Source of the DNA: Arbacia lixula
Taxonomy: Eukaryota > Echinodermata > Echinoidea > Arbacioida > Arbaciidae
Reading direction: 5' to 3'
Assembly (NCBI GenBank): GCA_963669155.1
Contig: OZ022597.1
Location: 11,568,225-11,632,224 of the forward strand
DNA: 64,000 nt
The position numbers and the translations under genes were made by a program. Of this stretch, positions 1-64,000 are shown piece after piece. Positions within the stretch are counted from its first letter, which is position 1, and each line of letters begins with the position of its first letter. Below the pieces are notes generated by a model. That model saw only the letters and a program-made list of their open reading frames with translations. It was not told where the DNA came from and made no database searches.

Positions 1-250
1 TTGAAAACCCCATTGGATTTAATAACTACACATGAGAGAGTTAACCCTTACATTACTGGGCCTTGAAAACCCCATTGGCTTACTACATATCTCCATGGCA
101 TTGGTAATGACAGAGTTAACCCTTATATTACCTGACTTTGAAAACCCCATTGGCTTACGACACATCTTCTTTGCTATGGGAATGAGAGAGTTAACCCTTA
201 CATATAAACTGGGCTTTGAAAACACCATTGGGTTTAATAACTTCACATTA
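1..250. repeat. Minisatellite, 62-78 bp units (left end of copy A)
   Basis: Four units begin near 1, 63, 138 and 216. Each carries TTGAAAACCCCATTGG, then a TTACTACACATCT-like stretch, then GAGAGTTAACCCTTA. The window opens inside the array, so its true left end is not visible. The same array, with more units, begins copy B at about 12225. Confidence 0.85.
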
Positions 251-2752
251 TCACCTATTTTCACCTTTATTTTATGACTTTGCTTCATGAAACCAGGGTC
301 AAGTTATATATTTTTGTTCAATTATTGGAACTTATTATTGATTTTAACTACCACAGCAACAGAAGTACAGTTGAAGTTAATGGTACATCTAAGTTACAGC
401 AATCTACATGTACAATGTACAAGTATGTAACAGGGTCCAGTTGAAGCCAGTTGATATTGCGTGTAACACCCAACAACTTCCGTAAACTGTTCCAAAAGAT
501 AACAAAATCCAAAGGAAGTTGAGGATTTCATTGAAACATTTTGTCATGATATAAAAGATCTACTGAAACGTGCTTACGGTGTTTCCTTGGAAAATCTGTT
601 CCCGTGTGGATGTGGTCCGATAACCTCCCCTGGCAGGAAACAGGGAAGCAATACAAAACAAAAGTGAGGAAAGAATGTTTTTATGATTAGTTACCGGTAT
701 TTGATTTCAAGCCCACATAGGATTACGTATGTCCATACTGTGCATTGTAATTTTGATGTGTTTTTTTGTTCAATGTGTGGGTGAATGCAGGGTACCATAT
801 TGTTGTACATGTACATGTATACACTGATTGTACTTTATTGTGGTGTTTTTCGGAATTTCAAGCCACTTATTTACCTACCCTCAAATAATACTTAGGTGGT
901 TTGAAGTATCTACATTTGATCTCTAAATTGGTATCCAATAACAGGATCCTATACTTTGTACAGTCTGTACTGCATGTTCACGTACAATTCACTGAGTTAG
1001 ACATGTAAGTGCTTGTATCCGTTTGCACTGTAAAATATATGTTTACAGTTAATGAATGCTCAGTGCTTGTCATCGTACAATGAATGATTTGTTACAAAAA
1101 TATTATTTCCGGTACTTATATCTGCACTTTTTACTTTTCCATGTACTGGTACAAGTGTTACATTGATGACTTCCATTGTAGGCATACTGGTAGGATGTGT
1201 GATGCCACAGGTACAGTCCCTCTTACATGTATGTTGCCAATTTGCCATTCTTGATATTTTAACATCTTCATTATCTATCAGACAAGTACACATTATAATA
1301 TAGCTTGAAGCACCTCATTCTTAGTCACCCTCTTGTATAATCTGTTCATCACATTATGTACATGTACAGGTAAACTCCTGAAGATGTGTCCATGTTGATG
1401 TCTAATAGGTATAGGGCATATTGATGCCATACATACTGTAGTACATTTACAGTGTAGGTACCACATGTAGTGATTTATGTTGCAATGCTCAATATATTTA
1501 AAATCAAACATGTTTATCTACAATGGGTTGAAACATCACATCCTGAGTCACACCCTTTCATGAGCTGTACAGCACATACATTGTAGTTTGTACAGGTAAA
1601 CTCTAGTCCCTATTTTGAAATGATGCACGGTACTTCGTGTTTGTGCATACTACAAGTAGTACGTACATGTATGTAGAGTCAAGGGTGTGTGAGTCATACT
1701 GTATGCAGCTACAGATACAGTACATGTACGTGTAGTCTTCACTATCAGTCTGAACACTGTATTTTACAACTGCCCAAATGAGCAACGTTGTGCGGGGTTG
1801 TGTGTCCGATACTCCTACATGTATTTGTTCCACTGTGAACAGGATAATCAAGAAAACTGACCTTATGTAACATTTTCTAATTGTGGCGTAAATGCGAGTT
1901 TGGAGTCGTTCACACCAAGGTTTATCGTGAAGTATGAACCATCCCAGTACATGTACTCTGCATTATGAAGACATAAACTGTTTTTACTGTGCATGTGAGT
2001 ATGACTGCATGTGTACATGTATCATGACCATCTGTATCGTAATTTGAGCTTGTGACCAAGCCAGCGTTTGCATTTCTGTAGTTGTTCACATTATAATGAA
2101 CATATACAGTCTGTTTATTTCAAAATACTTCCCCTTGCTTTTTGCTGTATCAATTGACTGAAATGAAATGATGGAATATCAACGATATTTGAAGTGATAC
2201 AGTATGTATGTGGTATTTTTACAAGGCAAGATATCTGCAAAATAGCTGCAAAATAGCCAGAAAGAGGGAGGAAGCAAATACCACATTATTTGAGTGTGCA
2301 TGTATACAATGTATGTATGCAGCTAGATTGGTAATGCATCAGCAAAATTGCTGCAAATGTTGTGAGAGTAGCATATCAAGTTTCTTGAAAATTCAATCAG
2401 GATTTAGGCCTTCATGAAGTATCATGGCTTCAACTGGCTTCAACTGTATCAGAATTCCTATGATCAGTGTGTGAATGTCCTCTCTCCTTCCTGAATCTGT
2501 AGAAAAGCTGTCTGACCTCTTAGAGGTTTGTTGGTTATCTCTGTCATAACACAAAAGAAGATTAAGCAAACATCTACTCCATTCAAGAATCCACAAGGTT
2601 ACAAAAGCTCTTTATGGTTAATTGTGATCAAGCTAACATTGAATTGTGGGGGACTGAAAAAAACAAGCCCTTGTAGATTGTCTTTGTTTGTTAAGAGCTC
2701 AACATTAAACTGAAGGCTGTCAGAAAAATGTCTGGTATATTCAGAGTATAGA
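251..2752. other. Non-coding part of copy A, no gene recognised
   Basis: AT-rich sequence with many TACATGTAC-type words and only short ORFs that are not kept in copy B. At 2212-2375 there is a decayed, reverse-oriented relative of part of the 10059-10517 MITE; they share the GGAGGAAGCAAATACCACAT and GCAAAATTGCTGCAAATG words. I see no exon that I can support. Confidence 0.5.
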
Positions 2753-2756
2753 TTAA

Positions 2757-4016
2757 AGATTGTCCGTCCCTTTTGCAAGCTTAAAATTTGAAATCGTCTA
2801 TCCATGGACCTATCATGGATGGACTGCGCTCGGATAGACTTCCTTTGATCCATGATGACCACCGCCTCATAAAAATTCAAGACATTCAGGTGTTTTAAAC
2901 AATACGCTGTATTTCTAATGAGGCAGTGCCTTCCTCTGAATAACAAAAGAAAATCTGTTTTGAGAAATATGTCAACCGTTCAGCCTTCGCTGGGAGTTCA
3001 TAGCTGATCTTATTACACACACTGGGAATTAGTTTGGAGGTGAGCGAAGGGAAATTTTGATAAAATTGTAGAAAGAATTTGGTCCGTAACGTTTTCGGAC
3101 ATCTCCGGACACGAAATCGACGTTGTTTCCATGGAAGGTGAAACACTCAATAAACGATTTACAAGATATTTGTAAGGAAATATGATTGCCCAATGTGCGA
3201 TATTGAGGCATTTTTCTGACATGTTTTCTACAGTATTCTTGATTTATCACAAAAACGACGCAACAATATAATCTGAAATTCACAGATTCGTATCATTATA
3301 AGATGTACTACTACTGCACATGTACTTCAGTACATGAAGTGGTTCTGAAATCTTCTGCGCATGCAGATTGTATATTCCTCTAAATGCATCCAATATTTGT
3401 CTTGCATATTTGGCGGCGGTCATCACTGGATCAAAGAACCAAACGCGTAAAATATTCTATTGTGGTATCAATGATCGCGACTGGTATATGAATAAATTAC
3501 TCTTCGTTCCGACTCCAGTTCTAACACCTTCCTGGTCTATCACGATCGTAAATTGAAGAAAGTGTGATTCAAGACCATTTCTAAGAATATAGCATGTTGA
3601 AGCTTTCTGTATATGTAAACAATTTCAGCCGTTAAATTTCAAACCGACTTTTTTCGTACCACGAAAAAAGTATTAGTCTTTGTTACAGTATCTATGTGGT
3701 TATTATGCGTCTGTGAAATCCTAATTTTATGAGTAACTATCAAACTTTGGAGATGATTCCTTCCATAGAACATTTTTTTTTCATAATGCGTTTTATAATT
3801 TAATAAACAGATTAATCAATAAAACAGATATTTCAACACAAACTGCTAAGAGCCTGAGGTAAAGACTATTAATCAGACGTTGTTTACGTGCATTGTTTGA
3901 ATTTTACTTTACGTATCAGTTTCAAATTGTGAATATAGAGCTTGCTAACACTTCTCTATATGTTTTGCCAATGTTTTGATGGTTTTGTGGTGATCTGAAA
4001 AAGGGACTGGCTGTCT
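2757..4016 (+). mobile_element. Long form of TTAA MITE family 1 (Kolobok-like)
   Basis: It is flanked by TTAA at 2753-2756 and 4017-4020. It begins AGATTGTCCGTCCCTTTTGC and ends with the imperfect inverted match, which read outward begins AGACAGCCAGTCCCTTTT. Copy B has the empty site (GATTAACCATTTG near 15743), so the insertion and its TTAA target duplication can be seen. Unlike the other copies (about 520 bp), this one has about 735 extra bp from 2803 to 3537. The extra block is bounded by a repeated GTCTATC. Short ORFs in the block match nothing I recognise. Confidence 0.85.
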
Positions 4017-5082
4017 TTAACCATTTGTGAAATGAAACCTTTGTAGTACACATGCACAATGTACAAGTAAGTTAAGTACATGTACGTAACAAGTTGATTT
4101 TAATCAAAAACTTTTAATATGAGCAAATTGGCAGAGACTGATTTGAAGAATCTCAAACATTAGCCAATCTGTTACTGCTTTGTCTGTACTCAAATGATTA
4201 TTATGGTTCTCATTAGAGAGGGTTCCTGTGGTAGAAATTCCTTTTGCAATTCAAGGACTACTGTCGATTTGTTTTATGATTCAAACACAGATGTTTATGA
4301 CATTTGTAAGTACTGCAATCTAAATCTGTATGTTGAGTTGACCTTGATGAATGTGACATGAACATGACTTGAAATTAATGGACCTGAAACACAAAGTCTC
4401 CTTTCTTTTGATCTACCTATAACTAATTAACTACCTGTTCATTGTTTAGAGCACTTTATGTGCACCAGAACATGATTACATTTTCAATGAACAAAAAATG
4501 TAGTGAAGGTATTCCTACATGCCTTGCAGAAGTTGCTGTACATAAAGTTATCTCTCAGAAAACCTCTTCCCAAATAATATCCTGCCTCCCACTCTTTCCA
4601 TTTGATTTGTTTTCTTTTCTTTTCTCATGTTTGCATTGAGTCCTGATTTGAAAGCAGGTACATGCACATTTCATAGAGTTGTTTATTACAAATTTGTATG
4701 ATAAAGAATCAAATCCTTTTCCAAGGGGTATATGGTAAAAATGTGTGGTTTGAAGTTATGAAAATTTGCATTATTAAGAATCAAGTCCTACTAAGGAAAA
4801 CATTGTAAACAATATAAAGGTATATTTCTGACAACAAGATTGACAATATTCGTGTGGAACATTTAGTATAGGGTGTGGCAAGATCTGAGTATTCAACAGG
4901 GCCCTGTTGCATAAAACTTACCATTGATGGTAACTATGCTACCAATGGCAACATCTATGGAAACCATGTATTTGATTGGCTGTCAAGCAGTGTTACCATT
5001 GTAGTTGTTCCCTTACATTGATCCTTTAAACTTTCCTTACCCTACTCCACGAGTGAACTCTAACTGTTTTTGTTCCTTCCAG

Positions 5083-5202
5083 TCAGTCTATAGACTAAGC
5101 GTCAAGCATACAATACATGGAACTGCACAAGTGCACTCCAAATACCTTGCATGCTCCACAGACTCGCTTATTAATGTGGATGTCCACGTCATAAAAGGAT
5201 GA
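5083..5202 (+). CDS. Possible terminal exon, unknown gene (copy A)
   Basis: A good acceptor (TTTTTGTTCCTTCCAG) comes directly before a 39-codon frame ending in TGA; the other two frames close within a few codons. The peptide begins SVYRLSVKHT and ends VDVHVIKG. The frame is also open in copy B (16807-16926), with S-to-A and H-to-L changes. I do not recognise the protein. The two copies are too similar for their agreement to prove selection, so this is a candidate only. Confidence 0.25.
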   Translation, partial: SVYRLSVKHTIHGTAQVHSKYLACSTDSLINVDVHVIKG

Positions 5203-5266
5203 ACCGTATTAATCATACCCATAAAATGAATTCTCTTTCTTCTTTTGATTTTTATCTCTTTGGCAG

Positions 5267-5396
5267 TGTTGTGACCTTTGAAGCTTACTTCTGCGATTCG
5301 GCATGGACTATAATATGTGGGGAGCCATTGCTACTGCATGATCGAGCCGGTGTCTTGACAACTCACTCTTTTGGACTGGCAAGGAGCAGTAAAAAG
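5267..5396 (+). CDS. Possible internal exon, unknown gene (copy A)
   Basis: A TTTATCTCTTTGGCAG acceptor precedes 130 bases that stay open in one frame up to AAAAAG followed by a GTAAAC donor. The peptide contains VVTFEAYFCDSAWTIICGEP and ends GLARSSKK. Copy B keeps both splice sites and differs at one residue (A to G after HDR). It would start needing two bases from an upstream exon and end in phase 0. It cannot simply follow 5083-5202, which ends in a stop. No family recognised. Confidence 0.25.
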
Positions 5397-6728
5397 GTAA
5401 ACCTTTCTTCAAGATCAATGTGTGGTTCTATTCTTACGTTTCCAACATAAGTATCTCCATTATGTAAGCCTACCAATTGAGTACCGAAGTGTATTGTCAT
5501 GCATTGTTATGCAGGTTTGTGGTTCTAAACGACATCACACAAGTTAGAGTTTCATTGGTCTGACATTGTCTAGCGGGCTAGTGTTAGGCACTCCCAGTGA
5601 CAGTCCCTGCTATGATCAGGGATGTATTAGGAAGGAGTAGAAACTCGAGCATAATACATTCAAACATCTGTATGGGTTCTAAAGCGTGCTCATGAATGTC
5701 AAAAGAATTCCATAATCATGACAATGCTTTGATGTTCCATGGGCCGAGCCGACATTTAGCTGATGTCAACTTGAAAAGAAATTTCTTTAATTTCCCATTT
5801 GTCTGTAGACGTTTTGTTTTTGACAAATTTGTTTGCAAACTATAAGGAAGTTAACGGCACATAATGACAGATCCTAATACTCTGCTTATGTTTCGAAAAG
5901 TATTGAGGAATCATTAAAAATCGGACATATAAGCTATTTGTATTACTTACAAAATTGACCAATTTCTTCACTTTCCGACATCTTGTGCATTTGGGAGATT
6001 CAACCACTCTCAAAATGATACATGTTTATTGAGCTGTGTATTATCATTAACGGCGTGTGTGTGTTTGCGTGAAGCAGAGATATTTAACTTGAAAAACTTG
6101 TTTATTTGTGTTTGCTGATACCTGTTGTGCTCATGGAAGTATTAATGCCATTAACAGAACGGGACAAGCGAAATGAGACTGTACATTTCTTTTGTTCTCT
6201 GTTGCCACACAATCATGTTCATAATTGTTCAAACACCTGAACAGCACCTGTTGAGAACACCATAACTTTTCAGCGGCTTGGCACATGGGTTCAAAGAAAG
6301 AAAGTTGCTTCATATCCTTCCATAACACGTCCCTGCTATGATCACTGCTGCTTGCTCTACCTTTGTACATAGTTTCAGAGCCAGTTGTCTTTATAACATG
6401 CTCAAACAAGAATGACGTCTCGCTCCGGTACTCTTTAGTATTGCAACTTGTGTACTTGGAAGAAAGGCTTCTAGGACAGCCACTGGCTGAGGCATGTTTT
6501 GTTGCAAAAAGTGTGGGTAACTGCAGTATATAAAATGTATTGTTTATGAATTACAATTGTATGCCCTATGCAAAGGTGCAGAAATAAAATGTTTTTTTTT
6601 TCATGAAGTAATGCATTATGCAACTTTGCAGAATTACATGTTTTGAAAATGTTGGAATCGGTAGAGATGCACATTCAGTAGTGGAGTTTTTTCCTGTTTA
6701 TGTTCACTTCATTTGCACACTGTATTAA

Positions 6729-7252
6729 AGATTGTCCGTCCCTTTTGCAAGCTTAAAATTTGAAATCGTCTCTCACGATCGTAAATTGAAGAAAGTGTGA
6801 TTCAAGACCATTTCTAAGAATATAGCATGTTGAAGCTTTCTGTATATGTAAACAATTTCAGCCGTTAAATTTCAAACCGACTTTTTTCGTACTACGAAAA
6901 AAGTATTAGTCTTTGTTACAGTATCTATGTTGTTATTATGCGCGTGTGAAATCCTAATTTTATGAGTAACTACCAAACTTTGGAAATGATTCCTTCCATA
7001 GAACATTTTTTTTCATAATGCGTTTTATAATTTAATAAACAGATTAATCAATAAAGCAGATATTTCAACACAAACTGCTAAGAGCCTGAGGTAAAGAAAG
7101 ACTATTAATCAGACGTTGTTTACGTGCATTATTTGAATTTTGCACTACGTATCAGTTTCAAATTGTGAATATAGAGCTTGCTAACACTTCTCTACATGTT
7201 TTGCCAATGTTTCGATGGTTTTGTGGTGATCTGAAAAAGGGACTGGCTGTCT
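6729..7252 (+). mobile_element. TTAA MITE family 1, short form (524 bp)
   Basis: It is flanked by TTAA at 6725-6728 and 7253-7256. Copy B keeps the empty site (CTATATTAATGGTGATG near 18553), where copy A has TTAA-element-TTAA followed by the same flank. Terminal inverted repeats read AGATTGTCCGTCCCTTTT and AGACAGCCAGTCCCTTTT outward. There is no coding capacity. Purine-rich AGA termini with TTAA fit Kolobok better than piggyBac, whose ends usually start CCC or CCT. Confidence 0.88.
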
Positions 7253-7256
7253 TTAA

Positions 7257-8055
7257 TGATGATGAATACAGTGAGTGCAATGCAGTAAAGGTTGCACATA
7301 ATTCAGTATTATCCATGTTTTACGTATCATTCACTTTATTTTGTGTAGGAAGACAAGTATGGAGTTTTTATTGGTTGTGGCCACATACATGTGTACATAT
7401 GTTATTCAAGGCACAGACAACGTTTTGGGTTGCTGGTAATGCTTGTAAAACAATCTTGCAATAACATTGCAAATTTTATTATTTATAAAGTGGTCAAATG
7501 AAAGTGTAAACTCTTTGTACATTGTTAAACACATCCAATATGGGTACAGCATGTTATAACAGTTACATTTAAATAAATTGCGTAGTTGAAGCTAGTGGTA
7601 CAATGAATGTAGTGATCCAGTGTCTTTTATAGGGTGAGGTCAGTTTTCTCAATACAGCTGCTGTCCTGTAACAAAACAAACATTGTCATAACGGCATACT
7701 GACTGTCCAGTGCTTCTTAATGACCTACATCTTGAGTAAAGTGATAATAACCTTTCAGGAACTGGCTAATACCGGTGCTTAATTTGTAGTCTTCTGCATG
7801 TTTGGACAGTAGGTGTAGGCCTACCGTGTGCACTACTTCCTCCTTTTTTTGGAATCATGTTTGTTTTTTAACAAAACCAGTGTGAGATTAAAGGTACCTG
7901 AGGGTTTCAGTGACATGTCGATTGGACACATTAAGTTGCAAATTTTGATTATCCTTTTCCCTCTTCCCTCTTTTCCTTCTATCTATCCATCAATCTGTTC
8001 TTTGATCTACATGTAGTCTTCCCTCCTTCCCCAAATCCCCAAATTTATTCTTCTA
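7257..8055. other. Right part of copy A, no gene recognised
   Basis: Unique-looking DNA shared with copy B (18555-19330). Just after a TTTTGTGTAG near 7350 an open stretch begins EDKYGV, but the two copies differ by a frameshift there, so I do not call an exon. Confidence 0.45.
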
Positions 8056-8388
8056 TCCATTCATCCAATAAGTTATTTATTCATTCATTCTTTCTTTCTT
8101 TCATTCTTTCTTTCTTTCATTCGTTCATTCATTGGTTCATTCATTCATTCATTCATTCATTCATGAATTCATTTATCCATCCATCTGTCCATCTCTCCAT
8201 CCGTCGATTCATTCATCCTCTCTCTGTCCCTTCCTCGTTTCCCCCTCCCTCGCTCCCCCCATCTCCCTCCCTATCTTTCTTCCTCTGTCCCACCGTCCCT
8301 CTGTTCCTCCGTCTTTCTGTCCCTCCATCCCTTCCTCCCTCCCCTTCCCCCTTATCTCCCTCCCTCCCTCCCTCCCTCCGTCCCTCCC
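8056..8388. repeat. Pyrimidine-rich simple repeat: (ATTC)n, then (CCCT)n
   Basis: ATTC/TTTC units pass into CCATC and then CCCT units, and the tract ends at the assembly gap. A matching but longer tract ends copy B. Long ORFs across it (Ser/Pro/Leu or Arg/Glu/Gly) are artefacts of the repeat. Confidence 0.95.
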
Positions 8389-8588
8389 NNNNNNNNNNNN
8401 NNNNNNNNNNNNNNNNNNNNNNNNNNNNNNNNNNNNNNNNNNNNNNNNNNNNNNNNNNNNNNNNNNNNNNNNNNNNNNNNNNNNNNNNNNNNNNNNNNNN
8501 NNNNNNNNNNNNNNNNNNNNNNNNNNNNNNNNNNNNNNNNNNNNNNNNNNNNNNNNNNNNNNNNNNNNNNNNNNNNNNNNNNNNNNNN
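8389..8588. other. Assembly gap, exactly 200 N
   Basis: A run of 200 N, probably a placeholder length. It falls inside the simple repeat at the end of copy A, where assemblers often break. Confidence 0.99.
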
Positions 8589-8906
8589 CCTCATACATAC
8601 ATGCACATTCATTCCTCGTGTCTGTTTTATGATGTCTGGTTTGAAAAGTAGCGGCAGCCCCCACTAAATATAATTGTTAATTTTTCCTTCTGCACACAGT
8701 GAACTCAAATGTATGTTGAACATGTTGTTCGCGTCCATCATGACTCCTGAGGAAGTGTTGATCATCTCATGTCATAAGATGATGAATCATGTGTGCATTA
8801 CAGACTTTATTATTACCCTCACATGACATGTCTAGCCTGCTTGGGTGTGGGGAAAGGAGAAGGGGAAAGAGAATGGGAAGAGGGAGGCAAGTAAGAGTGT
8901 ACTTAT
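8589..8906. other. Unassigned DNA after the gap
   Basis: I see no resemblance to the sequence after copy B (19830 on). No gene or clear repeat seen. Confidence 0.5.
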
Positions 8907-8911
8907 GTGTT

Positions 8912-8976
<65 letters not shown>

Positions 8977-9002
8977 GTGTGTGCGTGTTTGTGTGTGTGT
9001 GG
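8907..9002. repeat. (GT)n microsatellite
   Basis: A nearly pure GT run of about 90 bp with a few GC and TT interruptions near its right end. Confidence 0.97.
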
Positions 9003-9600
9003 GGGGATGTAGGAATGTTAGTGTGTACAATTATACTGGCTCATTATGCAAAATGCGAGACATTCAATTTCTTGGGGGATGTAGGGGGGGGGGGGGGGGG
9101 AGGGGGAGGGTTGTAGGGATGTCAGTGTGTACAGTCGTACCAGCTCATCTTAATGATGCAAAATGTGACATGATTAATTAATTCCGGGGGGGGGGGGGGG
9201 GGGGGGGGTGGGGGGTGGGGGGGGGGGTGGGGGGGAGGGTGTATGTAGGAATGTTCTTCATGGTACAGTTGTACTACATAGCTCATCTTAATGAAGCAGT
9301 ATGTGAAATGGTGCATTAATTCCTTTGGGGGGGGGGGGGAGGGAGAAATGTTATTGTGTACAGTCCTGCTGGCTCATCTTAATGATGCAAAATGTGACAT
9401 GATTAATTAATTTCTTTTTTTGGGGGATTTACATGTAGGAATGTACACATGTACAGTAGTGTGTACAGTTGTACAAGCTCATCTTAATGATGCAAAATAT
9501 GACAGTATGATCAATTCATTCGGGGGGGGGGGGGGGTGGATGAAGGAATGTACAGTAGTGTGTACAGTTGTACAAGCTCGTTTTACTGATGCAGAATGTG
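9003..9600. repeat. Tandem array with poly-G tracts
   Basis: About six degenerate units share GTACAGTNGTAC, GCTCATCTTAATGATGCAAA and ATGTGACATGATTAATTAAT. Most are followed by a run of 8 to more than 20 G (about 9085, 9186-9235, 9327, 9522). The G tracts alternate with AT-rich unit bodies. On one strand this is strong G-quadruplex potential. Polymer lengths may not be assembled accurately. Confidence 0.85.
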
Positions 9601-9934
9601 ACATTTTTTTGTTTAAAAAAAATAGTTTTAAATATACATTTGTACATAATGTATGTATATTATGGAGTAGTGAGCACACAAAGTTGATATGCATTAAATG
9701 GATTGCAACAGCACATGATAGACATTTTTAGCATCAACTCCGGGAGGCCTTCGCCCTGCAGTGGAGTGATCTTGGCTGATGCTGATGATGTAAATGTAAA
9801 AAAATGAGTAAACAGCAATATCTTCCATAATATTGTTAATGTCTCCATACCAGGACATGACAAACATCTATTTTGAAAAGAGGAACATTTCTCTATCTTA
9901 TAATTTCATAGAGGGACAAAAAGGAGAAAGTGTG

Positions 9935-9937
9935 AGA

Positions 9938-9981
<44 letters not shown>

Positions 9982-10045
9982 TAGAGAGCGAGAGAGAGAG
10001 AGAGAGGGGGGGAGGGAGGGAGGGAGAGAGAGAGAGAAAGAGACG
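9935..10045. repeat. (GA)n microsatellite
   Basis: A purine-only GA/GGGA run ending just before the MITE at 10059. Confidence 0.96.
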
Positions 10046-10058
10046 CATAGAGACATAA

Positions 10059-10517
10059 ACCCCGTTCGTATACACCGTCTATCCGCGAAAAAGGCGCAAC
10101 ATTTGCAGCAATTTTGCCGATGCATTACCGATAGCTGCGTATATGAACGGGAATCGTTCAAATAATGTGGTATTTGCTTCCTCCTTTTTTGCGCTTATTT
10201 TGCGGCTTTTTCGCGGATCGAGACCTAGTAATAATACCGCAATATTGCGGTAAGCGAATCTTATAAACTGCGTCCGCAAAATAGGCGTAAATGTTGCGCC
10301 TTTAGCATCGCGCTCTGGCCTGTTGGTCGCTAATCCTACCGCTCGTATGGCTAAGCGGAGCATGTCACCATTGGTTTGGAGAGAGTCCAGCTGTCCAAAA
10401 CACCGCAACATTACGGCTTTTGGGGGTGTATATGAACGGTGCTTTTGCGGCTCGCTGGAAACTTGCTTACCGATGTGCATCGGTAATAATAGCGGTATAT
10501 GGTATATGAACGGGGCT
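10059..10517. mobile_element. PIF/Harbinger-like MITE, TAA target
   Basis: The left end reads ACCCCGTTCGTATA and the right end, read outward, AGCCCCGTTCATATACC. TAA flanks both sides (10056-10058 and 10518-10520). The interior is GC-richer than its surroundings, with many GCGGC/GCAAAA words and no coding frame. A decayed relative of its left part lies at 2212-2375 (and 15230-15350 in copy B). The superfamily call rests on the 3-bp TAA duplication and the terminal style. Confidence 0.7.
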
Positions 10518-10820
10518 TAAGAAACAGAATAACTGGTTCCTCTCAGAGAAGACATTGTCACATTAATTACAGCTGTATGTTTCTCCTGTCATGGCAATTT
10601 TCAGTGACAGCAAAGTTGGAAAGAAGCCAGCTCTTTGTTTAAGAGTTGTGTCAAAGACAAAGAAATTGATGCATAGCCAGAAGACCTCATGCAAGCGAAC
10701 TCCAAGTATGAACAAGATCCTTCAGTACATTCATACACGCAAAAAAACACTGTTCATCAATGCTCAAGATAATGTACATAATCCTTCACTTCCTACCAGG
10801 TAACCATACAGACTTACTTA

Positions 10821-11048
10821 CACTACAGCTCAAAGGAATTTGCATAGGGAAAGGGAAAGTGAAGAAAGGGAAGGAGCCGCAGTTTTAAACCGCGGTATAT
10901 TTTGTCCAGTTCAGCATGAAACATGATCCTTTAGCGTAAAGAGAATCATGTTTCATTCTGAACTGGACAAAATATACCACGGTTTAAAACTGAGGCCCCT
11001 TCCCTTTGTTCCCTTTCCCTTTCCCTATGCTAATTCCTTTGAGTGTAC
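10821..11048. mobile_element. Foldback MITE family 2 (AGCTCAAAGGAATT ends), copy 1
   Basis: Almost the whole element is one inverted repeat. The left arm runs CAGCTCAAAGGAATTTGCAT, purine-rich AAAGGGAAA, CAGTTTTAAACCGCGGTATA, TTTTGTCCAGTTC; the right arm is its reverse complement, around a short loop near 10930. Six copies or fragments lie in the window. Confidence 0.9.
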
Positions 11049-11049
11049 A

Positions 11050-12224
11050 TGTATGATGATGAATGAACAATTGTTTGGGACAGATGTAGATAGAGGTGCA
11101 TAGCCACCAACCCCATTCTAAGGGACGGCACTTGATGATGAACCATACATACATGTATGTACTCATGGGTAGAGAGCAGCATTCTGGATAAAGTGTTTTG
11201 ATGAATTGAAGGAGCCAAGTGCCATGGTGGGGCTTGCATTGGAACCTCAAGATTTTCAGTCACAGTTCACAACTGTTTACCATGACACTGACCCATGTCT
11301 TTGTATTGCCTCCCGATACTATTTTTACATCATGTACTTAAAGCCTTGTGCATCTGAACAGGGACACAAGAGCATGGTAGGGGTTCAACCAGGGACCTCA
11401 AGATTTTCAGTTAGAGTTCCCAGCCACAATTCGACAAGACTGTCCCATATTTTGCCTCAGGACATTATTTTTACATCATGCCTCAAAATTTGCACCTTAT
11501 GCATAGTCTGAATGGGGGCGTGTGATGACTCCCATGCAAGTCAAAGTTAGTTAGGAGGGCAAGGTTGATAACCTGGCCAAACCGCATGTTAATTTGAGCC
11601 CCAGGAAGGCAAGGGGAAAGCTAATGGGGACGAGGGGAAATATAGGCATAGCATGAACCCATCCACTTTCACCAGTGCACTGTCTGAAGTAGACCACTGC
11701 TAGGCTGGCTTTCAGGATGTTCAACATTTCTAAACCTCACATATTCAATAAAGGGGTCTGGTTCCAGTAGACTAATCACTCTCAGTTTCTTCTTCACCCA
11801 TCCCATAAAGGGATCGACTCTGTAAGAAGGAGAATGATCAAGTGAGTAGTCTTATGAATACTAGACCCTATTTTTCAGTTTGGATTATAAATATCCAACC
11901 GCTAGAAGCCAAGCTAGACATGAGTTGGCAAAGTAGCACGCTTTTTTTATAAAAAACTTGAGGAAATTGGACTGAAGTTGACTGCATGTCTTCATTAGTA
12001 CTGGTAGTTTTATTTTTCTCCACTTAAGCGTAATGAGGATGCAAATGCATGGAGCATGCTTTTTTCTGATCAGTATTTCTGATACATGTATTCCCTGAAT
12101 TTTTCAGAAATTTTAGAATTTAGTGTGCTTTTTTGGAACTGCATAGTATTGTACCCACTATTGTGAAAAAAAGATTATCTGTATGGTTGCCATTTCAAGT
12201 TCTCATCTAAGTTGACCATCATAT
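11050..12224. other. Unassigned DNA with one foldback repeat
   Basis: At 11701-11916 there is an inverted-repeat element ending in TAGGCTGGCTTTCAGGATGT and its imperfect complement. It is related to 27522-27726. No gene is recognised in the rest. Confidence 0.55.
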
Positions 12225-12725
12225 TACCAGGCTTTGAAAACCCCATTGGCTTACTGCACATCTTTATGCCGATGGTGATGAGAGAGTTAACCCTTACATT
12301 GCCAGGCCTTGAAAACCCATTGGCTTACTACATACATGTATCTCCATAGCAATGGTAATGAGAGTTAACCCTTATATTACCAGACCTTGAAAACCCCATT
12401 GGCTTACTACACATCTTCTTGGCCATGGAAATGAGAGAATTAACCCTCACATTACCAGGCTTTGAAAACCCCATTGGATTTAATAACTACACATGAGAGA
12501 GTTAACCCTTACATTACTGGGCCTTGAAAACCCCATTGGCTTACTACATATCTCCATGGCATTGGTAATGACAGAGTTAACCCTTATATTACCTGACTTT
12601 GAAAACCCCATTGGCTTACGACACATCTTCTTTGCTATGGGAATGAGAGAGTTAACCCTTACATATAAACTGGGCTTTGAAAACACCATTGGCTTTAATA
12701 ACTTCACATCATCACCTATTTTCAC
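12225..12725. repeat. Minisatellite, 62-78 bp units (start of copy B)
   Basis: This is the same TTGAAAACCCCATTGG / GAGAGTTAACCC array as 1-250, with about three extra units on the left (12235-12461). At least seven units are visible. The part from 12462 on matches window position 1 on. Confidence 0.9.
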
Positions 12726-13584
12726 CTTTATTTTATGACTTTGCTTCATGAAACCAGGGTCAAGTTATATATTTTTGTTCAATTATTGAAACTTATTATT
12801 GATTTTAACTACCACAGCAACAGAAGTACAGTTGAAGTTAATGGTACATCTAAGTTACAGCAATCTACAATGTACAAGTATGTAACAGGGTCCAGTTGAA
12901 GCCAGTTGATATTGCGTGTAACACCCAACAACTTCCGTAAACTGTTCCGAAAGATAACAAAATCCAAAGGAAGTTGAGGATTTCATTGAAACATTTTGTC
13001 ATGATATAAAAGATCTACTGAAACGTGCTTACGGTGTTTCCTTGGAAAATCTGTTCTCCGTGTGGATGTGGTCCGATAACCTCCCCAGGCAGGAAACAGG
13101 GAAGCAATACAAAATAAAAGTGAGGAAAGAATGTTTTTATGATTAGTTACCGGTATTTGATTTCAAGCCCACATAGGCTTATGTATGTCCATACTGTACA
13201 TTGTAATTTTGATTTTTGTTTAATGTGTGGGTGAATGCAGTGTACCATATTATTGTATACACCAATTCTACTTTATTGTGGTGTTTTTAGGAATTTCAAC
13301 CCACTTATTTACCTACCCTTAAATAATACTTAGGAGGGCTGAAGCATCTACATTTGATCTCTAAATTGGTATCCAATAACAGGATCCTACACTCTGTACA
13401 GTCTGTACTGCATGTTCAAGAACAATTCACTGAGTTAGACATGAAAGTGCTTGTATCCGTTTGCACTGTAAAATATATGTTTACAGTTAATGAATGCTCA
13501 GTGCTTCGTCATCGTACAATGAATGATCTGTTACAAAAATATTGTTTCTGGTACTTTTATTTGCACTTCACTTTTCCATGTACT

Positions 13585-14232
13585 GGGGGGTGTTTCACCA
13601 AGCTGTTCGTAAGTTACGAACGTTCTTTACGAACGACTGGTGATCCCTTCTTGTGCTAAATGCGATACCACACCAGGGTGCTACATAACTGTTTTTTAGC
13701 ACTGGCCCGTTCGGGCAAGCAGATTTTGAAAAAATGAAAAATCACTTGCCCAAAATGAAATTTCACTTGCCCGGAAAAAAACACATTAATGCTACATTTC
13801 GTACATAAAATTCAATTTAACTATTTTATGGGCCGTATACAAAAACCTATACACTCACAATAAATAAAAACACACACAGACCACTGTTTCCTGGTAACAA
13901 AACACTTTTGCTTTGCTATGTTCTTGTTTTTTAATCGAACATGAAGAAGATTGTTTAGCTTTTTATGATTACAAAATAGGAAAACTTGCATTTTGATTAG
14001 CTATTAACTAGCTGTAATAATTTGCTTGCCCGATTCGGGCCAGTACTTTCCCCACAATCATCAAAATAGCTTGCCCGGACGGGATTTTCACTGGCCCCGG
14101 GCCATCGGGCAAGCGCTTATGTAGCACGCTGCCACACTTTGTTCATTGAGAATCTGATTTAGCACAAGAAGGGATCACCAGTCGTTCGTAAAGTCGTCCG
14201 TAACTTACGAACAGCTTGGTCAAACACCCCCC
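13585..14232. mobile_element. Nested pair of inverted-repeat elements (copy B only)
   Basis: The outer element begins GGGGGGTGTTTCACCAAGCT and ends with its complement; the arms continue through TGATCCCTTCTTGTGCTAAA. Copy A has only TACTGGTAC at this site. Inside it, 13678-14127 starts GTGCTACATAA and ends TTATGTAGCAC, and carries repeated CTTGCCCG/CGGGCAAG words. No coding frame survives. Confidence 0.8.
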
Positions 14233-16806
14233 TGGTACATTATATTGATGACTTCCATTGTACATGTAGGCATAGGATGTGTGATGCCACAGGTACAGTC
14301 CCGCATACTTGTACATGTATGTTGCCAATTTACCATTCTTGATATTTTAACATTTTCATTATAATTTAGCATGAAGCATCTCATTCTTAGTCACCCTCTT
14401 TTATAATCTGTTCATCACATTATGTACAAGTACAACTCCTGAAGATAGGCATAGGGCATATTGATGTCATGCCTAGTATATGTACAGTGTAGGTACCACA
14501 TGTAGTGATTTATGTTGCAATTCTCAATATACTTTAAATCAAACATGTTTATCTGCAATGGGTTGAAACATCACATCTTGAGTCACACCCTTTCATCATC
14601 TGTACAGCACATAGTTTGTACAGGTAAACTCAAGTCCCTATTTTGAAATGATGCACCATACTCCGTGTTTGTGCATACTACGTGCAGTACGTAGAGTCAA
14701 GGGTGTGTGAGTCATACTGTATGCAGCTACAGTGCAGATACAGTACATGTAAATGTAGTCTTCACTATCAGTCTGAACACTGTATTTTGCAACTGCCCAG
14801 ATGAGCAACGGTGTGCGGATTGTGTGTCCGATACTCCTATTTGTTCCACTGTGAACAGGATAATCAAGAAAAATGACCTTATGTAACATTTTCTAATTAC
14901 TTGTGGTGTAAACGTGAGTTTGGGGTCATTCACACCAAGGTTCATCGTGAAGTACGAACCATCCCAGTACATGTATTCTGCATTATGAAGACATAAACTG
15001 TTTTTATTGTGCATGTGAGTATGACTGTGTGTACATGTATCATGTCCATCTGTGTCGTAATTTGAGCTTGTGACCAAGCCAGCTTTTGCATTTCTGTCGT
15101 TGTTCACATTATGCTGAACATAAAGTCTGTTCATTTCAAAATACTTCCCCTTGCTTTTTGCTGTATCAATTGTTGAAATGAAATGATGGAATACATGTAT
15201 CAACAATATTTGAAGTGATATGTGGTATTTTTACAAGGTAGTATCTGCAAAATAGCTGCAAAATAGCCAGAAAGAGGGAGGAAGCAAATACCACATTATT
15301 TGAGTGATGTGCATGTACAATAATGCATCAGCAAAATTGCTGCAAATGTGAGAGTATATCAAGTTTCTTGAAAAGTCAATCAGGATTTTGGCCTTCATGA
15401 AGTATCATGGCTTCCACTGGCTTCAACTGTATCAGAATTCCTATGATCAGTGTGTGAATGTCCTCTCTCCTTCCTGAATCTGGAGAAAAGCTGTCTGACC
15501 TCTTAGAGGTTTGTTGGTTATCTCTGCCATAACACAAAAGAAGATTAAGCAAACATCTACTCCATTCAAGAATCCACAAGGTTGCAAAAGCTCTTTATGG
15601 TTAATTGTGATCAAGCTAACATTGAATTGTGGGGGACTGAAAAAACAAGCTCATGTAGATTGTCTTTGTTTGGTAAGAGCTCCACATTAAACTGAAGGCT
15701 GTCAGAAAAATGTCTGGTACATGTATATTCAGAGTATCGATTAACCATTTGTGAAATGAAACCTTTGTAGTCCACGTGCACAAAGTTACGTACATGTACG
15801 TAAGCAACAAGTTGATTTTAATCAAAAACTTTTATTATGAGCAAATTGGCAGAGACTGATTTGAAGAATCTCAAACATTACCCAATCTGTTACTGCTTTG
15901 TGTGTACTCAAATGATTATTATGGTACTCATTAGAGAGGGCTCTTGTGGTAGAAACTCCTTTTGCACTTAGAAGACTACGGTAGATTTGTTTCATGGTTC
16001 AAACACAGATGTTTACTTAATTTGTAACTACATGTAAGTACTACAATCTAAAATCTGTATATTGAGTTGAGCAGAATGAATGTGACATGAACATGGCTGG
16101 AAATTACTGGACCTGAAAAAAAAGTCTCCTTTGTTTTGATCTACCTATAACTAACTACCTGTTCATTGTATAGAGCACTTTATGTGCACCAGAACATGAT
16201 TACATTTTCAATGAACAAAAAATGTACCGAAGGTATTCCTACATGCCTTGCAGAAGTTGCTGTACAAAAAGTTATCTCTCAGAAAACCTCTTCCCAAATA
16301 ATATCCTGCCTCTCAGGCTTTCCACATGATTTTTTTTTTCTTTTCTTTTCTCATGTTTGCATTGAGTCCTGATTTGAAACAGGTACATGCACCTTTCATA
16401 GAGTTGTTTATGACAAATTTGCATGATAAAGAATCAAATCCTTCCAAGGGGTACATGTATATGGTAAAAAATGTGTGGTTTGAAGTTATGAAAATATGCA
16501 TTATTAAGAATCAAATCCTACTGAGGAAAACATTGTAAACAACATAAAGGTATTTCTAAAAACAAGATTGACAATATTCATGTGGTACATCTAGTATAGG
16601 AGGTGGCAAGATCTGAGTATTCAACAGGGCCCTGTTGCATAAAACTTACCATTGATGGTAACTATGTTACCAATGGCAACTTCTATGGAAACCTTGTATT
16701 TGATTGGCTGTCGAGTAGTGTTACCATTGTAGTTCTTCCCTTACACTGATCCTTTAAACTTTCCTTACCCCACTCCACAAGTGAACTCTGTTTTTGTTCC
16801 TTCCAG

Positions 16807-16926
16807 GCAGTCTATAGACTAAGCGTCAAGCATACAATACTTGGAACTGCACAAGTGCACTCCAAATACCTTGCATGCTCCACAGACTCGCTTATTAATG
16901 TGGATGTCCATGTCATAAAAGGATGA
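16807..16926 (+). CDS. Possible terminal exon, unknown gene (copy B)
   Basis: Counterpart of 5083-5202 with the same acceptor, length and TGA. It begins AVYRLSVKHTILGTAQ, differing at two residues. Same caution: plausible splice context but no recognised family. Confidence 0.25.
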   Translation, partial: AVYRLSVKHTILGTAQVHSKYLACSTDSLINVDVHVIKG

Positions 16927-16990
16927 ACCGTATTAATCATACCCATAAAATGAATTCTCTTTCTTCTTTTGATTTTTATCTCTTTGGCAG

Positions 16991-17120
16991 TGTTGTGACC
17001 TTTGAAGCTTACTTCTGCGATTCGGCATGGACTATAATATGTGGGGAGCCATTGCTACTGCATGATCGAGGCGGTGTCTTGACAACTCACTCTTTTGGAC
17101 TGGCAAGGAGCAGTAAAAAG
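16991..17120 (+). CDS. Possible internal exon, unknown gene (copy B)
   Basis: Counterpart of 5267-5396. Acceptor, 130-base length and donor (AAAAAG then GTAAAT) are kept, with a single A-to-G residue change. It would be the better test case for RNA support because both copies can be tried. Confidence 0.25.
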
Positions 17121-18113
17121 GTAAATCTTTCTTCAAGATCAATGTGTGGTTCTATTCTTAGGTTTCCAACATAAGTATCTCCATTATGTAAGCCTACCAA
17201 TCGAGTACCGAAGCTGCATTGTCATGCATTGTTATGCAGGTTTGTGGTTCTAAACGACATCATGGAAGTCAGGGTTTCACTGGTCTGACATTGTCTAGCG
17301 GGCTAGTGTCAGGCACTCCCAGTGACAGTCCCTGCTATGATCAGGGATGTGTTAGGAAGGAGTAGAAACTCGAGCATAATACATTCAAACATCTGTATGG
17401 GTTCTAAAGCGTGCTCATGAATGTCAAAAGAATTCCATAATCATGACAATGCTTTGATGTTCCATGTGCCGAGCCGACATTTAGCTGATATCAACTTGAA
17501 AAGAAATTTCTTTAATTTCCCATTTGTCTGTAGACGTTTTGTTTTTGACAAATTCGTTTGCAAACTATAAGGAAGTTAACGGCACATAATGACAGATCTT
17601 AATACTCTGCTTACATGTATGTTTCGAAAAGTATTGAGGAATTATTAAAAATCGGACATATAAGCTATTTGTATTACTTACAAAATTGACCAATTTCTTC
17701 ACTTTCCAACATCTTGTGCATTTGGGAGATTCAACCACTCTCAAAATGATACATGTTTATTAAGTTCTCTGTTGCCACACAATCATGTTCATAATTGTTC
17801 AAACACCTGAACAGCACCTGTTGAGAACACCCTAACTTTTCAGCGGCTTGGCACATGGGTTCAAAGAAAGAAAGCTGCTTCATATCCTTCCATAACACGT
17901 CCCTGCTATGATCACTGCTGCTTGCTCTACCTGTGTACATAGCTTCAGAGCTAGTTGTCTTTACAACATGCTCAAACAAGAATGACGTCTCACTCTGGTA
18001 CTCTATAGTATTGCAACTTGTGTACCTGGAAGAAAAGCTTCGAGGACAGCCACTGGCTGAGGCATGTTTTGTTGTAAAAAGTGTGGGTAACAACAGTACA
18101 TGAAATGTATTGC

Positions 18114-18366
18114 TAAATACATGTATGTTACTCATTGCGGATAAATGGCTACTGATAATCGTTTGTCTCGCAATGTAAGGTAAACGGAATTGAAAAGACC
18201 ATAATGTGTTGTGCGCCGCTGCAACACTTCGTCAGGTGTGATACAAAATTGTAGTAAGTAGGGGTTTAAATACCCTATGGTCAGTGCAGCGCACTACTGA
18301 AATCTGCTCATAAATGGTCCAATACTAATAGCCGGCGTATCAGGGTACTTGACCAACAATAGACCG
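18114..18366. mobile_element. Insertion unique to copy B, related to 34792-34919
   Basis: Copy A passes from TGTATTG directly to GTTTATGAA at this site. Copy B has about 250 extra bases containing GATAAATGGCTACTGATAAT and CGTTTGTCTCGCAATGTAAG. A shorter palindromic relative lies at 34792-34919. No coding frame; superfamily unknown. Confidence 0.65.
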
Positions 18367-19334
18367 TTGTTTATGAAATACAATTGTATGCCCTATGCAA
18401 AGGTGCAGAAATAATTTTTTATTCTTTCATGAAGTAATGCATTATGCAACTTTGCAGAACTACCTGTACATGTTTTTAAAATATTGGAATCGGTAGAGAT
18501 GCACATTCAGGAGTGAGGTTTTTTCCTGTTTATGTTCACTTCATTTGCACACTATATTAATGGTGATGAATACAGTGAGTGCAATGCAGTAAGGGTTGCA
18601 CATAATTCAGTATTTAATCTATGTTTCATTCATCATTCACTTTATTTTGTGTAGGAAGACAAGTATGGAGTTTGTATTGGTTGTGGCTACTGTATGTTAT
18701 CCGAGGCACAGCCAATGTTTTGGGTTGCTGGTAATGCTTGTAAAACAATCTTGCAATAATATTGCAAATTTTATTATTTATAAAGTGGTCAAATAAAAGT
18801 GTAAACTCTTTGTACATTGTAAAACACATCCAATATGGGTACAGCATGTTATAGCCTTTACATTAAATTGCGTAGTTGAAGCTAGTGATACAACGAATGT
18901 AGTGATCCAATGTCTTTTATAGGGTGAGGTCAGTTTTCTCAATACAGCTGCTGTCCTGTAACAAAACAAACATTGTCATAACCGCATACTGACTGTCCAG
19001 TGCTTCTTAGTGACCTACATCTTGAGTAAAGTGATAATATCCTTTCAGGAACTGGCTAATACTGGTGCTTAATTTGTAGTCTTGTGCATGTTTGGACAGT
19101 ACATGTAGGTGTAGGCCTACCGTGTGCACTACTTCCTCCTTCTTTTGGAATCATGTTTGTTTTTTAACAAAACCAGTGTGAGATTAAAAGTACCTCAGGG
19201 TTTCAGTTACATGTCTATTGGACACATTAAGTTGCAAATTTTTATTTTCCTTTTCCCTCTTCCCTCTTTTCCTTCTATCTATCCATCCATTTGTTCTTTG
19301 ACCTATTCTTCCCTCCTACCCCAAATTTGTTCTT

Positions 19335-19825
19335 CTATCCATTCATCCAATAATTTGTTTATTTATTCATTCATTCTTTCTTTCATTCTTTCATTCATTG
19401 ATTCATTCACTCGTTCATTCATTCATTCATTCATTCATTCATTCAATCAATCATTCAATCATTCATTCATCCATCCATCCATGTATCTATCTATCCATCT
19501 ATCCATCTATCTATCCATCTATCCATCTATTCATTCATCCCTCCCTCCCTCGCTCCCCCCTCCCTCGCTCCCCTGATCTCTCCCCATATCCCTTCCTCTG
19601 TCCTCCCTCCCTCCCTCCCTCCCTCCCTCCCTCCCTCCTTTCCTTCCTCCCGCCCCCTTCCTTCCCTCCCTCCCTCCCTCCCTCCCTCCCTCCCTCCTTT
19701 CCTTCCTCCCGCCCCCTTCCTTCCCTCCCTCCCTCCCTCCCTCCCTCCCTCCCCCCTCCCTCCCCCCCTCCCCCCTCCCTCCCCCATTCCTCCCTCCCTT
19801 TCTTCCTCCCTTCTCCTTTCTATTT
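19335..19825. repeat. (ATTC)n then (CCCT)n simple repeat ending copy B
   Basis: ATTC, CATT and CCAT units give way to CCCT units with a duplicated CTTTCCTTCCTCCCGCCCCC block near 19640 and 19695. Long ORFs here are repeat artefacts. Confidence 0.95.
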
Positions 19826-20199
19826 GTCATACTTTATAAAGTGTATCGTGTACAGCATTGTACATTGCATGAATTTATGGTACATGCACGTAAGTCTTCA
19901 ACTTAAAACCTGATGATATCCTGGTGAAAAGCCATTAAAAAGGCAACATCAACATGCCTCTGTCCCTTCTGTTGTTGAAGCAGTGGCCTAATTAAAGTGT
20001 TTGTTTTTGCAGTGATTCAAGCTGAACTCGTTGTCAGGGTAAATAACAAAAATCCATTGTTTTTTGTGGTGATTCAAACTTAACTGGTTGTCAGGGTAAA
20101 TTACAAAAATCCATTGTAGCATAGATGCCTACATGACTGGGTTCTGCGATTCAGAGTCGTACGACTGATGGGATTGTGATGTTTGCAGAGGTACTGTAT
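19826..20199. other. Unassigned DNA right of copy B
   Basis: Contains a short tandem duplication around 20005-20115 (GTGATTCAAGCTGAACTCGT-like, then AAATCCATTGT). No gene seen. Confidence 0.5.
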
Positions 20200-20203
20200 T
20201 TAA

Positions 20204-20544
20204 AGGGTCCCTGTCATCAAAATATATGTTGACTTCTCTTGATGCAACTTGATATAACAAAATCACTAACTGTTCATTGGAAATATGTGTCCTATATTTT
20301 AAAATAATTTTTCTATATTTTTTCTCAGCACTGATAAGCCCCGCCTCCAAAATATCCTCCAACTGAAGATTCCCCCTGTGACATCATCAATGGTAGAAAT
20401 TAGCAGGATAATAGACATAATTTATGCACAAAATAAACATTGCAATGACTACTTTCCATTTAACAGTTAGTGATTTTATTACATGTATGTACATATTATG
20501 TTGCATCAACATAAGTTGACATACATTTTGATGACAGGGGACCT
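20204..20544. mobile_element. TTAA MITE (AGGG ends) that seeded the satellite
   Basis: It is flanked by TTAA at 20200-20203 and 20545-20548. The left end reads AGGGTCCCTGTCATCAAAAT and the right end, read outward, AGGTCCCCTGTCATCAAAAT. The inverted arms extend through GTTGAC..TGATGCAAC and AAAATCACTAACTGTT. The right arm is the first unit of the 261-bp array that follows. Confidence 0.8.
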
Positions 20545-21388
20545 TTAAAGGTGAGGGGCAACAGATAATTTCATGTATAGTGATACTGTACCTCTATATT
20601 AAATGCTTCTTCACATCCTCCAACTGAAGATTCCCCCTGTGACATCATCAATGGTAGAAATTAGCAGGATAATAGACATAATTTATGCACAAAATAAACA
20701 TTGCAATGACTACTTTCCATTTAACAGTTAGTGATTTTATTACATGTATGTACATATTATGTTGCATCAACATAAGTTGACATACATTTTGATGACAGGG
20801 GACCTTTAAAGGTGAGGGGCAACAGATAATTTCATGTATAGTGATACTGTACCTCTATATTAAATGCTTCTTCACATCCTCCAACTGAAGATTCCCCCTG
20901 TGACATCATCAATGGTAGAAATTAGCAGGATAATAGACATAATTTATGCACAAAATAAACATTGCAATGACTACTTTTCATTTAACAGTTAGTGATTTTA
21001 TTACATGTATGTACATATTATGTTGCATCAACATAAGTTGACATACATTTTGATGACAGGGGACCTTTAAAGGTGAGGGGCAACAGATAATTTCATGTAT
21101 AGTGATACTGTACCTCTATATTAAATGCTTCTTCACATCCTCCAACTGAAGATTCCCCCTGTGACATCATCAATGGTAGAAATTAGCAGGATAATAGACA
21201 TAATTTATGCACAAAATAAACATTGCAATGACTACTTTCCATTTAACAGTTAGTGATTTTATCATGTACATATTATGTTGCATCAACATAAGTCGACACA
21301 CATTTTGATGGCAGGGGACCTTTAAAGGTGAGGGGCAACAGATCATTTCGTGTATAGTGATACTGTACCTCTATATTAAATGCTTCTA
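20354..21388. repeat. Satellite array, four 261-bp units
   Basis: CAACTGAAGATTCCCCCTGT recurs at 20360, 20621, 20882 and 21143, an exact 261-bp period. The first three units are nearly identical; the fourth has small deletions and changes (TCGACACACA). Each unit holds the right half of the 20204-20544 MITE plus flank up to TTAAATGCTTCT. Confidence 0.95.
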
Positions 21389-21475
21389 CATGTACAGAAT
21401 AGAAACAGAAACCATAAAAGGCTACACTACATATTTTCTGTGGTATGTTGATTTTCCTGGATTCCGCATTACCAG

Positions 21476-21606
21476 TCAACAGTCTTGTGTGTTTGTTGGT
21501 AAAGACAGAAACAAGAAAAGTTCGAGCCTGGCAAAAGCTTGCTACAATGTGCCTCTCGTGGACATTGGTACTTTAATTGAACAAGGTGAAGAACATTTTG
21601 AGTATG
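21476..21606 (+). CDS. Possible exon with BRCT-like sequence
   Basis: A CCGCATTACCAG acceptor opens a frame that runs to a GTATAG donor at 21607; GTGAAG at 21586 is an alternative donor. The peptide begins QQSCVFVGKDRNKKSSSLAK and continues ACYNVPLVDIGTLIEQGEE. The order VFVG, then SSSLAKA, then VPLVDIGTLIE resembles the second half of a BRCT domain (lvvG, s.K..KA, IPvV...wL). The frame is also open upstream (FPGFRIT). No neighbouring exon could be joined, so the gene is unknown. Confidence 0.3.
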
Positions 21607-21609
21607 GTA

Positions 21610-22530
21610 TAGGTTTACACATGTACATACACTGTACAGCACTCTTGTAGATTGTACCAGAAGTTCATATGTGTGCATGTACAGTACTTTGGCCTGACAG
21701 AGTTAGTACTGCAACTGTCATTTTATGGAGTCTTAACCCTATGTGCGCCAAACAAAATGGTATGTTTGTGTGTTTTGTTTGTGAATAAATACCGGTGTGG
21801 CATGCATGTCAAAGTAATAGACATGCGCACCGCTCAGGTTTTTTCTGTTATCTGTATTATGGAAGCCAGAAGTTCAACTGAAGAAAGGGTAACGGAACAA
21901 TAGAAAGAGCTTTTGAGGGAAGAATGGTTGTTAGCAGACTCATTGTAGAGTATTTTCTGTTTTGGGGAGGAATGCTTACCAACAGTGATTTATGTATTGT
22001 ATTCTCTTAAAATCCCTTTTAAGGAAAAAGAACATGATTTTTGTAGAAGAATGGGAGGATTATACATTGTGTGCAATCCTCAGGTTGGGTTCAAGGGCCC
22101 TTTGGGAATTTGTATGCTGATAACAATATTAATTCTTTAAGCTGTATACAATAGATATGATACACTTGAGGAAAAAAGACACACCAAAACAGAGGAAAAA
22201 AAAGGAGAAAAACAGGGGGGGGGGCGCAGAGGGGATTGTGAAGGATAAAGTCCCTCTCCTATTTCCATCAACTCATAAAGGAAGAAAATGAAAAAAGGAA
22301 AAGAAAACATTTTAGTATAGAGAAAGGAGGAGGAAAGTAAGATGAAAGAATTTGGAAGAATAATGAGGAGGGTATTTTCTGTTTTGGGGGAGAAAATGGA
22401 TATAGACATACATAGAAGGAGCCGGTGTAAAACAATTTTGTAAAAGAGAAATGATGGCGTACATGAGGAGAAAAAACATAACTCAGGTGTGAGAGTCTAC
22501 ATGTAGACAAGCAGATCCTCATTGTTTGCT
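21610..22530. other. Unassigned, purine-rich in part
   Basis: A purine-rich stretch at about 22170-22460 has AAAAGG and GAGGAAA words. No exon seen. Confidence 0.5.
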
Positions 22531-23740
22531 AGTTAGATTTGCTTCCAGCCTGTTCAACTTTTTAAATCGAAATCATCATAGGCTCACGCTGGTCTTAAGC
22601 TGACAAACTAGTGTTCCTTTTATCACAGACCAGAGAAGAACTTGACAGCACTTAGTCTTGGATGACCAGACCCTGTTTGTAATCCATCTATACCTTACAC
22701 ACATACAGGTGATGCTGTGATGGTAGAGTTTTGATTGAAAAAAATACATGGCCAACAGTCTTGAAGCTAGCCTGTTTTCCACTTTCCCCCCAAGAATCAG
22801 GAAGAATGTGACAGCAAGTAGTCTAAATTTGGGAGACCCTGTTTGTAATCCTTCCATGCCATACAATACATATAGACAGGGGATTATAGATTTCTGGTTA
22901 AAAAAACATGTCCCACAGTCTTGAAGCCAGCCTGTTTGCGATTTTACCCTTGCCTCCCAATTGTAAGAATCAGGAAGAACTGTACAGCTACATGTAGTAG
23001 TCTAAGGGCGTGTTTATCTTCTTTTCAGAATTTGAAACACGTTTCCAAAGGCCTTTACGAACGCGTTTCCAAATGGTGCGTTTATCAACTCAATCGCCCA
23101 ACTCGAAAACCGGCCTTGTCACTGCGCAGCTCTACTGTGCCGTTACACGAGCACTGTAGTACAATAGTGTGCGATCAATGTGTTTACGGAAACACGTGGT
23201 TTAAAGTCATTTCAAAACAGCTTTGCTTTTATCTCGCTTCTCTAAACGCGTTTAGGATTGTACAAATTTGCGTGTTTCAAAACAGCTTTCCGAACCCCAT
23301 AATCAAAACACCTTTGCGTTTATCAACTCCCTGAAATGCGTTTAAAAGATTTTAAACGCGTTTCGAAACCAAAAAAAGAGTTGATAAACATGCCCTAATT
23401 TGGCCAGACCTCATGTATTTGTTATCCATCCATACAGTGTACCTTATACATACAGGGGATTATAGAGTTTTGATTAAAAACAACATGTCCAAAAGTCTTG
23501 GAGCCAGGCTGTTTACTACTTTACCCTTGCCACCCAGAAGAACTGTACAGCTACATGTAGTAGTCTAATTTGGCCAGACCTTATGTATTTGTTATCCATC
23601 CACACTGTACCTTACACATACAGGGGAATATAGAGTTTTGATTAAAAACAACATGTCCAAAAGTCTTGGAGCCAGGCTGTTTGCGACTTTACCCTTGCCT
23701 CCCTGATGTACTGTAAGAATCAGGTAGTGTAACAGAAAGA
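22531..23740. repeat. Degenerate tandem repeat, ~180-bp units
   Basis: Units contain TTGAAGCCAGCCTGTTTGCG, GAATCAGGAAGAACTGTACA, GTAGTCTAATTTGGCCAGAC, ATCCATCCATAC and ATTATAGAGTTTTGATTAAA. About five to six units are seen, one interrupted by the 23006-23395 insertion. Confidence 0.8.
23006..23395. mobile_element. PIF/Harbinger-like MITE (GGGCGTGTTTATC ends)
   Basis: 390 bp with ends GGGCGTGTTTATC and GATAAACATGCCC, flanked by TAA at 23003-23005 and 23396-23398. The neighbouring repeat unit at about 23560 shows the empty site GTAGTCTAATTTGG. The interior has many AACGCGTTT and GTTTCC words on both strands. No intact coding frame. Confidence 0.8.
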
Positions 23741-24135
23741 ATGTGTTTACCTGCTGCATGGTCAGGTCACTGCAATGTCAAGCCCACTATGTCATGAAAG
23801 ATATTGTATTTTGAGTTTTGATTGGCAGTTCCTTGTTTTCACATTCAAAAACCCCTTGCGCATTGCTCGTGGGCCTCTCCGTGGTATCGTAAAGTGAGGT
23901 ACGTGCATGCTGTACATGGAGCAGAACATACTTGTGTACAGGAGCAACATAGAGGGACTGCAGATATACATGTACAGGGAGTATTTATGTACAATACACA
24001 GTTTTCTGAAGGAGAAGTCTTGGGCCTACTTACTTAGCCTTGCTTGCAGGCTGTGGGAGATTTTTAATCCTACCTGAAAAATAGTTCAATACTCATAAGA
24101 CTAGCTTATTACACTGTGGAGTGCATGGACACAAC

Positions 24136-24146
24136 CTGAGAGAGAG

Positions 24147-24193
<47 letters not shown>

Positions 24194-24218
24194 TTGAGTA
24201 GAAAGTGATCAAGAAGGG

Positions 24219-24277
<59 letters not shown>

Positions 24278-24362
24278 AAGATTGATAGATAGAAAGACTG
24301 AAATGGAGAGAAAGATACATGTGTACATGTACCTGTATTGAGAAGATAGAGAAAGAGATAAT

Positions 24363-24394
<32 letters not shown>

Positions 24395-24395
24395 T
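24136..24395. repeat. (GA)n microsatellites
   Basis: Three GA tracts (about 24136-24195, 24225-24272 and 24367-24393) are separated by short diverged sequence. Confidence 0.96.
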
Positions 24396-26190
24396 GTCAT
24401 AAGATGATTATCATGGAAAGAACACTCACGACTCACGAGACTAGCACACAGACAGTACAAACCAAACGCTCCACTAATACCAAACAGTCATCAGACATCC
24501 TATCGTAATGCTGGTCTCCTTGGGGTACATGTATATCTCTACAGCGAATGTTGTTGCAAGATCAGAGCATGTAATTGCTACAGTGTACATTGACAACATT
24601 GACTTGCATCACAGGCTTTGATTCATATGATATGATAATGTACCTGCGCGACTATTTCCTTTGAGTGCAATATAATTTGCTCTACATCTTATAATAGCAT
24701 ATTACTGTTGTTTGACATGCATGTATTGACAACATTGGCTTGCACCAGAGAGCTGGGGTCATATTCATGAAATCTGACTACCAGTAGCCTCAATTAGTTA
24801 CTAAAAATGCATGCAGCTGAGTGCACTTGAGCACCTACTACTGTACCTTCATGTAGGCCTAGTAAGGTGTTTGTATGTCCCCTGGCTTGCACTTACAATT
24901 GTTACACAAGCATGTGTACATTGAAATAATGATTGAATTACAACTGCATGTAAGATGACATTTCTGTCAATGAACATGTACACTGTAGTGTACAGTGTAA
25001 ACTGTACTTGTGTACATGTTAACTGTACATTGTTCATGTACCTATACGTAAATGTGTACGTCCATGTACAAGTACATGAACATGAACATGAAAACTGTTG
25101 TTGTCTACATACTGTACATGTGTAATGTGCAAGTCGCTTTCTGACATGAATGCAAATTTATGGATTAAACTTCATCGCGGGCTGAGGATGAAGATTTAAA
25201 CCAGCTTCAAAAGGGGTCAGAAACACATAATCACATAAATCTACACAAATTACCCAAGTCAGCAGTGCAGTATTGCTTAAAGGAGCACAGATTAGTAACA
25301 CTATACAAACCAACTTATATGATTACTGTCTACATGTCGACTGTGTATTTGTTTTTGTGTACGTATCAGTAGATCTGAAAAGCCTTTGAAATGGAATGTG
25401 GATGTGAATGAGTAATAGCTGAGTGAGCAATGGAACGGATTGAATAGTAGTCATGCTATGTTATGTATGGGCAGTGATTCCTAAGAGTGAAACAGCCATT
25501 TTATCATATCAGTTGCTAAAAACATTGTACATGTAGCTGCACAAATAGAATGTGCAGTTATATGTACATACATGTATGCACAGAGAAAAAAGAATAAATA
25601 AAAAATAAAAGAATTACAAATTACAAATGGCATTTGAATGATCTGGTTACAATACTCTCTCTGTACTGTAATGGATACTTGTTGAATTACATAATAGGGT
25701 AATGGATATTCTCTCTGCTATCATGAATAATATAAGCAGTCTTTTTTGATGAGACTAATTTCCTACCTGAAAAGGAGTATCACAAGTCTGCAGACTGCAA
25801 TATCAAGAATTTGCAGTCATGTACAGTACATGCACAATAGCGCTGCTCTGACTTCTTCCCCTTTAGAAGGAGGAGGATGGGATAAGGGCAAAGTCTGTGT
25901 TACCAGACATACATGTATTGTTAACAGACCTGGTTGTGTACATTTTATGCACCTCACAGCCTAGTACCTACATGTAGGCTAGTACGAATACATGAATAGA
26001 TGTGTCTACATGCAGTTTATAATGTAAGGCTCTGTTAGCCTGAGTTTGGAATTATTCAAAGTTTAATGGTAAAGAGAAGTCGTAAGAAGTGATGATTGTA
26101 ATTTGTACCTGTAAGTCCATCATAATGGCAGTGTTCTGCCATCATCACCTTGTCCAGATCTCGTTTTATTGCACGAAGTTTATAATATAA
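24396..26190. other. Unassigned DNA rich in TACATGTAC words
   Basis: Dense GTACATGTAC, ACATGTACAC and related words, especially at 24910-25130. No exon or RNA gene seen. Confidence 0.5.
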
Positions 26191-26626
26191 GCTCCATTTG
26201 CATTTGCTAAGATCGAGATTTTTTAAATCACGATTTTATGTCTCACCATTTACAGTTGCCCCCCAAAACCGCAATCTGAAATATCGCGTTTTTTTGCTAG
26301 GTACTGCGCATGTCCACCGGTCATCCAAAGGAGACCGGCGGGGTGCATGGTTATTATGACGTTATAAGTGGAGCGCCTTTTGACAATGACAAAAATGCGT
26401 GCGTAATTTTACAGAGAAAGATTAAAGTCAACCTGCCGGGAGTGCTGCAAGTCACGTGGCAAAAAAATTGTGATTTTACATGCGATGTTTAAAAAATTCA
26501 CACTCCGGGAAGTGATTTTTCTGGCGCAATGTTTTGGTTGTTTGGATGTAAGTTGCCTAGCAACTTACACCCAAAGATCACAATCTTAGAAAAATCGTGA
26601 TTTTTGCTTGCCAGTGTAAATGGGCC
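26191..26626. mobile_element. Inverted-repeat MITE (CCATTT ends)
   Basis: The left end is GCTCCATTTGCATTTGC and the right end, read outward, GGCCCATTTACACTGGC. Both continue into AAAATC(A/G)CGAT-type words, and TA lies at both borders. The interior is related to the smaller 38677-38896 element. Confidence 0.6.
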
Positions 26627-27293
26627 TATAGAGAGAGAATTCCTTCTAATTATTGGTATGTAAAGGAGTTATGGAATCCATGGTCATTGATAGAATGGTA
26701 CTTGATTACACCGGTCCCATAGTCTTCACCAAGTACCCATGAGCTTTTACAAAACAACACTTAAAGCTCCTTGAGTATTGTTTTGAATAGGCTTCCGAGT
26801 ACCATTGAAATGCTCTTCCTGTTCGTGATAAGGGAGTATCCATGGTCTAATTAAAAGATTTGCCTTGTAAAGATTATCTTTATGTACTGGATTCACTAAT
26901 CTCTTGAAGCCTTGATACCATTGGCTAGTGTCCTTAACTACATGTACATGTATAGTATAGCTTTTATTCACTCAAAAAGTGATCTAGTAGGTGGCTTTAG
27001 ATCTGCGTGGATGCGGATTCTGTTCAGGTCCAATGACGTCGTTTTGAAGCTTTGCGCATGCTCCAGTCTCGGACCCTGCCCAGTACCTGATTCGCAAATG
27101 TGAAAACTAGGGAATTGCTGTCTTCGTGAAAATGAGCACCCCATTCTCATGACTTGGGACGTGTGCAAAGCTTCAACAGGACATCAATGGACCTGAATGC
27201 CGTTAATGTCCACACAGTTTTAAGCACGGGTATGTTAAACAAGATGCAGACCTTGATATGGTTCCCAAGCCTACTTGCTTAATCTACATACAT

Positions 27294-27459
27294 GCAGTTT
27301 TAATCCACAGTATATTTTGTCCAGTTCGGCATGAAACATGATGCTTTTTAGGCTAATGCATAGTGCTGAACTGGACAAAATACATGTATACTGCGGTTTA
27401 AAACTGTAACTCCTTCCCTTTCCCTTTCCCTCTGCCAATTACTTTGAGCTGGAGTGTAT
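27294..27459. mobile_element. Foldback MITE family 2, shortened copy
   Basis: Begins inside the left arm at CAGTTTTAATCCACAGTATA, then TTTTGTCCAGTTCGGC. The right arm is complete out to TTTGAGCTGGAGTGTA. The left purine-rich end is missing. Confidence 0.8.
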
Positions 27460-27521
27460 GTTAAGCTGTTTGATTATGTCTATCCTACTGCTACTTCCCT
27501 GTAGCATTGATATTTCCACCC

Positions 27522-27726
27522 AGCCTGGCTTTCAGGCTGTTTTGCATTTCTAAACCAAACTATTAAATGAAGAGGTCTGGCTGCAGTAGACTAATCATTC
27601 TCAATTTCTTCTCTAGCTCCCCAACACTGAAAATAGAGAATAATGATAAAGTGACTAGTCTGTACGTACCAGACTTTATTTTTCAGTTTTGGATTAGAAA
27701 TGTTCAACAGCCTGGAAGCCAGGCTA
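27522..27726. mobile_element. Inverted-repeat element (AGCCTGGCTT ends)
   Basis: AGCCTGGCTTTCAGGCTGTT on the left is matched by AACAGCCTGGAAGCCAGGCT on the right, with CATTTCTAA / TTAGAAATG inside each arm. A relative lies at 11701-11916. Confidence 0.7.
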
Positions 27727-27797
27727 ACGTGTCCTTTTTTACAGTATCTTGTACTGATTATTTAAGGTTGCAATAACATTAAATGACGTTATATGCA

Positions 27798-27975
27798 CAG
27801 TCAAACCTGTCTTAGCCGCCACCTGTCTATAGCAGCCAACCTGTCTATAGTGGCAACTAAAATAATTTGCCCGGAGAGAGATTATGTGTTAAAGAACCTG
27901 TCTATAGCAGCCACCTGTCCATAAAGGCCACACTTTTTGTTTCCCTTGGGTGGCCACTATAGACAGGTTTCACTG
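27798..27975. mobile_element. Short inverted-repeat element with CAGT ends (pogo/mariner-like)
   Basis: Ends read CAGTCAAACCTGTCTTAGCC and, outward from the right, CAGTGAAACCTGTCTATAGT. The CCTGTCTATAG motif recurs inside. CAGT..AAACCTGTCTA ends resemble pogo/Tigger-type elements. I could not establish the TA duplication on the left. Confidence 0.6.
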
Positions 27976-27979
27976 TACA

Positions 27980-29990
27980 TACAATTTTTAATATGAAAAC
28001 ATTACATCACTCTAAATGTGTGTGCACATCAACAAAGTAAGCATTTTACATGTACCTGCACATATACGTATAAGGTACTGTACTTTACATTTACAAGACT
28101 TAGAGGAACTAACAGTTGACAGTTACATTTGGCACTTTGCCATGATCAGGGAGTCTTGTGTAATCCAATTAAGTTGTTAACACCTGACAACTAATTTGGG
28201 TGTTGGTTTGTTGCACAAGTACATGTGTATATGACAGCTTTAGACTACTACTCCATAATCTAATTAGCATAATGCTCCATCACCTTTACATAAAGCTCAT
28301 TCACACTAAAAAAATAACTTTGGGGAAAATCTGGATTTTTTTTTATCTATGTAGCTCAATTTTCACTTGCCCAAGGAAACATGGCGTTTATCGCACAAAA
28401 CTTTTGAGGAGTAGTTTACATAATGTACATAGTGTAACATTTATGCAGGCCGGGCATGTGAAACACTTGAGTCACCCCCAAAGTTTCACTACCTTAAGCA
28501 ATTGTTTTGCCTGTGACCTTTCCTGCTGTCAATAAAATCCAGGGCCCTGTCTTATAAACAGTTGTGATTGATCTTAATTTTCTGTAAGTTTAATCCTCTG
28601 TCTGTAATATACATACATGTACCTGTATATACAGAGATACGGTTAATATTAATCTCAAGTCGAGTTGTGGTCAGTTGCAGCTCTTTATATTTAAGAGCCT
28701 TAGATAATTTGTTAAAGAAAAATCACGCTGTTCAGTCGGATTCTTCAAAACAAGAATAGAACTGTGTTTTATGGTTGTTACCTACCAACTTTCACTTTTT
28801 ACTGGTGATTGTAAAAACATCACCTTTTGGGGAGTAAGTTTCAAGGCTCTGCACTACATGTATTTAGTCCTGAGCAGGGTTAAGATGCCCTGTATGTAGA
28901 GAGGTAAAGCCATAGAAGTGTTGTGAAAGAGAACTTTCTTTAGAAGGCAGTGATTGGATAAAGATATAATTGTACTTTGTATGGGATGCAACAAAAGGGT
29001 TGGGGTGAGATAATGATGGTGAAGGCTTTACCTATGAAATAGCCTTAATTCATTCCCCAGGTAATTCTGATGACGGATCTCTATTGCAATTGTCACAAAC
29101 ATTACAAGGATAAAAGACAGATCTCTCAAAATGTAATCACTGGTAAAGTGAACAGAAAAAAACTTTTACATCTGAAACAGTTTATATTCATTTGAAAGCT
29201 GTTTATGAACATATAACATCATCTCTGCTGTGATGCAATGAAATGGGAGAACTAGAAGTATACCAGGTACTAAAGAATGTACATTATGCAAATTACCATT
29301 TCCATGCACACACAGTATATTATGAGATCTTAAGAAAATGTTCAAATGAAGGCATGCCCTAATAAGGTAATGTTTCTAAGCCATTTGTTGCATGCTCAGA
29401 CCAAGAAGGGCTCTTAACTTCGAGGCCATTTTCATCAAAACAGGCTCAGGTACATATGTAGGCTGTGCAATGTTGAGTTCTAGAGACAATTTGTTGATAT
29501 TCCTTATTTGGTGATGAGAAGGAAAGCCCAATAGAGTTCTATTGATGTTGTTCAGATGTTGACAGAGCAGGCTATTTAAATTTAGATTTAAATATTCATG
29601 TTGGTATTGCAAAGTGAAGAAGGATGCTGGAGTCTTCCCTTCTATGGTAAAGCAAAGAGTGCTCAATTGAGTCAATATTGTGGGGACAATGTTCAATTTG
29701 TGTTGACTTTTCCGTATGACGTGAGTAATAGCCCTTTGCAATGTATATAATGTATAAGTAATGAGTGCATAATTTGCGTTCATACAGTATTGCATTGCAG
29801 CAATGTTGTCCAAAAAAGGTCATTCTCCCTATGTGCATATGTGCATGCTACCCAGGAAATTGTATAGTGTTATCTGTAGTTCATTCAGTACACATGGGCT
29901 GTAATTTTGCTGTGTAGTCCCATACACTCTCTTTCCAGTTGCTGCACCATATCACTGTCTGTTCTCAGATTTGAGCCGTCATCGTCATTA
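27980..29990. other. Unassigned DNA with one 145-codon minus-strand ORF
   Basis: The longest frame is 29376-29813 on the minus strand (145 aa, unrecognised, no domain motif I can see). It may be chance or a decayed mobile-element fragment. No other exon supported. Confidence 0.4.
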
Positions 29991-29999
29991 CCATGTTAA

Positions 30000-30960
30000 A
30001 CAATCCCCCGGCAAAGAGTTCTATTACAGGATGTCTTAACTGGAAGGAATCTAGAATGGGTAACTGAAGACGGTAGTGACTGGATTGGAAATCATGATTG
30101 TGAGTGCCATGTAAACAGGCCCTTCAAGGAGAGTTGTATCCGAGACGTCTTGAGTGAAATTAATCTTGGATGGCTAACTGAACAGCGGTTGGATTTCAAT
30201 TGGGATTTGAATCGACATGACCACTGCTATAAAAGGCCCTTTATGGAGCATTGTACAGTGTATCTGGGATGTCTCAAGTGAAATTAATCTTGTATGGCTA
30301 ACTAAACATTGGTTGGATTTCAAATTGTGATTTGAATCGTCATTGCCACTGCTACATGTGAATGGGCCCTTGAAAGAGGGTTGTTTTCTGGAATGTCTCA
30401 ACTGAAATGAATCTTGTATAGCTATTTAAACATTGGTTGGATTTCAAATCGTGATTTGAATCATCATTGTCACTGCTGAACAGGCCCTGGTAGGAGAGTT
30501 GTATTCGGGGATGTCTCAACTTGAAGAAATGTTGTGTTGTTATTACAGTGATCATCAATTGGATTTCTAATCGTGACTTCAAACGTCATCGTCACTGCTA
30601 TGCAAACACACCTTTGAAGGAGAGTTGTATTTTGTGATGTCTTAACCTGAAGAAATCATGTAAGGGCATTACACTCAGCATTTATTGAATTTAAAACCAT
30701 GATTTTAAATGTCATTGTCAGTCGTATGCAAGCATGCTTTTGAAGGGGATGTCTCAAGTACAGTAGAAAGAAACTTGTTTTTTAGGGTTCTAAAGAAGAT
30801 ATACATGTGCTATGTACTTTGGATTCTGAATTGTGATAGAAATCGTTGTTAGTAGTGATGTGTGGACATGCTCTAGGGAAATCATAGCATTCTTCTTCAG
30901 GATATCTCAACAAAATTCCAGAGAGGAATATTGAAGTTGTATGGTAATTGGATTTAAGAT
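30000..30960. repeat. Degenerate ~120-bp tandem repeat
   Basis: About eight diverged units share GATGTCTCAA.TGAA..AATCTTG, GGTTGGATTTCAAAT.GTGATT, GAATCGTCATTG.CACTGCTA and GGCCCTT..A.GAGAGTTGTA. Divergence rises toward the right end. Confidence 0.8.
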
Positions 30961-31039
30961 TGTGATTATACTGTGGTATAGTCAAATCAGCATTATTAGA
31001 ACATGCCTGATAGTGATGTTAGGGGGGGGGGGGGGGGGC

Positions 31040-31590
31040 ATTCAGGGGTCTCAATGGGAAAGGAATCTTGCACAGGTGATTGAACACTGATTGGATTCCA
31101 ACTTCACTTTGATGGGTTAAACCTCTGATGAACATGCATGTTCAAGCATCATAACTAGCTCATGTACATGTACTATGGGCACATAGAAAAATCATCATTA
31201 TTAGTGTTGTATGAACATGCCCTGTATAGATAGTGGGGTCTTCTTTTTCCAGGGGATCTCAACAGGAAAGGAATCTTGCACAGGTAACTGAACACTGATT
31301 GGATTCCAACTTCACTTTGATGGGTTAAACCTCTGATGAACATGCATGTTCTAGCATCATACCCAGCTCATGTACTTTGGGCACATAGCAAAATCAGGAT
31401 TATTAGTGCTGTATGAACATGCCCTGTAGAGATAGTGGGGTCTTCTTTTCCAGGGGATCTCAACAGGAAGGGAATCTTGCACAGGTTACTGAACACTGAT
31501 TGGATTTTAACTTCACTTTGATGGGTTAAACCTCTGACGAACATGCATGTTCTAGCCTTGCATCATAACCAGCTCTTGTAAATTGAGACC
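31040..31590. repeat. ~208-bp tandem repeat, three units
   Basis: Units start at about 31045, 31255 and 31455 with TCTCAACAGGAAAGGAATCT, and contain TTCACTTTGATGGGTTAAAC and GAACATGCATGTTC. They are much more alike than the neighbouring 120-bp units, from which they seem derived. A poly-G run (about 18 G) lies just before, at 31021. Confidence 0.85.
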
Positions 31591-32004
31591 CACTCCGCCA
31601 TGAAGCTATGCTATATTTCCTGAATGGAGCCACAGAACCTTTAACATGTAATTATCTCAATTGTATTAAAGAATTGACAAATTTATTGAGAAATTATAAC
31701 TTTGTCAATTTTTTGTCCACTTGTGATTCAAAACTGGTATCAAGTGTGAGAGAACAATTAAGATTTAATGCAATAATCTCAAAACCTAACTTTTAATTTT
31801 TACCTCCTAGTTAAGGGTTTTGCAAAGGTTAGTCACAATATACTTTGGGCATAATCAGAACAGGGAAAAAGGTTAGAATTGTGTTTGTGGTGGCTGCTTT
31901 CGAGCTGATGTCATGAAACACACTCTGTGAACTGTGTTATACCAGACAGCAATGGAGGATCTTTTTTAAAGGGACTGTTTTTTTTTATTAGCAAAGAATC
32001 AAAG

Positions 32005-32134
32005 TTAAAGTCCACCCTGAAATTCAGTTGGTTTTAATACAGACAAAAACACGAAAGAAACAAATATGTAAAGGTTTGACAAAAATCTGTTATGACTAAA
32101 ACAGATTTAACTTCAGGGTAGACTTTCCCTTTAA
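32005..32134. mobile_element. Fragment of TTAA MITE (TCCACCCTGAA arms)
   Basis: TTAAAGTCCACCCTGAA on the left is answered by TTCAGGGTAGACTTTCCCTT then TTAA on the right. This resembles the 44040-44491 element, and a further remnant lies around 32650-32770. Confidence 0.6.
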
Positions 32135-32139
32135 GGGCT

Positions 32140-33140
32140 CTTTGTATTATTGCAGGGGCTAAATTACCCTATTAAAGCCCCTTTGTGATTTTAAACTGTA
32201 CTGATGTGTTTGTGTGTATACCAGCATGAATGTGTTACAGTGGGACCAAGAATGTTGATATGAAGTGTGACAGAGGGCAGCACCCTCCACACAGAAGTGT
32301 GAAAAGATTTCAGACAGATTGAATCAATCCACTTCAAAAGCGCTTTAAGATTTGACTTTGATGAGGGAAGGGGTGCAGGAGCATTGACAAGACATTGCAA
32401 GTGAGATACCGGGAACTCTGATTGAATTAAGACGCTAGAAACAATGGGATTCCAGAGCCATGAGGCAAGCTCTGAATGTAGCAGACAGAAAGTGTGAGTA
32501 GTCTGCATCACAGACTCTAGCATGAACTGTCTCTTGATATGTGTCTGAGAAATCAGACTAGACCCTGATATATTAAGTGTCTATCTTGTTAGGATGTCTG
32601 CACAAATATACATGTATGGGGAGTAGTTAAGTGAAATAAGATGAAAATCCATTAAAGGCTATACAAGTTTTGATTTTGTGAAGGATTTTTGTCAAACTTT
32701 CACCGCTACATGTACAGTTTATGTTTCTTTCATGTTTCTATCTTCAGGGTGAACTCTTCTTTTAAGAATGAATAGTCTGTACTCAAGCCAGGCTGCTTTA
32801 TAGAAATGTTCGAATCAGAGAAAAAAAAAAAATCAAAATTTTTGAGGGCTGCTTTTTGAGCACATTTGGCTACCATTTTACAATGTGTCTATGGGAATTT
32901 TGGGGGATCTTTTAACGCTTTCCAGGGCTCTTTTAAGCATTTCTGGGGCGAAATCGCCCAGAACCCCATTGTATTTTTTTCCCAGGTTCGGACAAAAAAT
33001 GCCCAACAGCATTGAAGACAGACTACGTGCAAGCGAGACAGAAATTCCCTCGGTTCCTAGTCACCGAGCCAGACTCGCTCTCCCCCCTGTTGCTCTCTGT
33101 CGGCTAACTTCACAGTCGGGGCAGAGCGAGCTTGCTTCAT
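32140..33140. other. Region just upstream of MICAL
   Basis: No upstream gene recognised; the 110-codon minus-strand ORF at 32191-32523 matches nothing I know. The MICAL promoter should lie near 32900-33200, where CpG-containing, less AT-rich sequence begins. I see no convincing TATA box. Confidence 0.4.
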
Positions 33141-33305
33141 TCAGTGTTTGACGAGCTATCGGAGGAAAGGCGATCTAACTTTTGAAGGCGGTGTGGGCAA
33201 ATTTGTTGGCATTCGTGGTACAGTGCTTTGGCATACAAGCGAGGATTGTATTGGGAGTCGTCGGAGCTTTTGGCCTCTACTTTTGAGTGAAGAGAGAGGG
33301 GAAGA

Positions 33306-33331
33306 ATGGCTCCCATTGCTACTGCCACAGA
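33306..33331 (+). CDS. MICAL: MICAL exon 1 (first coding exon, start codon)
   Basis: F-actin monooxygenase of the MICAL family, a cytoplasmic flavoenzyme that oxidises actin methionines and disassembles filaments downstream of semaphorin/plexin signalling. The ATG has A at -3 and G at +4, and an in-frame TGA lies at 33288. Twenty-six coding bases are followed by a GTGAGT donor at 33332. Joined to exon 2 they read MAPIATATETPSTMPWID without a frame break, the main evidence for this exon. It would be followed by an intron of about 10.4 kb. Alternative: the true start is the ATG at 43725 and this exon is not used. Confidence 0.6.
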
Positions 33332-36300
33332 GTGAGTTGAGACAGTTAGTTCAGAATGATTTCTTTTGAGAGAAAACAAAATATGAATTGAATTGAATTT
33401 CCAGTTGCATTTATGTTCTTAGTCCCATGTATGATTTTCCAATTTTGTAAGAATTCATTAAGAATGATGGGATAGACAGTGAGATAAATGTAGGAGGTAC
33501 ATGTACATGAAAATGCAATGTTTCACATCTATTCTAACCATCGTCAGGAAATACAGAACAAAACTGCGCTGAATTTATGTACTTCTCTTATCCTCTCAAC
33601 ATGTACAGTATGATTTTCCAAACGTTATGCATGAGATGTCTATTGAAATTAACTTTGTAAGGTTCATATGAAAAATCATAAATTAATCCTTAATTTGTCA
33701 GAATAATGTTAAGGACATACATGTAAATCAAAACGGATTGAGATTACAATGTATTATTGGTCCATACTGCAAATCATAGTTAAGTGAAACTAATTATGAC
33801 AAAATAAAATTGTGTAATACTTTTTTTATATATTTTTTTTGATATACATGTAAGAGCATTAATGTACCCATACAATACACATGTGAATCTGCAGAATCAG
33901 GGGGAAGGGGGGAGAAGGGGGGGGGGGGGAGGGGGCAGTTGCAAGGCAGAGGGTACATTACTCTGAGGCTGTGTATTACTGGTTCACCTTTGAGGCAGCC
34001 TGAACTTATGAATGAATGAATTAAATACAGTCTGCATGTACCCGATACCCACATGATCAGTACAGTGTACATGTAATTCAGTAGAGTAACGAACCATGCA
34101 CAGCCTGTGTAAGCTTTCAGGAACATGTAGTCTAAATTTATGAATGAATGAAATACAGTCTGCATGTGCTGTAGATGTATGATACGATACCCACATGAAC
34201 AGTACAGTAACTGAACTTATGAATGAATGAATGAAATACAGTCTGCATGTATAATGTACGATGCGATACCCACATGAACAGTACAGTGTAGTACAGTACA
34301 GTAACGAACTATGCACAGCCTGTGTAACCTTGCCATTGATCTTGCCTGTTGAGCAAGATGGTCTGCATAGGATTAAATCAGCCCAGTGGAATGTCTGCTT
34401 CCATTGCAAGCTCAATCCATCTCGACACCTCACGTCACGGTCTGTATCATCTCACAGCTTTCTCATTAAGATGCTGACTCAAGCTTCGCCTTTGAACCTT
34501 TCATGTACTTCATATTCAGGTCCATGCTGTTACATACATGTACTTCGTACTATGACGATACTGTACAAATTAGCACATGACAAGACACTTTTTTTCAAGG
34601 CATACGGTACCACATATAGATGTTCATGTTGCCTCCTGTTCATTGATTGTACTGCTTATGCATTATGCCTAATTCAAATCCCAGAGAAATATTTTGTTCA
34701 TAATTTCACAATATAATAACTTTCTATTCCTTTGACCAATACTCGTCACACCTTCACTAATGTTTGTTTTAATAATACTAAATATGTTCCTCATTGTGGA
34801 TAAATGGCTACTGATAATCGTTTGTCTCACCTGATCTGTTGCAGCGGCGCACGAAACGTCGTGATCTTGTCGATTCCGTTTACCTTACATTGCGAGACAA
34901 ACGATTATGAGTAGGCAATGTTTGTTTTGTTTCTCTTTGTGTTTCTGCTTTCATTAAAACCAACTTAACTTCAGGATGGCCTATCAAATGATTGGTCTGA
35001 ATAAAATCTGGAAATATTCTCTCGTATAGCTACTCCTGTCCCTGGTCCCAGTCAGTACAAGCTTTCCTTATTTCTCCTGTACCCCATGGTCCTTACTCTC
35101 CCACATTTCTTGTTGATTTTCCCACCCCTACAAGTAGCTGTACTGTTGCAGGAAAGGGGGAAGGGGCACAGGGGCCGGGGGAAAGGGGGTGGATTCAGGG
35201 GCCTTATTTTAGAAATCTAATTTTGTGAAATGAAGACTCACAACACACTGAGAAAAATCAGAGGGGGTTAGGGGGTTGGGGTGTTAGGGGGGGGGGGGGG
35301 ATGCGTTGGGGTGCTCTTTGGTTATGTATGGGGCATATTATTTCTATAATCTGTTATGATAACTCGGTACCTTGTTCCCATGCCTGTACTTTCATACTGT
35401 ATCTTTTGTTCTTGACAGGGAAAGATATCTGGTAGGAACTGTTCATGATATCATGTTGTTTATACTCGGCAGCAAGGCCGTGTCATGCTATTCTTACACT
35501 TTGCCATAATGCCCTAATCTGGGTTATCAGAGGTCCCTATGGGGGAGATTGAACCACTCATATGTCAAGTCTCATTCAGACGGGTCAGATCACATCTGAA
35601 AGGGGCATGTACGTGTAAATGTAGGAGTCATACTAATAAATCATAAATAGGCAATATTATTGGTGAGGCGTATTGATGGTATGCAGCCATGAACATACAT
35701 TTGTACAGTAGCTTAAAGACAAAATGACGCATTCGCAAAAGTCATGAAATTTGGCATTGATCAGCAGTATACCATAATGATGATATGTACATAGTCGTGT
35801 ATGTACACTACAGCTCAAAGGAATTGGCATAGGGAAAATTCTAACCCTGACTAATGGGTTAACAGATTGAGAGGGTATTCTTGTTTGTTCGTAAATTTTA
35901 ATATACAGTAATGCAGTTTCAAAAAGTACCTTCGCTTCAAACACAGAAGGTCAACATGAAACTGAAACTGCCTGCTTTGGGATTGTACATACCCCCAGGA
36001 TATTGTGATAGGCAATTTAGCCTGTTTTTCTGCCCACTGGCTACAAGTCCAGCGGTTTTCAAACATACCCACATCCTATGGTATTGGTACATTGCACTTT
36101 TATTGAGATGTACTGTACACTGTACTGTACCTTACATTTATTTTGAATTATGAGCTTTATTTCATAACAAATTGTCATAAGAACTTAAAATTCATGGACA
36201 GAGTGATTCTTGTCTTCTTTTATCATGAGTACCAGCATACAATCTTCTTTTATAAAGATTGCTTCACATGGCAATGCAATCAAACAAAAATGGGGCCAGT

Positions 36301-36391
36301 GATCATAGCAGCTACATGCAGGTTCTGGTATAATCTATACCACTGTACTGTACATGGATGTACACTGTACAAGTAGAGGGGAGAAGTGTAG
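33332..36391. other. MICAL intron 1, left part
   Basis: Holds a G-rich run at 33900-33937, three imperfect ~90-120-bp repeats around 33990-34320 (TGAATGAATGAAATACAGTC, ACCCACATGAACAGTACAGT), a palindromic remnant at 34792-34919, poly-G at 35288-35302, a fragment at 35712-35775 similar to the flank at 48045-48140, and a left-end fragment of foldback family 2 at 35803-35837. Confidence 0.55.
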
Positions 36392-36395
36392 TTAA

Positions 36396-38277
36396 AGTTG
36401 AATTAAGAAGACGATCCCAAATAATGAGATATTTGCATTAATATCATCCTTATGACACTAGCTTACCTATGAGAGACCTTTTAACCCCCTAAAATAAGCT
36501 TAGAATATTAAATTTAGACGATTTATCCCTCACCATATTTTCTCTGATCGCTCCGGCGATGAGTACTCGAGACTATTGTTCGAGCACTGTGACGTCACGG
36601 ACGGGATTTGGGTCACAGTGAGAAAGTAAACAAAGCGAGCAGTGCAGCATATTGTGTGCATAGACATACACGCTAGTACAATTATGAATGAATTTACTTT
36701 CACGTCAGAACTTTTCTTCTATTGTTATGGTTTTATGTGAATGATTTTTAAAAATAAATGAGAATTAAGCAATGTCATATAGTCAATGATGTGTCTCTAG
36801 TGTTCCAATATTTCTCATTTGAAGCGATTTTACTGCCTTGTCTTTCGACTTCAACACCGCGGATGAGAGACAAAATTGTAAATTCAATGTAATAATCAGT
36901 GCATCTGGCAATCAGTTGGTGATTATATGTGTGCGAGAACTTGTGAAATAGAAAATGCTCTACGCAGATATGTGGTCGTATTTATTCTCCAACGTATGTA
37001 AACACCCTCAAAATGATGCAATATACCTAAAGATTAATTTCAAGATAAATAATATAAAATTTGAGCGAGATATTCTCACCGGTCGATCACGTTAGCGGAC
37101 GCTATTGTAGAATATCCATCCGCGTGTGATGCGGTTGAAGAATAAAAAAAAACCAAAACAAACACGTCGCCAGCGGAATTGGTCTGCGCTTGCCGCCCGC
37201 GCGTCTGGCGTGTGCCTAGTAGCCGCGCCGGTGGCCGTGGGTAGTGAGTAAAGTGTTCTTTCGCTTGATATTGCTTATGTTATGTGCCGTCTTACAATCT
37301 TTGCTGCTTCAAAGTTCCAAACTAGCCTAAATACATAAATCACTCAAGAGGCTGAGAAGTATACGGAAGTATAATTTCTTTGTGAGTTTGCGGTATGAGT
37401 GGAGAGGATCCTGGGATTTCTAAAGATACGATGGAAGGTGAAAAAACAAGAAAGAAAAAGTCATCGGGAGATCGCTGTATGGTGATGAACTGTGGGTCGA
37501 CTTACCAGACAACGACAGTGATGGTGGGACTGGGAGATACTCGCCTCTTCAGATGAGATGGATCAATTTTATCAAAACCCATCGGGTCTTTGACCACACT
37601 CGCATGAAAAGAATTTGTGTATGTAGCAAACACTTTGATTCATCTCAGTATGATCAAACTCAGTTCCGAATGTATGAGATGGGTCTGTGGAAAAATCCTC
37701 CGAAACTGCTGCCAGATGCTGTCCCTCACATCTACACTAACACTAACAGTTCAGCTGCCTCAACGCGCTCGAGTGTGTATGAGCTGGGTGGCGATGGCCG
37801 GATCTACTTTACGCTAGTATTCTCAAGTTGTAGAAAATAAGAAAATCAAGTGAAAATATTGACTAATAACTCATCGTTTGCAATCTTACTTCACAATTTA
37901 AGACTTGAAAACCGTTATTTATACTTTTTTCTACATAGGGAGAGTAAAGATTTGTATATATGATTTGTAATTGTTTGATATGGCTTCCTTTGAAAAACAT
38001 TGGTAAAATCTTCTCTCTCTTTCTGCACTGATTTTTGTATTGATACCAGACACTGGATATTACCCAAATCCCGTCCGTGACGTCACGCTCAGCGTGTACC
38101 TATGCGTCCAAGGCTTATCGGGGACTCTAAACAGGCTAATTTATATCGACTTTCAAACCAGAATATTGAGCGTTCAAATGAGTTTTCTGATATGCTCTCT
38201 GTTTGAACAGCCTATATGAACTATATAAAGTGTGTATAACAAAATTTACGGGAATTCGCGCCCTTCTTAATTCAACT
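36396..38277. mobile_element. TTAA-flanked 1.9-kb element with THAP remnant (Kolobok-like)
   Basis: TTAA lies at 36392-36395 and 38278-38281. The terminal inverted repeat is AGTTGAATTAAGAAG on both sides. A second inverted pair lies further in: GACGTCACGGACGGGATTTG near 36590 is answered by its complement near 38070. Inside is a broken THAP-domain gene. Kolobok transposons are known for TTAA duplications and THAP-type transposases, so a shortened Kolobok is the best reading. It sits in MICAL intron 1. Confidence 0.65.
37395..37840 (+). pseudogene. Frameshifted THAP-domain reading frame
   Basis: An ATG at 37395 opens a Lys-rich stretch and the first THAP cysteine pair, CMVMNC (C-x4-C), but the frame stops at TGA 37551. 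The frame starting at 37553 continues with RWINFIKTH, the C-x2-H pair CSKHF and an AVPHIY motif (THAP AVPTIF-like), then stops at 37840. The two halves are about 43 residues apart if one base is restored, within the THAP spacing. One indel between 37494 and 37553 therefore breaks a zinc-binding THAP DNA-binding domain. No catalytic part follows. Confidence 0.6.
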
Positions 38278-38676
38278 TTAAGCCAAAAATCTGCCTCAAG
38301 AGTTTTCTATTTCATTCTACTTCCTTTCTGTGAAACTCTAATCTAACATTTCTTTCTGTAAAAAGAAAATCTCCTCAATTTTTTTTTTTTTTACAATCAG
38401 TGTAATCACTGTCTGAAGAATAACTAAGGCTTATAATCACAGAGGAAAAGTGCAGTTGGTATTTAAACAAAACTACCAACAGATGGTGCTAGATTGTGGC
38501 GCAGCCATCCATTATGCATGGTGCGAGACATAAACGACTACAGTACATGTTACTCACTAATAGCTCTCTGTGATTACTGAAGCGCATTTTAGCATCTATG
38601 TCAAAACTGGTAAATGATCATTAATGGTCGATCTTGTAAGTTGTGTACACTGTATGTACAATACACCTTGATACTA

Positions 38677-38896
38677 GGGCCATTCTCATTGGACTTAAAA
38701 AATCGTGAAGTTAGAAAAATTGCGAAGTTACGGTGAAAGTTGCCTAGCAACTGTGCCAACAGCCGTCCAAAACTTCGCAAGTCAGAGCGCGATTTTTCTA
38801 ACTTCGCGTGACTTTGTGAGTTTTTGGTGTAATGAGAACACGATTGTCAAACTTGGCGATTTTTAACTTCTCGATTTTTTGTAATGAGAATGGCCC
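38677..38896. mobile_element. 220-bp inverted-repeat MITE (GGGCCATTCTCATT ends)
   Basis: The left end is GGGCCATTCTCATT and the right end is AATGAGAATGGCCC, with TA on each side. Internal words AAAATCG and GAAGTTA repeat in both orientations. Confidence 0.8.
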
Positions 38897-39685
38897 TACT
38901 GTATACAATGGACTGCCTGGGCACTTTTGAGCAGTTACTTCTACCCCTTCCCTTTAAACCTGGCATGTATGTTAGACCAGATCACTTTCCTCTTTGGTGG
39001 AGTGATATCACTGCCAGTGAAGTGAGAGACCAGGTGAGGTAGTGTGTTAATCTATTAATCATCAACCTACTTTATTTCAGTGCAGTGAATGTCCTTAAGC
39101 TGGAAAGAAGGATGCGTCCATGCAAGTGTAACAGACTAACAGGCCTGTTTGATCAATTAGTCTCTGCTGCCTATCCTTTTCAGATACAGGGCAAATGGCT
39201 ATGATATACTATGTACAACTGTACCTGTACAGGGAGTTACAATGTACTGTACAAACATAAACCTGTACATGTACAATTACAAATAATTACAAGTATTCAT
39301 GAACAAATCATATTTTAATAACAAAATTGTTATACATAGGGTGTCCATACCCTAATAAAAATATATATTGACACTCTGTAAAGGAACATCTATGCGCAGA
39401 TTGCTATTACGCATGTTGTTGTTTTCTGTTGACTGTCTGCCTTTGGTGAGCGCGCTAGTTTGAATGAATTCGTACCCAAGACTACCTAGAAATGAGGGGT
39501 CAGGTATCCTGTGCATACGGTCACACTAAGCTCTGCCCAGTCATACGACATATCATTAGTAAGCGTTCACACACATGACGGACTGTGATTATTTACAATG
39601 TATACCCTTCTAGTTCAAAAAGATGCCCAGATATGCATGTAGCTATAATGAAATGGTACAGCTATACTGTTTCGGTATAGCTATG

Positions 39686-39881
39686 GACTACCGAAGTGTG
39701 ACATCATTTGAGCATTGTTGTCAAGACAACTGATGCGGGCAGAGCAAGCAGCGGTGATCACAGCGGGGACTGTACTTGGGCATGCCCGACACTAGCCTGA
39801 TCGGACCAATGGACCGCTAAACCTCTCACTGGAGTGAGTTTGAAAAGAACATGCTCATATGAGGACACCACTACGGTACTC
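39686..39881. mobile_element. MITE family 3 (GAGTACCGAAGTG ends), copy 1
   Basis: Begins ACTACCGAAGTGTGACATCA and ends with the imperfect complement (GACACCACTACGGTACT). The core has GAGCAAGCAGCGGTGATCAC and CTCTCACTGGAGTGAGTTTG. Two further copies lie in MICAL intron 2 and after exon 3. Confidence 0.75.
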
Positions 39882-40068
39882 ATAGATACAATAATTTTTT
39901 CCTGTGTGGACACGGGTCAGTGTTTGACTGCTGAACAGTGCACCTCTTTGAAAGGAGAAGGATGCAGCATGCCTTGATTGTAACAGGCCTGTGACATCAC
40001 TCAGCGTCTCAGCCTCCGTCCATCTTGCCTGGATACCAATTCACAAAGAAGAGAGGGAGAGAGAAAGG

Positions 40069-40083
40069 TAGAGGTAGAGAAGA

Positions 40084-40171
<88 letters not shown>

Positions 40172-40190
40172 GGAGAGAGAGAGAGCCAGA

Positions 40191-40250
<60 letters not shown>

Positions 40251-40311
40251 GACAGAGAGAGAGAGCCAGAGAGGGGGAGAGGGGCAAAGAGAGGGAGAAA
40301 GAGAGAGAGAG

Positions 40312-40366
<55 letters not shown>
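40069..40366. repeat. (GA)n microsatellite, ~300 bp
   Basis: Purine GA/GGGA units interrupted by a short (GACA)n block at 40229-40250. Long Arg/Glu or Ser/Leu ORFs across it are artefacts. Confidence 0.96.
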
Positions 40367-40997
40367 CCTTTACAGGGTAAACACAGGCCCTTTAAAGGTC
40401 ACCCTCAGGGCAGAGGTGGAAGGTCAGGATTAGGGACAGTTCACCCAGAGGCCAGTGTCTAGACATGATCATGGAAAGACTGCTTTGTTGATGCTCTGTG
40501 ACTGATAAACAACCAGGCCATGCCCATTCTCAGCCCCAAATCCTGACTTCAAGCCCGAGTGCAATCCAGAGCCATTGATGCACAGTGTTTGCCCAACTCT
40601 GGTTTTCAAAGGTAGCAACATGGCATGTGTTGCTTTGTTGGGCACGCAGATGACAAAGGAGTGTGCACCATGTTGCAACCTATTGAGCCCGAGTTGGCCA
40701 AACTCTGGTGCAATCTACGTTGTAGTTTTTCTTTTTTCAATTCCTTTGTACTTACCTGTAAGCATGGTTCGTTTTAAGGAATGATATATAATATGAGATT
40801 TTACCTATATATTCATTCCTAGGCCCTGTTTTAAAAACAAATGCAATTGATTACAACCACAATTGTGATTGAAGTCAATTGTATAGATAAATAGACCTGT
40901 TTATATTACAGTTAGGGGATTGGACTTGCAATTGAATTACATCAATTGCAACTACAGGTCCATGTATAAAGGAGACATGGCCCCTGCAGGTGTTTTG

Positions 40998-41156
40998 AGG
41001 TCCCGTTGCATAAGACTTACCATTACTGGTAACTCTGCCATCACTGGTAACTTCCATGGTAACACCGCTAGACAGCCAATCAAACTCAAGGTTTCCATGA
41101 AAGTTGGCATCGGAAGCAAAGTTACCACCGATTGAAAGTTTTATTGAATAGGGCTC
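40998..41156. mobile_element. Inverted-repeat MITE (CCCGTTGCATAA ends)
   Basis: The left arm AGGTCCCGTTGCATAAGACT, with TTACCATTACTGGTAACT, is matched by the right arm read outward AGAGCCCTATTCAATAAAAC. Relatives: 4897-5003, 16620-16735 and 41946-42110. Confidence 0.7.
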
Positions 41157-41251
41157 TGTAATGCGGCTGATCTGACTGCATGGGTATCGAAACAAAAACA
41201 TGCACGGATGATGCACTGACAGAATATTCCCACAGTCTGACAATACCTTAA

Positions 41252-41772
41252 AGATTGTCCGTCCCTTTTGCAAGCTTAAAATTTGAAATCGTCTATCACG
41301 ATCGTAAATTGAAGAAAGTGTGATTCAAGACCATTTCTAAGAATGTAGCATGTTGAAGCTTTCTGTATATGTAAAAAAATTTCAGCCGTTAAATTTCAAA
41401 CCGACTTTTTTCGTACTACGAAAAAAGTATTAGTCTTTGTTACAGTATCTATGTGGTTATTATGCTTGTGTGAAATCCTAATTTTATGAGTAACTACCAA
41501 ACTTTGGAGATGATTCCTTCCATAGAACATTTTTTTTCATAATGCGTTTTATAATTTGATAAGCAGATTAATCAATAAAGCAGATATTTCAACACAAACT
41601 GCTAAGAGCCTGAGGTAAAGACTATTAATCAGACGTTGTTTACGTGCATTATTTGAATTTTACACTACGTATCAGTTTCAAATTGTGAATATAGAGCTTG
41701 CTAACACTTCTCTACATGTTTTGCCAATGTTTCGATGGTTTTGTGGTGATCTGAAAAAGGGACTGGCTGTCT
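41252..41772 (+). mobile_element. TTAA MITE family 1, short form (521 bp)
   Basis: TTAA at 41248-41251 and 41773-41776. Same ends and interior as 6729-7252, in the same orientation, inside MICAL intron 1. It shows how the split copy at 48140/52658 looked before the piggyBac insertion. Confidence 0.88.
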
Positions 41773-41945
41773 TTAAGGTCAGGCTCTCTCTTCTACATAT
41801 GTACATGTACCTCCCAAGATGAAAGGGAACATGGCATTCTTCTATGCTGCCACTGTGAGAAGAATGGATGGGGGTGTGGGTGGGGGTGGGGTCACCCCTG
41901 CTTGTCCCACACCCAAGCTTTCTATTTTGTGTCTGATTGTATACC

Positions 41946-42110
41946 TGGGCTCTGTTTCACAAAACTTACATTGATGCCATGTTAACTTTGCTCCTAACTT
42001 TGGCAACCTCTGTGGAAACGTTGAATTTAATTGGTTTTCAAGTGAGGTTGCCATGGTACTTACCATTGATGGCTGAGTTACCATTGATGGTAAATTTTAT
42101 GCAACGATGC
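41946..42110. mobile_element. Inverted-repeat MITE, relative of 40998-41156
   Basis: The left arm GGGCTCTGTTTCACAAAACT is matched by an outward-read right arm containing CGTTGCATAAAATTTACCAT. Confidence 0.65.
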
Positions 42111-42867
42111 CTAAATTTGGACAAATAAAACAAACAGAAAAGCTGGCAAGAGGCATCATAGCCCATGCAGCAAGTTGGGAAAGGGTCTGAATATACTGAC
42201 CGATTGGGCACCGTGTTTTCTTTAAAATGTTAAATACAGTACTTGATAATACTCTAAAACTTAACTCTTTGTGTTCCACAAGTGAATATATTCACAAGTA
42301 ATACACACAAATCCCACAGAGGTAGAATTTATCTGGCACACAAAGGGGTTGACTGAAATAGTTTGGATGATATTAAAGGGCGAAATCTTTTCAAACTTCT
42401 GCCTATACTCTGTACTTTTGATAGGCCACTGTAAATTGGGGGATGTACAGAACGCCAGGAGAGTGAATGAGCACATCCTAATTGGGTTATATGAACAGTG
42501 CTAAGAAAGGAAATTGAACTAAGCCGGGATGGATTTCGCAAACCCAGAGAGAATTACACTTTCTCTAGAGAGCTTTCTCAGTTCATGGACAAATAGCAGA
42601 TCTACTTTGATTAGGTTTTCCTCTCTCGGTTAGAAGTAATGCAGGCCTATTACTTCCTTTATTTGACTTTTATCGATATCTTCGGATATATCGGAAATTG
42701 TTTTGTGCGCGTGACTTCACATTTTTTAACCCATTTCTGAGGGGAGGTTAAATACAGGGAGAAATATGAGATTTGAGAAGGATAGGGGAGCTGAGAGATG
42801 GACAGAGATGATTCAAGTCAGAAAGATAGAGGGGGAACAAAAGAATGTCGAAGGAGGGATGGTGGAA

Positions 42868-42872
42868 ATAGG

Positions 42873-42906
<34 letters not shown>

Positions 42907-43122
42907 GAAGGGAGAGAGAGAGAGGGGGGGGGTAGGGAGAGAGAGAAGGAGAGAGGGAGAGAGTGAGAGAGTGAGAGAGGGATTGGGAGAGAGAGAAAGA
43001 GATGGGGAGAGAGAGAGAGAGAAAGAGAGGGGGGAGAGAGAGAGAGAGAGGGAGGGGGGGGGGGTGGGTGGGGAGGGGAGAGGCAAAGAGGGGGGAGGGA
43101 CAAGGGAGCGAAAGGAGAGAGA
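42868..43122. repeat. (GA)n / poly-purine tract
   Basis: GA units with G-runs (GGGGGG) over about 250 bp. ORFs across it are low-complexity artefacts. Confidence 0.95.
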
Positions 43123-43431
43123 GGGACTGACAGTTAGGGAGATATGTTCTCTTTTTACAGGATATGGGAATTGCTGCAAAGAAATGTACACATGTACGTG
43201 TACTTTCAACAAAAATGAAAACATGTTTTGAAATGCAGTATTGTTGGCACTGTATCAGCATTGCTTTAAAGATGGCCAACGAATACGATGTCTTTTGTAC
43301 AGGGTTCTGATGTTCACACAAAACAACATGTGAATTCTACATGTTTACATGACAGAATTCTGCATTTGTGTACAAGTATAAGTCTTGAGTACTTGTACAT
43401 GTACAACACCCATTTACATTGTAAATATGAG

Positions 43432-43674
43432 TGTACACTACAGCTCAAAGGAATTGGCGTAGGGAAAGGGAAAGGGAAGAAAGGGAAGGAGCCGCAGTTT
43501 TTAAGCGCGGTATATTTTGTCCAGTTCAACATATATGAAACACTATGCATTAGCCTAAAAAGCATTGTGTTTCACGCTGAACTGGACAAAATATACTGCG
43601 GTTTAAAACTGCGGCTCCTTCCCTTTCTTCCCTTTCCCTTTCCCTATGCCAATTCGTTTGAGCTGGAGTGTACA
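43432..43674. mobile_element. Foldback MITE family 2, full copy just upstream of MICAL exon 2
   Basis: A near-perfect hairpin whose right end is less than 40 bp from the splice acceptor of exon 2. Ends read TGTACACTACAGCTCAAAGG and TGTACACTCCAGCTCAAACG. Its polypyrimidine right arm lies where a branch point and polypyrimidine tract would act. Confidence 0.9.
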
Positions 43675-43711
43675 TTATATCTTAAATGGTTGCTCTTTTT
43701 TTGCTCGTTAG

Positions 43712-44003
43712 AACCCCTTCCACCATGCCGTGGATCGACGAGTCGTCCAAGGCGAGCACTCAAAAAGACAAGGATGCCCTCTACGACAAGTTTGTGCAGG
43801 CAGGCACCTTCCTCGGCATCTTCAACACCTTCTTTGAGCTCTGCGAGGCGTTGGACCTCAAACCTTTTGCGGATCACAGGAATTTTTACCACAAGTTCAA
43901 ATCCCAGCTGACGTCATGGAAGGCTGCGTCCCTCTGGAGTAAACTAGACAAGAGGGCCAACAGGAAGGAGTACAAGAAGGGCAAAGCATGCCACAATACA
44001 AAC
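43712..44003 (+). CDS. MICAL: MICAL exon 2 (N-terminal part of monooxygenase domain)
   Basis: Acceptor TTTTTTTGCTCGTTAG; donor AAC then GTAAGT; 292 bases. From its ATG at 43725 (CACC before ATG, a good context) it encodes 93 residues. These include FNTFFELCEALDLKP, YHKFKSQLTSWKAASLWSKL and DKRANRKEYKKGKACHNTN, closely matching the N-terminus of animal MICAL monooxygenase domains before the FAD-binding loop. It ends in phase 0 and joins directly to exon 3. Codons here are GC-richer than the intron DNA. Confidence 0.95.
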
Positions 44004-44039
44004 GTAAGTCAACTTCATCGCTTTGATACGTAGCATTAA

Positions 44040-44491
44040 AGGGATAGTTCACCCTAAAGTTTGTTTCAATAAAGGAGACGCATTTAAGAAAGGTTTGAAA
44101 ATCCGTCAAAGGAAAAGGAAGTTATGATCTTTTACATTTTTGAATTTGTGACGTCACATGCGAGGTGCTCTCCCATACATGTATGTTGTGTACAATTTAA
44201 AAAAAAAGTATGCGCCATTTTACTTGTGGATTTGAAGTACATTTTTACACACAAACCTGTACAAAAAATATAATTCTGTTGTCAAAACAGAAAAAAAGCA
44301 ATTTATGGAATTGTTTTGTAAACAACATGGGAGAGCACCTCGCATGTAACATCACGAAAATGAAATTTCAAAAGATCATTGTACCTTCGTATCCTTTAAC
44401 AGATTTTTGTCAAACCTTCACTAATGTGTTTTCTTTCATGTTTCTGCTTTTATTTTTAAAAACCAACTTATCTTCAGGGTGAACTATCCCT
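44040..44491. mobile_element. TTAA MITE (AGGGATAGTTCACCC ends), 452 bp
   Basis: TTAA at 44036-44039 and 44492-44495, with ends AGGGATAGTTCACCCTAAAG and AGGGATAGTTCACCCTGAAG read outward. A second inverted pair inside (GGTGCTCTCCCATACATGT / ACATGGGAGAGCACCTCG) gives a two-level foldback. The AGGG start with TTAA fits Kolobok-type MITEs. It begins 36 bp after MICAL exon 2. Confidence 0.85.
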
Positions 44492-44664
44492 TTAAGCATG
44501 TTATGTAGCCCTCTTCAACCATGAACGTTAACCTACACTACTGAGACAATAAAATGTCAAAATTGAGCCAGCAACAACATGAAGAAATAAGTGTACACCA
44601 TTCTGTTTCGGAGAGCCATTTATTGCATCTAATGTGAACACAGCATCCAAATTGCATTGTCAAT

Positions 44665-44960
44665 ATGAACATGGCTATGGACCATACTTTTCTTTCTGAT
44701 ATTTGAGAACATCAAATTTCACAATTATAATGGCTACTACATGTACGAAATACCCCCAGAAGGGCAGGATTGTGAAAATAGCCTCTTAATCGCGTTTCCA
44801 ATGTGAACAGGGCTATGGCTCAAACTTTTCTTTTTGATATTTGAGAAAGTAACATACATTTATCACACTTATAATAGCTACTTCATGTACAAAAAGCCCC
44901 AGAAGTGCAGGATTGTGAACGTAGCCTCTTAATCGTATTTCCAATGTGAACAGGGCTGTA
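44665..44960. repeat. ~141-bp tandem repeat, two units and a part
   Basis: AACAGGGCTATGG...CTTTTCTTT.TGATATTTGAGAA repeats at about 44670, 44811 and (start only) 44952, with GGCAGGATTGTGAA and CCTCTTAATCG in each unit. Confidence 0.8.
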
Positions 44961-45299
44961 GGCCGGCCAAGGCATTGACCCTGGAGAGAGAGTAGAGTTA
45001 TTAGGAGGCTTGGCTGCCTGTCACTGCTGCTATTGAGCCATAGGCAAAGAGTTGTAAACACTGTCACACTGCCTTCACCCGTCAGAACGTGTTTACTGCT
45101 GTCACCCGAAAAGTCTTTATACACATGTAGAATGCACGATATCATGCTACTCAAATTTGTACACTTATTCTGTGTTACGTTACGTTCTGTGTTTCACACT
45201 GTACATGAACATACATGTGTATGGTGTGTGTGTACATATGTAGTTCTCTGTGGTATGGTACTGTATGTTTGAAGTATATGTACAGTAATCCCAATACAG

Positions 45300-45455
45300 T
45301 ATAATATCATAGTATTATTTAAACAAAAAAAATACCATGCTTAGAAAAACCTGTATAAAGCACCTTATAAATGCAATTTTAGTGTTATTTAAGCAACAAA
45401 AAAAATAGCATGCTTAGAAACACCTGTATAAAGCGACTTAGAAATGCAATTATTA
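45300..45455. repeat. ~70-bp tandem duplication
   Basis: Two units share ATGCTTAGAAA.ACCTGTATAA and AAATGCAATTTTAGTGTTAT-like sequence. Confidence 0.75.
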
Positions 45456-46170
45456 TTTTTTCAATTCTTGCCCCTTATTACATACATACATGTATGAACT
45501 ACAATAATGAGGATGCACAATAAATGTACTATACATGTACGCTACACGTGTGAAAATTGTGTTTTGTTACATGAACAATATTTAAAAGGACCCTTTTAGA
45601 TCTTGTCCGCATTACAAAAGACCATAATGACGGTATTGATACAAAACATCTTAAAGTTCTATGAGGTGTAATGATTGAGACTTAAAAACAAGTAAAGTTT
45701 CTTAAAAGCAAACAAATCGGTGCCTTTTAAAATGAGTTACTGGTGATTTGTATTCAATTTTGTTTCTATCAAAAACTGGGTCCAAAATCTCACTCAAATG
45801 GTGCAACTTGAGCTATTTTATACCAAATGATAAATGAAATTAAGGAGAGAAAGAGTGGAGCAGGATTTTTTTGGTACCATATCAAATATCCCTGTGGGGC
45901 TCATATTACTGTTGCACAGTATGAAGTCAGGACATATGGTGTGTGTGTTGTACTTTGTACTGCATGAATGTGTACAGAACGAGACTCTGTTGTACTCGAG
46001 TAATGAGCTGTGAAAAAATGTGTCATAAATACAATGCACATTCGACATGATGACATTGTATTTGCACAGTACTGGCAGTACACTCTAAATGCCCCTATTT
46101 GTTGACTTGAAAGTAGGGTAATGCAATGAGGGATATCGTACAGTACTGTCACTATTATGACTCTCAAGGT

Positions 46171-46767
46171 ACGTCTTCATTAGCCCGATCAGACGAAATA
46201 GCGAGCTATTTTGCTGATCTGGGGAACAAGCCTGAAATTGCAATCGCGTCTTCATTAGGTCGAAACTTGGGATCAGACGAAAAAGCGAGCTATTTTGCTG
46301 ATCTGGGGAACTAGCCTGAAGTTGCAATCGCGTCTTCATTAGGTCGAAACTCGGGATACGTAAGCTCGAGCTCGGGTTGCATAAATTATCCTGAGTTTCG
46401 CACATACCAGCAGTACGTGTGCGACAGGAATAGGCCACTGCTGCATGGCTTTGGTTGTGAGCTTGCATTCACGCATGTGTAAAAACCTATTACGTAAACA
46501 ATGCCTCGTGGGCGCTGATGCATGCCGGGATCGAGAAATTTTCAGGCTAATGAAGACGCTTCGAGCTAGCTTGAACAAGTTCGCGAACTAGCTCGAGCTA
46601 GCTCCATCTAGCCAAAGATTTCTTGGGAAATTTTCTCGATCAAATAGCTCGCCATTTGGCCTGATCTGGCTAATGAAGACACAAATAGTTAGCTATTTCG
46701 TGATCTGGCTAGCTAACCCGATCAGAACAAGCTCGCTATTTCGCCCACATCAGGCTAATGAAGACGC
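46171..46767. mobile_element. Inverted-repeat element (CGTCTTCATTAGCC ends) with internal duplication
   Basis: The left end ACGTCTTCATTAGCCCGATC is matched by GATCAGGCTAATGAAGACGC-like sequence on the right. Inside, two ~80-bp tandem units start near 46195 and 46285 (GCGAGCTATTTTGCTGATCT) and CTAGCTCGAGCTAGCT palindromes occur. No coding frame. Confidence 0.75.
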
Positions 46768-46769
46768 AC

Positions 46770-48135
46770 ATTCAGTTCCCCTGTTCTTATGCCTCCGCAA
46801 CAAAGTTGCCAGAGGCATTATGTTCCTGAATTGTCTGTCCGTCTGTATGTCCGTCCAAACCCGTTTAGGCAAATAACTCAACAAAATTATAAAGAGGTGA
46901 AAGGTTAAAGGTCACAGGTCAAGGTCAAATTCTTAAATGCACTTTTGCACATACTGTAACTCCAGAAATATCAAACCAAACTTCAACAAATTGTTGACTT
47001 AAGGTGAAATGCTTTCGGTCTGAGCCACAGTAGTGTGGACTTTGCTGCATGTTTTTGTGAAATGCTGGAACAATGAAGTTGTTCCTGTTTTTGTTGGAGA
47101 CTTAGAGCTTGTATTAATGCTCATTGAGTAAACAGGGATGTTGGCTGTGTTTTCTATGAAAGCTGTGTCACTCTGCACATTGAGCCCTCTTAATTAATCA
47201 AATATTATTCCAAGTGAAGTGAAACTTGGTAGCTGCAGTACTGACCTTATTTTTTCTTAATGTATTGTTTTATGTACGTACATGTACAGTGTACTTGTAA
47301 AAACATTTTTTTTTAGACTTTTGCTTCTTTTTGATTTTTTTTTTCTGTGAGTGATCGTTGTCATGGCTTCTTTTTGTCACGGCTCTACATGAATGATACC
47401 ATGTGATAGCGACACATGCAATATCTGACTCATCTCTTCAACCTTGTACAAAAAACACAGTAATTTCCTAGGTGATATACTATTTATTATTGATTTCCTT
47501 GTTGGTGTGTTTGACTCTCCATTGTGCGTGTACTTATGTCATACTTTTTCTCTATTTCCATGCTTCCCATAATGTGCATAAAAAATTTACATTATTATTC
47601 TGATGCACAATGGCACAATGAAAGACAATGGCGAGAGCACCTAGAGGTATCCCTTGCGTTAGAGTTAAAGAACTATAGGGTTCCCTTTTGCAGGTCAAAA
47701 AGAATTGTTTTTGTAAAAAAAACACAGAAAATGGAAGAAGATGCTCTATTAAAACTTTCCTTCAAATGATAGAACTGGAGACTCACTTTATTGACGAAAT
47801 TGTACCGATCAGTAAATTTTGACGTTTTGGGCGGGTCGTCTGAAACATAGTAGCCTAGAGACTGGAGACTGCTGTGCGCTGTGATCCACATCAGTCCGCT
47901 CAAAGTGCATGCGTTCAATGGGAGCCATGCCCGCATCGTGCGCTGAGAGGGACAATACGATTATGAATGTAAACTGCTCGCTGCGGTTCAAATATAAACA
48001 AGGATGGTTTTTCACTTTTCCTGAAAATGTTTGTGAAGCTATACTGTGTGATTGAAATTTCATACACGATATTGCTACGGTGTACTTCTTATTCCTGTCG
48101 AGTTTCATGATATTTGCAAATGGGACACCCTGTCT
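46770..48135. other. MICAL intron 2, unassigned
   Basis: AT-rich, with no exon seen. The last ~100 bp (GTACACTTCTTATTCC ... GGGACACCCTGTCTTTAA) resembles the end of another TTAA element related to 35712-35775 and directly abuts the family-1 MITE. Confidence 0.45.
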
Positions 48136-49398
48136 TTAAAGACAGCCCATTCCTTTTTCAGATCACCACAAAACTATCGAAACATTGGCAAAACATATAG
48201 AGAAGTGTTAGCAAGCTCTATATTCACAATTTGAAACTGATACGTAGTGCAAAATTCAAATAATGCACGTAAACAACGTTTGATTAATAGTCTTTTCCTC
48301 AGGCTCTTAGCACTTTGTGTTGAAATATCTGCTTTATTGATTAATCTGTTTATTAACCCTCTCTTGTTGCATACACCATAGGAGGAAACACATACAAAAT
48401 CACACATACAATTGAAATTGATATTTGAGAATGAATTTATTGATCAATATCAATGTGTCATATATGAATCAAAAGCTCAGAAGTTGAACTTTGACATGGT
48501 GAAAAAAAAATGTAAATAATGTTCAAATTTATGCAGATATCAGCTAATTAATATTCATGAGATTTTTTCCAAATATACAAATTTGTATGATTTTTCAGAT
48601 GTAATACATTATATCACACCTTTATCTATAATCAAAACTTACCAAACTTCTCAATAAGAACAACTAGGTATCTTGAAACAATTCTGTAAAAAAAAAATCA
48701 AAATGACATCTATATGTATTTTTTTATGAATATATTAAAAAAAAATGCAATTATTCATAAATTTGTCAATAATTTGCATTTTCATTCCTTCAGACTTCCC
48801 TTCATAGTTGCAACTGCAATTTTCCTGCAATGACAACACACAGTATGAGAAACAAATCTCCTCTGCTATTCTAATCATTAGGGAAAATAAAGAAATGATT
48901 AAAATATGCAAATGAGCAGTATGAATATTCATAACGCAGAACAATAAAATACATAAGAAATTCATGTTTTTACCTAAATAAATGGATAGAATCCAGGTAA
49001 ATGTACTTTTTGAAACATAAAGTTGAAGCAATACATGTAGACAGTCTGAAATATTACATTTACTGTTTTATAGACAATTAAATTTATAATTAGTTAGTCT
49101 TTTGCCAGCCCCATGTACATATTTGAAGTATACATTGAAATACAAAATTAAGATTTGTCATGATTTTCTGCAAAAAAAATCTTACACAACATTGCACATT
49201 TATCTTGAACACATAATTACATATGCATCTTACAGTAAAATTCAAATGCTAAATGATAAAGTAATTTGAAATATAATACAGGGAAACATTTCCTGAACAT
49301 AAACATGAAATTGTAAAATGATACATTGCAAACTTACCTGCGAGGACTGCCCAATACGAGAGCTACAGATCGAGTGATGCATGCACTCAATACATGAC

Positions 49399-51046
49399 TT
49401 ATTTTCTGTACTTTTCGAATCTCTTATCCGTGTGGAAGTCATGAAAACAATTCCTACTAGTAACACACAAATAGACTTCACACACCTTACATTTGGTTCT
49501 GCATTTGTTTGCATTGCTACTACCCTTCTCACCGTTCATGTAACACACCTTACAAGTCCGCCGACAGTCATCCACTATGGGAAGATGCATTGGAGCATCA
49601 TCAGACCTACCAGCCCTAGGAGCAGCAGGTTCAGCCCTAGCTTTCGGATGTCTGTACAACGGAGTTGGATCACCCTTGTCAATACCACCCAGTTGCATCA
49701 AGAGCTCTTCCCTGAACTGCCGCTGCCCGTAGTGGGGCTGGCGCTGAAACTCGGGTCTATTGGAATGCAGTGCCTTCATTTCACAAAAGAGAATGTAGGA
49801 ATTGACGACAGCTATGTCAAGGAAATGAAAGAACAATGTCTTCCAGAACTTATTGGTTTTCCTCAAAATATTATAGTTCCCTATTAGCTGATCGGAGCGA
49901 TCAACACCCCCCATAGACTGATTGTAGTCATGAATAGCTTGAGGCTGATTGACAACGATCTTTTGGTGCCTACCACCCACCCTTGAATTTCTTTCAGTTT
50001 TCGTGCAGGCACTACCAGAATGGAAGGTGGACATAACACTTACTACTCTATTGTCCTTCCATTGAATCACAGCACTGTCCCCATCTCTAACCCACCTAAC
50101 ATCTCCCCTTGCTGATTCTTTCTCCCATTTCTTGCTGGTGTCTCTGAACACCTTTAGGAAGCCCTTTCTATTGCTCCTCACAGTGCCACAAGCAAAAATA
50201 CGCTTCTTCTTCAAGTCTGTGAAGAGTTGACTTGAGGTGTAGAAATTGTCAACAAATAATTTGTACCCTTGGTTTTGAAGGTTCTCACAAAGCTGCATCA
50301 CCACATCATAACCTAAGCCGTGTTTACTTGAAACAGTCCTCTTTCCAACATATACATCAAAATCATAAGTGTATGCGTTTGATGAATCAGCTACCACCCA
50401 CAACTTGAAACCCCACTTTGTTGGTTTATCCCTGATGTACTGAATAAATGAAAACCTCCCCTTTGACTTTACCATCCTTTCATCTATGCTAATGTTCTCC
50501 CTTGGTTTGTACAACCCTTTACAAGTCTTCTTCATGTGATCAAGAAGGTACCGAACCTTACAGAGTGGATCATCTGCAGCTTCATTGTTAGGATCTGCAA
50601 TCTTCAAGAAACAAAAAATCCCTTTCAACCTATCTTTCGGCATAAATGCCCTTGCCCATGAGCCATGATACGGCGCAGAAGTGCAGTAGAGGGAATTAAT
50701 ATCAGGAAAGTGTACAAGCCCCATGTAAATTAGAAGTCCACACAGCTGTTCAAGTTCTTTCACCCCAATTTTGTTCCACTCGCCAGCAGCCGTGGCATAG
50801 GATGTTTTTTCGTGGATATGCTGGCGTGCATATTCATTTGTGAACATGCAGATCTGCCCCAAAACTTCAATAGTAAAGAAGAGCCGAAAAAAGTCTATAG
50901 CTCTCGACAATTTGGAGACAGTCCCACGAGTCTTGATTTCCTTCAGGATGATGCCGGGAGTTTCCTTCGGAGTAAACTTGAGGTCGTTCTTCGAGGGCAT
51001 CCCGTCATCCTCGTCATCGTAGCCTTGCCAGGTAGAGGTAGAATTC
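49399..51046 (-). CDS. piggyBac transposase, exon 2 (catalytic part and C-terminus)
   Basis: Cut-and-paste transposase with a DDE/D fold (DDE_Tnp_1_7 family), expected in the nucleus. The exon follows a TTTCAATATCACAG acceptor and runs to the stop at 49399. Numbering the spliced 622-aa protein, the catalytic aspartates are D262 (in NISIDERM), D340 (in YKLFVDNFY) and D456 (in SMGGVDRSDQ), matching the order in insect piggyBac. The KPTKWGFKLW motif is present. The C-terminus is a Cys/His-rich zinc domain (CRRTCKVC ... CKVC ... CVTSRNCFHDFH) that in this family binds the terminal repeats. No internal stop or frameshift. Length fits family members of about 550-650 aa. Confidence 0.93.
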
Positions 51047-51797
51047 CTGTGATATTGAAAAATGAAAATATATCACAAATGTAATGGGAAAATACTGATA
51101 ACAAAATAGTATCAATAACTTCAAAGCCAATGTTCTGTGATTGAATTATAAAATAATTTTTAAAAGTGTAAAAAAAAGTGTAAAAAAAAGTGCCTGGTAG
51201 AAAGACTACACACACTTGATTTATAATCCATACTGAATAAAATAGCTCTAAATATGCCAAAAATATAATGACAGTATATCGAATTATTCACTATAGTCAC
51301 AACAATCATGAAAGAAAGACGATTAGGGTCAACATTCCTATGGCCATGCATGACATGATGGCCTTTCAGGCTACAGGCTGTCAAAATTTTGAATCAAAAC
51401 ATCACTCACGATTTGTGGAGGAATTCTGATGAAAAAATGGTGTCCTATCACTAAAAATGTTAAGAATTATCTTTTTTGTCATGCTTTCATAATTATTCAC
51501 CACGAAATAAGGCATAAATATTTTTATTTTTTTTTTCAAACCCATACAAAGCCCGTAACCAAGGAAAAAAACACCCCTAGCAACGGCTTCAACCGCGTTT
51601 ACGTTTAAATGTCCGAGCACTTCCGGTTTCAGACCGAGCACTTCCGGTAACGTTTTTGGCACGGTTTGCTAATAAAACCGCAAGAATACACCACAAAATG
51701 CATAAAATGTGATTGAGAATAAAATTCCTTACGGAATTATGATACTGAATATTTTCTAGCGATGAATTTAGTGGCAAAAATTACGGGAGAAACTTAC

Positions 51798-52018
51798 CGC
51801 TTGGGTTGTTGTGGTGCACTGCTACATTGTGCACGCTTGCGTTTGCGTGGCTGGCCAGTTGATGTGCTGGCCTGCTCGGTGTCCGAAGCTGACAAATCGT
51901 CGCTAGAAATGGTCCAATCGGACCCAATATCTCCCGCCAGCATGCCATCTAGCACTGATTCTTCATCAGAATCAAGCATAGATAAGTCTTCATCGATGAA
52001 ATCATCCATGTTGATCAC
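51798..52018 (-). CDS. piggyBac transposase, exon 1 (acidic N-terminus)
   Basis: It begins MINMDDFIDEDLSMLDSDEE, an acidic region typical of piggyBac N-termini, and passes to a basic PRKRKR patch that may serve nuclear import. It ends CCCAAGCG followed by GTAAGT. The split codon CG+G restores Arg, and the frame continues into exon 2 (NSTSTWQGYDDEDDG). The intron of 751 bp (51047-51797) and exact phase match support the joined model of 622 residues. Confidence 0.85.
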
Positions 52019-53249
52019 AATTCAGTAGAATTCTGGTCAAATTGCAGTACGAAAATTGCGAGTCGCGTGAATGCTTTGCAATGCGTACATGCACAGTGAA
52101 CGAGTGCGGAAACTCATATCGCATCACGCGACCGATCGGAACGCACTTCGGTTAAACGGCCCGATGTTCTCCGAAGCTTGCCGGGTATGCCCATATTTGG
52201 GCATCAAAATAAAGCTGAATGAATTCTCTAGCCAATGATGTAAGACTCGGCAGGCTCCGATGTAAAACGAAGATACACGAAGCGATTGAAAGACTCGTAG
52301 TCTTTCAACCGGGCATATCGACCGGTAAAAGCTCCGATCGTTCTGTGCCAGTTAAATTATAAAACGCATTATGAAAAAAATTGTTCTATAGAAGGAATCA
52401 TCTCCAAAGTTTGGTAATTACTCATAAAATTAGGATTTCACACATGCATAATAACCACATAGACACTGTAACAAAGACTAATACTTTTTTCGTAGTACGA
52501 AAAAAGTCCGTTTGAAATTTAACGGCTGAAATTTTTTACATATACAGAAAGCTCCAAAATGCTATATTCTTAGAAATGGTCTTGAATCACACTTTCTTCA
52601 ATTTACAATCGTGATAGACGATTTCAAATTTTAAGCTTGCAAAAGGGACGGACAATCTTTTACTATGTACATCTGCAAAAGATCCACATACATGTACATA
52701 GAGAGAGACAGAGTGAAATCTGCATAGTCCAGCCCCTAGTGTACAAGGACTTTATTCTGTCTTCACAGCTTTCGCACAGTAATTCTCAGCAGAAACATGT
52801 CAGCTGTGATTGGAAAAGGGACTATAAATAGACCCGGGCAAATTTCATTTTGTTTCTCGTTTCTAGGGCAAACATCGGGTTGAGACTGCAAGTGAATGAC
52901 TCAGAGATGAAAAATGGCAGGGGATATTGTGGGTTTGATGGAGCCTACCGGTGTGCATAGTACAGTGTATGTATGTGGTCAGGGTCACCAGTGTGTGTAA
53001 ACCGCGTTGTGATCCTCTTTGTTTGCACCCCTCCTTTTGTTTTCCCTCACCCCCACATCTATTGTTATGATTGTGGAGGCTTAATTATCCACAGTGTGCC
53101 AAGTCACTCATGTGTCAAGTAGAGTTCTGTCAATAATATGTGTTCTATCATGGAAAACAATTATAGAAATATACATGCAGGGGGTTTGTAACATGCTTTA
53201 ATTATTTTAATATTTGAATCTTTTGATTGTGTTTCATAATGTGGTAAGA

Positions 53250-53720
53250 AAAGAACTAAATTCTTTCAGGAAGTTTTAAATATTGGCCAGATGTAAAATT
53301 TTTACATGTTTGTCACAAGTTTTTTTTTTTTTTTTTCAGAGAAAGCAATTTCAGGAATATATGTCAATACAGTGTACACACATGTAGTATAGTGTAATAA
53401 CTGTATATGTATGTTTTCTATTTCTTTTGTGTATAAATTTGAGGTTTTTGACAACTTTTGTTTTACTTTCCAATGTGGGGATAAAACAAAATCATTCAGG
53501 AAGTTGTAAATATTGGCCTGATGTATGTTTAGGAACTCTCAAACATGTACTTCACAAGTTTTTTTCAGAGAAAACAACTTCAAAAATATGTACTCTACAT
53601 TACAAAAAAAATGAGTTTTTTTCTCCATTTGTTTGTATTAGAGTCTTTTTTACTGTTTTACGTGGTAACAAGAGGACAAAATCCTTTTAGGAAGTTGTAA
53701 ATATTGGCCAGATGTGTTAG
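53250..53720. repeat. ~210-bp tandem repeat, three units
   Basis: CATTCAGGAAGTTGTAAATA followed by TTGGCC.GATGT recurs at about 53267, 53494 and 53689, with a CACAAGTTTTTTT.CAGAGA block in two units. Confidence 0.8.
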
Positions 53721-54084
53721 AGGAAGTCTCACATGAGCGAAGTAAGAAATAGATCTGTGGTTAATGTTCTTTGCCCTTTCAAGATGAAGACACAAACAGA
53801 ATATGTGAGAAGAAAAGATCAAAAGGAAGATTTTTTTTCTTGGCAGTGTGACGATCATCTTTCGTCCACGCTGTGTCTCTTGTGATGAATAGATCACGAG
53901 TTCCGATGCTGGTATGGTGTGTTTTATGATCGTGGGTCGATCTTCATTTCCTGCCTTTCGCTGATAACCTCCCCCCCCCCCCCCCCCATCCCAACCCAAC
54001 CCCTCCCCCTGCCACCCTCCCTTCCCTTACCACTCTCCCCTCCCCTCCCCAATGAGTAGCTGTCAAGATGTGCATGTTTTAACT

Positions 54085-54295
54085 TAAAGGCGCATTTATG
54101 CACACATCCTAGCACGGTTTTAAACATGGTTTGACATTTCTTTTGCCAATTTGATACATCATGCTCCGCCTAGGAATTGAATCGTTTAACTTTGAAGCAC
54201 GTGTAGGCACACATATTAGCACGGTTTCAAATACAGTGTACATGTATGGTTTGACATTTCTTTCGCCGATTAATAACACGTCATGCCCCCTTTGA
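54085..54295. repeat. ~115-bp tandem duplication
   Basis: Two units share TAGCACGGTTT.AAA, GGTTTGACATTTCTTT.GCC and CATCATGC. A poly-C/CCT stretch lies just left (53970-54050). Confidence 0.75.
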
Positions 54296-54537
54296 CCCAA
54301 GGTAAGGCAGTCCCAAACAAGAAAATGGCTTCGGTGCTCAGAGTGATGTTAACCCTTTCCGTGCCAGAGAAAATTAAGCTCTATGGGATTTGTGTATAAA
54401 TCATTTATGAATAGAACTCCATACTGCGTACTGCATTGATACATGTAAGTCTTCCCACAATGCACCATGCACCAACATCCAGATTTTTTTTGGCAGTCAT
54501 ATCCGCTTCCTGTATCATACATACTAGACTGTAGGTG

Positions 54538-54776
54538 TGTGTACACAACAGCTCAAAGGAATTGGCATAGGGAAAGGGTAAGGGAAGAAAGGGAAGGACC
54601 TGCAGTTTTAAACCGTGATATATTTTGTCCAGTTCAGCATGAAACATGATGCAATAGCCTAAAAGCGTCATGTTTCATGCTGAACTGGACAAAATATACT
54701 GTGGTTTAAAACTGCGGCTCCTTCCCTTTCCTCCCTTTCCCTTTACCCGAAGCCAATTCCTTTGAGCTGTTTTGTA
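54538..54776. mobile_element. Foldback MITE family 2, full copy
   Basis: CAGCTCAAAGGAATTGGCAT, AAAGGGTAAGGG, CAGTTTTAAACCGTGATATA, GTCCAGTTCAGCATGAAACA and then the complement in reverse order, around a loop near 54655. Confidence 0.9.
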
Positions 54777-54999
54777 TGACTGCCGACATTAACAAACTCC
54801 AATTTTGGCTGCGCAGTCATGGGATGGCGTTTCCTTATTTACGGTTTGGAGTAGCGCAAGAATATCATACAATCGTGCTCACTGATACTGCTTCTGTCTC
54901 GCCCATTTCCTCTTGGAATTTTGATAGTGGCTCCCCTTTCTCCCACTCTTGATCTACCTTACTTCTTGCAGAATAAGAGCTTACATATAGGTAAAGAAC

Positions 55000-56220
55000 T
55001 GCAGCAACATGCAACAACTGTGTTCATCCGATGACTCTGCATCTGTCCCAAGCATATCCTCTAGATTTTATACATGTAGTATTCTCGTTTCCCACAATCG
55101 TTTAACCCTGATAGAATGGGAGATTCTTGAAAGAATTGCAACAACAAGTGACAACTGTGTTTATCCAATGATTCTGTATCTATCCCAACTATGTCCTCTA
55201 GATTCAGTAGTATTCTTTTCCCCCACACTCTTTTAACTCGTATTGACAACTGTGTTGATCCAATGACCGTGTCTGTCCCAACCATATTCTCTCTATGGTA
55301 ATCTTGTCCCCACACACTTTTAACTGCTACAAAATTTTTAAAGAATTTGAACACCATGCTATTACTGTTTCAGTCACAACAACTTCCATTCACTTCTTTG
55401 AGATTTCTTTCTCCCACATGCTCTCTTACATGTATGTAGCTCTTGCAGAATCAGATCATGATTCCGTTCCAATATCACCATAAAGAATGTATCTACCCAT
55501 AGTTTTTGTTTCCTGCACCAAAATGAAATGAGTGTGCTCATACACATGTCTGTAGAAAGATCCTGTCTCTGTTTAGACATCGAATTAAAAGAGAGTATCT
55601 TCTTCTTAACTTCAGGTCCCTATCCCACACTTTCTGCTGTCTTCCACATAATGAAATCATAGAAAACTTAAAAAACAACTTGTAACAAGTGTGTTCACAT
55701 TAAAATTCTGCCTCTGTTGCAAACATCAACTGAGGAAGCTACATTTATATCCTTATTATGCCCCAGTGCCCCTTTTCAGATACTTTATGTTACCCCAAAT
55801 AAAATGAAATTAGAGAAAACTTTGTGAGAACTTGCAACAAATTGTTCCTACAAATGTCCTGTCTGTATTGAAACGCCAACTCCAGGAAGCTACACATATA
55901 CGTATCATCATGCTACCTATAGTGCCCCTTTTCCAATACATTATGTTCCCCCCAACAAAATAAAATTCAGAAAACTTCACAAGACCTTGCCACAAGTTGT
56001 TCCTAACTTCCTACAAATATGCTGTCTTGTGCAATCACCAACTCCAAAGAAAATTCTCTCAATGTCTTAGTGCCCCTCACTGCCCTTTCTGCTACCTCCT
56101 ACGAAATGAAATTATATTAAACTTGATAATAAGATGTTAAAAGTTTCAAGTTTGTCCTTTCAAAATGTCCTGTCTCCGGCTCAAACACGATTTCCTCTTA
56201 GTCTTCTGATGCCCCCGTCC
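55000..56220. repeat. Degenerate tandem repeat, ~130-bp units
   Basis: Unit words are GCAACAAGTGACAACTGTGTT, TCTGTCCCAA, ATCCTCTAGATT and later CCCAACAAAATAAAATT, GCAACAAATTGTTCCTACAA. About eight strongly diverged units. No exon supported. Confidence 0.6.
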
Positions 56221-56699
56221 TACACACACACATTTTCAGTTCCCTGATATGAAAGTGAATTGTAGACAATTACATAAACCATAAATTTATATGTATTTTG
56301 TACATTATGTACACACTCTAGGTTGTGTAACATGAATGTACATTTTCCCAAATTGGGAAATTGTGGAAAACAAAATGAAGTGCATTGAAACAGTTATTCT
56401 GATTTGATTGCTTTTCACATTCTTCTTTTTCTTTCCCAACCTAATTATGTGGGATTTCTCTCTTCAAAGGCAGATTAAATTTCTCACAGATGGACACCTT
56501 TAAAAGAAATAATTATTATGTCAAAAAGTGTGAAATAGTGCAAGGTTTTGCAAATAGCTCGGAAAGTATCACATTGATTTTTTTCATTTCATGGTTTTGG
56601 AATGTCACATCAAAATATACATTTTACAATATCACAAACTTCATTAGATTTCAGAAACCAGTTTTTCTTATTGTAATGGACATGAAGGTAACATGTATA

Positions 56700-57060
56700 T
56701 TGTACATGTTGCATTTCTCTTTGTTTTTTTCTAAATGGGAAAGTATCCAAACAGCTGTTTTTCTTGGAATATTGTACATAAATGTGAACATGTACATGTA
56801 TGTATGTACACATACATACTGTATTAATGTTTTTTTGTCTAAATGGGAAAATGTCCAAACAGATGTTTCTCTCTTAATATTGTACATAAATGTATGTACA
56901 TGTATATGTACGTACTGTATTATTTTTTTTTGTCTAAGTAGAAAAGTGTCCAAAGAGCTGTTTCCTTCTTAATATTGTAAATGTGAACATACACCCTGTA
57001 GGTACATTGTACACTACTGCATTATGCATCTTCTTTTCTACATGGGAGAGTGTGAACGTG
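56700..57060. repeat. ~115-bp tandem repeat, three to four units
   Basis: TTTTTTGTCTAAATGGGAAA, TGTCCAAACAG.TGTTTCT and TAATATTGTACATAAATGT recur at about 56725, 56830 and 56928, with TACATGTATGTA words between. Confidence 0.85.
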
Positions 57061-57698
57061 CCCATGTCCTCCTGTCTATTCCATCCTGCTGGTATGTTCC
57101 TCTTTGACGTCACTCCGTCTCACTGAATGGGTACGACATCGATTTGCTAGCGATACCAGTGCAATCTCAAACCAGACGCTTGCTTTCCCCCTCTCTCTCT
57201 CTCCGCAAAGCACATTGAAGCATTCGTGCACATCAAGCTCAAAATCTGGGTGATGTAATGTAACGCACCAGGCAGACATCTACCATACATGCTCAATGTA
57301 CTCGCACACATGTTGTACATGTATGCATGCACATGTACATTAATACATTGTGCAATATTGATTGTGGTTCACATGTACATGTACAATGTACCAGGAAGGT
57401 GTAAGAAAGGAGAAGAAACTTGTCCATAATACATTCAAACATCTGTATTGTATGGGTACTAAAGCGTGCTTCTGAATGTCAAAAGCATCCAACAATCATG
57501 ACAATGCTTTGATGTCCCATGCTCAGCACAGACATCTAGCAGATGTCAACTTGGAAAGAATGATTAAATTGTCTATCATGTCACTAGAAGTTTTGTTTTT
57601 CCATCATTTTTTTTTTGGGTGCAAATTGCAAGGAAGTTAATTGCAACTCTTAAAGATCCTGTGCTCTGTTTTTTTTCTTCAAATACATGTATTATTAA

Positions 57699-57839
57699 CT
57701 CTTAACCTGCTGCTGTCGCATTTTTGCGACTAAGGGGTAACGTGCTGCTGTCGCGAATTTGCGACCAAACTGTAATGGAGAAAACTATAATAGAGAAAAC
57801 CTCTGGCACAGAGGGGTTTTACCCCCAGCAAGTTAAGAG
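57699..57839. mobile_element. 141-bp TTAA-flanked miniature element
   Basis: TTAA at 57695-57698 and 57840-57843, with ends CTCTTAACCTGCTG and, outward from the right, CTCTTAACTTGCTG. Inside, TGCTGCTGTCGC followed by a TTTGCGAC stem occurs twice. It is too short to code. The C-starting end and TTAA could fit piggyBac-type MITEs. Confidence 0.75.
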
Positions 57840-58640
57840 TTAAGGAATAATTTTTAATATTTGCTGGCAGTTAACCCTGGCGTTTTCTTAGGCAAGTTTA
57901 AATGATGGACTAAGAAAGCATGATTTTTATGGTGTACACGAGCCTTTTGGTGAGCAACTTTAAGCACTTGGTCCTTCAAATGGCATGCACCGTTGCACAA
58001 ACAGCACAGCATGAGCCCGAAAAGTGCTCTGTTAAGTTGATCTAACCTCCAGTCCTGTGTTCTGACTGGTGTCAGATTGATATGATAATGAGGATTTTGC
58101 ATGGGACCTGTACAACAGTTCTGTGTGACTTGTGATCACTATGCAGGCAGTATACTGTAGTGCTTAATTGGGAAAAATTCATTTCAATAATCACAATTTA
58201 ATTAGTAATAGATCTGTATGATGTGTGATTTCTATGCAGTATACTGTAGTGCTTAATTGGGAAAAGTTCATTTCAATAATCACAATTTAATTAGTAATAG
58301 ATCTGTATGATGTGTGATTTCTATGCAGTATACTGTAGTGCTTAATTGGGAAAAATTCATTTCAATAATCACAATTTAATTCCTAATAGATCTGTACGAT
58401 GTGTGATTTCTATGCAGTGTACTCTACAATGTAGTGCATAATATTGGGGAAAATCTATTTCAACAATAATCACAATTAAATTCCTCTATACAATAGATCT
58501 GTACGATGTGTGATTTCTGTGCGGTATACATGTATGTACTCTACAATGTAGTGCATATTGGGGAAAATCTATTTCAACAATTAGCACAATTAAATTCCTC
58601 TATACAATAGATCTGTACGATATGTGATTACTGTGCAGTA

Positions 58641-58817
58641 TATTGTATGCGCCTTATATTTTGCGGGGGTTTTGGATTATTTGCGAATTTAAAAACACGC
58701 GAAATCATGAATGCATCGTGCTCGAGCAAACTGTACTAGTATTCCATGATCGCGAAATTGTCATGAAGTCCTGATTCGCGAAAAATTAGACTCTCGAAAT
58801 ATATGGCGTATACAGTA
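58641..58817. mobile_element. Inverted-repeat MITE nested in the 90-bp array
   Basis: TATTGTATGCGCCTTATATT on the left, and read outward from the right TACTGTATACGCCATATATT. The interior has several CGCGAAAT/ATTCGCGAA words. Confidence 0.7.
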
Positions 58818-58875
58818 GTATAATGCATATGAAGGGAAAATCCATATTTCAATAATCTCTATTTAATAGTGCTAT

Positions 58876-59101
58876 AGAGTACCAAAGGGTGATATCATTT
58901 GAGCATTATTGTCCAGACAACTGGCTCTAAACAATACAGGTAGAGCAAGCAGCGGTGATCACAACGAGAACTGTAATTGGGAATGCCGGACACTAGCCCT
59001 ATAGACAATATTGGACAGCTAAACCTCTCACTGGAGTGAGTTTGTTAAGAGACAATTGTCTTGACGACACGTTCATATGAAGACACCACTTCGATACTCC
59101 A
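58876..59101. mobile_element. MITE family 3, copy 2
   Basis: GAGTACCAAAGGGTGATATC at the left; GACACCACTTCGATACTCC at the right is its imperfect complement. The core matches 39686-39881 (GAGCAAGCAGCGGTGATCAC). Confidence 0.8.
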
Positions 59102-60000
59102 TACAAAGATCTGTGCAACGTGATCATAATACCGTATAGTGCAATATGGGGGAAAATCCATTTCAATAATCAAAGTTTGATTCCCGTATCATTGTACATG
59201 TGCAATAGATCTGTGCGATGTAATCACTACACAGTATAGTGCATATTGGGAAAAATCCATTTCAATGATCTTGATTGAATACTGATACAATAGATCTTTG
59301 TGATATGTGATCATTATGAAGTATGATATGGTGCATTAATGGGAAAAATCCATTTCAATAATCACAATTTGATGCCGCTATGCAGTAGATCTGTGCGAAG
59401 TGATCCCTGTTCAGTATATATGTAGTGCATATAGGGAAAATTCACATAAAAAATCACAATTTAATACCGTATTCAATAGATCTCTATGATGTGTGATTAC
59501 AATGCAGTACACTGTAGAGCATGTTGGTGAAAAATCCATTTCAATGATCACAATTTAATTCCTCTATTACAATAGATCTGTGTGCAATGTGATCATTAGA
59601 CAGTATAGTGCATAACGAAAACTGAATTTCAATAATCATAGTTTAATACTACATGTACAATATATCTGTGCAATTTCATCACTGTACATATGCAGTGCAT
59701 ATTAGGAAAAAACATTTTCAAAAATCACAATGTATTACCTGTATTCATGTAGGATACATCTGTGTAATGTGATTAGTATACATGTACTTCATACCAAAGA
59801 TCCTAAAGCGGTGCGAAGCACCGCGCCGCTAGCGGCGCTATAACGTCTTTGCTTCATACCCACGTACATTATACACGTACTGAGTGTATTATCTAAAATG
59901 CATGCCCATAATCCCAATGTAATACCTGCACAGAACAGAAGTGTCTTATATGACCACTCTGTACAGTGCACATTGAAGGATAATTCATTTCAATAATTGC

Positions 60001-62200
60001 TATCAATAATGTATGAATTGTGCGATTGATCGATCTCTTCCAATTTTTAGCTATAGCCTTCATTACATTATGGATTAACGATGTTGTCTACAGTAAGCCT
60101 GAGTCATATCGATTTTTTCAGAAACCGGTGTTCGATGGCTTTGCGCCGATCGAACATCGATGCATCGACGGCACATTAACAAATTGTGTACAACGGATAG
60201 CGGAGTGCGAACGCCAGCGGTCGTGTACATTTTGCGTATTACATGACGTCATTCAGCCACTGCCAAGAGCCAATTTATGAATGAAAATATAGTAAGCATG
60301 CGCAGTGCAATCCTTCCATTTCCCCACACAGTATTCCACCAAAATAAGTGTGCAATTCTCTATCACCTCGTATCAAAATCGACCTAGAATTTCACTTTCC
60401 TTTATTTTATATGAGTTATGAAAGGTATTTTCGGAGAATCTATTTTCTCACCGATATCGCACATGTAAGCGAATTTCAATAACTTCTTGCTTTTCCGTCA
60501 AAATCTTAAGAATTAGCGTCAATATGGCATCGTGTAAGTTGTAACGTGTAACGTGCACAAAGTCAATTGGCTTCCGGGTTTCGGACAACGTGACCAGATA
60601 TCGTTATCGCTATCGATTAGCGACCACGTGGTCATGACATGATCTACGCGATGCACCAATCAGCGGTCTCCGAATCGCTGTACGAAGACGCTCTTCCAGT
60701 CTGTTGGCAGCGTGTATGCAAATGAGCCTTAATGAGCGAACTTACGCACAATCGCCACTGTGCTGTTTCCGGGTTTTCACAACACACGATGCTATCCGTT
60801 GTACACAGTCTACAGACAAGTGTTCGTTGTGGCATTGCGCGGTATATAGTAGTGAACGAAAAGAAGCCAAGTATGTAGTAGCTGCTTGATCATCGAGCGA
60901 CCAGTTCGTTCTCTTGATGTGCTACCTTCAAAACTCACAAAAGAGAGTAGGAACCAAGTAAGCAAATTAAACTAATTAAAAAATATTAAGATAAATTGTG
61001 TATAACAGGACTATCAAACAAAAGATTTTGTGCTTTCTAGTCAATTTGGTAATTTCGTCGATGCATCAAATTCATCAAAACGAAATCGGAGTTCGACTTC
61101 TTCGATCGAACACCGGCTTAATAATCGATTCGACTCAGGCCTAGTCTACAGTATGATTCATAATTTATTTTTAGTAACTTGCCATACAGTAGCATAACAG
61201 AATTGTAGTACATGAGTTATCTTTATTTAGCTCTGTGTACGATGAGTAGGGAAGATAATCCATCCTTTTGACGGGAGATAATTGCTCCTGTCTACGCGCA
61301 TGTTCGTATCACCAGGTGTTCCATGTGTCATGTCATCTACATCAGCCCCCCTCCCCCTCCCCCTTCCCTTCCCCACCCCTCCTCTACCCTTGCTCTCCAT
61401 TTCTCGTCCTCTTGATGCCCCCCCCAGCCCTCCCTTTGCACTACCCTTGCCCTCCCCTTGCCCCCCTTTCCCCCCTTTGCCCTCCCTTTGCCTTCCCTTT
61501 GCCCCCCCTCTCCCCCATCTCCCCCTACCCATGCATACTTCATGCTGACTATCCATGTCATCCACATCAGCCCCTTCCCCTTCCCCCCCCCCCCCCCCTT
61601 ACCCTTGAACACATTCATGCTCGCCATTCAGAGAATAAATTATGACATGATTTACTGGGACTCCTTTTCAAGTCTGAATTAATCAAATGAACAACTCCAA
61701 GACCATACCCTTCATCATTCCATATGACACTTCTCATTTTCTCACATAGATTGTTTTTGTTATTCACAGAGATTTGTTTGTTTTACATGGGCTAAAATGC
61801 TCAAAGCAACATGTTCTGTTTTCACAGGCATCATTTTCATGTAACCTGGGATAAGGTGTGAGCCTAACAGCCTTCATGGGAAAAGTTTTTTAGATAAAAG
61901 GTTGCAGAATAAAGATGTGTATTAGAAATTAGAAACGATGTTTACATTGTACATATATTTGTATCATACATACATACATACATGTATGTATGCTCAGGAC
62001 GATGCATGCTGCAGACAGCATGGGGTAAAAGGTTATCAGTTTGTTTATTAATGAGTCTTTCTTGAGTTTAAATAACACATTCTAGAGCTGAAATAGTGTT
62101 ATGCAGAATAATATAACTGTATTTGCTACATGTATATCCACTGTATACATGTATGTAAATATGTTGACTTTAAATATTTCCCTATTGTTGTTGTTGCTAG
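60001..62200. other. End of MICAL intron 2, no second gene supported
   Basis: Contains an 86-codon ORF at 60020-60280 with no recognised family and a pyrimidine-rich CCCTT/CCCCT tract at 61350-61600 that gives long low-complexity ORFs. No other exon supported. Confidence 0.5.
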
Positions 62201-62408
62201 GTGTTCATCATAGGGGCGGGGCCATGTGGACTACGGACAGCCATAGAGTGTGCCATGCTGGGGGCGAAGGTCGTCATAGTAGAGAAGAGGCGGAGCTTCT
62301 CTCGGAACAACGTGCTCCATCTCTGGCCCTTCCTCATCACGGACCTCAGGAATCTCGGAGCCAAGAAGTTCTTTGGGAAATTCTGTGCGGGCTCCATCGA
62401 CCACATCA
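62201..62408 (+). CDS. MICAL: MICAL exon 3 (FAD-binding segment)
   Basis: Acceptor TTGTTGTTGTTGCTAG; donor ATCA then GTAAGT. 208 bases in phase 0 encode [20 protein letters not shown], with the FAD-binding GxGxxG motif GAGPCG at about residues 111-116 of the predicted protein, followed by [20 protein letters not shown] and [12 protein letters not shown]. These are hallmark MICAL monooxygenase motifs. The exon ends in phase 1 inside the Ser codon of the DHIS motif. Later exons (rest of the flavoprotein domain, CH, LIM and C-terminal domains) must lie beyond the right edge. KFF replaces the usual KFY. Confidence 0.96.
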
Positions 62409-62507
62409 GTAAGTGCAATAATTCTTGCAACTTCAAATAAAGATGATCTCGAATTCCCCTAAACACAATGAATTGTTGAATAGTTTTTGGAGGATAAATA
62501 CTATGAA

Positions 62508-62584
62508 ATGAAGTTCTATGGGAAGTTCTGTACGGGCTCCATCGACCACATCAGTAAGTGTAATAATTCTCGCAACCCCAAATA
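62508..62584 (+). pseudogene. Partial copy of MICAL exon 3 3' end, first remnant
   Basis: Reads KFYGKFCTGSIDHI, then the same GTAAGTGTAATAATTCT donor and intron start as exon 3. The upstream three quarters of the exon are missing, so it cannot replace exon 3. Its KFY is closer to the family consensus than exon 3 itself. The rest of its intronic flank resumes at 62803 after the MITE insertion. Confidence 0.8.
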
Positions 62585-62802
62585 GAGTACCGAAGTGTGA
62601 CGCCATTTGAGCATTATTCTCAAGACAACTGGTTCTAAACCATGCAGGTAGAGCAAAGAGCTTTGATCACAGCAGGGACTCTACTTGGGAATGCCCGACA
62701 CTGGCCTGCTTGACAATATCGGACCGGTAAAGTGATTTTGTCTAGAACGAGTTGTCTTGACAACATGCTCATATGATATAATGACACAACTTCACTACTC
62801 TG
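62585..62802. mobile_element. MITE family 3, copy 3, inside the exon-3 duplicate
   Basis: Starts GAGTACCGAAGTGTGACGCC and ends in the imperfect complement (TTCACTACTC). The flanking duplicate sequence (..CCCAAATA and GGGATGATCTTGAAATCCCC..) continues on both sides, so the insertion came after the duplication. Confidence 0.8.
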
Positions 62803-63096
62803 TAGGGATGATCTTGAAATCCCCCAAACCTACAATGAATTGTGGGATAGCCTTTCAGGAATGAATACTTTACAAACGATTGTATTTAAAGTCAGTCAAA
62901 ACTGATACAAATGAAGAAGTATTATCAACACCATTATGGTGTCTGCAATGTCAGAATCTTGTGTTGGACACAGTGCATACATGCAGTAATACATGGATCA
63001 CGGACGTGCATGCATTAATGCACGTATAAGTGTGAACGCTGTGACACTGATTAGACAGTGACCTAGAAATCACGTTTTCTTGCATCATCATATAGT

Positions 63097-63235
63097 GCCA
63101 AGAATTCCGTGGGAAATTCTGTGTGGGTTCCATTGACCACTGTAGTATCAAATTGCAGCAGTCTTGGGGCCCTTGAGAAAAGGGATTATCTTGAAATCTG
63201 GTCAAAATGTAATCAGGAGTAAATACTGTACTTTT
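63097..63235 (+). pseudogene. Partial copy of MICAL exon 3 3' end, second remnant
   Basis: Reads EFRGKFCVGSIDH and then diverges; the GTAAGT donor is lost. The following sequence (GGGATTATCTTGAAATCTGG, GGAGTAAATACT) matches the intron flank of exon 3. More decayed than the first remnant. Confidence 0.65.
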
Positions 63236-63330
63236 CACTGCCATGACAGCTGCTTCAGTATAGAACAACACAGTGTCGCTTTTGCTTGTATAAATCTCAC
63301 ATAGAATTTTAGTGCCTTTCTGCCAGATAA

Positions 63331-63554
63331 GCTACACTACAGCTCAAGGGAATTGGCATAGGGAAAGGGAAAGGGAAGAAAGGGAAGGAGCTGCAGTTTT
63401 AAACCGAGGTATATTTTGTCCAGTTCAGCATGAAACATGATGCTTTAGCTTTCATGCTGAACTGGACAAAATATATCGCAGTTTAAAACTGCGGGCCCCT
63501 TCCCTTTCTTCTCTTTCCCTTTCCCTATGCCAATTCCTTTTAGCTGGAGTGTAT
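63331..63554. mobile_element. Foldback MITE family 2, full copy
   Basis: CTACAGCTCAAGGGAATTGG, purine arm, CAGTTTTAAACCGAGGTATA, GTCCAGTTCAGCATGAAACA, a short loop near 63450, then the complementary arm ending TTTTAGCTGGAGTGTA. Confidence 0.9.
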
Positions 63555-63964
63555 GATTAGTTGGTATTCCTCTGATGGACAAGATTTTGTGATTTAGTAC
63601 AATTTTCTTTTCAATGCTTGATGTTATAAGAAGAAAGACAATAGGCTCCTCCCTAACTATTGATTGATTTTATCAGGCTTATATATTTCTAAGGCTTCAT
63701 GTATAACTGGGAAGTAAAACAGGACTCTAATGGAGTCAATTTGATTTTCATGGGCAGTAAAAAAAATAGAAGAAATTGGTGAAAGAGTTGTACAAGTTTG
63801 ATAAATTATAATGAAAGATATAGAATGATATAAGTGATGAATTGAAACAAACTGTTTTTCTAAAAAGATTTAAATGTAGTTTTAAAGCATCTTTATTCAA
63901 AAAGTATAATTGTTATTCAGCGTAATTTCTGTTCTATTGCTGAAAATATCACCTGATATAATGA

Positions 63965-63965
<1 letters not shown>
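63555..63965. other. MICAL intron 3, unassigned AT-rich DNA
   Basis: Nothing recognised; no exon visible. Confidence 0.5.

Positions 63966-64000
<35 letters not shown>
63966..64000. repeat. (GT)n microsatellite at the window edge
   Basis: A pure GT run continuing to the last base. Confidence 0.95.

Follow-up and report, generated by a model that had tools for sequence, protein, structure and literature searches.

A piggyBac-superfamily element without recognisable terminal inverted repeats nested in a MITE of the sea urchin Arbacia lixula

How can a piggyBac element be mobile when its two ends are unlike each other? The question is raised by a 3995-bp element (48357-52351, transposase on the minus strand) in the window analysed here, a stretch of 64,000 nucleotides of the Arbacia lixula genome (contig OZ022597.1). 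The element, which we assign to a subfamily A, lies between target-site duplications TTAA that can be read directly at 48353-48356 and 52352-52355, and six other copies have identical ends. An earlier note on this DNA had described it as inserted exactly in a TTAA of an older, TTAA-specific MITE. This is borne out, and the relative ages proposed there, with the MITE older and the piggyBac younger, are supported.

The interrupted host is a family-1 MITE. Alignment with its copies places the left piece at 48140-48356, TTAA included, and the right piece at 52356-52658, both on the minus strand. Its left-hand duplication (TTAA, 48136-48139) is common to an adjoining second TTAA-bounded repeat, MITE X (47669-48135, plus strand), and its right-hand duplication is a decayed TTTA (52659-52662), the single exception among the untruncated family-1 copies aligned, which have TTAA at both ends. 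Kolobok elements, Kolobok MITEs included, are described with a TTAA duplication and 5'-RR...YY-3' termini (PMC9587614). The host has the duplication and the termini AG...CT, and it is Kolobok-type by these features.

When the flanks were joined in a script with one TTAA kept, a family-1 MITE was restored, as the earlier note had foreseen. The joined host measures 528 bp, both MITE duplications counted, and is 88.6-95.8% identical to 10 other large copies in alignment. The copy at 41252-41772, which had been offered as the pre-insertion sequence, does not fit that role, as it carries TCAA instead of TTAA at the target position. Among the 11 family-1 copies aligned, from which the interrupted one was excluded, nine have TTAA at this position and two, including 41252-41772, have TCAA; the copy at 6727-7256 (minus strand), with TTAA at the target in the alignment, is therefore the better empty-site model. 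The nesting itself is ordinary and expected, because the window holds four large family-1 MITEs, host counted (plus one 48-bp fragment), and the joined host has five internal TTAA sites. No second haplotype or empty allele was seen for the left flank, for which one full-length match was found among the best 40 of 5656 candidates. In this search the sequence adjoining the MITE also proved to be repetitive, being MITE X.

The transposase was reported earlier as spliced and uninterrupted, and our reading agrees. Exon 1 (51798-52009) has an ATG, an open frame and a GT donor; it is followed by a predicted GT-AG intron (51047-51797, GTAAGT...CAG) and by exon 2 with the stop codon (49399-51046), all on the minus strand. 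Joining 52009-51798 to 51046-49399 gives 619 amino acids with no internal stop. The product matches PF13843 (DDE_Tnp_1_7, E 1.9e-83), ends in a Cys/His-rich C-terminal region, and has an Asp triad (D259/D337/D453) that aligns with the corresponding catalytic Asp of solved transposases; this combination of domain and triad is that of a piggyBac superfamily transposase. A phmmer comparison gave E 1.2e-26 to piggyBac of T. ni and 2.8e-40 to piggyBat of Myotis. The exon 2 product is 91% identical to the transposase of a sister subfamily, B. Residue 368 is Leu in the window copy and Pro in the five other copies read whole and in both aligned solved transposases. The window element is a piggyBac that is young and probably autonomous.

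A search of the genome for further near-identical 4-kb copies, as the earlier note had proposed, returned seven copies with both A tips, all at different sites and all with TTAA on both sides. The six that were read whole differ by 0.13-0.53%. The copies support spread by transposition and recent mobility. Since all seven fix the same ends, the ends of the element are well placed. The placement of A in the piggyBac superfamily rests on its transposase, its TTAA duplications and its TIR-bearing sister subfamily.

The ends of A are not inverted repeats, a feature that the earlier note overlooked. The 5' tip (15 bp, 48357-48371, plus strand) starts with CCCT and is like that of L049, a divergent relative; the 3' tip (14 bp, 52338-52351, minus strand) reads CTGG inward. 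The two tips match at 4/14 positions in all six whole copies, and the seventh carries identical tips. At an assumed 0.27 per base this is chance level (P of 4 or more = 0.55), and the TIRs characteristic of the superfamily are absent. PMC2872659 gives CCYT as a terminal motif, which the 5' end of A shows and the 3' end does not. By contrast, the tips of B match at 9-11 of 14 positions in all 12 copies with both ends, and at 11/14 in eight of these (P = 9e-5).

Hidden similarity was sought in 42 gapped comparisons of seven tips against shuffles, with inverted-in-place and direct-repeat forms included. Compared with each other, the 5' and 3' tips of A reached P = 0.33 in inverted and 0.39 in direct orientation, and no comparison of the A 3' tip with the six other tips fell below P 0.01. 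Its direct resemblance to the B 3' tip, the top score and striking by eye, reached P = 0.05, and its lowest value, against the L049 5' tip, was 0.03; both fail over 42 comparisons. Two more distant relatives served as controls for the recognition of ends: C12, with ends matching at 13/16, the best of 49 TTAA pairs (next 9), and C14, a weak case at 9/16, the best of 77 pairs (next 8). Convincing ends were not found for a further relative, C11. L049 is no firm TIR control: its ends match at 8/14 when the 3' end is set by eye at a position one base before the TTAA, and the gapped comparison gave P = 0.16. Elsewhere in the genome there may be looser relatives of the A 5' tip, as its pattern occurs at 627 places with up to three mismatches versus 381 for a reversed control.

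Comparison of A with B locates the difference at the very ends. One copy of each (C1 and C18) differs from the other at 18 of 29 terminal positions and at 12 of the adjoining 200 (P = 7e-12). One B copy, C8, matches A perfectly over a tract of 510 bp in which C18 differs, which shows that the A and B lineages exchange sequence. A comparison with L049 again used one A and one B copy. In the first 102 bp, A agrees with L049 at 10 of the 13 A/B differences and B at two, while at positions 121-420 A agrees at seven and B at nine; agreement near the tip that is lost further in fits an exchange of ends.

The account that we propose is as follows. A young piggyBac inserted by ordinary cut-and-paste into a TTAA of an older Kolobok-type MITE. 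PiggyBac lineages residing in the same genome, with nearly a common body and different tips, would have given rise to A by recombination or gene conversion, and the A transposase would synapse the resulting mismatched tip pair. Recognition of the 5' tip, of CCCT type, would be normal, and that of the 3' end would depend chiefly on subterminal sequence at a fixed spacing from the TTAA. A candidate for such sequence is a 19-bp palindrome common to A and B, a putative zinc-finger dimer site at bp 26-44 of the 3' end (52308-52326, minus strand); it is present in the scanned copies of both subfamilies, and the window copy carries one altered base in an arm. We lean modestly towards this account as a whole, including movement by A's own transposase with tolerance of unlike tips.

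Its parts are less secure than the description of the ends. We infer from the sequence that A is mobilised by the transposase it encodes, that the palindrome serves as a binding site and that events took the proposed order, and it is the copies that suggest tolerance of the odd 3' tip. Such tolerance is unexpected, since the structure of piggyBac is described as showing symmetrical binding of the left-end repeats over their first 16 bp (PMC7351741). The palindrome argument for a subterminal reading is weak, because a 29-bp palindrome with 12-bp arms and one mismatch (bp 41-69 of the 3' end, 52283-52311, minus strand) is reported for A alone, in the one A copy scanned and not for two B copies, and because the A 5' end has a weaker inverted repeat of its own (bp 59-82, 7-bp arms, one mismatch). 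The order of events is uncertain as well: in a quickly built tree from the first 1000 bp A falls inside B, but close to the 5' tip it groups with L049 instead, and the B 5' tip could be the derived one.

Among other explanations, the 3' tip of A might be captured flanking DNA, the real tip having been lost and the next TTAA serving as a pseudo-end. This would explain why the tip is unlike the six others compared and reads CTGG in place of CCYT. However, the subterminal block lies exactly as far from the TTAA as in B, a distance that capture would rarely preserve, and the 14-bp tip is intact in L050, an older A-type 3' end, so that any capture was not recent. Apart from L050 no donor for the tip was found; with adjacent bases and at most one mismatch it occurs at eight genomic places, seven of them A copies. 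We regard capture as unlikely. It is distinctly unlikely that a different transposase acts in trans on the odd tips of A. The genome offers many piggyBac-like sequences, with 81 matches to exon 2 that have 26-100% identity and include the copies and fragments of A and B, but no other family with this tip pair was found, each tip having seven exact genomic matches, all in A copies, and the open 557-codon frame of exon 2 is kept in five of the seven A copies. A conventional piggyBac that lies in a MITE and has ordinary TIRs, and nothing further, would agree with the TTAA duplications, the PF13843 domain and the CCCT tip; the chance-level match of the A ends, set against that of B, makes it very improbable, and ordinary TIRs are refuted unless the ends are misplaced, which the seven copies argue against. 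Segmental duplication would suit the very low divergence but is hardly credible, being refuted by the 1400-bp flanks of different copies, which share only a family-1 MITE, and by a separate TTAA pair at each site.

Set beside known systems, our preferred account, exchange of ends between lineages with tolerance of the unlike tip, has partial parallels. The elements of T. ni and Myotis share with A a related DDD transposase and TTAA duplications, and their ends are reported as asymmetrically organised (PMC7351741, PMC11707139, PMC13405395); these ends are nevertheless described as TIRs, whereas the A tips are unrelated to each other. Coral CMITEs (Wang et al. 2010, PMC2872659) are TTAA elements in which, across families, the interior is described as better conserved than the TIRs, as in A and B, and one of them, CMITE-IN, is said to resemble elements with subterminal repeats and without TIRs. 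They are, however, short and non-autonomous, and their families keep CCYT, which the A 3' end lacks. Transposition without terminal inverted repeats has been attributed to other TTAA elements, the Microuli/MSITEs (Tu and Orphanidis 2001, cited in PMC2872659); these are described as non-autonomous with subterminal inverted repeats, whereas A is full-length, encodes a transposase and has a sister subfamily with TIRs. Pokey of Daphnia is a piggyBac for which frequent recombination between co-resident lineages is reported, as we propose for A, but it has 16-bp imperfect TIRs, and these were left out of its recombination data set (PMC3575242). A literature search for piggyBac elements without TIRs or with mismatched ends, extended to subfamilies, cross-mobilisation and recombination and mostly confined to papers outside subscription, found nothing equal. 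A beetle survey counts piggyBac elements bounded by identifiable TIRs (PMC12732532); surveys that define the superfamily in this way could miss mobile elements that lack TIRs.

A more far-reaching reading is that A transposes without TIRs because each of its unlike tips is recognised in its own way. A single transposase might bind in two modes, or two co-resident transposase lineages might form a natural heterodimer in which each partner recognises one tip. We consider this quite improbable; if true, recombination would generate novel pairs of ends beyond the reach of cross-mobilisation by older non-autonomous relatives. The TIR-less A and the TIR-bearing B, with nearly the same body in one genome, form a natural and testable pair for studying the tip bases that a piggyBac transposase recognises and the way in which end specificity changes.

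The window holds a 3995-bp piggyBac element (48357–52351) of subfamily A, with directly read TTAA duplications at 48353–48356 and 52352–52355. Its transposase lies on the minus strand in two exons (52009–51798 and 51046–49399) separated by a GT-AG intron and comprises 619 residues. It matches PF13843 in a profile search (E 1.9e-83), and in a protein search it matches the solved piggyBat (E 2.8e-40) and piggyBac (E 1.2e-26). The earlier note had described a piggyBac with an uninterrupted spliced transposase, inserted in a TTAA of another TTAA-specific element, and both points hold. Residue 368 is Leu in the window copy, whereas five other A copies read whole, and both solved relatives at the aligned position, carry Pro; the transposase of the window copy may therefore be impaired. 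A comparison of A with its sister subfamily B gave a dN/dS of ~0.36 (0.037/0.105 and 0.048/0.135), indicating that the transposase has been under constraint.

Joining the flanks by script yielded 528 bp including both duplications of the family-1 MITE, which aligns with 10 other large family copies at 88.6–95.8% identity, so the MITE is indeed restored once the element is removed. The target site reads TTAA in 9 and TCAA in 2 of the 11 aligned MITE copies besides the interrupted one. The copy previously proposed as the pre-insertion sequence (41252–41772) is one of the two with TCAA and does not fit that role at the target. The MITE ends in AG...CT and is flanked by TTAA duplications. Kolobok elements are described as having TTAA with 5'-RR and YY-3' termini (PMC9587614), so a Kolobok-type MITE is the best reading of the host, which would then belong to another superfamily that also uses TTAA. 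The window contains four large family-1 copies including the host (the others at 3535–4020, truncated at one end, 6727–7256 and 41250–41776) and a 48-bp fragment (2755–2802), and the joined host MITE has five internal TTAA sites. The nested insertion is confirmed but ordinary, being expected in such a landscape. Repeat X (47669–48135), a TTAA-bounded MITE-like repeat, adjoins the host and has one TTAA in common with it; a first look gave 5656 candidates, the best 40 matches besides itself being 76–80% identical. Two of three further X copies gave an alignment, and their ends look like the family-1 termini.

Searched genome-wide with one free position, the A-type 5' tip plus TTAA is present at seven sites without mismatch; the A-type 3' end with TTAA also occurs at seven, plus one at one mismatch. 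By coordinates the seven 5' tips pair with the seven 3' ends. Six of them, read whole, diverge by 0.13–0.53%, with 40 variable columns private to one copy and 2 shared. The 1400-bp flanks of different copies have only a family-1 MITE in common; the two flanks of one copy are weakly alike. The exon-2 frame of 557 codons is open in five of the seven; one copy has its coding match split by ~0.7 kb, and one carries a frameshift and D337N. Sequence comparison indicates that subfamily A is recently amplified and coding. A single relative (L052–L054, C11:19886600–19895300) has an open 566-codon frame with 87% protein identity, its non-coding DNA being 71–77% identical where alignable; clear ends were not found for it on C11, and it may be either an element that has stayed intact since an old insertion or a gene retained by the host.

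The two tips of A match at 4 of 14 positions, which is chance level under an assumed match rate of 0.27 per base (P = 0.55 for at least 4 matches). The 3' tip starts with CTGG, not CCYT, the motif described as a hallmark needed for piggyBac transposition (PMC2872659). The B 5' tip with TTAA is found at 25 places in the genome within two mismatches. Both ends were compared in 12 B copies: the tips of eight share 11 of 14 bases, those of one share 10 and those of three share 9, indicating that B has true imperfect TIRs. Outside B, paired-end controls were weak except in the C12 relative. An A copy (C1) and a B copy (C18) disagree at 18 of the 29 tip bases versus 12 of 200 in adjoining subterminal DNA (Fisher P = 7e-12), and the subterminal block lies at equal distance from the TTAA in both. 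Eight of the 12 B copies (L016/L038, L020/L041, L022/L046, L024/L037, L025/L039, L026/L048, L027/L043, L028/L040) measure ~2.37–2.39 kb, a common internally deleted, non-autonomous form.

At bp 9–14, B 5' tips read TGGTGT in L063 (similarly L051) and CAGTGT in the others. Most B 3' tips read CAGTGT; TGGTGT occurs in L037, L038 and L044, whose 5' partners read CAGTGT, as well as in L058 and L060, for which the 3' end alone was covered. Mixed pairs thus make up 3 of the 12 B copies, and none of these 12 carries TGGTGT in both tips. The B ends look as if they follow each other, 3' tip after 5' tip, a pattern that would fit a tip having to match its partner, A then being the exception.

Sequence seems to pass between A and B by gene conversion or recombination, since the B copy C8 (L019/L036) holds a 510-bp stretch identical to A, exon 1 included, and shares a second, 220-bp A-identical stretch with C18. 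C18 differs from A at many sites within the 510-bp tract, although elsewhere C8 and C18 hardly differ from each other. Recombination could have put the 5' tip of one lineage and the 3' tip of another onto a shared body. Agreement with the divergent relative L049, scored for one A and one B copy, fits this: of 13 A/B differences in the first 102 bp, L049 agrees with A at 10 and with B at 2, and 1 is left unassigned, versus 7 with A and 9 with B at bp 121–420. Alternatively, it may be B whose 5' tip is derived. A quick tree of 21 sequences tentatively places A within B, a placement blurred by recombination. The only candidate donor that turned up for the A 3' tip is L050, an older fragment whose 14-bp tip is identical.

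The piggyBac structure shows two-fold symmetric binding over the first 16 bp of the left-end repeats, while at one end only a zinc-finger dimer sits on a 19-bp palindromic internal repeat (PMC7351741); the A/B tip switch spans 14–15 bp, about the size of the symmetric footprint. Scans of one A and two B copies showed a 19-bp palindrome at bp 26–44 of the 3' end in all three. In A this end has a 29-bp palindrome at bp 41–69 as well, one not reported for B, and the first 110 bp of the A 5' end hold only a weaker repeat (7-bp arms, one mismatch, bp 59–82). Subterminal binding and fixed spacing would let the transposase set its active site at the TTAA despite an unlike tip, and we infer that the 3' tip is tolerated in this way. 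A may instead be mobilised in trans by another transposase, although tip-pattern searches genome-wide found no other family with the tip pair of A; at three mismatches the 5' tip pattern occurs at 627 places versus 381 in the control.

Non-autonomous TTAA elements without TIRs have already been described (cited in PMC2872659); for a piggyBac without TIRs no equal was found in the literature covered, most subscription journals lying outside it. The surprising part is a recently amplified, coding piggyBac without TIRs beside a sister subfamily that bears them.
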